A stretch of DNA of 64,000 bases from the NCBI RefSeq assembly GCF_013179735.1, contig NZ_JABMEG010000001.1, positions 2,728,001-2,792,000 of the forward strand, given 5' to 3'. Shown piece by piece: positions 1 through 64,000 of this stretch. Under the pieces are notes generated by a model. That model saw nothing but the letters and a program-made list of their open reading frames with translations, searched no databases and had not been told where the DNA came from. A program made the position numbers and the translations under genes. This DNA is from Permianibacter fluminis. GTDB taxonomy: Bacteria > Pseudomonadota > Gammaproteobacteria > Enterobacterales > Permianibacteraceae. How positions within the stretch are numbered: the stretch's first letter is position 1; each line of letters begins with the position of its first letter.

Positions 1-2
1 TC

Positions 3-1862
3 GTGTTGTCCTTGTCGTTGCCCGCTTGGTCGAAGCAGGCCGCAGACCCTGCCGGTAGTGTGACCGGGGACAATCTGGCCGCTCTGCTCGATCAGGCTGA
101 GCAGGCCAAGCGCAGTGATGCTGAGCTGGCCGTCAAACTGACCAGCCAGGTAATCGACGCGCTGCAGCAACACCCGGATGCCGAACTGGAACTGCGCGCC
201 CGTTTTTTGCGCTGCGACGAGCTCATTGCCGGCGCACCGGCGAAAGCGCGGGAAGAAGTCGAGCGCGGCCTGCAATTGGCCAAGCAATCCATGCGCGATG
301 GCTGGCGGGCCGGCTTTTTGAGCTGCCTCGGCAACATCCTTGAGTTCGAAGGCAAGAACACCGAGGCCGAGCAGCAATACAGCGATGCGGTTGCCATTGC
401 CGAGGTGGCGCAGGATCACCACATGCTGGCGCACGCGCTGTACCAGCGTGGCTACATCCGCGGCGTTGCTGGCAACTACAGCGGTGGTTTGGCCGATCTG
501 CAGCGCTCGCACGGTCTGTATGAAAAGATCAACAAGCCAGTGCATGCCCGCACCGTCATCAACAGCATTGCGACCTTGTATAACCGGATGGGCGATTTTG
601 CCCAGGCCCGGCAGTATTACGAACGCTCCGTGCGCTTGCTCGAAGCTGAAAATGAACCGAGTGATCTCGGCATCGCTCTGCACAATCTCGGCCGGACCCT
701 GGAAAATCTCGCGCTCTATGATGATGCCCAGAAGGCGTTTGAACGGGCGCTGGCTGCACATCTTTCCATTGGTTATGACCGTGGTGTCGCCTATGCGAGA
801 CGCGGTCTTGGCAGCGTGCTCAATGCCCGGCTGCAACCGGAGCAGGCGCTGAAAGAGCTGGATCTGGCCATGCCGCTGGCGCGCAGCAGCAACGACAATC
901 GCCTGCAGGCCCAGATTCAGTTGCAGCGCGGCATCGCGCTGCGCCAACTCAAACGCTACCGTGAAGCGCGTGCCGAGCTGGATCTGGCATTGGCCGCGTT
1001 CAAGCAGATACGCGCCCAACATGAGCTGCGTGACACCTACGCGGCCATGGCGACGCTGAATGCCGAGCTGGAAAATTGGCGCGCCGCCTATGAAGCCCAT
1101 GTGTCGTTGAAACAGATTGCCGATCAGCTGGCGACCGGCCAACGCGATCAACAACTGGCGCTGATCAAAGTGCAGTTTGATACCCGTTATCAAGAGCAGC
1201 AGAACCGGGCGCTGGAAAAAGAAAAAGCCGCCGTCGAGCAGGCGCTGGCGCAGGAGCAGCGGGCGAACCGGTTGCAGGTGATCGTGATCGTGCTCGGTGC
1301 CTTGGTGTTGCTGTTGCTGGTGTTTGCAATCTGGAGACAGTGGCGCAACAGTCGCAAGTTGCAGGCGATGGCGATGACCGACGAGCTGACCGGTCTCGCC
1401 AACCGTCGCCGGGTGCTGGCCACGCTCGATGCGATGCGGCAATCGCATCGTGCTACCGAGCGGCAGGTGGCGGTTTTGATCGCCGACCTGGATCATTTCA
1501 AGCTGCTCAATGACAGTTGGGGCCATCTGGTTGGCGACAAGGTGCTCAAGCGGGTTGCTGCGGCGTTTCGTACTGTGGTCCGCGAGCAGGATGTGCTGGG
1601 CCGTTTGGGCGGCGAGGAATTTTTGTTGTTGCTGCCGAGCACCGACAAGACCGAAGCCTTGCAAGTGGCCGAACGCGTTCGTGGGGCCGTGGCCGCCATC
1701 GATCTGACCGATATCGATCCGGGCCTCAAGCAGACCATCAGTCTGGGTGGAACCTCCTGCAAGGTCGGCGATGAGCAGATCGGTCACATTCTCGCTCGCG
1801 CCGATGCCGCGCTGTACAGTGCCAAGGAGCAGGGCCGAAACCGGGTGTTGTGGCAGGATTGA
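3..1862 (+). CDS. TPR-repeat diguanylate cyclase (GGDEF), 5' end at window edge
   Basis: Membrane-anchored enzyme that should make cyclic di-GMP from two GTP. The N-terminal half (about residues 60-370) is a run of tetratricopeptide-like helical repeats, probably periplasmic. A short coiled coil and one hydrophobic segment (about 425-445) follow, then a cytoplasmic GGDEF domain (about 456-619). The active-site signature is GGEEF at residues 536-540, an accepted variant of GGDEF. An RxxD inhibitory site (REQD) sits exactly five residues before it, so product feedback inhibition is likely. The first open codon is GTG at position 3, followed by a short hydrophobic stretch that looks like part of a signal peptide, so the true start is probably just outside the window. 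No EAL domain is present. Family assignment is firm; the signal sensed is unknown. Confidence 0.93.
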   Translation: MLSLSLPAWSKQAADPAGSVTGDNLAALLDQAEQAKRSDAELAVKLTSQVIDALQQHPDAELELRARFLRCDELIAGAPAKAREEVERGLQLAKQSMRDGWRAGFLSCLGNILEFEGKNTEAEQQYSDAVAIAEVAQDHHMLAHALYQRGYIRGVAGNYSGGLADLQRSHGLYEKINKPVHARTVINSIATLYNRMGDFAQARQYYERSVRLLEAENEPSDLGIALHNLGRTLENLALYDDAQKAFERALAAHLSIGYDRGVAYARRGLGSVLNARLQPEQALKELDLAMPLARSSNDNRLQAQIQLQRGIALRQLKRYREARAELDLALAAFKQIRAQHELRDTYAAMATLNAELENWRAAYEAHVSLKQIADQLATGQRDQQLALIKVQFDTRYQEQQNRALEKEKAAVEQALAQEQRANRLQVIVIVLGALVLLLLVFAIWRQWRNSRKLQAMAMTDELTGLANRRRVLATLDAMRQSHRATERQVAVLIADLDHFKLLNDSWGHLVGDKVLKRVAAAFRTVVREQDVLGRLGGEEFLLLLPSTDKTEALQVAERVRGAVAAIDLTDIDPGLKQTISLGGTSCKVGDEQIGHILARADAALYSAKEQGRNRVLWQD

Positions 1863-1925
1863 TGTGAGTCACGCTGGTTTGCCGATCTGGTTTTGTCGAG
1901 GTTGGCTGGACAGATTTGCCCATAA

Positions 1926-1957
1926 CAAAAACGGCGGCCATGAGCTGCCGTTTTTGT
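1926..1957 (+). terminator. Rho-independent terminator after the GGDEF gene
   Basis: A stem built from ACGGC and GCCGT with a short inner stem is followed by TTTTTG. It lies 65 bases after the GGDEF stop. The A-run on the other side means it could also end transcription of the convergent gene at 1970-2578. Confidence 0.75.
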
Positions 1958-1969
1958 TGCGCTGACAGA

Positions 1970-2578
1970 TTATGGAATCTTTCGCACTTCTATCCGATCG
2001 ACATAGAACTCACCGCCGGTGGGTGCCTGGTTATAAATCACCAGCAGGTCGGTTGGCACCGTGCCATCGGTGCAGACCCGCAGCTGTTCCCATTCACCGA
2101 GTTTGGTGCTCCACGATACCGGCCCGGTATTGCCGCCTTGTGCCTGCAGTGCGATATGGCCGCGACGCACTTTCACCCAGGCCGAAAACATCAGTTTGAT
2201 CGGTGGCAGATTGGTGCGCTGATAGATGCCACCTTCGTTACCGCCGGCGATGAAGCGCAGCATCTTGCTGCCGCCGGGGCCCGGCACATTGGTTGCGACC
2301 AGTTCTGAGGTGACGGTAGCGCCGGCATTGCTCGAATGCATGTACCACGCTTGCGCCGCCGACGGTGCCGGCGTGAACATGCCGTTGAACCAGGTGGTGG
2401 GCGAACCATTGGGCCCGAGCAATTCCATGCTCGGATTGCTGGCGTAGTTGATGTTGTCGAGAAAGCCGTACGGCGGGCAGGCGTTGGCGGCGCCCGGATC
2501 GGCGGCGACGCGTGGCGCCGTGCAGGTCAGACAAAGGGCGGCCGCAGCCGCCAACACGGTGACAGTGTTGCGAGTCAT
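1970..2578 (-). CDS. Secreted protein with a carbohydrate-binding-like beta-sandwich
   Basis: A 202-residue protein with a clear signal peptide (hydrophobic residues 5-20, cleavage likely near AAD). The mature part starts with an Asn-Pro-Ser-Met-Glu stretch near residue 48, of the kind that opens CBM4/9-type and related galactose-binding-like modules. The end (VDRIEVRKIP) is also typical of these jelly-roll domains. No catalytic motif is visible. The start is supported by AAGGAG nine bases upstream. It is a single gene, convergent with the GGDEF gene. The binding-module fold is inferred from motif style; the ligand is unknown. Confidence 0.6.
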   Translation of the reverse strand: MTRNTVTVLAAAAALCLTCTAPRVAADPGAANACPPYGFLDNINYASNPSMELLGPNGSPTTWFNGMFTPAPSAAQAWYMHSSNAGATVTSELVATNVPGPGGSKMLRFIAGGNEGGIYQRTNLPPIKLMFSAWVKVRRGHIALQAQGGNTGPVSWSTKLGEWEQLRVCTDGTVPTDLLVIYNQAPTGGEFYVDRIEVRKIP

Positions 2579-2843
2579 GATGCTTGCTCCTTGAGGTCCA
2601 TGTCGTTGCCGGGCCGTTCAATCCATGTCCTTGGTCCGGGTCGTCGCTCATCAGTCCTGATCAGCGAACGGCTGCCACGCTAGGCGCTCGCGCCGCGAGA
2701 GGGAAGTGCAAAAAATGGAGAGGGGTATCCAATGTCTGCCGGAGCCGGTTGTGAAGCGCCGACCGCTCAAATGGCGAAGGCATAACTGACGACAGTTCAG
2801 CTGGCATCTGCTGCGCTCAAGCGGAAAACCTGCGATCAGCCAA

Positions 2844-3746
2844 TCAGGTGAAATCGTGCACGGTCCAATCGCAGTGGTTTTGCTGCAGCAGCGGGCCGGC
2901 ATTGGCGAGCAGGCAATCGGCAACCGCCTGATGCAGCCGGGTGTAGTAGGGCTGGCGCTGATACTGCAACAACACCGGCGTGGCCCAGGCGCGATCATAA
3001 CCGTCGGCCAGTTTCAGCTGCAGCGCTGGCGTAACCAGATGCAGTGGCACCACGCCACGGCCGAGTCCGCGCGATACGCCATCGAGAATGCCGTAGATGT
3101 CCATGTAATAGGCGCGGCTGATCGGCTTGTCGCTGGAGCCATCGTGTCGGTGCAGAAACTGTTCGGAAAAGTGATCGCCTTGCTCGTGGTCAAGATAGAC
3201 ATCGCGGATGGCGCTGGCCGCCTGACTTTCGATCAGCACATTTCGTTCATGGCCAAGCAGCTGGGCTTCATAGCCCGGCCGCTCAATCAGGCTCGGGCTG
3301 ATGACAAAATCGGTTTTGCCGTGGAATAGCAAGTCGGGCAGGGCAGCGACCTCATCCCAGATAAAATGCAGCCGCGCCTCCGGGTTGGCGTGGATCAGCG
3401 CGGTCAGCGCCGGCAGCACCACCGAGCGCATGACCGACGAGAATCCGGCAATGGTGATGACGCCACGCAAGGCCTTGCCGGTGGCGCCGAGATCGCTGAG
3501 CAATTCTTCTTCGGCGGCGTCGGCCATCAGGCAAAAGCGCATTAACCGCTGGCCTGCCTGCGTCAGGCTGACGCCTTCCGGCAGGCGCAGGAACAACTTG
3601 GTCTGCAACTGCTCTTCCAGTGTGCTGATGCGATGTGACAGCGCCGATTGACTGAGGCAAACCTCGTCTGCCGCCTTGCCAAAATGCAAGTGCCGACCGA
3701 CGGCGAAGAAGGCTTCCAGTTGCCGGGAAAACAGCGGGTTGCTCAT
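2844..3746 (-). CDS. LysR-family transcriptional regulator
   Basis: A 300-residue LysR-type regulator. The N-terminal winged helix-turn-helix (residues 5-65) contains the usual AADEVCLSQSALSHRISTLE core. Residues 90-300 form the periplasmic-binding-protein-like effector domain. The length is normal for the family. The start ATG has GGAG seven bases upstream. The gene is divergent from purU, with 159 bases between, so control of purU is possible, but LysR proteins often act elsewhere. The effector cannot be read from the sequence. Confidence 0.9.
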   Translation of the reverse strand: MSNPLFSRQLEAFFAVGRHLHFGKAADEVCLSQSALSHRISTLEEQLQTKLFLRLPEGVSLTQAGQRLMRFCLMADAAEEELLSDLGATGKALRGVITIAGFSSVMRSVVLPALTALIHANPEARLHFIWDEVAALPDLLFHGKTDFVISPSLIERPGYEAQLLGHERNVLIESQAASAIRDVYLDHEQGDHFSEQFLHRHDGSSDKPISRAYYMDIYGILDGVSRGLGRGVVPLHLVTPALQLKLADGYDRAWATPVLLQYQRQPYYTRLHQAVADCLLANAGPLLQQNHCDWTVHDFT

Positions 3747-3905
3747 ACGGTGGCTCCATGCCAGTGCAAATCCGGTGATGACGATGGCCGGTGGGTATGA
3801 TGCAGGCCTTATCGAGACTGCTCATATCGGGCCTGATCCGGTCGACAACCGCGACAGAACCGGTAATCTGCACAAAGGACAAAAGTAGCACGACAGGGAT
3901 CAGCT

Positions 3906-4742
3906 GTGACGAGTCATATTCTGCTGGTGGATTGCCCCGATCAACGCGGACTGGTTCACGCCATTACCGGAGTGCTGTTGCGGCACGGCTGCAATGTGCT
4001 CAGCAACCACGAGTTTGTCGATCATGAGCTGGTCCGCTTCTTCATGCGTACCGAGTTCGCTGGCGAGATTGAGCCGGAGCGAATCGCCACCGAGCTGCGC
4101 GCGGCGTTGCCGGCCGGTGCCGATGTCCAGTTATCGGGCCATCGCCGGCCGCGCATCGTGGTGTTGGCCACCAAGGAGCATCACTGTCTTGGCGAGCTGC
4201 TGATTCGGCATGCGTTCGGCGAGTTGGGCGGCGACATTGCTGCCGTCATCAGCAACTACGACAGCCTGCGCGCGCTGGTGCAGAAATTTGAATTGCCGTA
4301 TCACAACGTCAGCCATGAAGGCCTGAGCCGCGAGCAGCACGAGGCGCAGCTGCTGGCGCAGATCGCGCCATACCAGCCGGATTACATTGTGCTGGCCAAA
4401 TACATGCGCGTGCTGACATCAGCGGCGGTTGCCCGTTACCCGTATCGGCTGATCAATATTCACCATTCCTTCCTGCCGGCATTTGTTGGCGCCAGTCCGT
4501 ATCGGCAGGCCTGGGCACGTGGCGTCAAGATCATCGGTGCGACCGCGCATTTCGTGACCAATGATCTGGATGAAGGGCCAATCATCGCCCAGAACGTCAT
4601 TCCGGTTGATCACAGCCACAGCCCGGAAGACATGGCGCAGGCGGGCAGGGATGTCGAGAAGATCGTGCTCGCCAAGGCACTGAAGCTGGTGTTTGAAGCG
4701 CGGGTGTTTCGCAGCGGCAACCGGACCATCATTTTCGAATGA
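3906..4742 (+). CDS. purU: Formyltetrahydrofolate deformylase
   Basis: PurU hydrolyses 10-formyltetrahydrofolate to tetrahydrofolate and formate, balancing the one-carbon pool and supplying formate for purine synthesis. The 278-residue protein has an N-terminal ACT domain (about 1-80; DCPDQRGLVHAITG) followed by a formyltransferase fold (about 85-278). The conserved INIHHSFLPAF stretch (about 182-192) holds the catalytic His, and the NDLDEGPII stretch (about 220-228) holds the catalytic Asp. The start is GTG, with AGGGA upstream. Length matches the family. It stands alone and is divergent from the LysR gene. Confidence 0.96.
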   Translation: MTSHILLVDCPDQRGLVHAITGVLLRHGCNVLSNHEFVDHELVRFFMRTEFAGEIEPERIATELRAALPAGADVQLSGHRRPRIVVLATKEHHCLGELLIRHAFGELGGDIAAVISNYDSLRALVQKFELPYHNVSHEGLSREQHEAQLLAQIAPYQPDYIVLAKYMRVLTSAAVARYPYRLINIHHSFLPAFVGASPYRQAWARGVKIIGATAHFVTNDLDEGPIIAQNVIPVDHSHSPEDMAQAGRDVEKIVLAKALKLVFEARVFRSGNRTIIFE

Positions 4743-4821
4743 GCGGCGCGCTTCGCGGCGCTGATTTTTCGCTGGCCTGCGCGTACAATCCGCCGGTCTC
4801 AAGGACTGGAATCCATCGCCC

Positions 4822-5841
4822 ATGCATCGGACGATCAGCGCGGCGCTGCTGCTACTGGCAGCAACGGCCTACGGCCATAATATCAATCCGATCGAACGTC
4901 CCGATGTCAGCAGCTGGGGCAGCCGTTACCTGTCGAGCAAAATCTCCGAGCCCGTGCATGAAACCATGACCATGCTGGCCTATGACTGCCATGCCAGACC
5001 GCGTGAATGTCAGGGCAGCATGGAACGGTTTGATCGGCTGCGCGATGGCAAGCGGCTGGCATTTCTGGTCACCGGTGTCGAGTGGAATGATGATCCGTCG
5101 CTGATGTTGCTGGGCGACATTGCCGATATTGCGCGCTGGCGCAAATGGATGCTGGATGCCGAAGACAAAGCCAAATGTCGTGGCAAGCACGCCCCGGCGC
5201 CGTGTCCGGGCGTCGAGGTCAGTGACGATTTGCTCTACCGCAGCCATTACGGCGATCTGCAGTTTCTGCACGCCATGGCCTCGTCGGAAACCGAAACGGC
5301 GGCGGAGACGCGGCGCAAGATGCTGGTCTGGGCCCGGTTCAGTTATGAGGTGGGTATCGGCAAGATTGATCCCGCAACACCACTGTCACAATTGCCGGAT
5401 GTCGATGCCTTGCTGCAACGGCCGGGCTGGAACGTTCATTATTTGTTCGCCCGCAATGCCAACAGTAAAGCCAGCATCCGCAAGATTGCCATCGGCTCCT
5501 TGCTGCATCTGATTCAGGACTCGTATTCCGATGCTCACACCGCCCGGCTCAATGGCTGCGAGGCGCTGTCGCACAACAAGCGCGACATTGTGAACTTTCG
5601 TTTGTACAAGCTGCAGAATCCGGATGAACACAAAGAGGCCGACAGCCGACCGGCCTGGCTGGACAAAGGTGATCTGTCCGACGCCAATCCGGTCTGGGCT
5701 TCAGCCCAGCTGCTGAATTACTGGACCGGCCGCGCCGAGTGGCAGGCCACTGTCTCGCCATTTCTGGAAACCGAGATCTGGCCGTTACTGACTGCCGATG
5801 CACTGGCCGATGCTGGTGATGTCGACTGTTTCGCCGGCTGA
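4822..5841 (+). CDS. Secreted putative zinc hydrolase (phospholipase C / P1 nuclease-like)
   Basis: A 339-residue protein with a short signal peptide (cleavage near AYG-HN). Several His/Asp stretches are spaced as in the all-helical zinc-dependent phospholipase C and S1/P1 nuclease superfamily: EPVHETMTMLAYD near 49-61, VEWNDDP near 89, SHYGDLQFLHAM near 140-150 and GSLLHLIQDSYSDAHTAR near 226-243. The last, with His-x3-Asp-x5-His, is the clearest. Four Cys residues in the first half may form disulfides. The substrate (phospholipid or nucleic acid) cannot be told. No operon partner is visible. The fold is an inference from motif spacing. Confidence 0.5.
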   Translation: MHRTISAALLLLAATAYGHNINPIERPDVSSWGSRYLSSKISEPVHETMTMLAYDCHARPRECQGSMERFDRLRDGKRLAFLVTGVEWNDDPSLMLLGDIADIARWRKWMLDAEDKAKCRGKHAPAPCPGVEVSDDLLYRSHYGDLQFLHAMASSETETAAETRRKMLVWARFSYEVGIGKIDPATPLSQLPDVDALLQRPGWNVHYLFARNANSKASIRKIAIGSLLHLIQDSYSDAHTARLNGCEALSHNKRDIVNFRLYKLQNPDEHKEADSRPAWLDKGDLSDANPVWASAQLLNYWTGRAEWQATVSPFLETEIWPLLTADALADAGDVDCFAG

Positions 5842-5857
5842 AATCCTGCGCTAACCC

Positions 5858-5926
5858 GGTCCAGCTCGGCCTAGCCCAACTCGACCCAGCCCAACTCGGA
5901 CCAGCTCGGTCCTGCTCACGGACAAG
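5858..5926. repeat. Imperfect short tandem palindromes
   Basis: About five overlapping units of the form CCAGCTCGGNCC / CCCAACTCGACC lie between the stop of the secreted hydrolase and the DUF1993 gene. Each unit is partly self-complementary (GGACC-GAGCT-GGTCC). No T-run follows, so this is not a standard terminator. Confidence 0.6.
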
Positions 5927-6001
5927 GCCCGCTTCTGCAGACTTTTTTTCAGACGGGTATGATGCCGGCTCCTGTTCGTCATCCGTCTGATGGAGCGTTC
6001 C

Positions 6002-6508
6002 ATGACCCTTTCCATGTACCAAGCTTCGGTACCGGTTTTCACCCGTGCCCTGACCAACCTGATTCATGTGCTGGAAAAAGGCGCTGCCTTTGCCGAAGCC
6101 AAAAAAATCGAGCCGTCGGTGCTGCTGAATTACCGTCTGGCGGCCGATATGTTCCCGCTGTCACGTCAGGTGCAGATTGCCACTGACATGGCCAAAGGTT
6201 GTGTGGCCCGCCTGGCCGGTATCGAGATTCCGAAATACGAAGACAACGAAGCCAGCTTTCCGGACTTGGTGGCCCGGCTGCGCAAAACCATCGACTTCAT
6301 CAACAGCGTCAGCGCCAGCCAGATCGATGGCACGGAAGACAAGACCATCACCTTGCAGCGCAAGGATGGCGACGTAACTCACAAGGGCTTGCCGTATCTG
6401 CTGTACTACGTGCAACCGAACGTCTATTTCCACTGCACCACGGCGTACGACATCCTGCGCCATGTCGGTGTCGAGGTAGGCAAGAAAGACTTTATCGGTC
6501 AGCTGTAA
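6002..6508 (+). CDS. DUF1993 family protein
   Basis: A 168-residue soluble protein of the DUF1993 family, a predicted helical-bundle protein related in shape to DinB-like proteins. The start MTLSMYQASVPVF and the end (YFHCTTAYDILRHVGVEVGK) carry the family hallmarks. An in-frame ATG lies 12 bases upstream (5990), but GGAG is placed six bases before 6002, so 6002 is preferred. Members are common as single genes in bacteria and have no established function. It ends at a shared bidirectional terminator with the DAHP synthase gene. Confidence 0.85.
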   Translation: MTLSMYQASVPVFTRALTNLIHVLEKGAAFAEAKKIEPSVLLNYRLAADMFPLSRQVQIATDMAKGCVARLAGIEIPKYEDNEASFPDLVARLRKTIDFINSVSASQIDGTEDKTITLQRKDGDVTHKGLPYLLYYVQPNVYFHCTTAYDILRHVGVEVGKKDFIGQL

Positions 6509-6556
6509 GACGGTTCGGTATGCTTGCGATGGTGGTCTTGGCTGCCATCGCAAACC

Positions 6557-6590
6557 AAAAAAAGCGACGCCCTTGAGCGTCGCTTTTTTT
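6557..6590. terminator. Bidirectional terminator between DUF1993 gene and DAHP synthase
   Basis: GCGACGC, a six-base loop and GCGTCGC are flanked by seven A and seven T residues. It terminates both convergent genes, and its right T-run overlaps the TAA stop of the DAHP synthase. Confidence 0.93.
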
Positions 6591-7680
6591 AGCCACTGGC
6601 CAGGCCAATTTTCTCTCGTCGCCGCCGCTCAATCACCGGGGCAAGAATCTCGCGTGCCTGCTGCAGCATGGTTTCGGTGGTAGCCCAATCGACGCAGGCG
6701 TCGGTAACCGAGCAGCCGTAGCGCAGCTGGCTGCGATCTTTCGGAATGGGCTGGTTGCCCGCTTCGATGAAGCTTTCCACCATCATGCCGACGATCGAAC
6801 TGTTGCCATCGCGAATCTGATTGACGACGTTGTTCAGCACCAGCGGTTGCAGCTCCGGTTTTTTGCCGGAGTTGGCGTGCGAGCAATCGATGATGATGTT
6901 TGGCGCCAACTTGGCTTTCAACAGAGCCTGCTCGGTCAGTGAGACTGACACGTTGTCGTAATTGGGCCGGTCGCCGCCGCGCAGCACGACATGGCCATAA
7001 GCGTTGCCGCGGGTCCGGATGATGGCGGCTTCACCGGTTTCGCTGATGCCGAGAAAACTGTGCGGATGTGAGGCCGAAATGATGCCGTTGATGGCGGCGT
7101 CGAGCGAGCCGTCGGTGCCGTTCTTGAAGCCTACCGGTGTCGACAAACCCGAGGCCATTTCGCGGTGGGTTTGCGATTCCGAGGTGCGGGCGCCAATGGC
7201 GGTCCAGCTGATCAGATCGCCGTAGTATTGCGGCGAGATCGGATCCAGCGCTTCGGTGGCCGCCGGCAGGCCGAGTGCCGTGACATCGGCCAGAAACTGG
7301 CGACCGAGCTGCATGCCTTGCTCGATATGGAACGAGTCATCCATATGCGGATCGTTGATATAGCCCTTCCAGCCGGTCGTGGTGCGCGGCTTTTCGAAAT
7401 ACACCCGCATGACCACGCAGAGGGTATCGGCGACGGCATCGGCCAGACCTTTCAGCCGGCGGGCGTAATCGAGCCCGGCAATCGGATCGTGAATGGAGCA
7501 GGGACCAACGACGATGATCGGGCGCGGATCCTGACGGTCCAGAATCCGGGTCAGCGTTTGCCGCCCGTTGATGACGGTGGCGGCGCTGGCTTCGGTCAGC
7601 GGCACCCGTTGTTTGATTTCCTGCGGCGAGGGCATGTGGTCGAGCCCGACCACATTCAGGTTTTCGGTACGGCGAATCAT
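6589..7680 (-). CDS. aroF: 3-deoxy-7-phosphoheptulonate (DAHP) synthase, class I
   Basis: First enzyme of the shikimate pathway, joining phosphoenolpyruvate and erythrose-4-phosphate. The 363-residue protein has the class I motifs GPCSIHDP (about 62), KPRTTTGWKGYINDP (about 100), GARTSESQTHREMASGL (about 160), LRGGDRPNY and DCSHANSGKKP. The ATEALDPISPQY stretch and the overall wording resemble the tyrosine-sensitive E. coli AroF more than AroG or AroH, so the symbol is a best match and feedback type is inferred. The start was moved from 7722 to the ATG at 7680, which has GGAG ten bases upstream and fits the usual length. Monocistronic. Confidence 0.92.
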   Translation of the reverse strand: MIRRTENLNVVGLDHMPSPQEIKQRVPLTEASAATVINGRQTLTRILDRQDPRPIIVVGPCSIHDPIAGLDYARRLKGLADAVADTLCVVMRVYFEKPRTTTGWKGYINDPHMDDSFHIEQGMQLGRQFLADVTALGLPAATEALDPISPQYYGDLISWTAIGARTSESQTHREMASGLSTPVGFKNGTDGSLDAAINGIISASHPHSFLGISETGEAAIIRTRGNAYGHVVLRGGDRPNYDNVSVSLTEQALLKAKLAPNIIIDCSHANSGKKPELQPLVLNNVVNQIRDGNSSIVGMMVESFIEAGNQPIPKDRSQLRYGCSVTDACVDWATTETMLQQAREILAPVIERRRREKIGLASG

Positions 7681-7817
7681 GATGACGGCACTCCGGCAAG
7701 TAACCGGAGTGTCGCTCGGCAACGGCGGGATGGCTAACGGCGATTGGTTATTACGGCCTGTCCGGGCGGTGTGGTCGGCACGGCTGGCGCGGCTGGTGCG
7801 GAAAGTAACCGGCCCGG

Positions 7818-9824
7818 TTACCAGCCGTAATGCAGTTGCAGCCAGAAGGTCCGGTCCGGACGTGGCAGTCGGCGGACAGTATCGCCGTTGCTGTCTTCAC
7901 CGAGGCCGCTGGCGATATCGGCATCGAAGCGCTCTTCGTCCAATGCGTTGTCGATGTGCAAAGTCAGTGCGGCCTGGGCATCGATTTGGTAACGCAGATT
8001 GATCAGCACCAGCGCCGGGTTGCGTTGCTGCTGCTGCGCTTCCTGCGAGCGCCACTGGGCGCCGGTGGTCCACTGCCAGTTGCCGCTGCCGCCGAGCAGC
8101 AGCAGTGACGCCGTGTCATCGGACAGAAAATCGCCCGGTGGTTGCTCGGACAGACTCTCCGGCAAGTTGTAGTGGCTGCGAAAGACATGCGAGCCGGTCG
8201 CTTTCATTCGCAGTGATTCCAGCACCTGCCAATCCCAGGTCAATTCGATACCGGTGGATTGTTGATCGCCGGCATTGATCGACTGGTTGGCGCCGCCACC
8301 GAGTTGTACCTGGCTCAGCAAATCTTCGGCGTGACGTTCATACAGCGTCGCGCTGATGGCGTGTTCGGAGGTCTGCCAGCCATAGACCAGTTCCAATGAC
8401 TGAATCGTACTCGGCTGCAAATCCGGATTGCCAACCGCAACCGGATTGTTGGCGTTGTACAGCTGGCCAAGACTGGGCGCCGTGAACGCTTGCTGATACA
8501 GAAGCTTCAAGGTGTTGTTCGCGTCCGGGGTCCAGACCCAGGCCAGTCGCGGCGAGGTGGCGTCGCCGGTGTGGGAATATTCGTCGTGGCGCAAGCCCAT
8601 GATCACACGGTGGCCAGCACTGACCAGCCAATCATCTTCAACATAAAGCGCACTGTAACCGGACGAGCCCGCATCGTTGAATGACAGGCCGGTGTTGCGA
8701 AAGTCACCGTAATAGGTAAACGGTGCGGTGGTCAGGTAGTTGGAATACAAATCGGCTTTGTCGTTTTTGGCGCGCTGCACTTCGGTGCCAAACGATACCG
8801 CATGTTCGCCCAAACGGCGTTGCAGCGTCAGATTGCCGGTACGCTGGACGTGCTCAAGCCGCCCTTGCAACAGCAGGTCAGCTTCCGTGAAGGGCCCTGT
8901 GCCCTGTGGCTGCGCGACCGTGCTCAGCGTGAACTGCTGTTGCAACTCGCTGAGTGACCATTGCAATGTCCAGTCGGCCAGCGTCAGCTGTTTGCTGTAG
9001 CGTAGCCAGTTCAATCGCGACGAAATTTCGGCATCATCGGAAAGGGAGCCACTCAGCGCGTAGTAACCGGTTTGATCATCATGATGGGTAAACAGCTGAA
9101 ACTGGTGGCCGTCATAATCAAGGTCGGCTTGCAGCAAGGTTTTTTCCAACGGATCGCGTATTTCATCGGTGCGCTGCAGCCGATCAAACACGCCATGATA
9201 GGTCGGCCCATCGCTGTCACTGCGCATTGCGGCGACATGCAGCTTCCATTTGTCCTGTTGATACGACCACTGCAGCGCCAGCTCACCGGATTGATTGTCG
9301 CCGGCCAAGGCGGAAACGGTCTTGCTATCCCGGATGGTGATCAGATTGATGACGGTATCACTCGGGCCACCGCCGTAACGGGCGGCACCGGGACCACGGA
9401 TCACTTCGATGCGGGCCATCTGGCCGATTGGCACATTGCTGAAAACGCTGAATGCCGACGCGCTCTGATTGGTATTGATCCGCTGGCCGTCATAAAGCAC
9501 CAGTATGCCCGGCGTGGTGCCGGAGGAGCCGCGTACTGCGACCCGGTAATCGGCCGAATTGCTGGTGCGCGAGGTATACAGCCCCGGCACGTAGCCGAGC
9601 AGATCGTGCAGATAGCGGATACCGAGTCGCTGCAAATCATCCTGCAGAAAAACGGTGACGCTGGCTGGCGTATCGCGCAGCGTGTGCGCCTGCCAGCTGG
9701 CACCCGTGATGCGAACCTGGCTCAGTTCATCGAGGCTCATCTCGAAGAAATCACCAACATCGGCAGCAAAGCCGGAGGCGGGGATGACAAGACCGATGAT
9801 GCAGGGCATCAGATGCAAGCGCAT
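7818..9824 (-). CDS. TonB-dependent outer-membrane receptor
   Basis: A 668-residue outer-membrane transporter. A signal peptide (residues 1-20) is followed by DFFEMSLDELSQVRITGAS, the usual entry to the plug, and a plug domain (about 45-155) with RYLHDLLGYVPGLYTSRTS and IEVIRGPGAARYGGG. A 22-stranded barrel follows and ends in an aromatic residue (LQLHYGW). The family imports siderophores, vitamin B12, other metal complexes or glycans using TonB energy. Nothing nearby points to a substrate, and no Fur box or riboswitch was recognised upstream. Confidence 0.93.
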   Translation of the reverse strand: MRLHLMPCIIGLVIPASGFAADVGDFFEMSLDELSQVRITGASWQAHTLRDTPASVTVFLQDDLQRLGIRYLHDLLGYVPGLYTSRTSNSADYRVAVRGSSGTTPGILVLYDGQRINTNQSASAFSVFSNVPIGQMARIEVIRGPGAARYGGGPSDTVINLITIRDSKTVSALAGDNQSGELALQWSYQQDKWKLHVAAMRSDSDGPTYHGVFDRLQRTDEIRDPLEKTLLQADLDYDGHQFQLFTHHDDQTGYYALSGSLSDDAEISSRLNWLRYSKQLTLADWTLQWSLSELQQQFTLSTVAQPQGTGPFTEADLLLQGRLEHVQRTGNLTLQRRLGEHAVSFGTEVQRAKNDKADLYSNYLTTAPFTYYGDFRNTGLSFNDAGSSGYSALYVEDDWLVSAGHRVIMGLRHDEYSHTGDATSPRLAWVWTPDANNTLKLLYQQAFTAPSLGQLYNANNPVAVGNPDLQPSTIQSLELVYGWQTSEHAISATLYERHAEDLLSQVQLGGGANQSINAGDQQSTGIELTWDWQVLESLRMKATGSHVFRSHYNLPESLSEQPPGDFLSDDTASLLLLGGSGNWQWTTGAQWRSQEAQQQQRNPALVLINLRYQIDAQAALTLHIDNALDEERFDADIASGLGEDSNGDTVRRLPRPDRTFWLQLHYGW

Positions 9825-9904
9825 GAGTCAGGCAATATCCTTTTGTCTGCTAAACGTTTTCTGCAACCGCGTTTGTGAAAAAGTGGCTGCCAGCAATGTC
9901 AGTG

Positions 9905-10843
9905 TCATCCACCTGCCGGCTGCTGCAATGCCCAGGCAAACCGGTGTTCCTGATTCCAGGATTCCAGCAGTGGTGCAGTCTTTTGCTTAATCTGCTCAGC
10001 CAGCTGCTCGGCGCGGGCCTGATCTTCTTTCGACAGATTACGAAACGCCCGCTTTTGCAGTCGCTCAATTTCCTTGCGCCGGTTCTCGCTCATCACGCCA
10101 TTGCCCAGCGCAAGCGCTGTGCTGGCATGGGCGTAGGCGCGCAGAAAATCCTGGGCTTTGCCAAGACCTTCGGCATAGCTGGCCGCGAGCATGGCATGGG
10201 CGCGGATATCGCCTTCAGCTGCTGCTTGTTCGGCCAGCATGGCACTCTTGGCAAAATCCTTGCTGCCAGCGGCACCCGAGATATAACCCGATGCCTGCAA
10301 ACGCGACGCACTGGCGTCATCGCTGCTGCGCAACTGCTCCGTGCATTGCATGAACTCGGTTTGATAGCTGCCATCAGCGGCGGCGCTGGCCAGATTGTGC
10401 AAGACTTCGCACAGCCGCAACAACCCGGCATCAGGATTGGCGTCGGCAATGCGCTGCAAGGTTTGCAGCAGAGTCGGGATGTCATTCTTCGCCGGGTTCG
10501 CGCTTTGCAACGCCGCCACCACTGCCTGCGCTTGCGGCAAACCGCGTTTGGCCGACGTCATGTACAGATTGGCTGCTTTTTCCATATCAGCCGCGACGCC
10601 ATCGCCGCGCTCATACATCTGCGCCAGAAAAAAGCTGGCAACCGCATCTTCGCGCGCGGCGTGCATTTGCAGCACGGGCAAGGCTTCGGCAAATTGGTTT
10701 TCCGCGTAGAGCCGGACGCCGTCCTGCGTGGTGGGTCCGCAGGCAGCCAACAGCGGCAGCAGGCCGGCGACCAGCCAGCGCGGCCAGCGCCAGCGCAGAG
10801 AGAATTGCCAGCGACGAGCGGACCAACGAACCAACCGGGACAT
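9905..10843 (-). CDS. Lipoprotein with Sel1/TPR-like repeats
   Basis: A 312-residue lipoprotein. An Arg/Trp-rich N-terminus precedes a hydrophobic stretch and the lipobox LLAAC, which places the acylated Cys near residue 35. The mature part is helical repeats of Sel1 type, for example SFFLAQMYERGDGVAADMEKA and HAMLAASYAEGLGKAQD. The reading frame continues upstream to 10966, but the ATG at 10843 has GGAG six bases before it and gives a proper lipoprotein signal. Sel1 proteins usually act as interaction scaffolds in the envelope; the partner is unknown. The TonB receptor gene lies just downstream in the same direction, 80 bases away, so co-transcription is possible. Confidence 0.8.
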   Translation of the reverse strand: MSRLVRWSARRWQFSLRWRWPRWLVAGLLPLLAACGPTTQDGVRLYAENQFAEALPVLQMHAAREDAVASFFLAQMYERGDGVAADMEKAANLYMTSAKRGLPQAQAVVAALQSANPAKNDIPTLLQTLQRIADANPDAGLLRLCEVLHNLASAAADGSYQTEFMQCTEQLRSSDDASASRLQASGYISGAAGSKDFAKSAMLAEQAAAEGDIRAHAMLAASYAEGLGKAQDFLRAYAHASTALALGNGVMSENRRKEIERLQKRAFRNLSKEDQARAEQLAEQIKQKTAPLLESWNQEHRFAWALQQPAGG

Positions 10844-11051
10844 GCAGGGCTCCTGAGCGGTGGGGCGGAAAGCGGGGGAACGGCTTGCGCCAGCGTGCCA
10901 GCAAAAGATAGAACAGAATCCGGCACTTGCGAAGGCCGGCACGGAAGTCGGCCTTCGCGCCGGCAAAAATCGACCTGATTAGTTATACCTCTCGGCGGGA
11001 CGCTCTCAATCGCCCGTTCATGGTTCGATGCCGCAAAGCAAATCCCCTTGC

Positions 11052-11126
11052 GGGACAGGCTCACCACGAACGGTGAGTGACGAGCTGCAGGGTAAAAAGG
11101 CCGTTCGCCCTGAGCTTGTCGAAGGG
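11052..11126. repeat. Dispersed inverted repeat (CGTTCGCCCTGAGCTTGTCG type)
   Basis: Two arms of a widespread bacterial intergenic palindrome: GGGACAGGCTCACCACGAACG at about 11052 and, in reverse, CCGTTCGCCCTGAGCTTGTC at 11101. It sits in the 380-base gap between the Sel1 lipoprotein and the calpain-like gene; no gene is seen in that gap. Confidence 0.7.
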
Positions 11127-11159
11127 TAACGGCATGCGAACTGAGATATCTGCCTAATC

Positions 11160-11190
11160 AGAAAAAAGAAGGGGTGACTCGCACCCCTTC
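11160..11190 (-). terminator. Terminator of the calpain-like gene
   Basis: Stem GAAGGGGTG / CACCCCTTC with a five-base loop; read on the minus strand it is followed by TTCTTTTTT. It lies 35 bases after the calpain-like stop. Confidence 0.9.
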
Positions 11191-11224
11191 CGACCCGTCG
11201 CAGCTCAGCCGCGTTTGTGAGGGT

Positions 11225-12592
11225 CTATTTGACCACGCCAATCCCGGCAAAGTATTGCTGGAAGGCGCCGGCCTCGATTGCAAAGGTGCCATCGGGATTG
11301 GCCAGCTCAATCGGTCGCCACCAGCTGATGTCATACATCCAGACCGTGGCGTTGAGGGCGCTGGCGGTGCCTTCGGTCTGACCCCAGGGATTGCGCAGCA
11401 CCAGGTATTTCTTGCCGCAGTGATAATCCCAGCCGAGCACGGTGTAACAGTGGGAGCCGACGATGTTGGCATCGGCATAGCTGAGCCCGTCGGGCGCGGT
11501 GCCGTAGGTCCAGCAGGTCATCGGATTGAACGTGCGCCGGCTCAGGCTGTTGGAGCGGACCAGATTCCAGATGTCGTCACCGGTCATGCTGCTGTTGCCA
11601 TAGTAATGGCGCTGGCCGCCGGTCAGCTGCGCCGTTGCCAGCACACAGTCGCCCCAGCCGGTTGCGAGAATGTCGGGGTGATCGGTGGTGGTGCCGGTGA
11701 CGAATTTGGCGAACGCTTTTTCCATGATGGCGGGCCAGGTTTCGCCGGCTTCGCTGGAACGGCAATAGATGAAATTGCCGGTCGCATTGCTGACCGGTAC
11801 GACATCGGTGACTTCAATTTCCTTGTCTATCTGACCGCCGCTGTCCGGTTTGAAGAACTTCACCAGATTGGTAAAGCTCTGCTGGTTCTGGCCGATGGCG
11901 CGGGTCAGGTGCGCAATGCGGTAGGGCGATGCCCAGGCAATGGCTGCCAACGCGGCAATGTAATAGCAGTTGGCCACCGCACCCTGAACCGGATCAAAAA
12001 ACTCGGCTGTTTCATTGAAGAACGTACCTTTGTCGGTCCAGTTGGCATTGGGCGGCGTCCAGTCCTGATTGCTGTTGCCTTTCAGCTCCGGATCAAATGC
12101 CACGGTTTGCAGCAGTGACTTCGGCAGAATCTGCGCCAGTTGCTGCAGCCGATCCTTGCTTGGCAGTTTCAGCGTCAGCTCAATCTGGAAGGGGTTGCAC
12201 AGCCGGATGTTGTGGATCGCCAGCTTGGCGACATCGGTTACCTCAAAACGCCGGGCCAGATCGCCCAACACCTTGACGTTGGTCATCAGTTCTTCAACCG
12301 GAGTTTCCAGATCACTGGTGCCGAGCTTGACCGTGACGTCGAACAGCGGCGAGTGAAACGGCTCCAGCGTCTTGTTCTTGTTCAGCTTCAGGCCGAGGTA
12401 CAAGGGGCTGTCGTATTTCGGATCAAACAGCTCTTCATAAGGCGTTGCGAGCAGCGTCTCCAGCATGCGCGGTGCATCGACTTCGGACCAGGCAATGCGG
12501 CGGCCGGCGATGGTCTCGGCGAGCGCGTACGGATTGATGACGCCGTTCTTTTGAGCGGCGTTGGCTTGGCTTTGGATCTTGGTCACGTCCAT
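11225..12592 (-). CDS. Calpain-type (clan CA, C2-like) cysteine protease
   Basis: A 455-residue protein with the catalytic triad of calpain-family cysteine peptidases. Cys209 lies in QGAVANCYYIAALAAIA (compare the calpain consensus with Gly-Asp-Cys-Trp followed by Ala-Ala-Leu). His381 lies in GSHCYTVLGW, and Asn401 in LRNPWG. The first 190 residues have no recognised domain. No signal peptide is visible from the ATG at 12592, which has AGGA about nine bases upstream. The frame continues upstream to 12715 without a good start. Bacterial calpain homologues are sporadic and often of unknown role. It is divergent from an endolysin/holin pair across a 0.8 kb structured gap, which suggests it might be a cargo or partner of that module. 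The protease call is firm; the role is inference. Confidence 0.85.
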   Translation of the reverse strand: MDVTKIQSQANAAQKNGVINPYALAETIAGRRIAWSEVDAPRMLETLLATPYEELFDPKYDSPLYLGLKLNKNKTLEPFHSPLFDVTVKLGTSDLETPVEELMTNVKVLGDLARRFEVTDVAKLAIHNIRLCNPFQIELTLKLPSKDRLQQLAQILPKSLLQTVAFDPELKGNSNQDWTPPNANWTDKGTFFNETAEFFDPVQGAVANCYYIAALAAIAWASPYRIAHLTRAIGQNQQSFTNLVKFFKPDSGGQIDKEIEVTDVVPVSNATGNFIYCRSSEAGETWPAIMEKAFAKFVTGTTTDHPDILATGWGDCVLATAQLTGGQRHYYGNSSMTGDDIWNLVRSNSLSRRTFNPMTCWTYGTAPDGLSYADANIVGSHCYTVLGWDYHCGKKYLVLRNPWGQTEGTASALNATVWMYDISWWRPIELANPDGTFAIEAGAFQQYFAGIGVVK

Positions 12593-12861
12593 GGTTTCAA
12601 TTCCTTGTGCAAGTAAAAAAACTTGAAAGGCGAAACCCGGCGAGTTCAGCAAGGGCAATTCGAGGCTAGCGAAGGCTCGATGCCAGCAGGCACATCCGTG
12701 GAACAACTGATGCAAACGCGATCGGTCCTGACGTCATGACAGCATCCTGTGCCATGCCGGCAAATCCACAGCCATCTGCGCGTGCAGAACAACTCCGCGA
12801 CGATCACCCGCCTGAATCCTCCAGATTTCGTGGCGGTGATGACTACGGCTTGACTGAAAAT

Positions 12862-13099
12862 TGCCGATAGCAGTCGTTATCGGCAGGCTTAGGTATAAAC
12901 CTGTCGTCGAGAGGGTTCAATGACAAACCGACGACAGTTCAATGAACTGCAGTCACTAAAACCAAATGCCATAACTCCGGTCGCCCTGATGGCTGCAGGC
13001 TCTATAGCTACCGGCCCTGAAGAGTCCCGACTTAACCAAGGCTAAGTCGTTCTGGCGGGGATGCAGGGACGCTTCCATTTTGGTTTAACCAGAGCGTCC
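12862..13099. other. Hairpin-rich non-coding segment, possible structured RNA or operator cluster
   Basis: The 809-base gap between the divergent calpain and endolysin genes has no convincing ORF. It holds a chain of strong inverted repeats: TGCCGATA/TATCGGCA (12862-12885), CTGTCGTCG/CGACGACAG (12901-12937), CAGTTCA-A-TGAACTG (12936-12950), CCGGT/ACCGG (12977-13014), CGACTTA/TAAGTCG (13028-13049) and GGACGCT/AGCGTCC (13067-13099). None ends in a T-run. The series could be a multi-stem leader or small RNA, or regulator binding sites for the two divergent units. No known riboswitch was recognised. Confidence 0.5.
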
Positions 13100-13401
13100 A
13101 GGTGCCGGATGGCCTTGTCCAGCCAGCTTCTTTAAAAGTCGCTGGTCGGCACAAGGCTCGGCTATCGCCGGTTTATGGCCAGATTCCGGCAAAAAGCGCG
13201 AATGATGGCTTGCTATTGAAGACCGGCGTGCCTATTGTTTGCGTCGCAGCACAGGGAGTTGTGCGATTGATCGACCCGGCCGCTTTTGCTCCTGCGGCAC
13301 GTCTCCAGCAAGTCGCGTTGTCCCCTCTGAAAATTCCTCTGGGCCTGTCGGCCCAGTCAATCTGTTGACCAGATTTCTGATCGGGAAATGAGGGCTTTGC
13401 C

Positions 13402-13926
13402 ATGGCTATATTTGAGCCTGCCTACGAGCGGACCATCCGCAATGAAGGCGGCTATCGATTGGAAAATGTCGCCGGTGATCGCGGTGGCCTGACTTACGCT
13501 GGCATTGCCCGCAATGCCAATCCCAACTGGCCCGGCTGGCTCATCATCGACCGCGGCGAAATGAACAACCCGCAACTGACACCGATGGTGCGTGAGCTCT
13601 ACAAGAAAACCTATTGGGATCCCATCAAAGGCGATGCGATCACCTCGCAGGGCATTGCCGAAGCCATTTACGATTTTGCGGTCAATGCCGGCGTCCGCAC
13701 CGCCAGCAAGCTGGCCCAGATCGTCGTCAACACCACCCCCGATGGTTACCTCGGCGACAAGACGGTGGCGGCGCTGAACACCTGGGAAGAGTCGGCCTTC
13801 ATTGCCAACTACGCGCTGGCCAAAGTGGCGCGCTATGCCGAAATCTGCAATCGAGATCGCAGCCAAAGCAAATTTCTGCTGGGCTGGCTTAACCGAACCA
13901 TCAACGGATTGAAGGGGGCCGCATGA
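13402..13926 (+). CDS. Phage-type endolysin, glycoside hydrolase family 108 N-acetylmuramidase
   Basis: A 174-residue peptidoglycan hydrolase. The N-terminal GH108 domain has the catalytic Glu15 in RNEGGY, then VAGDRGGLTYAGI and ELYKKTYWDP. The C-terminal half, with FAVNAGVRTASKLAQ and DGYLGDKTVAALN, matches the peptidoglycan-binding domain usually fused to GH108. No signal peptide is present, so export would rely on the holin encoded next to it. The start ATG has GAGG upstream. The stop overlaps the holin start (ATGA), showing translational coupling. Such proteins act in phage lysis and in holin-dependent secretion. Confidence 0.93.
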   Translation: MAIFEPAYERTIRNEGGYRLENVAGDRGGLTYAGIARNANPNWPGWLIIDRGEMNNPQLTPMVRELYKKTYWDPIKGDAITSQGIAEAIYDFAVNAGVRTASKLAQIVVNTTPDGYLGDKTVAALNTWEESAFIANYALAKVARYAEICNRDRSQSKFLLGWLNRTINGLKGAA

Positions 13927-14414
13927 GCGTCAGCATTCCCGGCATTGGAGCCATCGTCGAAGGCGTCGGCAAAGTGGCCGATGATCTGTTTACCTCGGAT
14001 GAAGAGCGGCTGAAGATCTCGCTGGAAGAAAAGCAGATTGAGGCCAGCCTGACCCAGGGACAATTGGAGGTCAACAAAGCCGAAGCCAGCAATCCCAACA
14101 TGTTTGTGGCCGGCTGGCGGCCGTTCATTGGTTGGGTAGGCGGCTTTGCTCTCGCGTATCAATTTTTGCTGTATCCGTTTCTGACCTGGGGCTGGGCTCT
14201 GATGCAGGCACGCAACTGGGTGCCTGCCAACTCGACGCCGCCGCCGCCGCTCGCCGCCGATATTCTCTGGACCATTGTCACCGGCATGCTCGGCATCGCC
14301 GGCATGCGCAGCTACGACAAGATGAAAGGGACTGACACCAGAGAAATGACCGCGGAAAAGCCGGCAGCGTCAACACCGGTCAGCAAGCCGCCAAAGCGTG
14401 GGCCGAGAGGCTGA
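13923..14414 (+). CDS. Holin of the 3TM family
   Basis: A 163-residue protein matching the family described as holin of three transmembrane segments for gene-transfer-agent release. It has an amphipathic N-terminus with charged helices (SDEERLKISLEEKQIEA), the family signature NPNMFVAGWRPFIGWVG (about 60-76), a hydrophobic segment at about 72-95, another at about 117-130, and a basic Pro-rich tail. Its ATG overlaps the endolysin stop by four bases. It would make membrane lesions that let the muramidase reach the cell wall. No phage structural genes lie near. Confidence 0.88.
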   Translation: MSVSIPGIGAIVEGVGKVADDLFTSDEERLKISLEEKQIEASLTQGQLEVNKAEASNPNMFVAGWRPFIGWVGGFALAYQFLLYPFLTWGWALMQARNWVPANSTPPPPLAADILWTIVTGMLGIAGMRSYDKMKGTDTREMTAEKPAASTPVSKPPKRGPRG

Positions 14415-14482
14415 GTCTCACGATTCCGAGCCACACGATTCCCAGCTACACAATTACAAAAACAACATAACAAGAGGATGGA

Positions 14483-15919
14483 ATGTTGAAGACGCTTCTC
14501 GCTGTACTGTTGAGTCTGCTGGTGCTGTCGAGCCATGCCAGCACCGACGTAGTGGACAATCGAATCAAGGGCGTCTCCGAGTTTCTGTTGGAGCGGGCCA
14601 ACGATAACTGGCTTTATGTCGTCGAGGCGCAGATCAAGGACAACGCGCTTTTCTCCTGCTATTTCCCGAACACCTACAAGCAGATGACCTCGGGCAATCT
14701 GAAGTTGCTACTGAGTGCGGGAAATGAAGTGTGGGCAGGCGTTGTTGAGGAAGATCTGAAAGGGCTCGGCAGTCGCTACATGGTGCGGGTCCTGGCGAGC
14801 GAAAAATTCAGCCGCTCCGTTGATGCTTTGCGCGACAAGTACATATCGGCGGTATTGCAGCGGTTTGATATTGAACACAATGGCAAGCGCTATCCCATCG
14901 ATCAGTTGCCATTGAATGCCGACGCCGAATTAAAGACTGCGGTCAACCGGTTTTCCAACTCGTTGAGCGATGCCTTTGCGGCGGTCGAATCGCTTAAGCA
15001 AAAAGCCAGATTGGCTGGCGCCAGTCGGGACTGTTCGACTCAGCCAAGCTTGCTGAGGGAAGCCAATGATGCGGTCAAAAAAATGGAGGCCGCCGTTCGC
15101 GATATACGGATTAATGCCGGACAATTGTTGCCGCGAACCGGACTGTCACTGGGCGGCAGTAGCCTCGACGAGATTGCTACCGGCGCCGACCTTGATGAGC
15201 TGTTGATTCGCCTGCTGGCCTTGGATTCGGCGGAACTATCCGATTTGTTTGATCTCAGCCAGATGAAGACGGCCAAAAACTACACCATGCGTGTACTGGA
15301 GGCCGAGGCAATATTGAGTCGTCTGAGTGAACTTGGCTTGGCTCCGATTGAGTTATCACCAGACTCCAAGGCGTATGCACGGTTCCGCCGTTACGTGCTG
15401 TCCGTTGCCGTGCTGTCTGATGCCGAATCCTCGGATCAGGTCAAAGTCGCTTTGCAGGAAATGACGCTGCCTCCCGTCAGTTTTGGCCTGAAACGCCAGC
15501 CGGAAGAGTCAACCGTAATGCTGACGTCCTATCTCGGTCTGTCCGCCGGAATGGAGCGCAATGACGAAGACGGCAATTCCGGCATATACGGATTGTTTGC
15601 TCCGGTCGGCCTGGAATACAGCTATGGCTTGTCCAACAAGCGTTCACTCAGTCTGGTGCTGGCGCCGCTTGATTTTGCGTACCCACTGAGTCTGGAGCTC
15701 AACGATCAGAAAGAGTCGGTCGAGTGGCAGGACATTGTCCGGCCCAGCTTGAGCCTGACCTATGGCCTGAAGGATTATCCCATAGCCATCGGTTTTGCAG
15801 TCAGCCGTGGCCGGCCGCTGACCTCGGATGCTGATTCAGATGGTGGCTCCGATGGAAAAAAAGAAACCCAGTATTTCATCTTCGTCGCTTTTGACATGCC
15901 GCTGTTTCAGGTGTTCTGA
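14483..15919 (+). CDS. Secreted protein with putative C-terminal outer-membrane barrel
   Basis: A 478-residue protein I do not recognise. The first 19 residues are a signal peptide (cleavage near SHA-ST). Residues 20-330 are helical and charged, with one Cys pair candidate (about 58 and 189). From about 345 the sequence alternates hydrophobic and polar residues as beta strands (YLGLSAGMER, GLEYSYGLSNKRSLSLVLAPLD). It ends FVAFDMPLFQVF, a C-terminal Phe with the alternation used by BAM-inserted outer-membrane proteins. The start has AGAGGA upstream. It lies 68 bases after the holin in the same direction, with no terminator between, so the three genes probably form one operon. A spanin-like or pore role is speculation. 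Confidence 0.6.
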   Translation: MLKTLLAVLLSLLVLSSHASTDVVDNRIKGVSEFLLERANDNWLYVVEAQIKDNALFSCYFPNTYKQMTSGNLKLLLSAGNEVWAGVVEEDLKGLGSRYMVRVLASEKFSRSVDALRDKYISAVLQRFDIEHNGKRYPIDQLPLNADAELKTAVNRFSNSLSDAFAAVESLKQKARLAGASRDCSTQPSLLREANDAVKKMEAAVRDIRINAGQLLPRTGLSLGGSSLDEIATGADLDELLIRLLALDSAELSDLFDLSQMKTAKNYTMRVLEAEAILSRLSELGLAPIELSPDSKAYARFRRYVLSVAVLSDAESSDQVKVALQEMTLPPVSFGLKRQPEESTVMLTSYLGLSAGMERNDEDGNSGIYGLFAPVGLEYSYGLSNKRSLSLVLAPLDFAYPLSLELNDQKESVEWQDIVRPSLSLTYGLKDYPIAIGFAVSRGRPLTSDADSDGGSDGKKETQYFIFVAFDMPLFQVF

Positions 15920-15944
15920 ACTGTAGGAATGAGCGCAACGACGG

Positions 15945-15970
15945 TAGGGCGGGCCAAGGCCCGCCCTTTT
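15945..15970 (+). terminator. Terminator of the endolysin-holin-barrel operon (REP-like palindrome)
   Basis: GGGCGGGCC, two A, GGCCCGCCC and TTTT. It begins with GTAGG, like the REP-like palindromes elsewhere in the window, so one of those repeats appears to serve as terminator here. Confidence 0.85.
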
Positions 15971-15975
15971 GATGT

Positions 15976-17193
15976 TTACTGCAGGTGTTCGGAATGCTGC
16001 TGCGCTTTCTGCGTCGCAGGCTGCTCGCGGAGAATGGCTTGTATCATCGACTCGGAGTAGCTTTCGTCGCTGTCTTCACTACGAGTCAGCATGGCGCGCC
16101 ATAGCGGTACCGGTGCCATCGGGTAACTGTTGAAGCGCTTGAAACCACAGGCATAGAAGCCGCGATAGATCGTCACGTCGTCCTTGAGGTCATCGCATTC
16201 CTTCAGCAACTTCTGGGCATACTGATCGGCCATTTCTTCGGTGAAGATGCCCGTCGCGCGCATGGCTTCCAGCATGATGGCCTCGGCACCGCCTTCATGG
16301 ATCCACGGATCGTTCTCGCCGATGCCGCCGCGTGCCAGATTGTTCTGCCAGACATGCGCCATCTCGTGCGCAACCAAACCGGCCATAAAAGCGCGTCGCT
16401 TGGGGTGGTCTTCCATCAAGCCACGCCCTTGCAGACGATAAACCACGCCACCACCGACCACACCACCTTTGATGCTGATGCTGCCCGGCTCACCGTCGAA
16501 ACCGATCATTGCCACCGAGATCAGCGGGGTATCGGTCAACTTGCGTTGAAACGCCTGCTCGTAAAATTGCGAGACCTTTGCTGTGGTGTCGGCAATGGTG
16601 TCACGCAGCCAGGCGGGGGCCAGCGGGTCGATGATCACATTCGCATTGCCCATGCGCGCAGGTTTGCTTGGCCCGAAGTAGGCGTATCCGGCCAGATCGG
16701 CACCGGGTTTGCTGGGCGCGAGCACGGTTTCTCCGGTCAGCCCCTGCAAATGCAGTGTGACGGCCATGTCGCGCTTGTGCTCGCTCTGGCCCAGTGATCC
16801 ATACAGAAAGCCCAGATAAAAATCCGCGCCACCGTCGGAGAAATGATTGATCGGCGCGTATTGATCCAGCTCGAAATTGCTATAGCGGCTGATTTCCACG
16901 CTCAACTGGGTCAGTGGCTTGTTGCTGCGCAGGCTTTCATTGTTGTCCTGCACGACCAAATCCACGCCATTGGTCAGCAGACGCCACGCCTGCTTGCGAT
17001 AGGTACCGATTTGCGGACCCAGCTCAATGGCCGTGACGGGTTCGGCAAACACATAGTCGGCGCGCCATTTGTCAGTGGCGATATGGGTCAAGGTCAGTTC
17101 GGTACGCAGCGGGGCGGGGTCTGCGGCGTGGGCAGTACCCATGAACACAACAAACAGCAAACCGGCGCAAGATGAGCGGATTGGCAACGGCAT
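15976..17193 (-). CDS. Secreted gluzincin metallopeptidase (M1-like)
   Basis: A 405-residue exported protein with signal peptide (cleavage at AHA-AD, residue 23). The zinc site is HEMAH at 276-280, with the third ligand likely Glu300 in WIHEGGAEA, 19 residues beyond the second His, the spacing of M1/M61-type gluzincins. The N-terminal 190 residues look like a beta-rich domain as in M1 proteins. Two Cys pairs occur in the C-terminal part. No GAMEN-type aminopeptidase motif is evident, so endo- or exopeptidase activity is open. It is convergent with the endolysin operon and apparently a single gene. Confidence 0.75.
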   Translation of the reverse strand: MPLPIRSSCAGLLFVVFMGTAHAADPAPLRTELTLTHIATDKWRADYVFAEPVTAIELGPQIGTYRKQAWRLLTNGVDLVVQDNNESLRSNKPLTQLSVEISRYSNFELDQYAPINHFSDGGADFYLGFLYGSLGQSEHKRDMAVTLHLQGLTGETVLAPSKPGADLAGYAYFGPSKPARMGNANVIIDPLAPAWLRDTIADTTAKVSQFYEQAFQRKLTDTPLISVAMIGFDGEPGSISIKGGVVGGGVVYRLQGRGLMEDHPKRRAFMAGLVAHEMAHVWQNNLARGGIGENDPWIHEGGAEAIMLEAMRATGIFTEEMADQYAQKLLKECDDLKDDVTIYRGFYACGFKRFNSYPMAPVPLWRAMLTRSEDSDESYSESMIQAILREQPATQKAQQHSEHLQ

Positions 17194-17497
17194 AGTGGTG
17201 GGTGACCTTGCAGAAAAACCTGAGCCGTCATCTTAGCGGGTGGTTGTTTCCAGATAACGGGAGTTTGTAAAAACTGATTATCCGGTGATTTTCCCTTGCA
17301 TTGAGCACCAATGCCATTGCCGTGGTTCGTTTGTTTTATCGGGATGCAGGCTGGTACGTCAGCTTCAGCCATTAACAGCTTGCGACATTTCGAAGCCTCG
17401 TCTCCCTTGCCTTGTCAGGGGCTTCCGGCATTCAATGCGCGACCGTAACCGCGCCTGTCGCTGTCGGTTTGCCACACGTTCATATGAGTACAAATTG

Positions 17498-18289
17498 ATG
17501 AAAGCATTTCCCCTCGGTGCGTTCGTGGCCGTTATCTGTGCAGTGCTGGTGACGGGCGCTTTGGTGCTCATCGGTCAATCCGGCTTGACCAGTGTGTTGC
17601 CGCTGGCGGTGATTATGGCGGTGTGCTGGGGGCTTACCCGGTATTCGCGTCGTGAAATCGGTTTTCGCTGGGGCACGCAGCGCGGTCTGGCGCTGGCAAT
17701 TGCGCACCCTTTATTGGTGCTCGGCGTGCTGACGGGGCTTGCCTTGCTGGTCGGTGAACGTCAGGCGAGCGAGCAAACGGGCATGGCGGTCGCGGTCAAT
17801 CTGGCCGTGATCTTTTTGCTGACGTTTGTCTTGGGCCTGATCACCGAAGAGGGCTTCTTTCGTGGCTGGCTGTGGGCAAACCTGAAACGCGCCGGCGCCA
17901 GCGATGTAGCGGTCATTGTGCTGACCAGTGTGGCCTTTTCGCTGTGGCATGCGCCAGAGGTGTTGTTCAGCCCTGAATTTTCCCTGCCGCCATTGCAAGC
18001 CGTGATCTTGCTCAGCAACGCGGTCGTAATCGGCTGCATCTGGGGCCTGCTTCGTGCCATCAGCGGCTCGTTGGTGCTGACCAGTCTGTGTCATGGCCTG
18101 TGGAATGCCGGTGCCTATGTGCTGTTTGGTGATGGCGCCAGTCCGGGCGCGCTCGGTCTGACTGATACCCGCTGGTTCGGGCCGGAGCACGGCGCGCTGG
18201 GCTTGCTGTTGAATGTTGCGGTGCTGGCGCTGCTGTGGCGGGCTTGGCAGTCGTCGTGGCGTAAAGACGCTATCGCCCAAGAGGCATAA
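17498..18289 (+). CDS. CPBP family intramembrane protease (CAAX protease/bacteriocin-processing type)
   Basis: A 263-residue polytopic membrane protein with all signatures of the CPBP/Abi family: EExxxR at Glu117-Glu118-Arg122, FxxxH with His151, and HxxxN at His199-Asn203. About seven to eight hydrophobic segments surround them. The reading frame is open further upstream (from 17285), but that part is Arg/Cys-rich and unlike a membrane protein; the ATG at 17498 begins a normal N-terminus. In bacteria these glutamic intramembrane proteases are linked to bacteriocin immunity or peptide processing, or are orphans. No leader peptide gene is seen nearby. The 300 bases upstream hold no other gene. 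Confidence 0.87.
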   Translation: MKAFPLGAFVAVICAVLVTGALVLIGQSGLTSVLPLAVIMAVCWGLTRYSRREIGFRWGTQRGLALAIAHPLLVLGVLTGLALLVGERQASEQTGMAVAVNLAVIFLLTFVLGLITEEGFFRGWLWANLKRAGASDVAVIVLTSVAFSLWHAPEVLFSPEFSLPPLQAVILLSNAVVIGCIWGLLRAISGSLVLTSLCHGLWNAGAYVLFGDGASPGALGLTDTRWFGPEHGALGLLLNVAVLALLWRAWQSSWRKDAIAQEA

Positions 18290-18365
18290 GACGCGCGCTA
18301 TGAGCTGTCACTGCGTGCAGGCGCGCGGCGCGCCGTGACGGTTTCGCGCTGTCTATTCCCGCAAG

Positions 18366-18434
18366 TTAGGGTGCGCCTTGACGCACCGAGCTTGTATATC
18401 CCTCAGCATGCGGTGTGTTGAAACGCACCCTACG
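18366..18434. repeat. REP-like palindrome pair (AGGGTGCG...CGCACC)
   Basis: TAGGGTGCGCCTTGACGCACC and, 30 bases on, the inverted form GTTGAAACGCACCCTACG. It lies in the 340-base gap after the CPBP gene; no gene was seen there. Confidence 0.75.
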
Positions 18435-18555
18435 TGAACTCCTGAGCGAACGTCTGTCGACGCACAGCCACTCGCGCCGACGATACCTTCACGCCGTAGA
18501 AGAAGGTTGCGGGTTTGGTTAGGTCATCGCATACCGCGACTGTGCAATCAGCAAA

Positions 18556-18585
18556 CAAAAAGCCCAGCATCGCTGGGCTTTTTTT
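18556..18585. terminator. Bidirectional terminator
   Basis: GCCCAGC-ATC-GCTGGGC flanked by five A and seven T. It lies 45 bases downstream of the 46-residue gene on the minus strand and 270 bases after the CPBP gene on the plus strand. Confidence 0.9.
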
Positions 18586-18629
18586 AGGTTTTTTTTATAA
18601 GTGTATTTTTTTAGTGCCCTGAGACTTGC

Positions 18630-18770
18630 TCATTCCTCAGTTGGCGCTTCGTCGCCTTCGGTTTGTGGCTCATCAGCCTTGGTGAGCTTTTTCTGGCGTT
18701 TTTCTTCCTGCTTCTTCTTTTTGGCCTGATCGCGTTGTTTCTTTTCAAAAGCGTAATTGGGTTTGGCCAT
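18630..18770 (-). CDS. Small basic-acidic conserved protein, 46 residues
   Basis: A short ORF starting MAKPNYAFEKKQRDQ, with a Lys/Arg/Gln-rich helix in the middle and an acidic tail ending EAPTEE. The N-terminal MAKPNYAFEK phrase is familiar from small uncharacterised proteins of Pseudomonas and Xanthomonas relatives. The ATG has AGGA six to seven bases upstream, and a strong terminator follows the stop. A longer overlapping ORF in another frame (18611-18811) lacks these supports. The charge pattern suggests RNA or ribosome contact, but that is inference. Confidence 0.8.
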   Translation of the reverse strand: MAKPNYAFEKKQRDQAKKKKQEEKRQKKLTKADEPQTEGDEAPTEE

Positions 18771-18860
18771 GGTACGTCCTGGATGTCAGACACCGTCGCT
18801 TCGAGATTCATGTGGCGGTGTCGGGGGCTGTGGCGTTGATTCTAACCCAGCGGCAGCGGA

Positions 18861-19002
18861 GTAGGGTGCGGTTTAACGCATCGTATGGGGAGAATCACCT
18901 CGGGTACGGTTTAACGCATCGTTTGGAGAGAATCGCGTAGGGTGCGTTTTAACGCACCATTTTTATGCCGGGAAGCATTCGGTGCGTTGAAACGCACCCT
19001 AC
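18861..19002. repeat. Cluster of four REP-like palindromes
   Basis: Copies of GTAGGGTGCGNTTTAACGCA start at 18861, about 18902 (decayed) and 18937, with an inverted copy at 18981-19002 (GGTGCGTTGAAACGCACC). They fill the gap between the 46-residue gene and the GNAT gene. Confidence 0.8.
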
Positions 19003-19033
19003 AGAAATGCGCACAACAAGAGGCGTAAGGCTC

Positions 19034-19663
19034 TTAACGCGCAGCGGTGAGTGGCCGGGCCATGATGATGTCGCGCTGGTTGTCGCCGCCGAGGGCGAAG
19101 CTGTGGTCGCCGACTTCAACAAAGCCGAATTTCTGGTAGAACGCGATGGCGCGTGGGTTCTTTTCCCAGACGCCGAGCCAGACCAGGTCGCAGCCGCGTT
19201 TTGCCATTTCATCGAGGCAGGCTTGCATCAGTTGTTGGGCGAGTCCTTTGCCGTGCCAGGCGCTTGCGACGTAGAGGCGCTGGATTTCGCCGGGGTGGTG
19301 GGCTTGCAGGCCGGCCGGCGGGTGCTTTAGCGCCGGCATGTTGCCCCAGCGCAGTTGCGCGTAGGCCACCAGTTCTCCGGATTCTTCACTCGGTTCCTCA
19401 TGCGGCTCTTCACATGGCTGCTCACACGGTTCTTCATAAACCAGGGTCAGCTTGCCGGAGTCGGCGATTTCTGCGGCTTGAATGGCTTCGCCGTAACTCT
19501 GCCGGCAATGCCGGTCCATGTCGTCGGCGGTGTTCATCGCGGCAAAGGTGTCGCGGAAAGTGCGCTCGGCCAATGCGGCGAGGGCCGCAGCGTCACGCGG
19601 TTGGGCGGTTCGCAAGTGTGGCAAGGTGCGCTCCGTGTGGTGAATGAGGGTAGGGCGGGTCAT
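19034..19663 (-). CDS. GNAT family N-acetyltransferase
   Basis: A 209-residue acetyl-CoA-dependent acetyltransferase. The fold starts near residue 15 (LPHLRTAQPRDAAALAAL). The acetyl-CoA loop is seen in LYVASAWHGKGLAQQLMQ (about 132-149), and the C-terminal part in NPRAIAFYQKFGFVEVG. Between the first strands is an unusual acidic insert (about 77-98), a degenerate repeat of Glu-Glu-Pro-x with two Cys. The annotated ATG lies inside a GGGCGGGTCATGACCCGCC palindrome, so the first 10-13 residues may come from repeat DNA and the original start may lie further in. Substrate unknown. Confidence 0.85.
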   Translation of the reverse strand: MTRPTLIHHTERTLPHLRTAQPRDAAALAALAERTFRDTFAAMNTADDMDRHCRQSYGEAIQAAEIADSGKLTLVYEEPCEQPCEEPHEEPSEESGELVAYAQLRWGNMPALKHPPAGLQAHHPGEIQRLYVASAWHGKGLAQQLMQACLDEMAKRGCDLVWLGVWEKNPRAIAFYQKFGFVEVGDHSFALGGDNQRDIIMARPLTAAR

Positions 19664-19673
19664 GACCCGCCGG
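19649..19673. repeat. REP-like palindrome overlapping the GNAT start
   Basis: GGTAGGGCGGGTC-AT-GACCCGCC: the GTAGG tag and a perfect stem. The GNAT ATG is in its centre. Confidence 0.75.
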
Positions 19674-19703
19674 ATGTTTTGCCGCAGCCGATCGCAATAC
19701 GTG

Positions 19704-19778
19704 ATGTCAAATGTAAGGCCTGACCCTGACGCTCACACACATTACGCGCGTTTCGCGAATCAACCTTATACGCGTTGG
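19704..19778. repeat. Composite dispersed repeat, copy 1
   Basis: A 23-base segment starting ATGTCAAATGTAAGG and ending CTGACCC, then TTCGCGAATC-N2-CCTTATACGCGTT. Both parts recur at 20574-20741. The first part resembles sequence often found near REP-associated tyrosine transposases; no transposase is present here. Confidence 0.7.
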
Positions 19779-20462
19779 CTAGAAGTATGCTTCAAGGCCA
19801 TGGCCTCTGCTTGACCAGTACTCACACCACTTGGCCGCAGAGAACATTATGTGTGCCTTTGATTCTGGACTGTCGTCGGGGGCCTCAATCGTGCGAATTT
19901 CAGCAACATGAGATACCTCGTGCTTGGTTGCGTAACTATTCGCGACAGCTCTCAGCTCTGCACCAAGTGATGCCAACTCAGCCGCGAGGCAGCTGGTATA
20001 GCACCGTTCAATCAGCTCACTGCCGAGGATGTCCTCACAATCGATTGTCAGGAACTGAGCTCGAAAACTGTATGGCTCAACGTAACCTAGCGATCCATTG
20101 GAGTAGAAGGGAAGGCCATCGCATTCTGGAGCTATGGCAGCAACATAGTAACCTTCGAGCTCCTCTAGGAATTGTGTTTCCGACTTGCTTTCTGGAGGAC
20201 TCTCGCGATAACGGTCCTTTGCCCATTCATCTGCGCGTTTATCAATTCCGACTTGTGGCGCCCCAAGCGTAATGAATGGTGAGATCTGGATTTCGAAAAA
20301 TCGCTCGGTTGCCGCTTCACGATCAAAGCGACGAAAAATCCCAGCGATTCTATCTCGCAGACTCGTCGACACGGGCTTGTCGCCCAAGAGATTGAATAAT
20401 CTCTCAAACTCCTTCTCATGTCCGGGTTTTGGTTTGCCGATTGGATTCCAGTCAAGTCCCAT
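19779..20462 (-). CDS. Unrecognised protein in low-G+C island
   Basis: A 227-residue soluble protein with no recognised motif. It starts MGLDWNPIGKPKPGHEKEFERLFNLL, is rich in acidic residues, and has a KHEVSHVAEIRTIEAPDDSPESK stretch near the end. The open frame extends to 20531, but that extra part is read from a REP-like palindrome, so 20462 is preferred. Codon use and base composition differ from the surrounding core genes. It is bracketed by two copies of the same composite repeat and faces the same way as its two island neighbours. Function unknown; an accessory immunity or defence role is only suggested by context. Confidence 0.65.
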   Translation of the reverse strand: MGLDWNPIGKPKPGHEKEFERLFNLLGDKPVSTSLRDRIAGIFRRFDREAATERFFEIQISPFITLGAPQVGIDKRADEWAKDRYRESPPESKSETQFLEELEGYYVAAIAPECDGLPFYSNGSLGYVEPYSFRAQFLTIDCEDILGSELIERCYTSCLAAELASLGAELRAVANSYATKHEVSHVAEIRTIEAPDDSPESKAHIMFSAAKWCEYWSSRGHGLEAYF

Positions 20463-20482
20463 GATTTGATCGCACCTGAATT

Positions 20483-20564
20483 TGTAGGTTTGGCTGAGCG
20501 TAGCGAAGCCCAACGTTTCTTGAGTCGGCAAGTTAAATTTATTGGGCTTTTCAGCGCAACCTAC
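20483..20564. repeat. Pair of inverted REP-like repeats (TGTAGGTTTGG type)
   Basis: TGTAGGTTTGGCTGAGCG...AAGCCCAACG at 20483-20515 and an inverted relative ATTGGGCTTTTCAGCGCAAC at 20541-20564. Confidence 0.65.
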
Positions 20565-20573
20565 CGTGCTGGA

Positions 20574-20741
20574 ATGTCAAATGTAAGGCCTGACCCCAGA
20601 GTTCATGCGCATTTGAGGTGCGCAGCACCCCGAAGGGTTGCTTCCATGGAGGGAGGCAACAACCCGCCGTCCCGAATCACGCGCCATACATCCCGCAGGT
20701 GAAATGGCGGATTGCTTCGCGAATCCGCCTTACACGCGTTA
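20574..20741. repeat. Composite dispersed repeat, copy 2
   Basis: Starts with the same 23 bases as the copy at 19704 and ends with GGCGGATTGCTTCGCGAATC-CGCCTTACACGCGTT. It contains the perfect hairpin GGCGGATT-GCTTCGCG-AATCCGCC. It follows the 3' end of the 270-residue gene, as copy 1 follows the 227-residue gene. Confidence 0.7.
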
Positions 20742-20759
20742 CGTTTACGTTGGCCTCGC

Positions 20760-21572
20760 TTACACAGTATCCCATGTCTTGCGGGTCTTCATGTATGCAT
20801 CGTCATTGCGGAATGCCGCAAATAGCTCACACAAGAACGGAATGTCGTCTTTTCCGATCGACTGGGAAAGATGTTGCAGCTCTCTGAGCAGCTCAGACCA
20901 AAAGCGGATGATCTGAAGGACATGGAGCTGTCTGTAAGGAGCCACCGCCTCAAATATGCCGGTACTATTACTGGCTTCCTCTACGTCCGTGATCTCGGAT
21001 CCTGTTTCAGATGTATACAGCACTTGCGCGAACGGTCCGATTAGTTGAGAAACTGCACGGGCATTGTCCGCGATCTTCTGTTTCTTGTTGGCTGTTATGC
21101 GAGATTTAAAGAGAGGGAGATCAACTTGAGTGAACCAGGCCGCGATTGGGTCGGATTGCCGGTTTGATCCAACCAAAAAATTGATATTGCTGTAGCGGTC
21201 GCCTTCCGCGAAGTCACTGAGTAAGCTGATGATGGCCTGGTGTACTGGAGTTGACGGAGTTTCAATATTGAGCTTGCGGCGAGCAATCACGTCAGCTGCT
21301 TTTTCTTGAAGCAGAGTCAAATTGTGCCCAATCTCGTTTTTAAGGTACTTAAAGTCAGGAAAGCAGCCCCTGGTATCGATGTAATAATCTAGCATTAGGC
21401 AAAGCTTACCAATGCGCTCTAGGCCCGTGGAAAGACTGGTGAATGACTGGAAATACAAACCTTTCCTGGTGTAGTTAGCTCGCCGAATCTCGGTGGCGCC
21501 GGCTCCAAGCAACTCCTTGGTGAATTGCGCCTCTTTCAGCAAAGCAATGAATGTTGAGTTGAGCTGGGGCAT
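20760..21572 (-). CDS. Unrecognised helical protein in low-G+C island
   Basis: A 270-residue, apparently all-helical cytoplasmic protein with no signal peptide or membrane segment and no motif I recognise. Features seen: KNEIGHNLTLLQEKAADVIARR (about 85-106) and a C-terminal helix with RFWSELLRELQHLSQSIG. Base composition is visibly lower in G+C than in the core genes. It follows the HEPN-like gene in the same direction, 73 bases apart with no terminator between, so the two are likely co-transcribed. Function unknown. Confidence 0.65.
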   Translation of the reverse strand: MPQLNSTFIALLKEAQFTKELLGAGATEIRRANYTRKGLYFQSFTSLSTGLERIGKLCLMLDYYIDTRGCFPDFKYLKNEIGHNLTLLQEKAADVIARRKLNIETPSTPVHQAIISLLSDFAEGDRYSNINFLVGSNRQSDPIAAWFTQVDLPLFKSRITANKKQKIADNARAVSQLIGPFAQVLYTSETGSEITDVEEASNSTGIFEAVAPYRQLHVLQIIRFWSELLRELQHLSQSIGKDDIPFLCELFAAFRNDDAYMKTRKTWDTV

Positions 21573-21645
21573 TGTTAGAGCAGGTCTAATGTGGAGGCGA
21601 GGGCAGGTGGAGCGAGGTGGAAGGAATCACAAGCTCGGCTGCGGG

Positions 21646-22281
21646 TTAGGGGACAAGTGTTCTGGCGGCATTTTCGAGCGTGGTTAACGACTTTTCCATG
21701 ACAGTTGCTCCATTCCACTGATGAGCATAAATGAATCGGCCAGGCGTAACTCCTCGACATTGGGCTCCGGTCAGATTGAATGGATCTCCTCGGATGAGGG
21801 CGGAAAAACTTTCCCATGCCTTGTCTGATTTGTGCGCAATTGCGTTCCTGACTTTCTTGATCTTTGCTAGATCTTGCTTCTCGACCTGAGTCAGTACATA
21901 GCGATGGTTTTGGCCTAAGAATTCGTTAGCTCTTGAGACGACAGACTCAAAGCTTGACCACTCTACGAATTTCTCAGGGTGGTCTGGATGGTTTAGCATC
22001 CTCTCCGCGAGACGGTAAGGTGCGTTCTTCGTCCGGAACTCCCTGATCTCTGACCTTAGAACTCCTGCGCTAACAGTTGCCAAATCCGTGACTATCAGAT
22101 CACGGCAAAGTGCTTCCCAGTACGTTAGTGCGCTCAAAAACAATCCTTCAGACAGCTTGTGAATGTCTGGAAATGAGAGTAGATGTCCTCGGCCAACTTG
22201 GCCGCAAATTTTCCCGTAAGCAGAACGAATGTGATTCAGTGAATCAATGTATTCATCGCGAATTTCTGCAGGAGTACGCAC
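21646..22281 (-). CDS. HEPN-domain protein (RiboL-PSP-HEPN-like)
   Basis: A 211-residue protein whose C-terminal half carries the R-x4-H motif of HEPN ribonucleases: Arg-Asn-Ala-Ile-Ala-His at about 145-150, preceded by a Lys-rich helix. An upstream helix contains SALTYWEALCRDLI, as in the RiboL-PSP-HEPN group (MAE_28990-like). HEPN proteins with this motif are metal-independent RNases in toxin-antitoxin, abortive-infection and CRISPR systems. The frame opens at TTG 22287, but AAGGA is placed six bases before the GTG at 22281, so GTG is chosen. No antitoxin of MNT or other known type is adjacent; the two downstream genes are candidates. The family call rests on the motif and local wording. 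Confidence 0.7.
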   Translation of the reverse strand: MRTPAEIRDEYIDSLNHIRSAYGKICGQVGRGHLLSFPDIHKLSEGLFLSALTYWEALCRDLIVTDLATVSAGVLRSEIREFRTKNAPYRLAERMLNHPDHPEKFVEWSSFESVVSRANEFLGQNHRYVLTQVEKQDLAKIKKVRNAIAHKSDKAWESFSALIRGDPFNLTGAQCRGVTPGRFIYAHQWNGATVMEKSLTTLENAARTLVP

Positions 22282-22477
22282 GGTCAATCCTTGTTGGCTG
22301 ACTGGTATTCGGTACGATATCTAGTGTATAAAAACGACCCGCTTTGGATGTTCACATAGTTCAATGGTTTATCGCAAGCGCCTTGAATTATGGAAAAGCA
22401 AATGAACCAATGTAGTAACTGAGCGATTCTGCTATCAGTGATTTAATGTTTGGAAGTATTAGATTTCTAGCTAAAAG

Positions 22478-22505
22478 AAAAAGCCCGGCATTCCCCGGGC
22501 TTTTT
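22478..22505 (-). terminator. Terminator of purB
   Basis: GCCCGG, a six-base loop and CCGGGC with A/T-runs on both sides; 28 bases after the purB stop. The rest of the gap 22282-22532 is A+T-rich promoter-like DNA of the HEPN gene. Confidence 0.9.
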
Positions 22506-22532
22506 GCACTGCAGCAGAACCTTCCTAACTGC

Positions 22533-23936
<1,404 letters not shown>

Positions 23937-24013
23937 TCAAAGGGAGCCGGGGCCAAATGGGGCAGGGCGCGGATTTTACAGGATAGTGGGCGGGATTCCG
24001 ATTGCGGTGTTAA

Positions 24014-24043
24014 CCGTCATTCCCGAGAAGGCGGGAATCCAGT
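24014..24043. repeat. Dispersed palindrome (GTCATTCCCG...CGGGAATCC type)
   Basis: CGTCATTCCCGAGAAGGCGGG plus AATCCAG. Relatives lie at 27765-27830, 57534-57556 and 58036-58112. It is the first of several repeats filling the 1.16 kb gap between purB and acnA. Confidence 0.8.
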
Positions 24044-24070
24044 GACTTTTGGGATTTAGCGCTGGGGTAA

Positions 24071-24187
24071 ATCCCCCTCTCCCCAACCCCCGCTCCGCGC
24101 CCCAGCCACTCGTCAACTCGTGGCGCTGCGGCGGAACGAAGCGCTGCTTCGTTAATTCCCGCCTCGCCCCGCAAGGGGCGAGGGGCT
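24071..24187 (+). repeat. Two-hairpin repeat, copy 1
   Basis: C-rich lead (CCCCTCTCCCCAACC), then GCCCCAGC, a weak first hairpin (CCAC/GTGG at 24106-24123), linker CGCTGCGGCGG, second hairpin AACGAAGC-GCT-GCTTCGTT (24135-24153) and a closing CGCCCCGCAAGGGGCG palindrome. Confidence 0.75.
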
Positions 24188-24235
24188 AAAGGAATGGGTC
24201 TTGGCGAGACGGCATTGGAGCGCTGAGATTTTGTT

Positions 24236-24275
24236 CCTCCCCCTGCCCGAGGGGGAGGCTAGGAGGGGGAGGGAG
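24236..24275. repeat. Simple CCCCTCC/GGAGGGG palindromic repeat
   Basis: CCTCCCCCTGCCCGAGGGGG followed by AGGCTAGGAGGGGGAGG. It has the same outer sequence as the two-hairpin repeats but lacks the inner hairpins. Confidence 0.7.
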
Positions 24276-24349
24276 AGTGTTTTCGTGACTGGTCCCGGTT
24301 AAGAAAATCAGAGGCTCGATTGGTTTGTTTTTAGGGGATGGGCAAATTC

Positions 24350-24440
24350 CTCCCACCCCCTCCCGGCCGCCCAGCCACCAGCAGAGCTGGTGGCGTTCGC
24401 CCGGCAAATTCGTCAACTGTGACGAATTTGAAACCCCGAG
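24350..24440 (+). repeat. Two-hairpin repeat, copy 2
   Basis: GCCGCCCAGC, first hairpin CCACCAGC-AGA-GCTGGTGG (24375-24393), linker CGTTCGCCCGGC, second hairpin AAATTCGTCA-ACTG-TGACGAATTT (24406-24429), then GAAACCCCGAG. Confidence 0.85.
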
Positions 24441-24474
24441 CTCACCCCCCTCAGGCATGGGGAGGAGAACGGCG

Positions 24475-24510
24475 ATCCCCCTCCTTAGCAAGGAGGGGTT
24501 AGGGGTGGTT
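24475..24510. repeat. Simple CCCCCTCCTT/AAGGAGGGG repeat
   Basis: ATCCCCCTCCTTAGCAAGG followed by AGGGGTTAGGGGTGGTT. It is the mirror of the outer parts of copy 3. Confidence 0.7.
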
Positions 24511-24610
24511 GGGCTCAGGATGAGTTGAGGGTTGGAGTTCGTGGGGATCGGTGGATGTGTTTTCTATTTGAGGGTCAGCTTGAGTAGCTGGCTTTTAAGC
24601 GCGCTGAGCT

Positions 24611-24717
24611 GAACCACCCCCAACCCCGCCCAGCCTCATGCAGAGCATGAGGCGCTGCGCCGGCGCATCACGCGCAGGCGTGATGCTTTATTCCGGCTCG
24701 CCCTTGCCAAGGAGGGG
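24611..24717 (+). repeat. Two-hairpin repeat, copy 3
   Basis: AACCACCCCCAACCCCGCCC then AGC, first hairpin CCTCATGC-AGA-GCATGAGG (24634-24652), linker CGCTGCGCCGGC, second hairpin GCATCACGC-GCAG-GCGTGATGC (24665-24686), then TTCCGGCTCGCCCTTGCC and AAGGAGGGG. Confidence 0.85.
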
Positions 24718-24929
24718 AGTCAAAGGCCTCCTTTCGACCGGCTTAGGACTTGTCCGGTAATTGCTTAGGGCTTGTCTGGTAATCGAAGGGGGGAACGAAC
24801 GGCTCGTAACGAACCAACACGAACCGCCATTGCTCGCGCTTTAACCAATTCCACCGTTTTCCCTGCAGTTTCGCTCATTACTTCTTGTTTTTAAGCGCAA
24901 AAACCCGGCTTTCATTAGACGATCGGACA

Positions 24930-24958
24930 GGTAAACACCCGTTCCAATGGTCTATAAT
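24930..24958 (+). promoter_or_regulatory. Possible acnA promoter
   Basis: A consensus -10 TATAAT lies at 24953-24958. The matching -35 region is poor (GGTAAA at 17-base spacing). This gives a leader of about 100 bases before acnA. Confidence 0.4.
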
Positions 24959-25065
24959 TCCGGCCCGCCCGCAGGGCCTCTCGGCCCCGGTCCCGCCTGA
25001 AAAATTCGATAAGCGTGCTGGCGTTGTTTCGTTACCGCGCCAAGCCATTACCAGGAGAAGCCGAC

Positions 25066-27747
25066 GTGTCATCGGTAGGACAAGACAGCCTCAAGACCCG
25101 CCGTACCCTTACCATCAATGGCAAGGAATACGATTACTTCAGCATCAAGGCCGCCGAGAGCGTGCTCGGTGACGTCAGCAAGCTGCCGTTCTCGCTGAAG
25201 GTCCTGCTGGAAAACCTGCTGCGTTTCGAAGACGGCGTGACCGTCGAGACCGATGACCTCAAGGCCATCGCTGCCTGGCAAAAAGACCGCATCTCCGACC
25301 GCGAAATCCAGTACCGCCCAGCCCGTGTGCTGATGCAAGACTTCACCGGCGTGCCGGCAGTGGTCGACCTCGCTGCCATGCGCGATGCGGTGACCAAGCT
25401 CGGCAAGAACGCCGACAAGATCAACCCGCTGGTGCCGGTTGACCTCGTCATTGACCACTCGGTGATGATCGACAAGTTCGGCACCGCCACTGCCGCTGAT
25501 GAAAACGTTGATATCGAATACCAGCGCAACGGCGAGCGTTATGAATTCCTGCGTTGGGGTCAGAAAGCCTTCAACAATTTCCGCGTGGTACCGCCGGGCA
25601 CCGGCATCTGCCACCAGGTCAACCTGGAATATCTGGCGAAAGCGGTGTGGACCGGTATTGTTGGTGGCCGCACCATTGCCTACCCGGACACCTGCGTCGG
25701 CACTGACTCGCACACCACCATGATCAACGGCCTTGGCGTTTTGGGTTGGGGCGTTGGCGGTATCGAAGCCGAAGCCGCGATGCTGGGCCAGCCGGTGTCG
25801 ATGCTGATTCCGGAAGTGGTGGGTTTCCGTTTGGAAGGCAAAGCCAAAGAAGGCATCACCGCAACGGATATCGTGCTCACCGTCACGCAAATGCTGCGCA
25901 AGCATGGCGTGGTCAACAAGTTTGTTGAATTCTATGGCCCGGGCCTCGACACCATGCCGCTGGCCGATCGCGCCACCATCGCCAACATGGCGCCGGAATA
26001 CGGTGCCACCTGCGGCTTCTTCCCGATCGACGCCGAAACGATCAACTTCATGCGCGTGTCGGGCCGCGATGAGCAGACCTGCAAACTCGTTGAAGAATAT
26101 TGCAAAGCGCAAGGCATGTGGCGTGATGCCAGCTCGCCGGAGCCGGTGTTCACCAGCACGCTCGGTCTGGATCTGTCGACTGTGGTGCCGTCGCTGGCCG
26201 GTCCGAAGCGCCCGCAAGATCGCGTTGCCATGAATGGCATGAGCCAAGGTTTTGATCTGTTGCTCGACAGCACTGGCAAAGGCGGCGAGAAAGACAAAGC
26301 CGTGAAAGTGGAAGGCGCCAATCACGATCTGAAACACGGCGACGTGGTGATTGCCGCGATTACTTCCTGCACCAACACCTCGAACCCGTACGTGCTGATG
26401 GCGGCTGGTCTGGTTGCCAAGCGCGCGGTGGAGAAGGGTCTGCAGCGCAAGCCGTGGGTGAAATCCTCACTGGCGCCGGGCTCGAAAGTCGTTACCGATT
26501 ATCTGGCCAAAGCCGGCCTCAATACTTACCTCGACACACTCGGCTTTAACCTCGCGGGTTACGGTTGCACGACTTGCATCGGTAACTCCGGTCCGCTGGC
26601 TGATAACCTTGGTAAAGCGATCACTGATGGCGATCTGATCGTCTCGGCGGTGCTGTCGGGTAACCGCAACTTTGAAGGCCGCGTGCACGCGCAAGTCAAA
26701 GCCAACTACCTGGCATCGCCGCCGCTGGTTGTGGCGTATGCGCTGGCCGGTACTACGCGAATCGATCTGAGCAAGGATTCGCTGGGCAAAGACAAGAACG
26801 GCAACGATGTCTTCCTGAAAGACATCTGGCCGAGCAACGAAGAAGTGGCCAACGCTGTTCGCCTCGTTGATAACAAGATGTTCAACAGCCGTTACGCCGA
26901 TGTGTTCGCCGGTGACAAACACTGGCAAGCCATCAAGGTCGGTGAAGGTCAAACCTACAAGTGGAATGACAAGTCGACCTACGTGCAGAACCCGCCGTTC
27001 TTCACCGAACTCGGCAAGCCGGTAGGCGCAGTGAAAGATGTCAAAGGCGCGAGCGTGCTGGCGCTGTTCGGTGACTCGATCACCACCGACCACATCTCGC
27101 CGGCGGGCGACATCAAGGCCAGCGCGCCGGCAGGCAAATACCTGCAGACGCTCGGTGTTGAGAAAGCCGACTTCAACTCGTACGGCGCCCGTCGTGGTAA
27201 CCACGAGATCATGATGCGTGGCACCTTCGCCAACATCCGCATCAAGAACCTGATGCTGGGCGGTGAAGAAGGTGGCAACACCATTTACCAACCGACCGGC
27301 GAAAAAGTGTCGATTTACGACGCCGCCATGAAGTACATCAACAGCGGCACCCCGCTGGTGATTTTCGCTGGCAAGGAATACGGCACCGGTTCGTCGCGTG
27401 ACTGGGCGGCCAAAGGCACCAAGCTGCTCGGCGTCAAAGCCGTGATTGCCGAAAGCTTTGAACGTATTCACCGTTCGAACCTGGTCGGCATGGGCGTGCT
27501 GCCGCTGCAATTCCAAGGCAGCGACAACATTGCCAGCTTGGGCCTGAAAGGCGACGAGACCATCAACGTGATCGGCCTCGAAGCCGGCATCAAGCCGCGC
27601 CAAACCCTGAAGGTGGAAATCACCCGCAAGGATGGCAGCAAACAGACCATCGAAGCACTGTGCCGCATCGACACCGCCAACGAAGTCGAGTACTACAAAA
27701 ACGGCGGCATCCTGCAGTACGTGCTGCGGAACATGATCGCGGCGTAA
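25066..27747 (+). CDS. acnA: Aconitate hydratase A
   Basis: AcnA isomerises citrate to isocitrate with a [4Fe-4S] cluster; the family can also hydrate 2-methyl-cis-aconitate. The 893-residue protein matches AcnA/IRP1-type length. Cluster ligands are the Cys in [12 protein letters not shown] (about 437) and the pair in [13 protein letters not shown] (about 502-505). The C-terminal swivel domain has [20 protein letters not shown] and [12 protein letters not shown]. The frame opens earlier at 25015, but AGGAGA lies nine bases before the GTG at 25066, and that start aligns with E. coli AcnA. With icd, fumarase and prpBCD it forms the TCA/methylcitrate set of this window. No prpF/acnD pair is present, so AcnA may also do the hydration step after PrpD. 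Confidence 0.97.
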
Positions 27748-27764
27748 TCTATTCGTCGTCCCCG

Positions 27765-28084
27765 CGTAGGCGGGGACCCAGTGACTTAAGACGCTGGATT
27801 CCCGCCTACGCGGGAATGACGGAAAGTGAGTAATCGGCCGTTTATGGTCCCCCATAAACGGCCGCACGCATTCTGAAGCCGCGATTCCTGCAGCCTCAGA
27901 ACGCAAAAGGTTTTCTGTAGGAGCGGCCTTGGCCGCGATGTTTCTTGACCGCTGCGGTGCGTGAGAATCGCGACCAAGGTCGCTCCTACAAAAACAGATC
28001 GCAACACCGATTTTCTATGGGAGCGGCTTTAGCCGCGATCGGTTTCTTCAGAGAAAGTAAATCGTGGCTAAAGCCGCTCCCACA
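27765..28084. repeat. Block of REP-like palindromes downstream of acnA
   Basis: First a CGTCCCCGCGTAGGCGGGGA / ATTCCCGCCTACGCGGGAAT pair (27765-27830), then four GTAGGAGCGGC-type palindromes: TGTAGGAGCGGCCTTGGCCG (27916), inverted CGACCAAGGTCGCTCCTACA (27971), GGGAGCGGCTTTAGCCGCGA (about 28019) and inverted GTGGCTAAAGCCGCTCCCAC (28063). No gene is seen in this 386-base gap. Confidence 0.85.
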
Positions 28085-28133
28085 AACATCCGCAGACTTT
28101 ATAAGAACAACATAACGAGAGACCGAGACGCAC

Positions 28134-28529
28134 ATGACTCCACGCGAACTGGTTCTGGCTTATATCGACGCGCTCGAAGCGCTGAACTTTCCAGTGGCCC
28201 GCAGTTTTCTGGCCGATCAAGGGTTTGAATACTTCGGCCCCAACATGCATTTCACCAGCGCCGACGAGATGCTGACCTTTCTGTTCGGCATGGGCCCGAT
28301 CCAGAAAGCTATCGACACCCGCCGCGTCGTTACCGAAGGCGACGAGGTTTGCGTTCTGCTGGATTACAAAACCTACTTCGAGCCGATTGGCGATGTCCGT
28401 GTCGCCATCTGGGCCAAAGTGTTCGGTGACCGCATCCAGAAGATTGAGGTGTTCTACAACGCCGCCGTGGTTGAGAACATGCTGTCGGTCGACAGCAATA
28501 ACCCGTTTGTACCGCAGCCGAAGAAGTAA
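28134..28529 (+). CDS. NTF2-like (SnoaL/ketosteroid-isomerase fold) protein
   Basis: A 131-residue cytoplasmic protein starting MTPRELVLAYIDALEALNFPVARSFL, the usual helical opening of SnoaL-type NTF2-like domains. It ends in strands (VRVAIWAKVFGDRIQKIEVFYN) that carry the cone fold. No catalytic Asp/His pair can be assigned with confidence. The ribosome site is weak (GAGA). The next gene starts 14 bases after its stop, so the two are likely co-transcribed, although the second is a secreted protein of different base composition. Confidence 0.75.
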   Translation: MTPRELVLAYIDALEALNFPVARSFLADQGFEYFGPNMHFTSADEMLTFLFGMGPIQKAIDTRRVVTEGDEVCVLLDYKTYFEPIGDVRVAIWAKVFGDRIQKIEVFYNAAVVENMLSVDSNNPFVPQPKK

Positions 28530-28543
28530 TTAGGCGAACAAAA

Positions 28544-28987
28544 ATGCGATTCCTTGTCCTTGCGGTTCTTCTTGCAACTCCAGTGCTAGCTGAAGGAGCA
28601 GAGAGTAATGTGCTGGCTAGGCTTCAAGCAGTTTGGCAGAGCGACATTGCCGATTTCGTTCGGAATGTTGGTGTGCTTCGTAATTGGGGCGTTGATACCG
28701 AAAAGCTGGATTTGAAGAAAGCAATATCTGATTTAGACAGTTTGCAACAACAGGTAAGTGATGCTTTCATCGGTGGTGACGCTGACCACTCTCTAGAGTT
28801 GAGAAACGTGATTATTAGCAAGCTTGATAAGCTTTGCTATTCTTTTAATGCGCTAGCTGGTAGGGATGAATATCCGCCGGTTGACGTCACCATCGCGCTG
28901 ACCGAAATAGGTTGGAAGATTCGATATATGCAAGAGCTTTCCGATAAGGCTGGCGAGGCAGTAACTTGTAAGGTGATCGGTGGGTGA
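28544..28987 (+). CDS. Small secreted protein, unrecognised
   Basis: A 147-residue protein with a 16-19-residue signal peptide (MRFLVLAVLLATPVLAEG). The mature part is helical and charged, with two Cys (about 105 and 143) that could form a disulfide. No domain is recognised. A+T content is higher than in its neighbours. It follows the NTF2-like gene closely and ends 62 bases before a terminator. Confidence 0.6.
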   Translation: MRFLVLAVLLATPVLAEGAESNVLARLQAVWQSDIADFVRNVGVLRNWGVDTEKLDLKKAISDLDSLQQQVSDAFIGGDADHSLELRNVIISKLDKLCYSFNALAGRDEYPPVDVTIALTEIGWKIRYMQELSDKAGEAVTCKVIGG

Positions 28988-29048
28988 TGGTTTGCGTTGA
29001 TTGTGGCCGTGGCGTCGTGCCATGACGAGCGAAAGTTGATATTTAAAC

Positions 29049-29072
29049 AAAACCGCGCTTAGGCGCGGTTTT
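29049..29072. terminator. Bidirectional terminator
   Basis: AAAACCGCGC, a four-base turn and GCGCGGTTTT between the convergent small secreted gene and the M20 amidohydrolase gene. Confidence 0.88.
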
Positions 29073-29092
29073 GCTTTCCAGAAGGTCAAATA

Positions 29093-30421
29093 TCAATTTG
29101 CTGGCTGTTGCAACGACGCCAATGTCATCGCCGTCAGCGCTCGTACCCCCAAAATCAACCCACTCTCATCAACATAAAAATCTGCGGTATGGTGATCGGC
29201 AACGGTCTTTGGATCTTTGCCCGGGATTTTGCCGCCGAGTGAAATGTAGAAGCTCGGTACCTTGTCGGCGAAGAAGGAATGATCTTCTGCGCCGGTTTGG
29301 GCTTTCTGTTCGCTGAGGTTGGCTTCGCCGGCGATGGCTTTCAGTACCGGCAACATCCTCGCGACTAGCGCGGCATCATTTTTGTTGACCGGGTAATGGC
29401 TTGAGTAGGGCAGGTTGACTTCGACGGTGGCGCCCATGCTTTCGGCGATATTTTCTGCGATGGTGTGAATGCGTTGATGCACCAGCGTGCGGGCGTCATC
29501 GCTCAGCGTGCGCACGGTGCCGAGCATTTCCACCTGTTCCGGAATAATGTTGGAACGAACACCGCCCTGAATCTTGCCGATGGTGACCACGGCGGCGTTG
29601 TCGGTCAGTTCGACCGAACGCGATACCACGGTCTGCAGGCCATTGATGATTTGCGCCGACGTCACAATCGGGTCAATGCCTGCCCACGGATAGGCACCGT
29701 GCGAGCCTTTGCCTTTGACCACAATGCGCAGATCATCGACGGCGGCAGCGATGGGGCCGGACTTCCAGCCGATTTTGCCGGCGTCGAGCGAGGCGTCGAT
29801 ATGTAGCGCGAAGATCGCGTCGACTTTCGGGTTATCGAGCACGCCTTCTTTCACCATTAACTCAGCACCGCCTTCTTCACCTTTTGGTGTGCCTTCTTCT
29901 GCTGGTTGGAAAATGAATTTAACGGTGCCGCTCAAGTCTTTGCGCTGGCCAGCCAGCACTTCGGCAACACCCATCAGAATCGCGACATGGGTGTCGTGAC
30001 CACAGGCATGCATGACGCCAACTTCTGCACCGTTGTATTCGCCTTTGACTTTTGAGGCGAACGGCACGCCGGTGCGTTCGGTAATCGGCAGTCCGTCCAT
30101 GTCAGCGCGGATCGCAATGACCGGGCCCGGTTTGCCACCTTCAAGGATGCCAACCACGCCGGTGTGAGCGACGCCGGTCTGAACTTTGATACCGAGTTTT
30201 TTCAGATGCGCTGCCACTTTGGCCGAGGTCTTGAATTCGCGATTGCCGAGCTCCGGGTTCTGGTGAATCTCGCGGCGCCAGCCAATGACTTTCGGCTCCA
30301 CCGCTTTGCACTGATTTTCGGTGCTGGCAGTGAGTGAGAAATCAGCCGCGAAAGTCGGCATCGCCAATACGGCGGCAACAAGGGCGGGCAAGGCAAAGCG
30401 GGTAGTGCAGTGCTGTGGCAT
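29093..30421 (-). CDS. Periplasmic M20D amidohydrolase (hippurate/IAA-amino-acid hydrolase type)
   Basis: A 442-residue exported metallopeptidase-like amidohydrolase that should release amino acids from N-acyl or aryl conjugates. The signal peptide ends near TFA-AD (residue 26). The family order is clear: WRREIHQNPELGNREF (about 48), IAIRADMDGLPITE (about 103), MHACGHDTHVAILMG (about 137), FQPAEEGTPKGEEGGA (about 173), and the dimer/lid domain with GSHGAYPWAGIDPI (about 240). The His, Asp and Glu metal ligands are present. Most M20D enzymes are cytoplasmic, so export is notable but occurs in related proteobacteria. Monocistronic. Confidence 0.92.
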   Translation of the reverse strand: MPQHCTTRFALPALVAAVLAMPTFAADFSLTASTENQCKAVEPKVIGWRREIHQNPELGNREFKTSAKVAAHLKKLGIKVQTGVAHTGVVGILEGGKPGPVIAIRADMDGLPITERTGVPFASKVKGEYNGAEVGVMHACGHDTHVAILMGVAEVLAGQRKDLSGTVKFIFQPAEEGTPKGEEGGAELMVKEGVLDNPKVDAIFALHIDASLDAGKIGWKSGPIAAAVDDLRIVVKGKGSHGAYPWAGIDPIVTSAQIINGLQTVVSRSVELTDNAAVVTIGKIQGGVRSNIIPEQVEMLGTVRTLSDDARTLVHQRIHTIAENIAESMGATVEVNLPYSSHYPVNKNDAALVARMLPVLKAIAGEANLSEQKAQTGAEDHSFFADKVPSFYISLGGKIPGKDPKTVADHHTADFYVDESGLILGVRALTAMTLASLQQPAN

Positions 30422-30669
30422 GGCTCAACTCCGTCAGGACATCCATTTCGGGTGGCATTTTGTTGCGGCGCATCAGCATTGTCTGATGCTGATTTTCGGA
30501 AAAAACCGAGCCTGCGCAAAAGTGGAGCAGAGGTCAAGTCCTGTGTGACGCAATACACTTTTCTAAGGGGCGCGGAGCTTGTCACGCTGCAATCGATAGA
30601 GCGTTCTACGTGCAGGCGAAATATTGATGATTGAAGTGCTAGCACTTTGGCGGGATGTTTACGGTGTTG

Positions 30670-30795
30670 GTCCCCCTCCTTGTCAAGGAGGTGCTAGGGG
30701 TGGTTGCGGAAGCTTCGATGTGAAAGCCTGAATAGTTAGCCTTGTGGTTGGCTGGGCTTAACCACCCCCAACCCCTCCTTGACAAGGAGGGGGAG
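30670..30795. repeat. Inverted pair of CCCCCTCCTTGTCAAGGAGG repeats
   Basis: CCCCCTCCTTGTCAAGGAGG then GGGTGGTT at 30670-30705, and the mirror image AACCACCCCCAACCCC then TCCTTGACAAGGAGGGGG at 30760-30795, with about 55 bases between. The remaining gap to the M61-like gene holds nothing else. Confidence 0.8.
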
Positions 30796-30847
30796 CTCAA
30801 CAGTACGGTACGACAGCAATGGTCGTTTTTTCCCAGAAATTCAGCGC

Positions 30848-32326
30848 TCAGGGTTTGCCAAAACTGCTGTTGAAACGCGCTTTCTGCTGTTCGGTCGCGT
30901 TTGCATCCAGACGTACATAGACCTCGTCGTAGTAGAAATTGTCGAAGTCCAAACCAAACTCGAGGTAGTAGGGTGCGAAATCAAACATGCCTTCGCTCTC
31001 GACCGCCTTGTTGAAGAATGCAGTCAGATCAGTGCCGGTCAGTGTCTTGATATGGCGTTTGACGTCCGCCAATTCATAACGTTTGCCCGGTTGGCCAAAT
31101 TCCGTGAACAGCGAGCGCATCAGATCGGCCAATGTCACTTTGTCGTTACTGGCTTTGCGCAATTCGATATCGAGCGCCAGAGCCGTGATGGCACCACCGC
31201 CATAAACCAGCTGGCGATGCTTTTGCTTTTCTTCACCGGCGGCGCGTACCGGCAATTGCTGCTGCTGGCCAAGGCGAGCGAACAGATAGCGGCGCGGAAT
31301 ATTTTCCAGTCGACGGAACAGTTGCTCCTGGCTGTCGACGCCATTGCGGGCCAGCGTCATCGTGGTCAGGTAATCGGTGACACCTTCCTTGAACCATTCC
31401 TCGCGGCTGTCGACCGGCGTCAACGACAGGCCATTCCAGAAATGCAACAGCTCGTGCGCCATGATGTAGCCCCAGATCACCCGGTTGGCGTCGGTGGCAT
31501 CTTCACTGATCAGCTGACTGAAACTGTTGGAATAGGCACCGCCGTCATCAAGACCTTCATTGACGATGACGAGATAGCGTTTGGATTGTGGGTCAGCACC
31601 GAACAGTTGCTGGTAGCTTTGCAGTTGCTTGCTCAGCAATTCAGTAAACAGCGGTTTGGCCTTCTGGAAGCGCTTGCCCAGCACCAGAGTCAGATCAATG
31701 CCGCCAGCATGCAGGGTCTCGGCTTGTGCGGTACCAAAGAACAGTGCGTTGTTCAGCAGCTCACGGCGGTTGGGTACGGCGAAGCGGTTGCTGTCACCGA
31801 GACGTTGCCAAGGGGTGTGGGCTTGCCAGCCGGCCGGCAATTTAACGTCGATCTCGATTGGTCCTTCCATTTTTTCGCCGGAGGCGAGCAGCAACGTTTG
31901 ACCAATGGTCATGAAGCCTTCGTCGGTGTGGTAGGCGACTTCTTCAATGCCGGCATCCCAGTGATAGTTGTCGTGTTCGAGTTTGACTTGATAGCTGACT
32001 GTCACCCGTTGATCACCGGCGGTTTTGAATTCGCCTTCGCCTTCATTTTTCCACTTCAAGCTCTTGCCATTGGCGGCGGTGATTTGCATGTTCTCGATCA
32101 GATCGGCTTGGCCATTTTTGAGCGTGGGCAGTTGCTGAACGGCAAACAGTGACAGGTAATCGCCGGTCAGCCAGAGATTGGCTTCAACGCTGGCGATCTT
32201 GGCGTCGTCGCTGATGGTGAGCGTGTAGCGGTTGGTTTGGCCGTCATAACTGGCGGCAAGGGCAGCGGTAGCGCCAAGGCTGCTAAACAGCACAAAGGCC
32301 AGAACGCGCGGGACAGAGAGGGTCAT
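30848..32326 (-). CDS. Secreted M61-like (glycyl aminopeptidase family) metallopeptidase
   Basis: A 492-residue exported protein with a signal peptide ending near ALA-AS (residue 25). An N-terminal beta domain (about 30-215) precedes the gluzincin catalytic domain. Zinc ligands are His291 and His295 in HELLHFWNG and Glu314 in EWFKEGVTDY, matching M61 signatures. A helical C-terminal domain follows. The PDZ domain found at the C-terminus of many M61 enzymes is absent. Together with the M1-like protein at 16 kb, the window encodes two exported gluzincins. Likely a single gene. Confidence 0.88.
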   Translation of the reverse strand: MTLSVPRVLAFVLFSSLGATAALAASYDGQTNRYTLTISDDAKIASVEANLWLTGDYLSLFAVQQLPTLKNGQADLIENMQITAANGKSLKWKNEGEGEFKTAGDQRVTVSYQVKLEHDNYHWDAGIEEVAYHTDEGFMTIGQTLLLASGEKMEGPIEIDVKLPAGWQAHTPWQRLGDSNRFAVPNRRELLNNALFFGTAQAETLHAGGIDLTLVLGKRFQKAKPLFTELLSKQLQSYQQLFGADPQSKRYLVIVNEGLDDGGAYSNSFSQLISEDATDANRVIWGYIMAHELLHFWNGLSLTPVDSREEWFKEGVTDYLTTMTLARNGVDSQEQLFRRLENIPRRYLFARLGQQQQLPVRAAGEEKQKHRQLVYGGGAITALALDIELRKASNDKVTLADLMRSLFTEFGQPGKRYELADVKRHIKTLTGTDLTAFFNKAVESEGMFDFAPYYLEFGLDFDNFYYDEVYVRLDANATEQQKARFNSSFGKP

Positions 32327-32462
32327 GCAGATGGCTCCTGGGTAACAGTCCTCGCATGAGACGTGAGTGTAGTCAGTTCGGTTTGGCTGTCAGGCAAAAG
32401 AACTCAGAAGGTGCAATGTTGCAGGCAGGCTGAGCCGTGAGCGTCGGGAGTTATCATGCACT

Positions 32463-32502
32463 GCCGTAGCAAAACGCGCTTGCTCGGCGCGATGCGCTAC
32501 GG
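32463..32502 (-). repeat. REP-like palindrome (CCGTAGCGCATC type)
   Basis: CCGTAGC...GCTACGG arms with inner CGCGC/GCGCG pairs. It sits in the 324-base gap between the M61-like gene and hflD; nothing else was recognised in the gap. Confidence 0.65.
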
Positions 32503-32650
32503 GCACCGTGGATGGCTGAAGGCTTCGAGCCGTGCGTGACAGGCAGTGGAAAGGGAGCCGCAGGGGCCAGGTGTTGTGTAGCGCTGTGAGGAACGCGCAA
32601 TCGCGGCTGATGCAGCGGCCGTGACGACTTGGTCACTCAGCTTTGGTTAG

Positions 32651-33301
32651 TCAAACCTGACCGTCTAGTCTGCGCAGCAGCCGCTTGGCGGCATCAAATA
32701 TCGCTCGGCGCGACAGCAGGAAATGCCGGCGTCGACCACCGAGCTGGCGCCACAGCACAGCGCTGCGCAGGCCACAGAGCAGCAGCGCGCGGATCCGGTA
32801 TTGATTGTCGCGGGCCTGCAGATGACGGGCTTCGCCGGTGACCTGAATACGCTGCGGCAAGGTTGAAATGGTGTCGGAATAGATACCGGCCAGCGACGTC
32901 AACAAGGCGTCGTCGTCATCCGGTTGGTGGGTGCGCAAACGGCCAGCCTGTTGCAAGCGTAGCCGCAAGGTTTCCTGCATGGCATCGTTGCGGCTGAGGT
33001 AGCGTTCAAGCTGAACCAGATTGGCAATATAGCGGCCGAGTTGCAGATCGCGTTTGGCGGCCTGCAGATTCAATTGATCACACAGTGTCAGCAAACCGGG
33101 CCGCAGCCGGGAAACGCCGCCATAGATGCTTTCGACATCCGGCGCATTCAGCATCAAGACACTTTCCAGCAGCGGATCGAGTTGTTCGTAATCCAGTTTG
33201 CCGGAATGGGCGACTTCATTGACCAACCGCGCGGCTTGGCACAGCGCCGCCAGCGGCACAACAATCTTGTCGGCTTTTTCAGCATTCAGCAGGGCGAACA
33301 T
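32651..33301 (-). CDS. hflD: HflD-like protein (high frequency of lysogenization)
   Basis: A 216-residue protein matching E. coli HflD (YcfC) along its length: LAALCQAARLVNEVAHSGKL near the start, LNLQAAKRDLQLGRYIANLVQLERYLS in the middle, and YSDTISTLPQRIQVTG and IRALLLCGLRSAVLWRQLGG near the end. HflD is a peripheral inner-membrane protein that binds phage lambda CII; its housekeeping role is not settled. It is usually encoded between mnmA and purB. Here it is followed by a repeat-containing gap and preceded by csiV, so the classic order is broken. Confidence 0.92.
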   Translation of the reverse strand: MFALLNAEKADKIVVPLAALCQAARLVNEVAHSGKLDYEQLDPLLESVLMLNAPDVESIYGGVSRLRPGLLTLCDQLNLQAAKRDLQLGRYIANLVQLERYLSRNDAMQETLRLRLQQAGRLRTHQPDDDDALLTSLAGIYSDTISTLPQRIQVTGEARHLQARDNQYRIRALLLCGLRSAVLWRQLGGRRRHFLLSRRAIFDAAKRLLRRLDGQV

Positions 33302-33335
33302 AATCAGCGGTGCTCAATCTCGATCTACAGCGGGC

Positions 33336-34178
33336 TTATTCGGAATCGGCTTCGCCACTGCGCTCGGGTTCCAGCGGGCGCAGCACGATCATCATGCCGA
33401 ACATCGGGTGATCGAAATAATGCAGTTCGTTGCTCTTCAGGCGACGACTCTGGTTGAACTTGAAAAACTGCAACCAGTCTTCGCTGGCGACACTGGCATC
33501 GCCGGTTTGCCAGGTCAGGTTCGGTGCCGCGCTGCCGGCAGCTGCCGGGGCGGGTGTCGTCGGTGCTGCGACAACCGCGGTGCCGGTCGTCGGCACCGAT
33601 GGCCGCCGGAACAGCAATTCGGTTTCGGCATGCAAAAATTTGGCGGCGGAGAGGCGAACATAGCCGTCAATTTCCCACAGACCATCTGTCGCCGGCTCAT
33701 CGCCAGTGGTCAGCAGCTTGCCTTGCACGCCATAACGGCCGGCGTAATCTTTGCCGCCTACCAGACGAACCTTGAAATTGTTTTTGCCGGTGCCGATCGG
33801 TTGCCGCCAGGCCGTGTGCAACAGCGGCCGATAATTGCGGCTGCGCGACAGCGACTTGAACGCGTCGAGTAATTTGTACTGCGCTGGCGCAACGGCCGCC
33901 AGTCGCAGCAGCTCTTGCGCGCTGGGTGTCGATTTGCCGGGCACGCCGCTGCTTGTACCGGCGCCAACCGGCGCGGCGGTGTTCGGCGCCGGAATGGCAC
34001 CATCGAGCGCCAGCGTAACGCTGTCATTGGTTGGCCAGCGCTCGGCATTGACGTCACCATTCAGATTGGCGAACACCAGCACTTCCACTTCATACCAACG
34101 GTCGGCCGCCAGGGCGGTGGCTGACAGCAGCAGCGCCGGCAAGAGCAACAGCAGGGCCGGCAGCGAGCGTGATTTCAT
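33336..34178 (-). CDS. csiV: CsiV family periplasmic protein
   Basis: A 280-residue exported protein (signal peptide ending near ALA-AD) opening with RWYEVEVLVFANLNGD, the hallmark of the CsiV family. Its closing region FNQSRRLKSNELHYFDHPMF and LRPL is also typical. CsiV in Shewanella and Vibrio-like bacteria is a peptidoglycan-binding protein implicated in stress response and cell-wall enzyme support. An Ala/Pro/Thr-rich linker (about 195-220) lies before the last module. The ATG at 34178 has AGGA nine bases upstream; a TTG at 34193 is less likely. It sits directly downstream of mfd, as in other gammaproteobacteria. Confidence 0.9.
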   Translation of the reverse strand: MKSRSLPALLLLLPALLLSATALAADRWYEVEVLVFANLNGDVNAERWPTNDSVTLALDGAIPAPNTAAPVGAGTSSGVPGKSTPSAQELLRLAAVAPAQYKLLDAFKSLSRSRNYRPLLHTAWRQPIGTGKNNFKVRLVGGKDYAGRYGVQGKLLTTGDEPATDGLWEIDGYVRLSAAKFLHAETELLFRRPSVPTTGTAVVAAPTTPAPAAAGSAAPNLTWQTGDASVASEDWLQFFKFNQSRRLKSNELHYFDHPMFGMMIVLRPLEPERSGEADSE

Positions 34179-34285
34179 TGTTGTCTTCCTCAAAGGATGG
34201 CGAATTCTAAAGCCATGCCCGGTATTTGGATACGGTCAGCGGCCGCCGCCGCCATGATGAACGCATTGGAAGCCGGCTGGCGCAT

Positions 34286-37792
<3,507 letters not shown>

Positions 37793-37964
37793 TATACGGG
37801 GCGATTGCGTCCAGGCGTGTCAGGAGTCGCACCTGTTGCCCCAGCCGTCGGCGAGCCTTTGGCCGCTGTACAAAATGAGACAGGCGAAATTTTCACCAAT
37901 GACTATTCTGTAGGGACGCCGACTATTCTCTTCTAAGAACCGGCGCCAGAAAGGAGTCTTTGGC

Positions 37965-38903
37965 ATGAAGCTACAGCAGCTGCGCTACATCTTTGAGGTC
38001 GCCCGGCACGAGCTCAATGTCTCGGCAACCGCGGAGAGCCTCTATACCTCCCAGCCCGGCGTCAGCAAGCAGATACGGTTGCTGGAGGACGAACTGGGCG
38101 TCCAGATATTCACCCGCAGCGGCAAGCATCTGATCGATATCACGCCGGCCGGCCGGCAGATCCTGGAAGTCGCCGGCCGGATGCTGCGCGACGGCCAGGT
38201 CATCAAGGATATCGCCCGCGATTACGCCCAGCCCAATGCCGGCACGCTGCGGCTTGGCCTGTGCCCGCTCGCGGCACGCTATCTGGTTGCCGACCGGCTG
38301 GAAAAATTCAGCAAGGAATACCCCAAGGTTCAGGTGCAGCTGCGGCAGGGCGAGGAAAGCCATTTCGGCGAATGGCTGGAAAGTGGCGAGGTGGATCTGG
38401 TGGTCGGCCTGCGTCAGGCGCACGCGCCGTCGCTGGTCAGTCTGCCATGCGCCCGCTGGCGCTACGCCTGGCTTGCCCGCTCGGATCGGGCGCGAGCGGC
38501 CGAGGCGATGCTGGTGTTTGCCCAGGACCGCGAAGCCGAAGACAGCCTACATCGGGCGCTGCCGGCCGACAAAGCCAGCCAGCGCTGGGTGCTGGTCAGC
38601 TCGGACCCGGATGTGATCAAGACCTACGTTCGGCTCGAATGGGGCGTCGGCCTGTTGCCGGCGATTGCCTTCGACAGCATCGCCGACAGCGATCTGACCT
38701 TGCGGCTGGCGGCCGATACGCTGCCGGAAGGTCGGTTCTGGTTCAGCTTCCGCCGCGATTTGCACTGGCGCAAATTCCTGCACAGTTTTGCTCATCTGCT
38801 GTCACCGGCCCTGAAGCCGGAGTTGCTGCAGCAGGCGGCCGGTTTGCGTCAGGCCGACGAACAGCAGGCTTTGATCAACGCTGAGAGTTTGCCGCTGCAT
38901 TGA
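37965..38903 (+). CDS. cysB: CysB-family LysR regulator
   Basis: A 312-residue LysR-type activator of the CysB subfamily, which switches on sulfate uptake and cysteine synthesis in response to N-acetylserine. The N-terminal part MKLQQLRYIFEVARHELNVS and YTSQPGVSKQIRLLEDELGV is nearly diagnostic. The effector domain covers about 95-300. AAGGAG precedes the ATG. No cys genes are adjacent. The paralogue Cbl shares the same signature, so cysB versus cbl is not fully decided, and the C-terminal part is more diverged than in enterobacterial CysB. Confidence 0.88.
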   Translation: MKLQQLRYIFEVARHELNVSATAESLYTSQPGVSKQIRLLEDELGVQIFTRSGKHLIDITPAGRQILEVAGRMLRDGQVIKDIARDYAQPNAGTLRLGLCPLAARYLVADRLEKFSKEYPKVQVQLRQGEESHFGEWLESGEVDLVVGLRQAHAPSLVSLPCARWRYAWLARSDRARAAEAMLVFAQDREAEDSLHRALPADKASQRWVLVSSDPDVIKTYVRLEWGVGLLPAIAFDSIADSDLTLRLAADTLPEGRFWFSFRRDLHWRKFLHSFAHLLSPALKPELLQQAAGLRQADEQQALINAESLPLH

Positions 38904-39094
38904 GTGGCAATGCCTTCCCTGCAGTTACCGAGAGTGAATGCGGCTTTCGGAACGGATTGCAGTTAGCGAAACGGCTGGCAGGCCGCAGCGCCTCCGCGCC
39001 GGGTTTGCCATGATCGTGCGCGCGGGTTTGGTTGCAAAACGCGTGCTGCTCGCGCAAAGTGAGCCGCAAGTTTCAGGATGAGTTTGTTCTCCCC

Positions 39095-40432
39095 ATGGAT
39101 GCCTTTCCGTTTGCTACGGCCCTGTTGAGCGCCGACGGCAGTTTGCATCACGCCAACGCCCGCTGGGCGGCCGAGTTTCCGTTGTGTCAGCAGCTTGCAG
39201 ATCTGTTGCATCCCGTCGATGCCTTGCGCCTGCGCAACGCGACGCGGTTGCATGCCCGGTTGCAGTTGCCGGTACGTGTGCGCGGCAATGGTAGCTGGCA
39301 GACGGCGCTGGCTCTGTTGTCGCCACAACCGAACGCCTGCGCGTTGTCATTGCTGATTGAACCTCATGAGGCCGGCGCCGATCATGCAGCGGCCGAACAG
39401 GCCGAGTTGCTTGGCGGTGTCGTGCACAGCTTCAACAATTATCTGTCGGCCATGATGGGGTTTTCCGAGCTGGCGCTGCTCGATGTCGATGCCACTCACC
39501 CTGCCTATGGGCAATTGCAGACCGTGCTCGATTCGGGGCAACAAGCGGTGCAATTCACCCGCGAGTTGCTTGCCAGTGCCGGTCGCGCCGTGTTGTCGGT
39601 GAAAACGTTTTCCTTGCCGCAATGGCTGCGCAGTCAGCTGGAACGGCATGGCATTCCACTGTCGGCGCAAGATATCGACTGTGCGATTGGCACCGATCCG
39701 GATTGGTTGGCGCATGGACTGGATCTCGCCGTCAACTTCTTGCGTGAAGGCGAGCCCAGCGTCATCACGGCCGAATTCAGTGTCTGTTCTTTGCATGGCC
39801 AGGCGGCAGCTGCGCTGGCGCTGGCTGCAGGCCGTTACGGTGTGTTGATGCTGCGGGATCGCGGTCGCGGGCTCGACAGCAAACATCTGCTGCCACTGTT
39901 CAAGCCGTATTACAGCAGCAAGGCAGTTCGTGGCCGCAAGGGTTTGGGCATGGCGCCATTGAAAGGCGTTGCCCGGCAAATCGGTGGCAATGTGTTGGCG
40001 TTGGCTGAGCCTGGCGAAGGCAGCGCAATTGTGCTGCTGTTGCCGCTGATGAAAGAGGGCGCTGAGCTCGACGTAGCAGCCGCAGCGGGGACTCGCACGG
40101 CCTGGTTCTTGACCGAGTTGCCGTGGCTGGCCGAATTGGCGCAGGCGCAGCTTGCCGAAGCGGGCATCGCGGTTGCTGCGGTAAACCAGGCCGAAGCGCA
40201 AAACTTGCAGACCGATGAGCTGCGCCCTGACTTTCTACTTTCGTGCCGGTTCAAGGATGAGGGCGCGGCAGCGACATTGCGTCAGCACCTGAATGTGCCG
40301 GTCGTGATCTGGACGCCGTTTGCCGATCACCGTGCGCAAACCGCCTCCGGAATTTCGCTGGTGAAATTCAGCCCGGATGGCGAGCATTTGCGCACCGGAG
40401 TCAGTGCGCTGCTTAAGAGCTTGAAAAGTTGA
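39095..40432 (+). CDS. Cytosolic histidine-kinase-like protein with degenerate C-terminal receiver
   Basis: A 445-residue soluble protein. Residues 1-90 look PAS-like. A DHp helix holds the phospho-acceptor in LLGGVVHSFNNYLSAMMGFSE (the His-x-Phe-Asn-Asn motif of hybrid kinases, about residue 111). An ATPase domain follows, with LRDRGRGLD, LFKPYYSSK, RKGLGMAPLKGVARQIGG and GEGSAIVLLLP; a standard N-box is hard to find, so activity may be reduced. The last 110 residues have a receiver-like rhythm but lack the Asp-Asp/Lys set. The ATG at 39095 is chosen over an upstream TTG. It is convergent with the sensor kinase at 40.5-42.6 kb. The target regulator is unknown. Confidence 0.7.
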   Translation: MDAFPFATALLSADGSLHHANARWAAEFPLCQQLADLLHPVDALRLRNATRLHARLQLPVRVRGNGSWQTALALLSPQPNACALSLLIEPHEAGADHAAAEQAELLGGVVHSFNNYLSAMMGFSELALLDVDATHPAYGQLQTVLDSGQQAVQFTRELLASAGRAVLSVKTFSLPQWLRSQLERHGIPLSAQDIDCAIGTDPDWLAHGLDLAVNFLREGEPSVITAEFSVCSLHGQAAAALALAAGRYGVLMLRDRGRGLDSKHLLPLFKPYYSSKAVRGRKGLGMAPLKGVARQIGGNVLALAEPGEGSAIVLLLPLMKEGAELDVAAAAGTRTAWFLTELPWLAELAQAQLAEAGIAVAAVNQAEAQNLQTDELRPDFLLSCRFKDEGAAATLRQHLNVPVVIWTPFADHRAQTASGISLVKFSPDGEHLRTGVSALLKSLKS

Positions 40433-40466
40433 AAAGTTGAAAAGTTGAAAAGTTGAAAAGTTGAAA
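40421..40466. repeat. 8-base tandem repeat (TTGAAAAG)
   Basis: Five perfect TTGAAAAG units plus TTGAAA. The array begins inside the last four codons of the kinase-like gene and contains its TGA stop. Confidence 0.95.
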
Positions 40467-40533
40467 CAGAATATCTTGTGAAAGAAGCGCCGAGCCAGTC
40501 AGCGCTCATCCGCTGACGGCAAAGCGTTTGCCG

Positions 40534-42555
40534 TCACGCCGCGGCATGATGATTCTGCGGCAGCGTGAAGCGGAATTTGGCGCCCTGGCCGACCGCCGCT
40601 TCCGCCCAGATGCGGCCACCGTGCCGGTGGATGATGCGCTGGACGGTGGATAATCCGATCCCGGTGCCTTCGAATTCTTCCTTGCGATGCATGCGCTGAA
40701 ACGGCGTGAACAGCTGCTGGGCGTAAGCCATGTCGAAACCGGCGCCGTTGTCTGCGACCACATAAACCGTTTCGCCGTTCTTTTGCTCGGTAAAAAACGC
40801 AATGTGCGCCTGCTCGGTCTTGCTGCTGTATTTCCAGGCATTGGCCAACAGATTATCCAGCGCAATGCGCATCAATTGCCGGTCGGCCATGACGGTAATG
40901 TCAGGTTGCACCGTCACCTGAACTTGCCGCTCCGGCTGACTGGCAGCCAGCGTGGTCATGATGTCGCCGGCGAGTTCAGACAGATTCAAGCGCTCGGGTT
41001 GCAAGTTCAGTCGACTGAGCCGCGACAATGAGATCAGGGCTTCAATCAGTTCTTCCATGCGGGTCACGGCCGACTTGACCCGACCAAGATAATGCTGGCC
41101 TTGGGCATCCAGCTGCGCGTTGTAATCCTCAAGCAGAACTGCAACAAAACCGTTGATGGCCCGCAGCGGCGCGCGCAGATCATGGGAAACGGCAAAGTTG
41201 AACGCTTCCAGTTCGGTGTTCTGGTTTTCCAGTTCGCGGGTGCGTTCACGAACCTGGGTTTCCAGTTGTGCGCGCTCGCCATGCAGCAGGTGCAGGGCTT
41301 CTTGTCGCTCATGAATCAGCGCCAGCAAATGCTGTTTGACGCCCGTCCAGATGCGTGGCAACGAACCGGACTGGCTGCTGTCATGGCGCACGGCAATATC
41401 AGCGACTTGCAGTGCCGGTGTGACAATGAAATGCGACAGTAACCACCAGAGCAGCAGCATCAACGCCAGCAAGGCAACCTGAAACGTCTTCAGTGGTTTC
41501 AGCTCACTTGCCACCAGTGATGCCACTTCGAGCTGCTGCACTTGGGTGTCGACATGCCAGACCACGTTGGCCAGCGGCAGACTCAACAGATAGTGATCGC
41601 CCTCCAGTTGCCAATCGATTGGCTGCGCGTTGGCAGCTTGGACTTCCGCCGCGGTCGGTACCCGGAAGAAACGTGACGAACGGGCGGCATGCGGCATGCT
41701 GCCGTCCGAATTGATGATCGGTTGACCATCATCGGTCGCCAGTTGCACCTGCATGCTGGCTGGCAGGCCTGAGCGCAGCATCGTCATGACAAAATCGAGC
41801 TGAACGTCGGCCAGTACATAGGCCTGCATCTGCTGCTGGTGATAAACGGGTGCGAAGATCGACACAATATAGCCGGTACCGGCTTGATCAAATGATGGCG
41901 AGCGCCAGATCAAATCGTGCGTCTGCAAACTCTCTTTCAGTGCCAGAAAAAACTCGCCGTTGTATTGATCCAGCAGTACGTTGCGTACCAGACCTTCATT
42001 GGCGCCGCGCAGGTATTCGTTGACCGTGACGTGAGGATAGGCCGCGTAGTTGCCACTGTGAAAGGAAACAAACCCGGACCAGCGGATGGCGTCATCCAGG
42101 TCATGCTGAATCGACATGTACGGAAACAGCTGCCAGGCCACATCGAGTTCACGCCGGGTCTCGGCGTTGTCCGGAGGAAACGGCGACAGAAAATTGCCGC
42201 GCACCTGCTTCTCGGCAGCCGTCAATTGATCGAGTCCGTAACCGACGATGCGGCCGTCGCGGCTGGCGGCCTGCGGCAGTGGGGCATGAACAAGCGCCGG
42301 TTCGTTGTAGGCCTGCTCGGCGAGTTTACGCAAGCGGCTGACATGATCGGCCAGCAGCCGGAAGCGCAGATCGATCTCTTTGGCTTTCAGTTCGGCGTTG
42401 ACGCGGAATGAGGCCAGAGCCGCCTGCGATTTGACGCTGCTGAAACGGGCGATGTACTGCTGGGTTGCCACGGCCACCGCCAACACGAACAGGACGGCGC
42501 CGATATGGAACCAGATTCGCAGCTTTTCGATCGATGAATGACGTACCAGGTTCAT
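40534..42555 (-). CDS. Membrane sensor histidine kinase
   Basis: A 673-residue two-component sensor. A first membrane segment (about 15-35) is followed by a periplasmic dCache-like sensor region (about 40-330) and a second membrane segment (about 345-370). A linker coiled coil, the DHp domain with His458 in FNFAVSHDLRAPLRAINGF and the HATPase domain complete the protein. The HATPase has LDNLLANAWKYSSKT (N box), VYVVADNGAGFDMAY (G1), FQRMHRKEEFEGTGIGLSTV (F/G2) and GQGAKFRFTLP. The ATG at 42555 is preferred over a TTG at 42612. No response regulator is adjacent, so its partner is encoded elsewhere. The ligand is unknown. Confidence 0.9.
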   Translation of the reverse strand: MNLVRHSSIEKLRIWFHIGAVLFVLAVAVATQQYIARFSSVKSQAALASFRVNAELKAKEIDLRFRLLADHVSRLRKLAEQAYNEPALVHAPLPQAASRDGRIVGYGLDQLTAAEKQVRGNFLSPFPPDNAETRRELDVAWQLFPYMSIQHDLDDAIRWSGFVSFHSGNYAAYPHVTVNEYLRGANEGLVRNVLLDQYNGEFFLALKESLQTHDLIWRSPSFDQAGTGYIVSIFAPVYHQQQMQAYVLADVQLDFVMTMLRSGLPASMQVQLATDDGQPIINSDGSMPHAARSSRFFRVPTAAEVQAANAQPIDWQLEGDHYLLSLPLANVVWHVDTQVQQLEVASLVASELKPLKTFQVALLALMLLLWWLLSHFIVTPALQVADIAVRHDSSQSGSLPRIWTGVKQHLLALIHERQEALHLLHGERAQLETQVRERTRELENQNTELEAFNFAVSHDLRAPLRAINGFVAVLLEDYNAQLDAQGQHYLGRVKSAVTRMEELIEALISLSRLSRLNLQPERLNLSELAGDIMTTLAASQPERQVQVTVQPDITVMADRQLMRIALDNLLANAWKYSSKTEQAHIAFFTEQKNGETVYVVADNGAGFDMAYAQQLFTPFQRMHRKEEFEGTGIGLSTVQRIIHRHGGRIWAEAAVGQGAKFRFTLPQNHHAAA

Positions 42556-42722
42556 GACGGCCGCGATGGCCGATGTGGCGCAGTGCCGGGGATGAGCCCC
42601 GAGAACCGGCAATCGGCGAACTGAAGGTGAACTAATTCAAGCAGTGTTTGCGGGTTTTGTCAGTGGTTGAAGCGGCGATTACCCCGGCAAACCGCCATCG
42701 CCGGGGTAAACAGGCCGCAGGC

Positions 42723-44099
42723 TCAGCATTCGATGATGTTGACCGCCAGACCGCCGCGAGCGGTTTCCTTGTATTTGCTGTTCATGTCGGCGCCGGTCTG
42801 GCGCATGGTCTTGATGACCTTGTCGAGCGACACCTTGTGGCTGCCATCGCCGCGCAGTGCCAGCCGCGAGGCGTTGATGGCCTTGACCGAGGCCATTGCA
42901 TTGCGCTCGATGCAGGGCACCTGAACCAAGCCGCCAACCGGGTCGCAAGTCAGGCCGAGGTTGTGTTCCATGCCGATTTCAGCGGCGTTTTCGACTTGCT
43001 CGGGCGAACCGCCGAGCACCTCGGTGAGCGCGCCGGCGGCCATCGAACAGGCGACGCCGACTTCACCCTGACAGCCGACTTCGGCGCCGGAAATCGAAGC
43101 GTTGATTTTGTACAGAATGCCGATGGCGGCGGCCGTGAGCAGGTAACGAACAATGCCATCTTCATCGGCATGCGGATGAAAGACCCGGAAGTAATGGGCA
43201 ACGGCGGGAATGATGCCGGCCGCGCCGTTGGTTGGCGCGGTGACCACGCGGCCACCGGCAGCGTTTTCTTCATTGACGGCCAGCGCGTACAGATCCACCC
43301 AGTCCATCACATGCAGCGGATCCTTGGTTGAGCTCTGCTCCGATTTCAGTTTGCGGAACAAGGCGGGCGCACGCCGCTTCACTTTCAGACCTCCGGGCAG
43401 AATGCCTTCTTTTTCGCAGCCGCGAATCACGCAGGCTTCCATGGTCTTCCAGATGCGCAGCAAGCCGTCGCGTACTTCCTGTTCTGTGCGCCAGCTTTTT
43501 TCGTTTTCCAGCATCAGCGTCGAAATGCTGAGGCCATGCTGCTTGCACAGCGCCAGCAATTCGGCGCCATTGCTGAACGGATATTTGACCGGCGTTTTGT
43601 CTTCGACAATCGGATCATCCGGATTGACATCACCGCTGACGATAAAGCCGCCGCCAACCGAATAATACGTGCGTTGCAGCAGCTCGTTGCCGTCGGCATC
43701 GTAAGCGTAAAACTTCATGCCGTTCGGGTGGGCCGGCAGCGTCTGCCGTTTGAAGAACACCAGATCGACAGCGGGATCAAAATCGAGCAGTTTCTGTCCG
43801 GCCAGATTCAGTTTCTTGTTTTTTGCCATGGCGTCCAGCCGTGGCTCGATGCTGTCGATATCGACCAGATCCGGTTGCTCACCTTCCAGACCGAGCAGCA
43901 CCGCCTTGTCACTGCCGTGACCTTTGCCGGTGGCACCTAGCGAGCCATACAACTCGGCTTTCAGTTTCGCGGTCTTGGCCAGCAGGTCTTGTTCGAGAAT
44001 CCGGCTGACGAAGCGCTTGGCGGCGCGCATCGGGCCCACCGTATGCGAACTCGACGGCCCGATGCCGATGGAAAACATGTCGAAAACACTGATGGCCAC
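42723..44099 (-). CDS. sdaA: L-serine ammonia-lyase (single-chain, iron-sulfur)
   Basis: Converts L-serine to pyruvate and ammonia using an oxygen-sensitive [4Fe-4S] cluster. The 458-residue protein has the beta-chain domain first ([20 protein letters not shown] near the start) and the alpha-chain domain after about residue 185. The alpha domain carries the cluster Cys residues in [33 protein letters not shown] and the C-terminal Cys. The start is GTG with GGAG ahead. SdaA and SdaB paralogues cannot be separated, so the symbol is generic. Single gene. Confidence 0.95.
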
Positions 44100-44180
44100 T
44101 GCAGAACTCCGTAAACGCTGTTTGGGGCTTTGGTGATTTTGCTTGTGCGTGCGGCTGCAGCCTGTTCGCTTGCTGCGGCT

Positions 44181-44265
44181 TCACCCTCATCCAAACCTTC
44201 TCCCGTCAAGGGAGAAGGCTTTCAACTCCCTCTCCCTTGACGGGAGAGGGCTGGGGTGAGGGTGA
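44181..44265. repeat. Paired palindromic repeat (TCTCCC...GGGAGA type)
   Basis: TTCACCCTCATCC, CCTTCTCCCGTCAAGGGAGA, then CCCTCTCCCTTGACGGGAGA and GGGTGAGGGTGA: two hairpins inside an outer CACCCTCA/TGAGGGTG stem, between the serine dehydratase and Nudix genes. The rest of this 275-base gap holds no gene. Confidence 0.8.
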
Positions 44266-44374
44266 GCGTTACGCGAAGAACAAAGCTAAGGTGACAAAAG
44301 CGGGCCTTGTGCCCACTAACAGTGCGCGCACCAAACCACTCAGAAAACCCATTTGATCCAAAGTGGCGCGGATT

Positions 44375-44983
44375 CTACCACTGCGGCGCCGGCTGGCTGG
44401 TAAGGCCAAGCAAATGGGACAGGGTGACGATCATGCCGGCGGTTGCGCCCCAGATCCGGCGCTCTTCAAACAGGATTTCATAGAACTCGCGCTCGCGGCC
44501 CTGCCAGATGACCTTGTGCGGGGTATGGTGATTCGGCTCCAGTACCCAGCTGAGTGGCACATCAAACACCGCCTGCACTTCGTTGCGGTCGTATTCGCCC
44601 TGGACGTAGTGATGCACGATGCCGAGATACGGTTGTATGTAAAAACCACTGACCGTGGTGATATGGCTCGGCAAGGGGCCGAGCACTTCAACCTGATTGG
44701 GGCGCAGGCCGATTTCTTCTTCCGCTTCGCGCAGTGCAGTCGCCAGCGGCGAGGCGTCACTGTCCTCAACCCGGCCGCCGGGAAAACTGATCTGGCCGGC
44801 ATGGTGCTTCAAATGCGCGGCCCGCTCGGTCAACAACAGCCGCAAGCCCTCCGGCCGATCCAGCACCGGCACCAACACGGCAGCGTGGCGCAGGCCAGCC
44901 GGTGGCACACCGGGCAACAGGGCGTCGGGATTGTGTTCACGGGCGCGGCGGTAGCCGAGTATCAGCTGGTGGCGGTCGATCAC
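44375..44983 (-). CDS. nudL: Nudix hydrolase, CoA pyrophosphatase type
   Basis: A 202-residue Nudix enzyme that should split CoA or acyl-CoA into phosphopantetheine and 3',5'-ADP. The sequence LLTERAAHLKHHAGQISFPG before the Nudix box is the NUDT7/8/NudL CoA-specific signature. The box itself shows GGRVE and REAEEEIGL (about 70-93). GTG start; its first four bases overlap the pabB stop (GTGA), so translation is coupled to pabB. This pabB-nudL pair is also seen in E. coli. Single-domain, cytoplasmic. Confidence 0.93.
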   Translation of the reverse strand: MIDRHQLILGYRRAREHNPDALLPGVPPAGLRHAAVLVPVLDRPEGLRLLLTERAAHLKHHAGQISFPGGRVEDSDASPLATALREAEEEIGLRPNQVEVLGPLPSHITTVSGFYIQPYLGIVHHYVQGEYDRNEVQAVFDVPLSWVLEPNHHTPHKVIWQGREREFYEILFEERRIWGATAGMIVTLSHLLGLTSQPAPQW

Positions 44984-46368
44984 AAGTCACCTTCAAGCAC
45001 GGGCAGCAACCTGCTGACCTTGGCATAAGTCTCATCATATTCCGATTGTTCATCAGAATCGGCAACCAGGCCGCCACCGGCCCAGCAATGGATCTGGTCT
45101 TTCGCATGGACCAAGGTGCGAATGGTGATGCTGCTGTCGAGCCGGCCGAGGTAATCGCAATAACCGATGCTGCCGCAATACAGGCTGCGCCGGTGCGGTT
45201 CCAGTTCTTCGATGATCTGCATCGCCCGCACTTTCGGCGCGCCGGTGATGGAGCCGCCGGGAAAGCAGCCGCGCAGCAGATCCAGTGGGGTTTTTCCGGC
45301 TGCGAGTGTGCCAGTGACCGAGCTGACCATATGGTGAACCGCGGCAAAGCTACGAATGGCGAACAGTTCCGGCACCTTGACGCTGCCGGTGCGGCAATTC
45401 TTGCCGAAGTCGTTGCGCAGCAGATCGACAATCATCAGGTTTTCCGCGCGATCTTTTTCGCTGTGTTTCAGCGCTTCAATCTGGGCGGCATCGCGCAGTG
45501 GATCGGCATCGCGTGGCCGGGTGCCTTTGATCGGTTCGGTCAGTGCCACGCCGTCTTTTACCGACACGAAACGTTCCGGCGACAGCGACAGAATCTGGCC
45601 GCGTTCGGTATGCCAGTACGAGGAAAACGGTGCTTTGTTCAGCGGTGACAACCGACAATAAGCGGCAAAGGCATCACCGATGCAGTTCGCAGAAAAGCGC
45701 TGTGCCAGATTGATCTGGTAGCAATCACCAGCGTGAATGTAATCCTGCACCCGGCGAAACGCGCGGCCGTAATGTTCGCGATCAAGATTGCTGCGCCAGG
45801 GCGTGGTCAATGTGAAGGGTGGGCGGTCGGCGGCGGCTTGATTCAACGCGTCATCGATGCGGCGCAGCGTCGCTTCCGGCAGCGGCGCAAATTGCCACAG
45901 CCCGGCATGCTGACGCTGATGGTCGACAATGAATGCCCAGTGGTAGATGCCGGCCTGCAACTCCGGCAATGGCAGATCGTGCAGGGCGTGGTTCGGCAGC
46001 GTTTCCAGACGCCGGCCGAGATCGTAACTGAGCGCCATCAGCAGGCCGCCGGCGAACGGCAACTCGCGGGCGCGAGCATCGTTCAACGCTGGCCGGGTCT
46101 GGCCGAGCCAGCGGTCGAGCAGCAGAAACGGATCGTCCACACGGGTTTCAAGCAGGCTGCCATCGTCGGCTTGAACGCGTGTTTCTGCACCGTCGGTTTG
46201 GAACGACACGACCGGCAAGGCGCTGAACAGATCAAAGCGGCCGCTGTCATGGCCGCCGCTGTCGAGCAGGACAGCGCCGGGCCAGTCGGCAAAAGCGGCA
46301 AAGCGCGCCAGTACGCCGGTGCGGCCGGGGTAGGGCAGTTCGCGAAGCAGTTTGGGGTAGCTGGGCAC
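44980..46368 (-). CDS. pabB: Aminodeoxychorismate synthase component I
   Basis: PabB joins chorismate and ammonia (from PabA) to make 4-amino-4-deoxychorismate for folate. The 462-residue protein has the chorismate-binding fold: YQINLAQRFS (about 237), FSSYWHTERGQILSLSPERFVS, the PIKGTRPR loop with the nucleophilic Lys (about 285), MIVDLLRNDFGKNC, FPGGSITGAPKVRAMQIIEE and GSIGYCDYLGRLDSSITIRT. These fit PabB rather than TrpE. The start is GTG with a poor ribosome site. It forms an operon with the Nudix gene and is divergent from fumarase. Confidence 0.94.
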   Translation of the reverse strand: MPSYPKLLRELPYPGRTGVLARFAAFADWPGAVLLDSGGHDSGRFDLFSALPVVSFQTDGAETRVQADDGSLLETRVDDPFLLLDRWLGQTRPALNDARARELPFAGGLLMALSYDLGRRLETLPNHALHDLPLPELQAGIYHWAFIVDHQRQHAGLWQFAPLPEATLRRIDDALNQAAADRPPFTLTTPWRSNLDREHYGRAFRRVQDYIHAGDCYQINLAQRFSANCIGDAFAAYCRLSPLNKAPFSSYWHTERGQILSLSPERFVSVKDGVALTEPIKGTRPRDADPLRDAAQIEALKHSEKDRAENLMIVDLLRNDFGKNCRTGSVKVPELFAIRSFAAVHHMVSSVTGTLAAGKTPLDLLRGCFPGGSITGAPKVRAMQIIEELEPHRRSLYCGSIGYCDYLGRLDSSITIRTLVHAKDQIHCWAGGGLVADSDEQSEYDETYAKVSRLLPVLEGDL

Positions 46369-46522
46369 GGATGCGGAGTCGCAGGGCTGGCGCGGGTTTG
46401 GCTCAGGCGTAGGCGCCGAACGGGGCCGGCATTGTCACGAACCGCGAGCCACTGTTCTAGGCGCTAAGTGTCGACAAGCGTATCATATTGCGCCCTTTCA
46501 TAAGGGCGACCGGGCGATTCAC

Positions 46523-46538
46523 TCAAACGACTGTTTGA
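46523..46538. promoter_or_regulatory. Candidate PsrA-type operator upstream of fumarase
   Basis: TCAAAC-GACT-GTTTGA is a perfect six-base inverted repeat. It fits the PsrA consensus (G/C)AAAC-N2-4-GTTT(G/C) of Pseudomonas and Shewanella, a TetR-family repressor relieved by long-chain fatty acids. It is 245 bases before the fumarase start and 155 bases before pabB. No psrA gene is in the window. Confidence 0.55.
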
Positions 46539-46782
46539 ATATTCAGGCGGGCCTGAGGTAGTCTCTGTCCGGGCAAGGTCATGCTGCGCTGCACACAACG
46601 TAGTGAGCGTGTTCCCGAAGGCTTCCACCTGACTGAAAGCCTTCACCAGACTGAAAACCTTGACCCGTGCGCTGTTACTGAGGCCCTCCCGCGCTGAATC
46701 CCAAACTGCCGCAGGCAGTCAGCTCGCCCGGTTCGCCGTTGTTGAATGTCCGCTGTTGCAACCAAAACGAGGACGTAAGCGA

Positions 46783-48330
46783 ATGACCGTCATCAAGAAG
46801 GCCGACTTCATCCAGAGCGTGGCCGATGCGCTGCAGTACATCTCCTATTACCACCCGAAAGATTTCATCGACGCGATGGCCAAGGCCTATGAGGCCGAAC
46901 AGGGCCAGTCGGCCAAAGACGCCATTGCGCAAATTTTGATCAACTCGCGGATGTCGGCCGAAGGTCATCGGCCAATCTGCCAGGACACCGGCATTGTTTG
47001 CGCCTTCGTCAAAGTCGGCATGAACGTGCGCTGGGACAGCGACCTGACCGTCGAAGAGATGGTCAATGAAGGCGTCAAGATCGCCTACGGTCATCCGGAC
47101 AACACGCTGCGCGCCTCGGTCGTGGTCAACCCGGCCGGCCCGCGCAAGAACACCGGCGACAACTCGCCCGCCATCACTCATATCCAGCTGGTGCCGGGTA
47201 ACGAAGTGGAAGTGGAGATTGCCGCCAAAGGCGGTGGCTCCGAGAATAAATCCAAGTTTGTGATGCTGAACCCGAACGACTCGATCGTCGATTGGGTGTT
47301 GAAGACCGTGCCGCTGATGGGCGCCGGCTGGTGTCCGCCCGGCATGCTCGGTATCGGCATCGGCGGCACCGCCGAAAAAGCGATGCTGCTGGCGAAAGAA
47401 TCGCTGATGGAATCCATCGACATCCACGAGCTGAAAGCGCGTGGTGCGAAGAACAAGATTGAAGAACTGCGGCTTGAGCTGTTCGAGAAAGTGAACCAGC
47501 TCGGCATCGGCGCGCAGGGCCTTGGTGGCCTCGCCACTGTGCTCGATATCAAGATCAAGGATTACCCGACCCACGCCGCGTCATTGCCGGTGGCGATGAT
47601 CCCGAACTGCGCGGCGACCCGTCACGCGCACTTCGTGCTTGATGGCAGCGGCCCGGCCGAACTGGAAGCGCCGAACGTCAACGATTGGCCGCAAGTGACC
47701 TGGGAAGTCGGTGCCAATGTTCGCCGCGTGAATCTCGATACCGTCACCGCTGCCGACATTCAAAGCTGGAAGCCCGGCGAAACGATTCTGCTGTCCGGCA
47801 AGATGCTGACCGGCCGCGACGCCGCGCACAAGCGCATCGCCGACATGTTTGCAAAAGGCGAAAAACTGCCAGTCGATTTCACCGGTCGGTTCATCTATTA
47901 CGTCGGCCCGGTCGATCCGGTCCGTGATGAAGTGGTCGGCCCTGCCGGCCCGACCACGGCCACGCGCATGGACAAGTTCACCCGGATGATGCTGGAGAAA
48001 ACCGGCCTTGCCGGCATGATCGGTAAAGCCGAGCGCGGCGACGAAGCCATTGCCGCGATCAAGGACAACAAGGCCGTGTATCTGATGGCGGTTGGTGGCG
48101 CGGCGTACTTGGTTTCCAAAGCGATTCGCAAATCACGCGTGGTCGCGTTCGAAGATCTGGGAATGGAAGCCATTTACGAATTCGAAGTGCAAGACATGCC
48201 GGTCACTGTCGCCGTCGATTGCAACGGCACCTCCGTGCACAAGACCGGCCCGGCCGAGTGGAAGATCAAGATCGAAGACATGATGAAGTCTGGTCATATC
48301 AAAAACGCGGCGGATACGGCGAAGGTGTAA
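46783..48330 (+). CDS. fumA: Fumarate hydratase class I
   Basis: Iron-sulfur fumarase of the TCA cycle, interconverting fumarate and malate. The 515-residue protein joins the alpha domain (cluster Cys in RPICQDTGIVCAFV, about 67, and in IPNCAATRHAHF) with the beta domain (GKMLTGRDAAHKRI, FIYYVGPVDPV, GPAGPTTATRMD). It has the layout of the E. coli FumA/FumB type. The frame opens at 46660, but the ATG at 46783 has GAGGA upstream and matches family N-termini. A possible PsrA site lies upstream. The gene is followed by a hairpin and repeats, then by prpB in the same direction. Confidence 0.95.
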   Translation: MTVIKKADFIQSVADALQYISYYHPKDFIDAMAKAYEAEQGQSAKDAIAQILINSRMSAEGHRPICQDTGIVCAFVKVGMNVRWDSDLTVEEMVNEGVKIAYGHPDNTLRASVVVNPAGPRKNTGDNSPAITHIQLVPGNEVEVEIAAKGGGSENKSKFVMLNPNDSIVDWVLKTVPLMGAGWCPPGMLGIGIGGTAEKAMLLAKESLMESIDIHELKARGAKNKIEELRLELFEKVNQLGIGAQGLGGLATVLDIKIKDYPTHAASLPVAMIPNCAATRHAHFVLDGSGPAELEAPNVNDWPQVTWEVGANVRRVNLDTVTAADIQSWKPGETILLSGKMLTGRDAAHKRIADMFAKGEKLPVDFTGRFIYYVGPVDPVRDEVVGPAGPTTATRMDKFTRMMLEKTGLAGMIGKAERGDEAIAAIKDNKAVYLMAVGGAAYLVSKAIRKSRVVAFEDLGMEAIYEFEVQDMPVTVAVDCNGTSVHKTGPAEWKIKIEDMMKSGHIKNAADTAKV

Positions 48331-48335
48331 TGGAC

Positions 48336-48365
48336 AGCCCGATCGTACTGCAGTACGGTCGGGCT
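48336..48365 (+). terminator. Long hairpin after fumarase
   Basis: AGCCCGA-CGTACTG / CAGTACG-TCGGGCT, a nearly perfect 15-base-pair stem with one mismatch. The T-run is weak (GATTTG), so termination is probable but not certain. Confidence 0.55.
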
Positions 48366-48390
48366 GATTTGTCAGTCGCCTGAATCAGTT

Positions 48391-48519
48391 TGTAGGTTGG
48401 GTAGAGCGCAGCGAAACCCAACAAGAGTCTGGAGAATGTTGAAGTGGTCCTCGCGAAAGCGGGGACCTCGCGATCAATGAGTGGCGTAGGGCGGGTCAAG
48501 CGCAGCGGACCCGCCACCG
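48391..48519. repeat. Two REP-like palindromes before prpB
   Basis: TGTAGGTTGGGTAGAGCGCA with closing GAAACCCAAC at 48391-48422, and GTAGGGCGGGTCAAGCGCAG with closing GGACCCGCC at 48487-48516. Both have the GTAGG tag and the inner GCGCAGCG. They lie in the 295-base gap that must also hold the prpB promoter. Confidence 0.8.
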
Positions 48520-48625
48520 TGATGCAGGAAAGCTATGGCAGCTCCGCTTTACTTGAGCTGCCCTACAGGTTGTCATCGTCGTATGCACGATGGCGACCGG
48601 ATATCAACCAGCGAGACCGAATCGA

Positions 48626-49531
48626 ATGACAAGCAAGCTGACCCCTGGTGCGAAATTCCGTGCCGCTGTTGCCGAAGAGCATCCGTTGCAAGTAGTGGGT
48701 GCGATCACCGCTTACGCAGCGATGATGGCCAAGCGCACTGGCTTCAAGGCGATTTATCTGTCAGGCGGCGGTGTTGCCGCCAACTCGCTCGGTACGCCGG
48801 ATTTGGGCATCAGCACGATGGAAGATGTGTTGATCGATATTCGCCGGATTACCGATGCCTGCGATCTGCCGTTGCTGGTTGATATCGATACCGGTTGGGG
48901 CGGCGCGTTCAACATCGCTCGCACTATTCGCTCGATGATCAAGGCCGGCGCCGGTGCCGTTCACCTTGAAGATCAGGTGGCGGCCAAACGCTGTGGTCAC
49001 CGTCCGGGCAAGGAGATTGTGTCCAAGGAAGAAATGGTGGATCGGGTCAAGGCGGCGGTCGATGCCCGTTTTGACGAATCCTTCGTGATCATGGCGCGCA
49101 CCGATGCCATCGCAGTAGAAGGCATCGAGAAAGCCATCGAGCGCGCACAAGCTTGTGTTGAGGCCGGCGCCGACATGATTTTCCCGGAAGCGATTTACAC
49201 GCTGGAACAATATCGCCAATTCAAGGATGCGGTGAAGGTGCCGATTCTGGCCAACATCACCGAGTTCGGTCAGACCCCGCTGTTCACCACCGACGAGCTG
49301 AACAGCGCCGGCGTTGACATCGTGTTGTATTGCTGCGGTGCTTACCGGGCGATGAACAAGGCGGCGCTCAATTTCTACGAAACCGTGCGTCGTGATGGCA
49401 CCCAGAAAGCGGCAGTGCCAACCATGCAGACTCGCGCCGAGCTGTACGATTTTCTGAATTACCACCAATACGAGCAGAAGCTCGATCAGTTGTTCGCCAA
49501 GAGTGCCAATACCGGAAAGGAGAAACAATAA
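48626..49531 (+). CDS. prpB: 2-Methylisocitrate lyase
   Basis: PrpB splits 2-methylisocitrate into pyruvate and succinate, the last step of propionate breakdown. The 301-residue protein belongs to the PEP-mutase/isocitrate-lyase superfamily: [36 protein letters not shown] (Asp metal ligands, about 85), the catalytic loop [12 protein letters not shown] (about 120), [19 protein letters not shown] and [11 protein letters not shown]. The ATG at 48626 is chosen over 48590 by alignment; the ribosome site is weak. Its TAA overlaps the prpC ATG by one base. Confidence 0.95.
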
Positions 49532-50682
49532 TGAGTGATGTGCCAAACGCACCCAAGCCGAAGAAGTCGGTCGCTCTTTCGGGCGTGCCGGCCGGTAACA
49601 CGGCACTGTGCACGGTCGGCCGCACCGGCAACGATCTGCATTACCGCGGCTACGACATTCTCGATTTCGCGGATGTATCGGAATTTGAAGAAATTGCCCA
49701 TTTGCTGGTGCACGGCAAGTTGCCGACCGCCAATGAACTGAAAGCTTACAAAGCCAAACTGAAGTCACTGCGTGGCTTGCCGAACGTGGTCAAGGGCGTG
49801 CTGGAACATATTCCGGCCGGCGCTCATCCGATGGACGTGTTGCGCACTGGTTGCTCGGCACTCGGCACGGCGTTGCCGGAAAAAGACGATCACAATCTCG
49901 CCGGCGCCCGTGATCTGGCTGACCGCTTGATGGCCTCGTTTGGTTCGATGCTGCTGTACTGGTATCACTTCAGTCACAACGGCAAACGTATTGACGTCGA
50001 AACCGACGACGATTCGATTGGCGGCCACTTCTTGCACCTTCTGCACGGCAAAAAACCGGATGCGCTCTGGACCCGTGCGATGCACACCAGCCTGATCCTG
50101 TATGCCGAGCATGAATTCAATGCCTCGACCTTTGCCGGCCGGGTCATTGCCGGTACCGGTTCCGACATGCACTCGGCCATCACCGGCGCCATCGGCGCGC
50201 TGCGTGGTCCGAAGCACGGCGGTGCCAACGAAGTCGCGTTCGATATTCAGTCGCGTTACAGCACGCCGGACGAGGCCGAAGCGGACATCAAAGCCCGCAT
50301 CGAGCGCAAGGAAATCGTCATCGGCTTTGGTCACCCGGTGTACACGATCTCCGATCCGCGCAACAAAGTGATCAAGGAAGTGGCGCGCCGCCTGTCGGTT
50401 GCGGCCGGTGACATGAAGCTCTTCAACGTGGCGGAGCGGCTGGAAAGCGTCATGTGGGAACAGAAGAAAATGTTCCCGAACCTTGACTGGTTCTCGGCGG
50501 TGTCCTATCACCTGATGGGTATCCCGACCGCCATGTTCACGCCGATTTTCGTTATCGCCCGCACCAGCGGCTGGTCTGCACATGTGATTGAACAGCGCCA
50601 GGATGGCAAGATCATTCGTCCGAGCGCCAATTACATCGGGCCGGAAGATCAGAAGTTTGTGCCGATCAGCGAACGCCGTTGA
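49531..50682 (+). CDS. prpC: 2-Methylcitrate synthase
   Basis: PrpC condenses propionyl-CoA and oxaloacetate. The 383-residue protein is a citrate-synthase-fold enzyme of the short PrpC/type II group. It has [42 protein letters not shown] (active His), [19 protein letters not shown] and the C-terminal [11 protein letters not shown]-type stretch with Arg. It starts [17 protein letters not shown], as PrpC proteins do. AAAGGAG precedes the ATG, and the gene is coupled to prpB. A strong terminator follows, separating it from prpD. Confidence 0.94.
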
Positions 50683-50718
50683 TCCTGCAGTTTCTCGCAA
50701 GAGAAAGGTGAACGAGCC

Positions 50719-50757
50719 AAACTGGCCGGCAGTGATGTCGGCCAGTTTGTTTTTTTG
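50719..50757 (+). terminator. Terminator of prpBC
   Basis: AAACTGGCCG, a ten-base loop, CGGCCAGTTT, then GTTTTTTT. It lies 37 bases after the prpC stop. Confidence 0.92.
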
Positions 50758-50812
50758 TTGTAGGTTTTTGTTGTGAGTTTTGTTGATGTGGCTTGAGTTG
50801 AGCGGCAATTAC

Positions 50813-50975
50813 CCCCTCCCAACCTCCCCCTTCACAGGGGGAGGAGCTGTGCAGTTCCCTCCCCTGTGAAGGGGGTGAAGTCGGGAATTCAAGTTCGTCA
50901 CAGTTGACGAACTTGCCGACGGAACGACGCCAACTCTGTTGGCAGCTGGGCGGGTTAGGGTGGGGTAGTTGTCGC
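50813..50975 (-). repeat. Two-hairpin repeat, copy 4, with paired CCCCTCC repeats
   Basis: Read on the minus strand: CCGCCCAGCT, first hairpin GCCAAC-AGA-GTTGGC (50943-50929), linker GTCGTTCCGTCGGC, second hairpin AAGTTCGTCA-ACTG-TGACGAACTT (50914-50891), then TTCCCGA. The plus-strand left part (50813-50878) is CCCCCTTCACAGGGGGAGG and its mirror. It fills most of the 422-base gap between prpC and prpD. Confidence 0.85.
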
Positions 50976-51104
50976 TCCACAGCTGAACACCAACATTGTA
51001 TTCGCTACACGTAACAGCCACACAACTCAACTTACAGCCACAACCCAACCCATCAGCCATTTCCGCACACGCGGAATCAACCACGGACAACGGAGAGCGC
51101 CGCA

Positions 51105-52550
51105 ATGAGCAACCAATACGATCTGAATGTCCGTCCGGAACCGGATGCCGAGTTGGTCGCGATTGCCGACTACGTTGCCGATTTCAGCGTGGAAAGCGAA
51201 GAAGCCTACGACACCGCGCGTTACTGCTTGATGGATTCGCTCGGCTGCGCGTTTTTGGCGTATCGCTATCCCGAGTGCACCAAGCATCTCGGTCCGTTGG
51301 TGCCGGGCACGTTGGTGCCGAGCGGTGCGCGCGTGCCGGGCTCGATGTTCGAACTGGATCCGGTCAAAGCGGCATTTGATATCGGCACGCTGGTGCGCTG
51401 GCTCGATTTCAACGATACCTGGCTCGGTGCCGAGTGGGGCCATCCCTCCGACAATCTCGGCGCCATTCTCGCGGTCGCCGATTACGTCAGCCGGCAGAAT
51501 CTCGCTCAGGGTTACGAGCCGCTGTACATGCGCGATGTGTTCACCGCGATGATCAAGGCCCATGAAATTCAGGGCGTGATGGCGCTGGAAAACGGCTTCA
51601 ACCGCGTCGGCATCGATCACGTTGTGTTGGTCAAACTGGCGTCTGCTGCCGTTGTCACCCAGATGATGGGCGGCGAGCACGAAGACATTTGCAACAGCCT
51701 GTCGCAAGTCTGGGTCGATGGCCAGAGCCTGCGCACCTATCGTCACGCGCCGAACGCCGGCTCGCGCAAGAGCTGGGCCGCGGGCGATGCCACTTCGCGT
51801 GCCGTACGACTGGCGTTGATCACCATGACCGGTGAGATGGGCTATCCCTCGGCACTCACCGCGCCGAAGTGGGGCTTTTATGACGCGTCGTTCAACGGCA
51901 AACGCTTTGCCTTTCAACGCGAGTTCGGCAGCTATGTGATGGAAAACGTGCTGTTCAAGCTGGCCTATCCGGCCGAGTTTCACGGCCAGACCGCAGTGGA
52001 GTGCGCTGTGCAATTGCACCCGCAGATGCGCGGTCGTTGGGATGACATCGAACGCATCGAGCTCACTACGCAAGAATCCGCCATTCGCATCATCAGCAAA
52101 GTCGGCGAGCTGTACAACCCGGCTGATCGCGATCACTGCCTGCAATACATGGTCGCCGTTGCGCTGCTCAAAGGCACGCTGACCGCCGATGATTACGAAG
52201 ACAACGCCGCCGCCGATCCACGCCTCGATGCGCTGCGCGCCAAGATGCATGTGCAGGAAGACAAGCGCTTTAGCGCCGATTATCACGACCCGGAAAAGCG
52301 CGCCATTGCCAATGCCATGCAAGTGTTCTTCCGCGATGGCAGCAAAACCGAAAAAGTGGAAATCCTGTACCCCATCGGCCATCGGTTCCGGCGCGAGGAG
52401 GGCATTCCTGCGCTTATCGAGAAATTCCGGCAAAACGTCGCCACTCGTTTCCCGAGCAAACACGCCCGCGACATTTTCGAGCTCTGCCTCGATCCGGAAG
52501 AGCTGGATGCGACGCCGGTCAATGAGTTCATGAATCTGTTGATGATCTGA
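51105..52550 (+). CDS. prpD: 2-Methylcitrate dehydratase
   Basis: PrpD dehydrates 2-methylcitrate to 2-methyl-cis-aconitate. The 481-residue protein is a MmgE/PrpD-fold enzyme with YCLMDSLGCAFLAYRYPECT near residue 43, FDIGTLVRWLDFNDTWLGAEWGHPSDNLG near 90, and YPAEFHGQTAVECAVQLHP near 290, all typical of proteobacterial PrpD. The iron-independent, single-protein type explains the lack of acnD/prpF. GGAGAG precedes the ATG. It is cut off from prpBC by a terminator and a repeat block, so it probably has its own promoter. Confidence 0.95.
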   Translation: MSNQYDLNVRPEPDAELVAIADYVADFSVESEEAYDTARYCLMDSLGCAFLAYRYPECTKHLGPLVPGTLVPSGARVPGSMFELDPVKAAFDIGTLVRWLDFNDTWLGAEWGHPSDNLGAILAVADYVSRQNLAQGYEPLYMRDVFTAMIKAHEIQGVMALENGFNRVGIDHVVLVKLASAAVVTQMMGGEHEDICNSLSQVWVDGQSLRTYRHAPNAGSRKSWAAGDATSRAVRLALITMTGEMGYPSALTAPKWGFYDASFNGKRFAFQREFGSYVMENVLFKLAYPAEFHGQTAVECAVQLHPQMRGRWDDIERIELTTQESAIRIISKVGELYNPADRDHCLQYMVAVALLKGTLTADDYEDNAAADPRLDALRAKMHVQEDKRFSADYHDPEKRAIANAMQVFFRDGSKTEKVEILYPIGHRFRREEGIPALIEKFRQNVATRFPSKHARDIFELCLDPEELDATPVNEFMNLLMI

Positions 52551-52564
52551 GTGTTGTGAATCTG

Positions 52565-52592
52565 CCCCCCTCCTTGGACAGGAGGGGGATCT
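52565..52592. repeat. Simple CCCCCTCCT/AGGAGGGGG palindrome
   Basis: CCCCCCTCCTTGGACAGGAG plus GGGG. It is the only repeat in the 308-base gap before icd, which also has a TACAAT at 52754-52759 that might be the icd -10 box. Confidence 0.65.
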
Positions 52593-52705
52593 GACTGCTC
52601 GCATTGCCAGCGCGCTACTTTATTCCGGCCCTGAAGCTGGCTATTTTCCAACCAACCTGACTACACCTGATCAACATCAAACCCAAGCCAATCCCTACAC
52701 CCTAA

Positions 52706-55084
<2,379 letters not shown>

Positions 55085-55108
55085 TGCGGTGCAGTATGGA
55101 GTGAATGC

Positions 55109-55140
55109 AAAAAATCCCGGCTTTGGCCGGGATTTTTGTT
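55109..55140 (+). terminator. Terminator of icd
   Basis: ATCCCGGC, a four-base loop and GCCGGGAT flanked by an A-run and TTTTT; 25 bases after the icd stop. Confidence 0.93.
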
Positions 55141-55186
55141 TTAAGTGCGGTATAAGCTGAATTGTGATGATGCTAGCTAAGCTTGC

Positions 55187-56779
55187 ATGGAGTTTGTAAG
55201 TTACGTCTATTTAATGGGTGACCATAGAGTGCTATCTCGCCGACTTCTCATTCGAGGATTCCTTCCGAGGGAGTTGCCACCGCTTTTTAGCTCTACCACG
55301 TTGGGATCTATCGTTGGTAATGCACAGCTGCCTCAGCCTTTCACGCAGGCTAAGGCTATGTGGAGTGCGTCTATACAGCACGATTTAGCTCGACCTGGTG
55401 GATTGCGTCGGCGGTTAAGCATTCCTAATCCAGTCAATTTCTTTCGACTTTCCAAAGCGTTTGAACAGCACCAAGCGGCTCTTTCAATCGAGTGGAATAA
55501 GTCTCCAATTTCCTTTACGAAGCCCAATCTAAATTTAGCCAGTGGTCGCGGAATTGCTCCAGATGCCAGAGATCGAGCAAGTCCCCGCGTTGCTGCACGG
55601 GTAGGGGCAAGATATGTACTCCATACCGATATTGCTCAGTTCTACCCATCAATCTATACCCACTCCATTCCATGGGTTCTACATACAAAGGCCGTGGCTA
55701 AATCCTCTATTGGAAATATGGCCCTTGTCGGCAATTTGCTCGATAAGGAGTTTCAAGCATGTCAGCAAGGACAGACAAAGGGAATTGCTATAGGTCCCGA
55801 TACATCTCTCGGTATAGCAGAGCTTTTACTCTCCCCACTAGACCAACGGATTATGGCGGAGTGCAATGTGGTGGGAGGATGTCGATTCATTGACGATATC
55901 GAGCTCACGTTTCGCACGCTATCAGATGCAGACAGCGCATTAACTAAGCTTGAGGCGCTGCTGAGCGATTTGGAACTTCAACCTAATGCTTTGAAAACAA
56001 GGATAGAGGAGCTCCCTGTTTCACTCGACTCTAATGTTTCAACATCTTTACGCGGGAACTTACCGCCGGATACTAATGCCGCTCAGAGTCAGTGGATAGA
56101 TTACTTCAATAGAGCGTTTGCAGTTGCCAAAGAAGATCGCACGGCAGGTGTCTTGCGATATGCGGTGGCAGCTCTCTCTGGCGTTCAGCCAACCACGTGG
56201 TGCTGGAGTACCGTGCAACAGCTTCTATGGCAATGCATCACAATTGATCCTGGGTGCATTAGGCACGTTGTTGATGTTATTGCCATTAATCGATTGCGTG
56301 GGGGCTTGGTTCCTGATGTGGATTTAGCTGCCAAGGCAATTGACTCTGTAATTAGGACAAGCGCTGTTTCAGGGCACGCAAGTGAGGTTGTCTGGAGTAT
56401 CTGGACTGCTATGTATATCGGGTTTCAGATCAAGCTAGATGCACAGAATGCAATAACTGCAATGGATGACGCATTGGTTGCGACTGCAGCAATGTTTGCA
56501 GGCACCGCGACGCATGTCTTCTCTCAGCCAATTGACTCTAGACTTTGGAGATCGTGGCTTCAGCAAGACTGCTTCTACCAAGAATATTGGCTTTTTGCCT
56601 ACGAGGCCTACCGGAGGGGATGGTTCCCAAATGAAGTGGCGGCTTCACAGATTGCTCAGGACCCCTGTGCCGCCTTTCTCAACAACTCAGGCGTCACATT
56701 CATTGTTGACAATGCCGTTGCGGCATATGTACCTCAACGAGCACAAGCTGGAGGCGGAGGCGGAGGAGGTGGATATTAG
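55187..56779 (+). CDS. Reverse transcriptase of the Abi/DRT-like (unknown group) class
   Basis: A 530-residue RNA-directed DNA polymerase. Motif A is HTDIAQFYPSIYTHSIPW (Asp148). Motif B is KGIAIGPDTSLGIAELLL (about 199-214). Motif C is RFIDDIEL (Phe-Ile-Asp236-Asp237, instead of the usual Tyr-x-Asp-Asp). The N-terminal GFLPRELPPLF stretch and the 250-residue helical C-terminal half without an intron-maturase or retron-type thumb fit the defence-associated unknown-group reverse transcriptases. The exact DRT class was not assigned. The protein ends in eight Gly and a Tyr. ATG 55187 lacks a clear ribosome site; Met10 (55214) is an alternative. Lower G+C than icd points to transfer. No maturase, protease or second effector gene adjoins, but a repeat array starts 34 bases after the stop. 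Defence is inferred from family. Confidence 0.85.
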   Translation: MEFVSYVYLMGDHRVLSRRLLIRGFLPRELPPLFSSTTLGSIVGNAQLPQPFTQAKAMWSASIQHDLARPGGLRRRLSIPNPVNFFRLSKAFEQHQAALSIEWNKSPISFTKPNLNLASGRGIAPDARDRASPRVAARVGARYVLHTDIAQFYPSIYTHSIPWVLHTKAVAKSSIGNMALVGNLLDKEFQACQQGQTKGIAIGPDTSLGIAELLLSPLDQRIMAECNVVGGCRFIDDIELTFRTLSDADSALTKLEALLSDLELQPNALKTRIEELPVSLDSNVSTSLRGNLPPDTNAAQSQWIDYFNRAFAVAKEDRTAGVLRYAVAALSGVQPTTWCWSTVQQLLWQCITIDPGCIRHVVDVIAINRLRGGLVPDVDLAAKAIDSVIRTSAVSGHASEVVWSIWTAMYIGFQIKLDAQNAITAMDDALVATAAMFAGTATHVFSQPIDSRLWRSWLQQDCFYQEYWLFAYEAYRRGWFPNEVAASQIAQDPCAAFLNNSGVTFIVDNAVAAYVPQRAQAGGGGGGGGY

Positions 56780-56812
56780 CGCAGTAGATACCGTCTTGCC
56801 GCTCATGATGCA

Positions 56813-58025
56813 ACCGCGCGTACGGCGGATTAATTCCTCGGGGCACCGCGCGTACGGTGGATTAACGCCTTGGGGCAGGGCGGAACCGCGAAGCGTTTCC
56901 GCCGAATGTTTCCTGTAACCAATGCTCGTAATTCGAGATTGCCGGGTCTCGGCAACTGCTCCTGTGTTGCTCTACCGCCGACATCCCTGTTGGCGTCGCC
57001 CCGGCGGGCGAGTTACTTTCTCTTGCTCGTGCAAGAGAAAGTAACCAAAGAGAACACGCCCCACACGCCAGGATCGGATTGGTTGCTTCGGCATTATCGG
57101 CTACGGGCACATGCTGATGCGGCGTCCTGGCTTATCACCGCGCGTACGGCGGATTAACGCCTCGGGGTAGGGCGGAACCGCAAAGCGTTTCCGCCGAATG
57201 TTTCCTGTAACCCATGCTCGTAATTCAAGAGCGCCGAGTCTCGCCCCGGCGGGCGAGTTACTTTCTCTTGCTCGTGCAAGAGAAAGTAACCAAAGAGAAC
57301 ACGCCCCAGCGCGCCAGAATCGGTTTGATTGCTTCGGATAATCCGCCCGTCGCTTCGGCATTATCGGCTTCGGGCACGCATTGATGCGGCATCCATGCCT
57401 TATCAATGCTGCGCTGGCTGTCCCTGCCAGCGCACCCGGCCGCTAACGCCGAATCGCCGGCTGGCGCGAATGGGGGCCCCGGGTTCTAGCTGGTTTAGGT
57501 TGCTTCGATTTTTCGTCTGATCTTTTCCTTTGTCATCCCCGCGTAGTCGGGGATCCACCGCGCGTACGGCGGATTAACGCCTCGGGGTAGGGCGGAACCG
57601 CGAAGCGTTTCCGCCGAATGTTTCCTGTAACCCACGCTCGTAACTCGAGATTGCCGGGTCTCGGCAACTGCTCCTGCGTTGCTCTACCGCCGACATCCTT
57701 GTCGGTGTCGCACCGGCAGGCGCCTCACTTTCTTTGCTCGCGCCAAAGAGAGTAAGCAAAGAAACCGCGCCCCAGCGCGCCAGGATTGTTTGTTTGCTTC
57801 GGCTAGCACCGCCCGTCGCTTCGGTGTTATCGGCTACGGGCACGTGCTGATGCGGCGTCCTGCCTTATCAGCACTGCGCAAGCCATCCGGGCTTGCGACG
57901 GCAATTGCTCCTGCATTGCTCTAGCGCCGACATCCATGTCGGCGACCCGGCCGCTAACGCCGAATCGCCGGCTGGCGCGAATGGGGGCCCCGGTTTTTAG
58001 CTGAGTCGGTAGCTTCGGCAATGTT
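56813..58025. repeat. Array of three long direct repeats downstream of the reverse transcriptase
   Basis: Units begin CCGCGCGTACGGCGGATTAA at about 56813 (short), 56846 (variant), 57138 and 57558. Each continues with AGGGCGGAACCG, TTTCCGCCGAATGTTTCCTG, a GCTCTACCGCCGACATCC stretch, and a 15-base-pair hairpin starting GTTACTTTCTCTTGC (57012-57045 and 57257-57290; decayed in the third unit). The last two units also share GGCCGCTAACGCCGAATCGC...GAATGGGGGCCCCGG (about 57440 and 57950). Open frames inside are repeat-derived and not annotated. Confidence 0.85.
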
Positions 58026-58035
58026 TCTCAGTCTG

Positions 58036-58112
58036 TCATTCCGGCGCAGGCCGGAATCCATTGTGTCTTCCACAACAAAATCAAATTGGATTCCGGCTTT
58101 CGCCGGAATGAC
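58036..58112. repeat. Inverted pair of ATTCCGGCG/CGCCGGAAT palindromes
   Basis: GTCATTCCGGCGCAGGCCGG and AATCC at 58036, then the mirror GGATTCCGGCTTTCGCCGGA and ATGAC ending near 58112. Confidence 0.8.
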
Positions 58113-58242
58113 AGGGGTGGTTTGTTCTTATTTTGCGCGCAGCGTGCTTTTGACTTTCCGCCGTCTGACGAGCCGAGCAACATAATGGAAGCTGGGTTAA
58201 CAGCCCGTAGCGCAGCGAAGGGGCGAGGCACGACGCCGAAGC

Positions 58243-58390
58243 CTTTTGTGACTGTACAGGGATGTACTGTCACAAAAGCCCCAGCTGGAATGGAGTAGCG
58301 CAGGGCATCCACAAAACAGTTTCATCGTTTTGTGGGCGAGGAATACAGGCCATGTTCTTTGGTAACTTTCTTGCGCCAAGAAAGTTACCC
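58243..58390. repeat. Two strong isolated hairpins
   Basis: CTTTTGTGACTGTAC-AGGGAT-GTACTGTCACAAAAG (58243-58278; one mismatch) and GGTAACTTTCTTG-CGC-CAAGAAAGTTACC (about 58361-58390). The second resembles the hairpin inside the upstream array. Neither is followed by a T-run. Confidence 0.7.
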
Positions 58391-58464
58391 GCCCGCCGGG
58401 GCGGGACCCGGCAAACCTGTCGGCTGAACAGCAGCGTAAATAAGCGGGAAGAGCAGAGCGGCAA

Positions 58465-58510
58465 CTACCCCCCCCCTCCCGACCTCCCCCTTTACAGGGG
58501 GAGGGGTAGT
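58465..58510. repeat. CCCCTCC/GGAGGGG palindromic repeat
   Basis: TACCCCCCCCCTCCCGACCT then CCCCCTTTACAGGGGGAGGGG and TAGTG, same family as 50813-50878. The rest of 58510-58637 contains no recognised gene. Confidence 0.7.
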
Positions 58511-58637
58511 GCGCTGGAGCGTGTTCCGACAAGGCTGCCAGCCGATTTGCAGCGAAAAGAAATCGCGGCCAAGGCCACTCCCACAGGGAGCAAGCTGCTT
58601 GCGTGCGCCGCAAAGAAAACACAGCGCTTGCTTACGA

Positions 58638-59372
58638 TTACGCTGCGCTAATCGTACCGACGTGAACTCGCCATTTTTCGACGTTCACACCCTTCACCAA
58701 AAGCCACAGGCAAAGGGACGCTTCGCCTATCAAAATCGGAACAAAGATGGCGGGCGAAATATGATTTGCTAGCGTAGGGAAAAAGAACTCCGAAAGACAG
58801 GCAATGAGATAGCTCAGGCCTGCCAGTTGCAGTAACGCACCTATCAGCTTTGGTAAATAGCCTGATCGATAGATCAGGTAGCCGTTGAGTAGGCAGGCGA
58901 AGGCAAAAAATATCAATGCGATATTGAAGGCGACGTTGTGGGACCGGAACGCAAGATTCGCCAGAACCTGTAGCTGCGCGGGTTCGAATGCCGTTTGGTA
59001 GCTGGCGCTCGTGAGTGTGGGCATGACGAGCAGGAGGAATAGCTTGCTGATGGCCTCAACCGCAAGCGATATCAAACCGAATAGTACAGAAAGCAACACC
59101 AAGCTCTTGTTGACCGGCCGGAGCAAGAGATACTCAAGCCACAACTGGGGAATGGCCAGTATGACGACGAGCAAGTTGGCGGCTGCGCCGATGGTCCACA
59201 GCTCCGGTGATGCCATGATGTTCTGAGCCGACGTGGCGGCATCCCCCGGCACAATCAGTTTGTTGGTTATGAACCCTTCTGAAAAACCGCCCAGCAAGAT
59301 GATCGCCAGATATATCGCACCACACAGGCGGGCATAGCGTTGCGGCGAGGCTTCGATGGTGTTTCGTGTCAT
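58638..59372 (-). CDS. DUF4386 family membrane protein
   Basis: A 244-residue polytopic inner-membrane protein (six to seven hydrophobic segments) of the DUF4386 family. The opening RYARLCGAIYLAIILLGGFSE and the AAANLLVVILAIPQLWLEYLLLRPVN region are characteristic, as is a C-terminal WLLVKGVNVEKW. Members are widespread in bacteria with no known function. The start is supported by a preceding GGAG. The next gene upstream, another small membrane protein, is about 110 bases away in the same direction. Confidence 0.85.
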   Translation of the reverse strand: MTRNTIEASPQRYARLCGAIYLAIILLGGFSEGFITNKLIVPGDAATSAQNIMASPELWTIGAAANLLVVILAIPQLWLEYLLLRPVNKSLVLLSVLFGLISLAVEAISKLFLLLVMPTLTSASYQTAFEPAQLQVLANLAFRSHNVAFNIALIFFAFACLLNGYLIYRSGYLPKLIGALLQLAGLSYLIACLSEFFFPTLANHISPAIFVPILIGEASLCLWLLVKGVNVEKWRVHVGTISAA

Positions 59373-59484
59373 TGCTATGTCACTCCTGCTCTAGTCTGCA
59401 GCGCGCGCGTCGCACTTGTTTGTGGCCACTTTGTTTCGCTGCCGCCTCGTATTGCGGTCTTTTGTAGGACGGCATTTGCCGTCG

Positions 59485-59886
59485 TTATTTCCACCGGCTT
59501 CCGGGCGCTTTGAGGTAGTGCGCGTAGACATAGCGCCACGGTATGGCGAGGTACACCAGAACGACCATTGCAATCTCAAACACTCTGGCTGCGGTAGCCT
59601 CGTCGAGTGTGCCTGCCCACCATTGCGGTAGCGGAACCAGAACGAGCCAAAGCGTCTTCCAGAGCAACTCCCACATCAGCACGGGCAGCATCTGCAGCGG
59701 ATAACGAATGCCGAGCGCGGACAGCAGCGAAAATGCCACCAGCATGCAGACGATGACACTGCTGGAATAATTCCAGGGCTGCGCGTGGTGGAAAATATCA
59801 GGCCACACCACAGTGGCGAGCCCGACTGTGATGAGCAGGTACAGTGCGCGCAGCACGTAGAGGCGCAGCAGCGAGACATCATTCAT
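59485..59886 (-). CDS. Small four-helix membrane protein
   Basis: A 133-residue inner-membrane protein with four hydrophobic segments (about 8-27, 40-60, 63-83 and 100-120). It contains PLQMLPVLMWELLWKTLWL and DPAWRY-like IPWRYVYAHYLKAPGSRWK at the end. I recall similar uncharacterised proteins but cannot name the family with certainty. It lies between the DUF4386 gene and the XRE regulator, same direction, with a 77-base gap to the latter. Confidence 0.65.
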   Translation of the reverse strand: MNDVSLLRLYVLRALYLLITVGLATVVWPDIFHHAQPWNYSSSVIVCMLVAFSLLSALGIRYPLQMLPVLMWELLWKTLWLVLVPLPQWWAGTLDEATAARVFEIAMVVLVYLAIPWRYVYAHYLKAPGSRWK

Positions 59887-59963
59887 TTCTTTCGTCCGAT
59901 TGGTGGTAAAGCAAATTGGAACAGGGTGTTGGCCGGCGTCCTGCGGTATGACGGGTGCGGGAC

Positions 59964-60221
59964 TTAATCTGCGGGTTCGCCCGCGTCAGCCTCGCTAGCG
60001 TGATCATCCTGCGGCGTGCCTTGCAGAAACACCAGAATGTCGCCGGGCTGGCATTCGAGCGCAGCGCAGATTGCTTCCAGGGTGGAAAATCGGATGGCTT
60101 TGGCTTTGCCGGTCTTGAGAATCGACAGATTGGCCATCGTGATGCCGACGCGTTCTGACAGCTCGGTGAGCGTCATGCGCCGTTCGTACAATTTGTCGTC
60201 GAGGCGAACGATGATGGCCAT
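59964..60221 (-). CDS. XRE-family helix-turn-helix regulator (YozG-like)
   Basis: An 85-residue repressor made of one HTH domain: MAIIVRLDDKLYERRMTLTE, then LSERVGITMANLSILKTGKA (the HTH, about 21-40), and LEAICAALECQPGDIL. This small type is nearly always encoded beside a DUF2975 membrane protein, as here: its ATG is three bases after the DUF2975 stop. An acidic tail (about 70-85) is unusual. It likely represses its own operon through the palindromes at 60767-60803. Confidence 0.92.
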   Translation of the reverse strand: MAIIVRLDDKLYERRMTLTELSERVGITMANLSILKTGKAKAIRFSTLEAICAALECQPGDILVFLQGTPQDDHASEADAGEPAD

Positions 60222-60224
60222 GAT

Positions 60225-60749
60225 TCAGACCGTGCCATCAAGGTCGGCGCGCAGATGGGCACCGTGATCAAACACTCGGGCGAGCACAAACAGCAGCAGC
60301 ACGGCGAGCCATGGCGCGAATGAAAACCCGACGTCGATGTTATTGATGGATGGCACAAACTGGGCGGCGCTCCAGACCAGACCGGCGACACCGACACGCA
60401 AGCCTTCGCCCGCCAACACCCACCACGCGATTCGCTGCAGGCGTTGCGCATTGCCGACAATGAAGGGGTCGCCACTGCGAACCGTTTCGACTATGGCCTG
60501 CAGCTCACGCAGCACGCGGTGAATGGCATAGGCGCCAGCCAAGCCGAGCACGACAACACCACGCAAGGTGGCCCGAACCTGCCAGTGCTCACCGCCATCC
60601 AAGCCGATCAGGGCATCGAACAGGAATTTCGGATAGGCCAGGGTGGCAACCAGCAAGAGGCCGATGGCAGCGGCATACAGGGCGTTGAGGCCAATGAGGC
60701 CGCGGATCGCCAGACGGGAGAGTGCGAGGGCATTGCTTGGGGGATTCAT
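60225..60749 (-). CDS. DUF2975 family membrane protein
   Basis: A 174-residue inner-membrane protein with four hydrophobic segments, belonging to the DUF2975 family. VLRELQAIVETVRSGDPFIVGNAQRLQRIAWWVL contains the family phrase (GDPF...N..RLR.IA). The start at 60749 is supported by GGAG eight bases upstream; the longer open frame to 61085 is not protein-like. It forms a two-gene operon with the YozG-like regulator. The pair's function is unknown; in other bacteria it is treated as a membrane protein with dedicated regulator. Confidence 0.9.
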   Translation of the reverse strand: MNPPSNALALSRLAIRGLIGLNALYAAAIGLLLVATLAYPKFLFDALIGLDGGEHWQVRATLRGVVVLGLAGAYAIHRVLRELQAIVETVRSGDPFIVGNAQRLQRIAWWVLAGEGLRVGVAGLVWSAAQFVPSINNIDVGFSFAPWLAVLLLFVLARVFDHGAHLRADLDGTV

Positions 60750-60766
60750 CAGACCGGCTCCTGCAA

Positions 60767-60803
60767 ATATCGTATTGCGATATAATACACATCGATAATC
60801 GAT
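60767..60803 (-). promoter_or_regulatory. Operator/promoter of the DUF2975-XRE operon
   Basis: ATATCG-TATTG-CGATAT (60767-60783) and ATCGAT-A-ATCGAT (60791-60803) are two adjacent palindromes sharing the ATCG core. They overlap TATTAT/TATATC on the minus strand that can serve as -10. They fit autorepression by the XRE protein. From 60804 to 61143 no gene was recognised. Confidence 0.65.
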
Positions 60804-61143
60804 ATGCAAGGCCCTCGTATTGCCGCTTCTGGTACTGGCGACCAGTAAACGACCAGACAGCTGACCCTCGTTGCACGATATCCGCTTGGTCGTCAGGTGC
60901 TTTTGTTGGCCAAATAGCCAGCCCGCTCTTCTGGCTGGTCGGTCGCGTGGCCGCACCGGGCAAACTGACTGTTGCGGATGCGCTGGGCTATGGAGATTTG
61001 CTGCGCGTTGCGCGGGTTTGTCACTCGCAAGTAGTGCACGCGCGGATTGCGCAGACGGCAGCGACGCTGCAGACTCCGCTGCCAATCGCCAACGGGCCCG
61101 CCGTCAGGCCGATGAACATAAAGCGAACACAACGAGGTCAAGA

Positions 61144-61581
61144 ATGAGCACTTTCGCCGACGACATAGCAACGTTCAATGGCATCTACAAGCTGCCGGTC
61201 AACAAAACACCAACCACCGAGATCGGTGTGCCGCTGGTCGATCGCCTGAAGGCGTTCAAAGACATCCTGATGGAAGAAGTGCACGAGATTGACGAGATCA
61301 TCGAGGCACAGCAGGACGGCAAGCCGGAACTGGAAGTGCTGACCATGCTCGCGGATCTGCTCGGTGACGTGCAGGTGTATTGTGCGTCCGAGATGGCCAA
61401 GTTCGGTTTGCCGCTGGATGAGGTGCTGGCCATTATCATGCAATCCAACTTCTCCAAACTCGGTGCTGATGGCAAACCCATTTACGACGAGCGCGGCAAA
61501 GTGATGAAAGGGCCGGGCTACTGGAAGCCGGAGCCAAAGATTCAGGCGCTGCTGGCGTCTTTGGCCGAGCGCTCTGTGTAA
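61144..61581 (+). CDS. MazG/HisE-like nucleotide pyrophosphohydrolase
   Basis: A 145-residue all-helical NTP-pyrophosphatase-fold protein. Metal-binding residues are seen in MEEVHEIDEII (about 43-53) and LADLLGDVQVYCASE (about 73-87), the EExxE and D...D pattern of the MazG/PRA-PH superfamily. The C-terminal part (SNFSKLGADGKPIYDERGKV, GPGYWKPEP) resembles the nucleotide-handling loop of stand-alone phosphoribosyl-ATP-pyrophosphatase-like proteins. The ATG at 61144 has GAGG eight bases upstream; the longer frame from 60871 is not used. It could clean up non-canonical nucleotides; substrate unknown. Confidence 0.85.
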   Translation: MSTFADDIATFNGIYKLPVNKTPTTEIGVPLVDRLKAFKDILMEEVHEIDEIIEAQQDGKPELEVLTMLADLLGDVQVYCASEMAKFGLPLDEVLAIIMQSNFSKLGADGKPIYDERGKVMKGPGYWKPEPKIQALLASLAERSV

Positions 61582-61598
61582 CGCGAGATAGGATTTTC

Positions 61599-61621
61599 GT
61601 AGGGTGCGTCTTGACGCACCG
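61599..61621. repeat. REP-like palindrome GTAGGGTGCGTC/GACGCACC
   Basis: GTAGGGTGCGTC-TT-GACGCACC, 17 bases after the MazG-like stop; same family as 18366 and 18861-19002. Confidence 0.85.
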
Positions 61622-61769
61622 TTTGCTGGAACGGGAAATGTAAAATGGCGGGTCTGCCGCTGCTGCGCATCCTGCGAGCAAAGGACGTGCACAGCCGCTC
61701 GCGGCATTCGTACATTCTGTATAGCATGACCCGCCCCACGTCGGCCGTTTTCGTTGAAAGGAAAAAATA

Positions 61770-62315
61770 ATGAAAACTTTGGATGATTTGCAAAATGATA
61801 TGCGCACCGCCTTTCTGGATGGTGCGCCGGGGATGCTGGTCTCTGCCACCGTCTGGATCTCCGCTGCCATGGCTTTTTTGCGCATCGGCGCGGAGCAGGG
61901 GATCTGGACCTTGCTGATCGGTGGTGGCTTGATACACCCCGTTACCACGATTGTATTGAAGCTGATCGGCCAAACGGCAAAAGCAAGCCAAGGCAATCCG
62001 CTCAACGTTCTGGCATTCGCAAGCACCATTTGGTTGATCGTCTGCTGTGTGCTGGCCTATGGCTTGTCGCGAGCAAATGTCGCTTGGTTCTTTCCTGCGA
62101 TGATGCTCACCATCGGCAGTCGCTTTCTGATTTTTCATACGCTCTTTGGCCTCCGACTTTACTGGTTTTGCGGTGGCGCGTTGATTGTTGCCGGCTATCT
62201 TTGCGCTGCTTTGCATATGCCGCCTGCGCTGACGGCATTTATTGGTGGCGGGCTGGAAGCGACGTTCGCGGTCTTGCTGCTTGTTACCAGACGGCGGATA
62301 GCTGCGGCGGTTTGA
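61770..62315 (+). CDS. DUF7010-like membrane protein
   Basis: A 181-residue membrane protein with five to six hydrophobic segments. It opens MKTLDDLQNDMRTAFLDGAPGM and contains GGGLIHPVTTIVLKLIGQTAKASQGNPL, a wording I associate with the DUF7010 family. A soluble N-terminal helix precedes the membrane part. AAGGA lies upstream of the ATG. No known function and no operon partner. Confidence 0.7.
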   Translation: MKTLDDLQNDMRTAFLDGAPGMLVSATVWISAAMAFLRIGAEQGIWTLLIGGGLIHPVTTIVLKLIGQTAKASQGNPLNVLAFASTIWLIVCCVLAYGLSRANVAWFFPAMMLTIGSRFLIFHTLFGLRLYWFCGGALIVAGYLCAALHMPPALTAFIGGGLEATFAVLLLVTRRRIAAAV

Positions 62316-62336
62316 TCATTCAACACTCGTATTGAA

Positions 62337-62403
62337 GTAGGTTGCGCTGAGGCAGGAGGCCCAACAATCCCTTTCGGTCCCGCACCGTGATTGTTGGGGG
62401 TTG
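62337..62403. repeat. Inverted REP-like repeat (GTAGGTTGCGCTGAGG type)
   Basis: GTAGGTTGCGCTGAGG, GGCCCAACAATC, then GATTGTTGGGGGTTGCAGCT in reverse. It begins the 416-base gap before the secreted protein at 62732. Confidence 0.65.
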
Positions 62404-62432
62404 CAGCTCAATCTACAGGCCTGAGCGATTGA

Positions 62433-62585
62433 GAGGTTACGCTCGGCGCAAGGACCCGAACGGGTAGCGGCCCTCTGAGGGGCGGTGCCACCGCTACCTA
62501 TTATCAAGATGAACTGGCGCTGAACGATCCCTTGTTCCGTATTCTCCCTAGCGTGCTCAGCTGGTCACTGGAATATTTCGATTAG
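62433..62585 (+). pseudogene. Possible 3' remnant of a lost gene
   Basis: A start-less open stretch of 50 codons ends in TAG at 62583. Its last 30 codons read like a protein C-terminus (ATYYQDELALNDPLFRILPS, then VLSWSLEYFD). There is no ATG and the upstream part is repeat DNA. No family is recognised. Confidence 0.25.
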
Positions 62586-62731
62586 GTGCAGGCGTTCACA
62601 CTCCCGCAATTTTCTTGCCCGGGGCTTTCGCCTATCATCATTCCTTGCCAGGATCGGCAGCCAGTTTTGATCGGTGCTCAGTGGTTTCTGCCAGTTCACC
62701 ACCCGTTATCTACCAACAAGGATGTTGTCTC

Positions 62732-63700
62732 ATGCCAGTTTTTGTTTCCCCATCGATTTATCAGTCCGCCTGCTTTCACCTGCCGTCGAAGTCGCCTACA
62801 GCAGTCAAGCGGATTTCGCAGCGCTCGCGCCTCATCATGTCGTTCGTCGGTTTGATCATGGGTTCGGCGGTGGCGACCGCTGCCGGCGCTGCAGACAGAT
62901 GGGTGCAGGTGCATGCCGATTTCACCTATTCGCGAACCTACAACTTTGCCCGGCAGGAACCGAACTACTCGGAGAAGTCCCAGTTCACCTTCAATATGAA
63001 TGGTGCCGTTGATCAAATGATGTGGCGCATGGACCCTGACAAAGGCGAAAAGTACCCAACGTATAACGTACCGGATGAGATTCCGCTGTCGTTCAAAAAC
63101 TCTGGTAGCCTGGTGCTGAATGCGAGTTTCCAGAGCAGTGACAGAATCGCCAATCGCAACGACTCCGGCAGTGCATCGCTGCGCGGGACGCTCAAAAGCT
63201 GGGATGATTTTCACATCGAGAAGATTTCGCCGGAGAGCATTATCGGCGTCGAACTGTTCGCTCAGGTGTTGATGAAAGCCACGCTTGACGGCAATGTCAG
63301 CAGCACCCTGCCCAAGATGCCGGACAGCCGGGATGGCGATGAAGTGTTTATCTGGACCACGCCGGTGAAGTTTGATCATGACACGAGTACATTCATCAGC
63401 GAAATCCAGTTGCAGGCGCGGACGCCGCTGGGCCCACGACCCGGCAATAATTTCCAAGCCAAACTGTACGACCTGACGGTTGCGGCGACCGAGCTCACCA
63501 CGGCACCACAAATTGGTGGCAGTGCGCTGGCCACCAGGGATGCGACCATTACCGGCAGCACGGACAACTGGACCTTGAAGAGCTCGTTGTCACGCGAGGT
63601 TCCGATCGGCAGTGATCGCGGCAGTTACCAAGAAAGCATGACCATCACCATTCGACCGGTCGCGACCACGCTGAAGGTCCCGCCGAGCCCGGTTGATTAA
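62732..63700 (+). CDS. Secreted protein, unrecognised
   Basis: A 322-residue exported protein. It has a long N-region, then a hydrophobic segment (IMSFVGLIMGSAVATAAGA, about 35-53) with cleavage before ADRW. The mature part is beta-rich with many Ser/Thr/Asn, for example SGSASLRGTLKSWDDFHIEK and STLPKMPDSRDGDEVFIWTT, and no Cys. No domain is recognised. ATG 62732 has AAGGAT upstream; an internal ATG (62837) would give a tighter signal peptide and is possible. An AraC-type regulator follows on the same strand, 191 bases later. Confidence 0.65.
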   Translation: MPVFVSPSIYQSACFHLPSKSPTAVKRISQRSRLIMSFVGLIMGSAVATAAGAADRWVQVHADFTYSRTYNFARQEPNYSEKSQFTFNMNGAVDQMMWRMDPDKGEKYPTYNVPDEIPLSFKNSGSLVLNASFQSSDRIANRNDSGSASLRGTLKSWDDFHIEKISPESIIGVELFAQVLMKATLDGNVSSTLPKMPDSRDGDEVFIWTTPVKFDHDTSTFISEIQLQARTPLGPRPGNNFQAKLYDLTVAATELTTAPQIGGSALATRDATITGSTDNWTLKSSLSREVPIGSDRGSYQESMTITIRPVATTLKVPPSPVD

Positions 63701-63891
63701 CGGACGCTTGCGCGGCGTATCAAAACGCAAGCTGGCTTCAGCGCGGGTATTCGGTGCAAAATCGATGGACCAATCCATGAGCCTTTGCTTGAAACTCTGC
63801 GCGAAACCAGACCGGCAGGCGCCAGCAGAATGGCCAGGCCATTTCAACCTGATCCAATAGTGCTGGCGCGGCCTGAATCAAAAGAGCCATC

Positions 63892-64000
63892 GTGAGTCAG
63901 GACCCTGAATTGCTGCGCCGCTTGTTGCGCGCCAAAGATTGCATGGACGCCGCCTCGCATGAAGAGTGGCCGGTGCAGCGTTTGGCGCGTGTCAGCCATG
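63892..64000 (+). CDS. AraC-family transcriptional regulator, cut by window end
   Basis: Only the first 36 codons are inside the window. The GTG start is followed by SQDPELLRRLLRAKDCMDAA and a helix EEWPVQRLARVSH, the opening of the AraC/XylS double helix-turn-helix found in proteins with an N-terminal DNA-binding domain (compare the common LLRRLLRAKDxMD start). A weak GAG lies seven bases upstream. The effector part is outside. Confidence 0.75.
   Translation, partial: MSQDPELLRRLLRAKDCMDAASHEEWPVQRLARVSH

Follow-up and report, generated by a model that had tools for sequence, protein, structure and literature searches.

A phage-type muramidase and holin gene pair outside any recognised prophage in Permianibacter fluminis

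How does a phage-type lysis gene pair come to stand in a bacterial chromosome with no recognised prophage around it, and does it serve to export the leaderless protease encoded next to it? The question arises from a stretch of 64,000 nucleotides of Permianibacter fluminis (GCF_013179735.1, contig NZ_JABMEG010000001.1, positions 2,728,001 to 2,792,000 of the forward strand), here called the window, to which all coordinates refer. An earlier note on this DNA had read four neighbouring genes as a lysis-type export locus with a calpain-type protease as cargo. All four genes are real and lie where that note had placed them, as judged by open reading frames and Pfam or PHROGs matches, the last gene (the barrel gene) being without a family match.

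RESULTS

Gene layout

The features of the locus are as follows.

11167 to 11191, minus strand: terminator-like hairpin downstream of the calpain gene (pattern scan)
11225 to 12592, minus strand: calpain-type cysteine protease (Peptidase_C2), 455 aa, a separate divergent unit (Pfam)
12593 to 13401: gap of 809 bp between the calpain and muramidase genes, single copy in the genome and without an Rfam match (12000 to 14600 searched)
13402 to 13926, plus strand: GH108 N-acetylmuramidase (endolysin) with PG_binding_3, 174 aa (Pfam, PHROGs)
13923 to 14414, plus strand: holin of the GTA 3TM family, 163 aa, starting within the muramidase stop codon (ATGA) (Pfam, PHROGs)
14483 to 15919, plus strand: probably exported protein, 478 aa, with a helical N-terminal part and a predicted C-terminal outer-membrane beta domain
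15946 to 15967, plus strand: terminator-like hairpin of 9 pairs, 8 of them GC, which would close the muramidase-holin-barrel unit (pattern scan)

The ATGA overlap described earlier is indeed present, with the muramidase stop TGA at 13924 to 13926 and the holin ATG at 13923 to 13925, and both frames are intact and tightly coupled. The barrel gene follows after 68 bp that are free of terminator-like sites in the pattern scan, and muramidase, holin and outer-membrane protein probably form one unit. Between 11000 and 16200, the same scan found 10 terminator-like sites (5.1 expected in shuffles), including a plus-strand site at 13964 to 13983 inside the holin gene, and no sigma-70-like promoter was found there (2.0 expected). 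The window has no tRNA and no convincing attachment-site repeat, its repeats being short imperfect pairs only. The GC3 of the muramidase-holin pair (0.71) falls inside the range of its neighbours (0.65 to 0.76) and therefore gives no sign of a very recent arrival.

A phage lysis cassette by descent

The muramidase matches Glyco_hydro_108 (1.5e-17) and PG_binding_3 (1.6e-11) in Pfam and the endolysin family phrog_315 (3.6e-33) in PHROGs, and by eye it has no signal peptide. Its EGG motif lies at residues 15 to 17 in conserved surroundings (E15, G16, G17, D26, G28 and G29 are invariant in alignments A1 and A5), and we take the glutamate of this motif to be the catalytic residue. Catalytic domain, motif and peptidoglycan-binding domain of a GH108 endolysin are all present. 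The holin matches GTA_holin_3TM (PF11351; 2.2e-22, 80.3 bits against a cut-off of 24.8) and phrog_3427 (2.6e-30). Its hydropathy profile has clear peaks at about residues 67 to 88 and 109 to 130 and a weaker one at 3 to 19, the count of three membrane spans being that of the family name; "GTA" in this name alone is no evidence for a gene transfer agent.

Viral rows are nearest to the window muramidase in a tree from which seven near-duplicate rows (including L145, on the same contig as L016) and hits below 60 bits were left out. Identity to viral contigs reaches 64% for the muramidase and 60% for the holin. The muramidase is directly followed by the holin in 15 of the 89 viral loci examined, several of them near-copies of each other, and the reverse order occurs in 2 further loci; six of seven viral junctions inspected are ATGA or TAATG. 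The lysis cassette of MW202665.1 (Podoviridae sp. ctXG1253) has the same families, order and adjacency (43.6% and 48.3% identity to the window pair) and lies ahead of head-completion and terminase genes. Furthermore, the pair lies near portal, terminase or other virion genes in all five viral loci checked, and ten proteins picked from the viral loci L145, L017, L019 and L097 fall into head-and-packaging or connector families (nine) or a tail fibre family (one). The pair is, hence, a phage lysis cassette by descent. The earlier note had held that a pair lying next to phage genes in relatives would speak against its view, and with portal or terminase genes beside the pair, this is largely what the viral relatives show.

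No recognised prophage, and recurrence elsewhere

Unlike phage lysis cassettes, the window pair has no recognised head, tail, packaging or integration genes nearby, in line with what had been noted before. Of 46 ORFs of at least 110 aa called in the window, 41 were scanned against PHROGs; five called ORFs were left out, one being replaced by a Sel1 frame. At 1e-5, 39 families matched, and among the 25 of these that were listed we found no virion or integrase family besides endolysin and holin, most PHROGs being without a named function. To this extent, the window holds no intact prophage and the pair lies outside one. PHROGs was also applied to nine loci, covering a subset of the ORFs (21, 28 and 38 proteins). 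Pairs around which the ORFs scanned include no PHROGs-named virion gene turned up in four further genomes of the class (L186, L188, L146 and L191, one holin being weakly supported), and such recurrence fits lysis cassettes that are used by bacteria. Two species of a single genus share a lone GH108 gene with its gene order conserved (L189 and L190, 72.7% identity); together with the four phage-free pairs, this suggests that muramidases of this subfamily can be maintained as bacterial genes.

The distribution is sporadic: the pair is present in one of three genomes examined of its own family, and in the family to which genome G677 belongs, 2 of 40 genomes carry a window-type muramidase. This also fits a decaying remnant. 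Some close neighbours, such as the GH108/holin locus L195, lie in clusters that look prophage-like by eye; 20 of the 28 order matches outside the own genome were opened, and among L195 to L219, neighbours were read for L195 only. The ten "phage-free" labels were set before the tree was made, on the highest-scoring chromosomal loci, so that the choice of loci accounts in part for their falling into a single clade. BLAST with viral ORFs was dropped as a prophage detector for being too insensitive; it gave one hit each on L192 to L194, which are prophage-like by eye. The stretches compared with the sister species had no synteny around the site and hence allowed no comparison with an empty site.

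The export reading had looked to conservation of the four-gene neighbourhood, and the earlier note had named its restriction to this strain as a refutation. This is largely what was observed, as none of the other genomes examined showed the block. Among 59 relatives, and with the own genome counted throughout, the barrel occurred in 1, the holin in 2 and the calpain in 2; the barrel was also found in 2 of 369 class genomes and the calpain in 1 of 274 genomes. We met no description of such an arrangement in the open-access literature searched.

The flanking protease and outer-membrane protein

The protease matches Peptidase_C2 (5.8e-23), with its likely start at the ATG at 12592 and not at the upstream TTG at 12715. 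As described earlier, it is divergent and, by eye, leaderless. We place its Cys, His and Asn motifs at residues 203 to 209, 380 to 385 and 399 to 404; the catalytic triad is described in PMC4631099. According to that paper, just 3 of the 66 calpain homologues from bacteria have a predicted signal peptide, and the missing leader is therefore no pointer to cargo. The window protein shares with these family C2 homologues the triad motifs, the absence of a signal peptide and a rare and patchy spread; it differs in its N-terminal part, where some 200 residues match no Pfam family. An orthologue (71%) is encoded in the same-genus genome G001, a sister species in which no match to the holin or the barrel protein was found. 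No calpain was found in viral contigs, which were searched with peptide patterns able to detect close relatives only. The calpain is probably a chance neighbour of the lysis pair, and its role as cargo was rejected as unsupported.

The barrel protein has no Pfam match above cut-off. A leader-like N-terminus and a C-terminal F (both by eye), seven strands in residues 343 to 476 of an AlphaFold model with a mean pLDDT of 64.9, and OmpA matches in the fold search with a probability of 0.92 to 0.94 but E values of 0.03 to 0.05 make the secreted protein with an outer-membrane-type C-terminus of the earlier note plausible, not proven; PDB and BFVD gave no match at E 0.001 or better. As modelled, it is probably an outer-membrane protein. 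A first scan of genome contigs found no relatives, and a second, with a two-row alignment, found three loci, one already known from G091. In the flanks examined of the relatives L120/L155, L156 (no more than about 1.3 kb upstream and 0.6 kb downstream of the gene) and L157, neither the holin nor the window muramidase nor the A1 profile gave a match. Searches of phage records, and of viral contigs with six peptide patterns limited to close relatives, gave no relative. On the evidence of these three relatives, we rejected the barrel protein as a dedicated outer-membrane partner of the pair.

DISCUSSION

The reading that we prefer, and to which we give an even chance, is a stranded or domesticated phage lysis cassette, that is, a muramidase-holin-outer-membrane protein unit with the rest of the phage lost or never present. 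It builds on the gene identities, the intact and coupled frames, the phage ancestry and the lack of recognised phage genes around the pair, and it would add co-transcription, activity, regulated use by the host and a lytic outcome. Going by the protein families, the holin would build up in the inner membrane and open it at a threshold; the leaderless muramidase would then pass to the periplasm and cut peptidoglycan, and the expressing cells, a part of the population, would burst and release their cytoplasm. Co-transcription of the barrel gene with the pair is probable; its product would travel to the outer membrane independently by the Sec route and may or may not aid the last step. No spanin candidate was found at 13201 to 14700 (ORFs of at least 35 aa, both strands), where the sole ORF with a lipobox pattern is a frame inside the holin gene, and full lysis of a Gram-negative cell is therefore not explained by the cassette. 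The lack of a sigma-70-like promoter match and the terminator-like site inside the holin gene also count against this reading. Lysis cassettes outside phages are reported to release large toxins and enzymes from a sacrificed fraction of cells (PMC10847048). If hosts use phage-free GH108/holin pairs, these would be a muramidase-based form without adjacent spanins, and regulated lysis could be tested in further bacteria; if they do not, such pairs are a warning that a holin and an endolysin next to a leaderless enzyme do not on their own amount to a secretion system.

A decaying remnant, in which the pair is what is left of a vanished prophage (its last two genes), unused by the host, and in which barrel and calpain are unrelated neighbours, is possible but clearly less probable. 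The phage ancestry, the sporadic distribution and the non-syntenic flanks are what it would predict, but two intact, coupled frames with a retained EGG motif and no further phage gene recognised among the families listed argue against it, and a remnant of the lysis pair only would have to have recurred in four other genomes. That the pair forms a type 10-like system, releasing the calpain with the barrel as outer-membrane step, is improbable. A holin and a peptidoglycan hydrolase are encoded side by side outside a recognised prophage, as in the type 10 systems ChiWXYZ of Serratia and YenLC of Yersinia, and their neighbours are a leaderless hydrolase and what is probably an outer-membrane protein. 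TtsA, which is described as homologous to muramidases of bacteriophages, takes part in the secretion of typhoid toxin and is, like the window protein, a signal-less phage-type muramidase in a bacterial chromosome (PMC9527704, PMC10109510). The window muramidase differs in its adjacent holin and in having no linked toxin. The GH108/PG_binding_3 architecture is probably common to both. In PMC10847048, spanins belong to the definition of type 10 clusters (the definition in PMC10109510 does not mention them), ChiWXYZ and YenLC have spanins and transcriptionally coupled cargo, and the hydrolase is described as cutting peptidoglycan crosslinks; the window has neither a spanin candidate within 13201 to 14700 nor a demonstrated cargo, and its hydrolase is a GH108 muramidase. 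The calpain is divergent, 809 bp away and leaderless as bacterial calpains normally are, its sister-species orthologue comes without the cassette, no second genome was found with both, and the stretches examined around the relatives of the barrel gene contain no lysis genes. Of the export locus proposed earlier, the pair outside a recognised prophage stands, and such pairs recur elsewhere; the four-gene conservation and the cargo link are not supported, and the case for a type 10 system that exports the calpain is weak.

Improbable, too, is a regulated cell-death module whose cysteine protease either works jointly with the lysis pair or precedes it in the pathway. A cysteine protease adjoins the muramidase in 4 of the 10 phage-free loci of the clade (L146, L147, L148 and, with its calpain, the window), but this class was picked after looking, and the figure stands without a background rate. 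Furthermore, a scan of 21 neighbours at the other six loci showed no cysteine peptidase family, L147 is a sister locus of L148, the calpain of the window is divergent with an orthologue that lacks the pair, and relatives of the papain on plasmids had no annotated GH108 neighbour in the 4 records opened of 23. It is likewise unlikely that a subfamily of phage-type GH108 muramidases, often with a 3TM-family holin, was repeatedly recruited into bacterial modules as a killing arm whose lysis is gated or accompanied by a calpain, caspase or papain, with the window as the calpain version; if true, this would be a bacterial counterpart of protease-controlled cell death. In L147 and L148, a papain C1 gene precedes GH108 with gaps of 41 and 13 bp, and in L146, kinase, caspase C14, GH108 and holin genes all lie on one strand.

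Gene order at the locus and phage ancestry of the pair

The window corresponds to G000:C1:2728001-2792000 in the 4.36-Mb own genome. Its four genes are those described in the earlier note, as gene calls, Pfam and PHROGs confirmed; the exported protein was delimited by gene calls, and the two hairpins come from a pattern scan.

12592-11225, minus strand: calpain-type (Peptidase_C2) protease
13402-13926, plus strand: GH108 muramidase with a PG_binding_3 domain
13923-14414, plus strand: holin, GTA 3TM family
14483-15919, plus strand: exported protein of 478 aa, here called the barrel
15946-15967: terminator-like hairpin closing the barrel gene
11191-11167: terminator-like hairpin closing the calpain gene

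The muramidase stop and the holin start share an ATGA, so the overlap noted earlier is real. The calpain gene most likely starts with the ATG at 12592, upstream of which an AAGGA stretch is found on the same strand, and the triad motifs of the protease are present in place. Pattern scans found no promoter-like site at 11000-16200 and no terminator-like site in the 68-bp gap between holin and barrel; one plus-strand terminator-like pattern does occur within the holin gene, and the locus has twice as many patterns of this kind as shuffled sequence. Judging from the sequence, muramidase, holin and barrel are likely transcribed together and the calpain gene separately and alone. Convergent with the barrel gene is a minus-strand gene (15976-17193) for a secreted metallopeptidase-like protein, with a BSP match (0.0012) under the cut-off; its match in the sister species reaches only 28%.

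By descent, muramidase and holin form a phage lysis cassette, although no phage was recognised in their surroundings. A tblastn search of 50,697 phage records gave holin matches in 52 and muramidase matches in 388, and in MW202665.1 both genes are adjacent, directly before head-completion and terminase genes. A set of 89 viral loci was compared, consisting of 86 IMG/VR loci with either protein (from at least 80 holin matches, 80 of them listed) and three stretches from two phage records. The muramidase gene precedes the holin gene in 15 of them and follows it in 2 more, several of these pair loci being near-copies of each other. Viral identities reach 64% for the muramidase and 60% for the holin, and an ATGA or TAATG junction occurs in six of seven viral loci inspected. 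In the window, 41 of 46 called ORFs were scanned, and the 25 listed of 39 matched PHROGs families include no lysis or virion name besides endolysin and holin. From four of the viral loci with the pair, ten proteins were preselected as probable virion genes, and all ten matched PHROGs virion families of portal, terminase, head, connector and tail-fibre type. The own genome has a second GH108 gene (L151:9976-10449; G000:C1:2432975), which adjoins long tail-like ORFs by eye and probably sits in a prophage.

The four-gene block and the comparison with type 10 systems

Conservation of the neighborhood elsewhere was not borne out: the four-gene block is not conserved and, among the genomes examined, was found in the own genome only. 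In a set of 59 related genomes that counts the own one, matches to the barrel are confined to the own genome, whereas the holin was also found in G021 and the calpain also in the sister species G001 (71%). In G001 neither holin nor barrel has a match, and the muramidase has none at 1e-15; by eye, the calpain gene of G001 has an unrelated gene for a secreted protein on one side and a peptidase-like one on the other, and the best G001 match of the Sel1 gene neighboring the locus in the window is 1.4 Mb away from that calpain gene. A search of 274 genomes of the class at 1e-20 gave no further calpain relative. Barrel relatives are present in 2 of 369 class genomes, own included, and the available flanks of three outside relatives (28-39% identity, tblastn) hold no muramidase or holin match. 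The proposal that the calpain is exported by the pair is weak. In G021, a 3TM-family holin has next to it another kind of lysis-type protein, in which SH3-like repeats were seen by eye (L004:1348-3094; G021:C7). Behind the UBA6915 barrel relative lies a large repeat protein that looks lipoprotein-like by eye and runs off the contig (L120:10068-12668).

A barrel model of modest confidence, built from a four-row alignment, is mainly helical to about residue 326 and has seven strands at 343-476. OmpA-type structures were its most plausible neighbors in a fold search, with E-values that were all non-significant. The secreted protein claimed behind the holin is confirmed in position and is a probable outer-membrane protein. 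Position is all that links it to the pair; a hypothetical role as spanin stand-in is possible.

In the most likely mechanism, the holin would give the leaderless muramidase access to the peptidoglycan, and a cell expressing the pair would lyse or be weakened. Published type 10 systems, the holin/endolysin-based bacterial export systems, are reported to lyse some of the cells of a population, the outer membrane being disrupted last by spanins (PMC10847048). The stretch 13201-14700 yielded no spanin candidate, so spanins may lie elsewhere, another weakness of the outer membrane may be used, or a wall-less cell may be the outcome. Release without lysis is the view taken elsewhere (PMC9527704, PMC10109510).

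Recurrence of the pair and neighboring cysteine proteases

The locus is a further example of known phage-free lysis cassettes, with a possibly interesting recurrence. GH108 relatives of the window type are present in 21 of 369 class genomes (1e-10) and 29 of 394 order genomes (1e-15), own genome included. Among the best-scoring loci, the pair occurs without virion families in the scanned ORFs in L186 (G637), L188 (G677), L146 (G258) and L191 (G044), the L191 holin being weak (phrog_3427 at 2.1e-8, no Pfam match at 0.01, and no holin match in a PF11351 search of G044); five more loci (L147, L148, L187, L189, L190) have the muramidase with no recognised holin among scanned ORFs. In a 49-row muramidase tree, the ten phage-free rows group with nine viral ones in a single clade (support 100/99), and the rows nearest to the window muramidase are viral. 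The muramidase is patchily distributed (only 2 of 40 genomes of the family of G677 at 1e-30). L189 and L190, from two species of one genus, share gene order and an orphan muramidase (72.7% identical), which suggests that at least some such muramidases are retained by their hosts.

Several loci have neighbors of their own. In L189:8152-11238 and L190:8143-11286, the lone GH108 muramidase is flanked by 499-aa and 215-aa proteins, in an order that both species keep. In L188 (9239-18324; G677:C18) nine genes follow one another in the same direction, with the pair at the end; two of the nine encode PASTA domains, several look like paralogues by eye and most lack a Pfam match. A Pvc16_N protein directly upstream of a GH108 muramidase (L150:8781-10262; G127:C29) suggests a contractile injection (Pvc-type) cluster, and a more distant GH108 protein lies one ORF from a 3TM-family holin in a cluster that is prophage-like by eye (L195:8932-10220; G608:C8).

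Cysteine proteases adjoin four of ten phage-free loci of the muramidase clade, or three of eight with the sister pairs L147/L148 and L189/L190 each counted once; this is a raw count for a class chosen post hoc. Besides the window, these are:

L146:9496-14117 (G258:C72): genes, all in one direction, for a Ser/Thr kinase, a caspase C14 + Sel1 protein, a GH108 muramidase and a 3TM-family holin
L147:7712-10263 and L148:9104-11537: GH108 muramidase gene immediately preceded by the gene for a papain-family C1 protease of 616-641 aa

Among 21 neighbors at the other six loci (within two ORFs, holins left out), none matched a cysteine peptidase family at 1e-5 and one is a metallopeptidase. On four plasmids examined, from 23 records with papain relatives, no annotated GH108 neighbor was found. 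It seems quite improbable that the cysteine protease would gate lysis by muramidase and holin. The papain-type proteases of L147 and L148, from two different families of the class, are 52% identical to each other and lie 41 and 13 bp from the muramidase gene, respectively. In L146, the caspase-domain protein has a lipoprotein-like leader by eye, and muramidase and holin overlap by ATGA; the locus is chromosomal and adjoins ruv- and tol-like genes (by eye).
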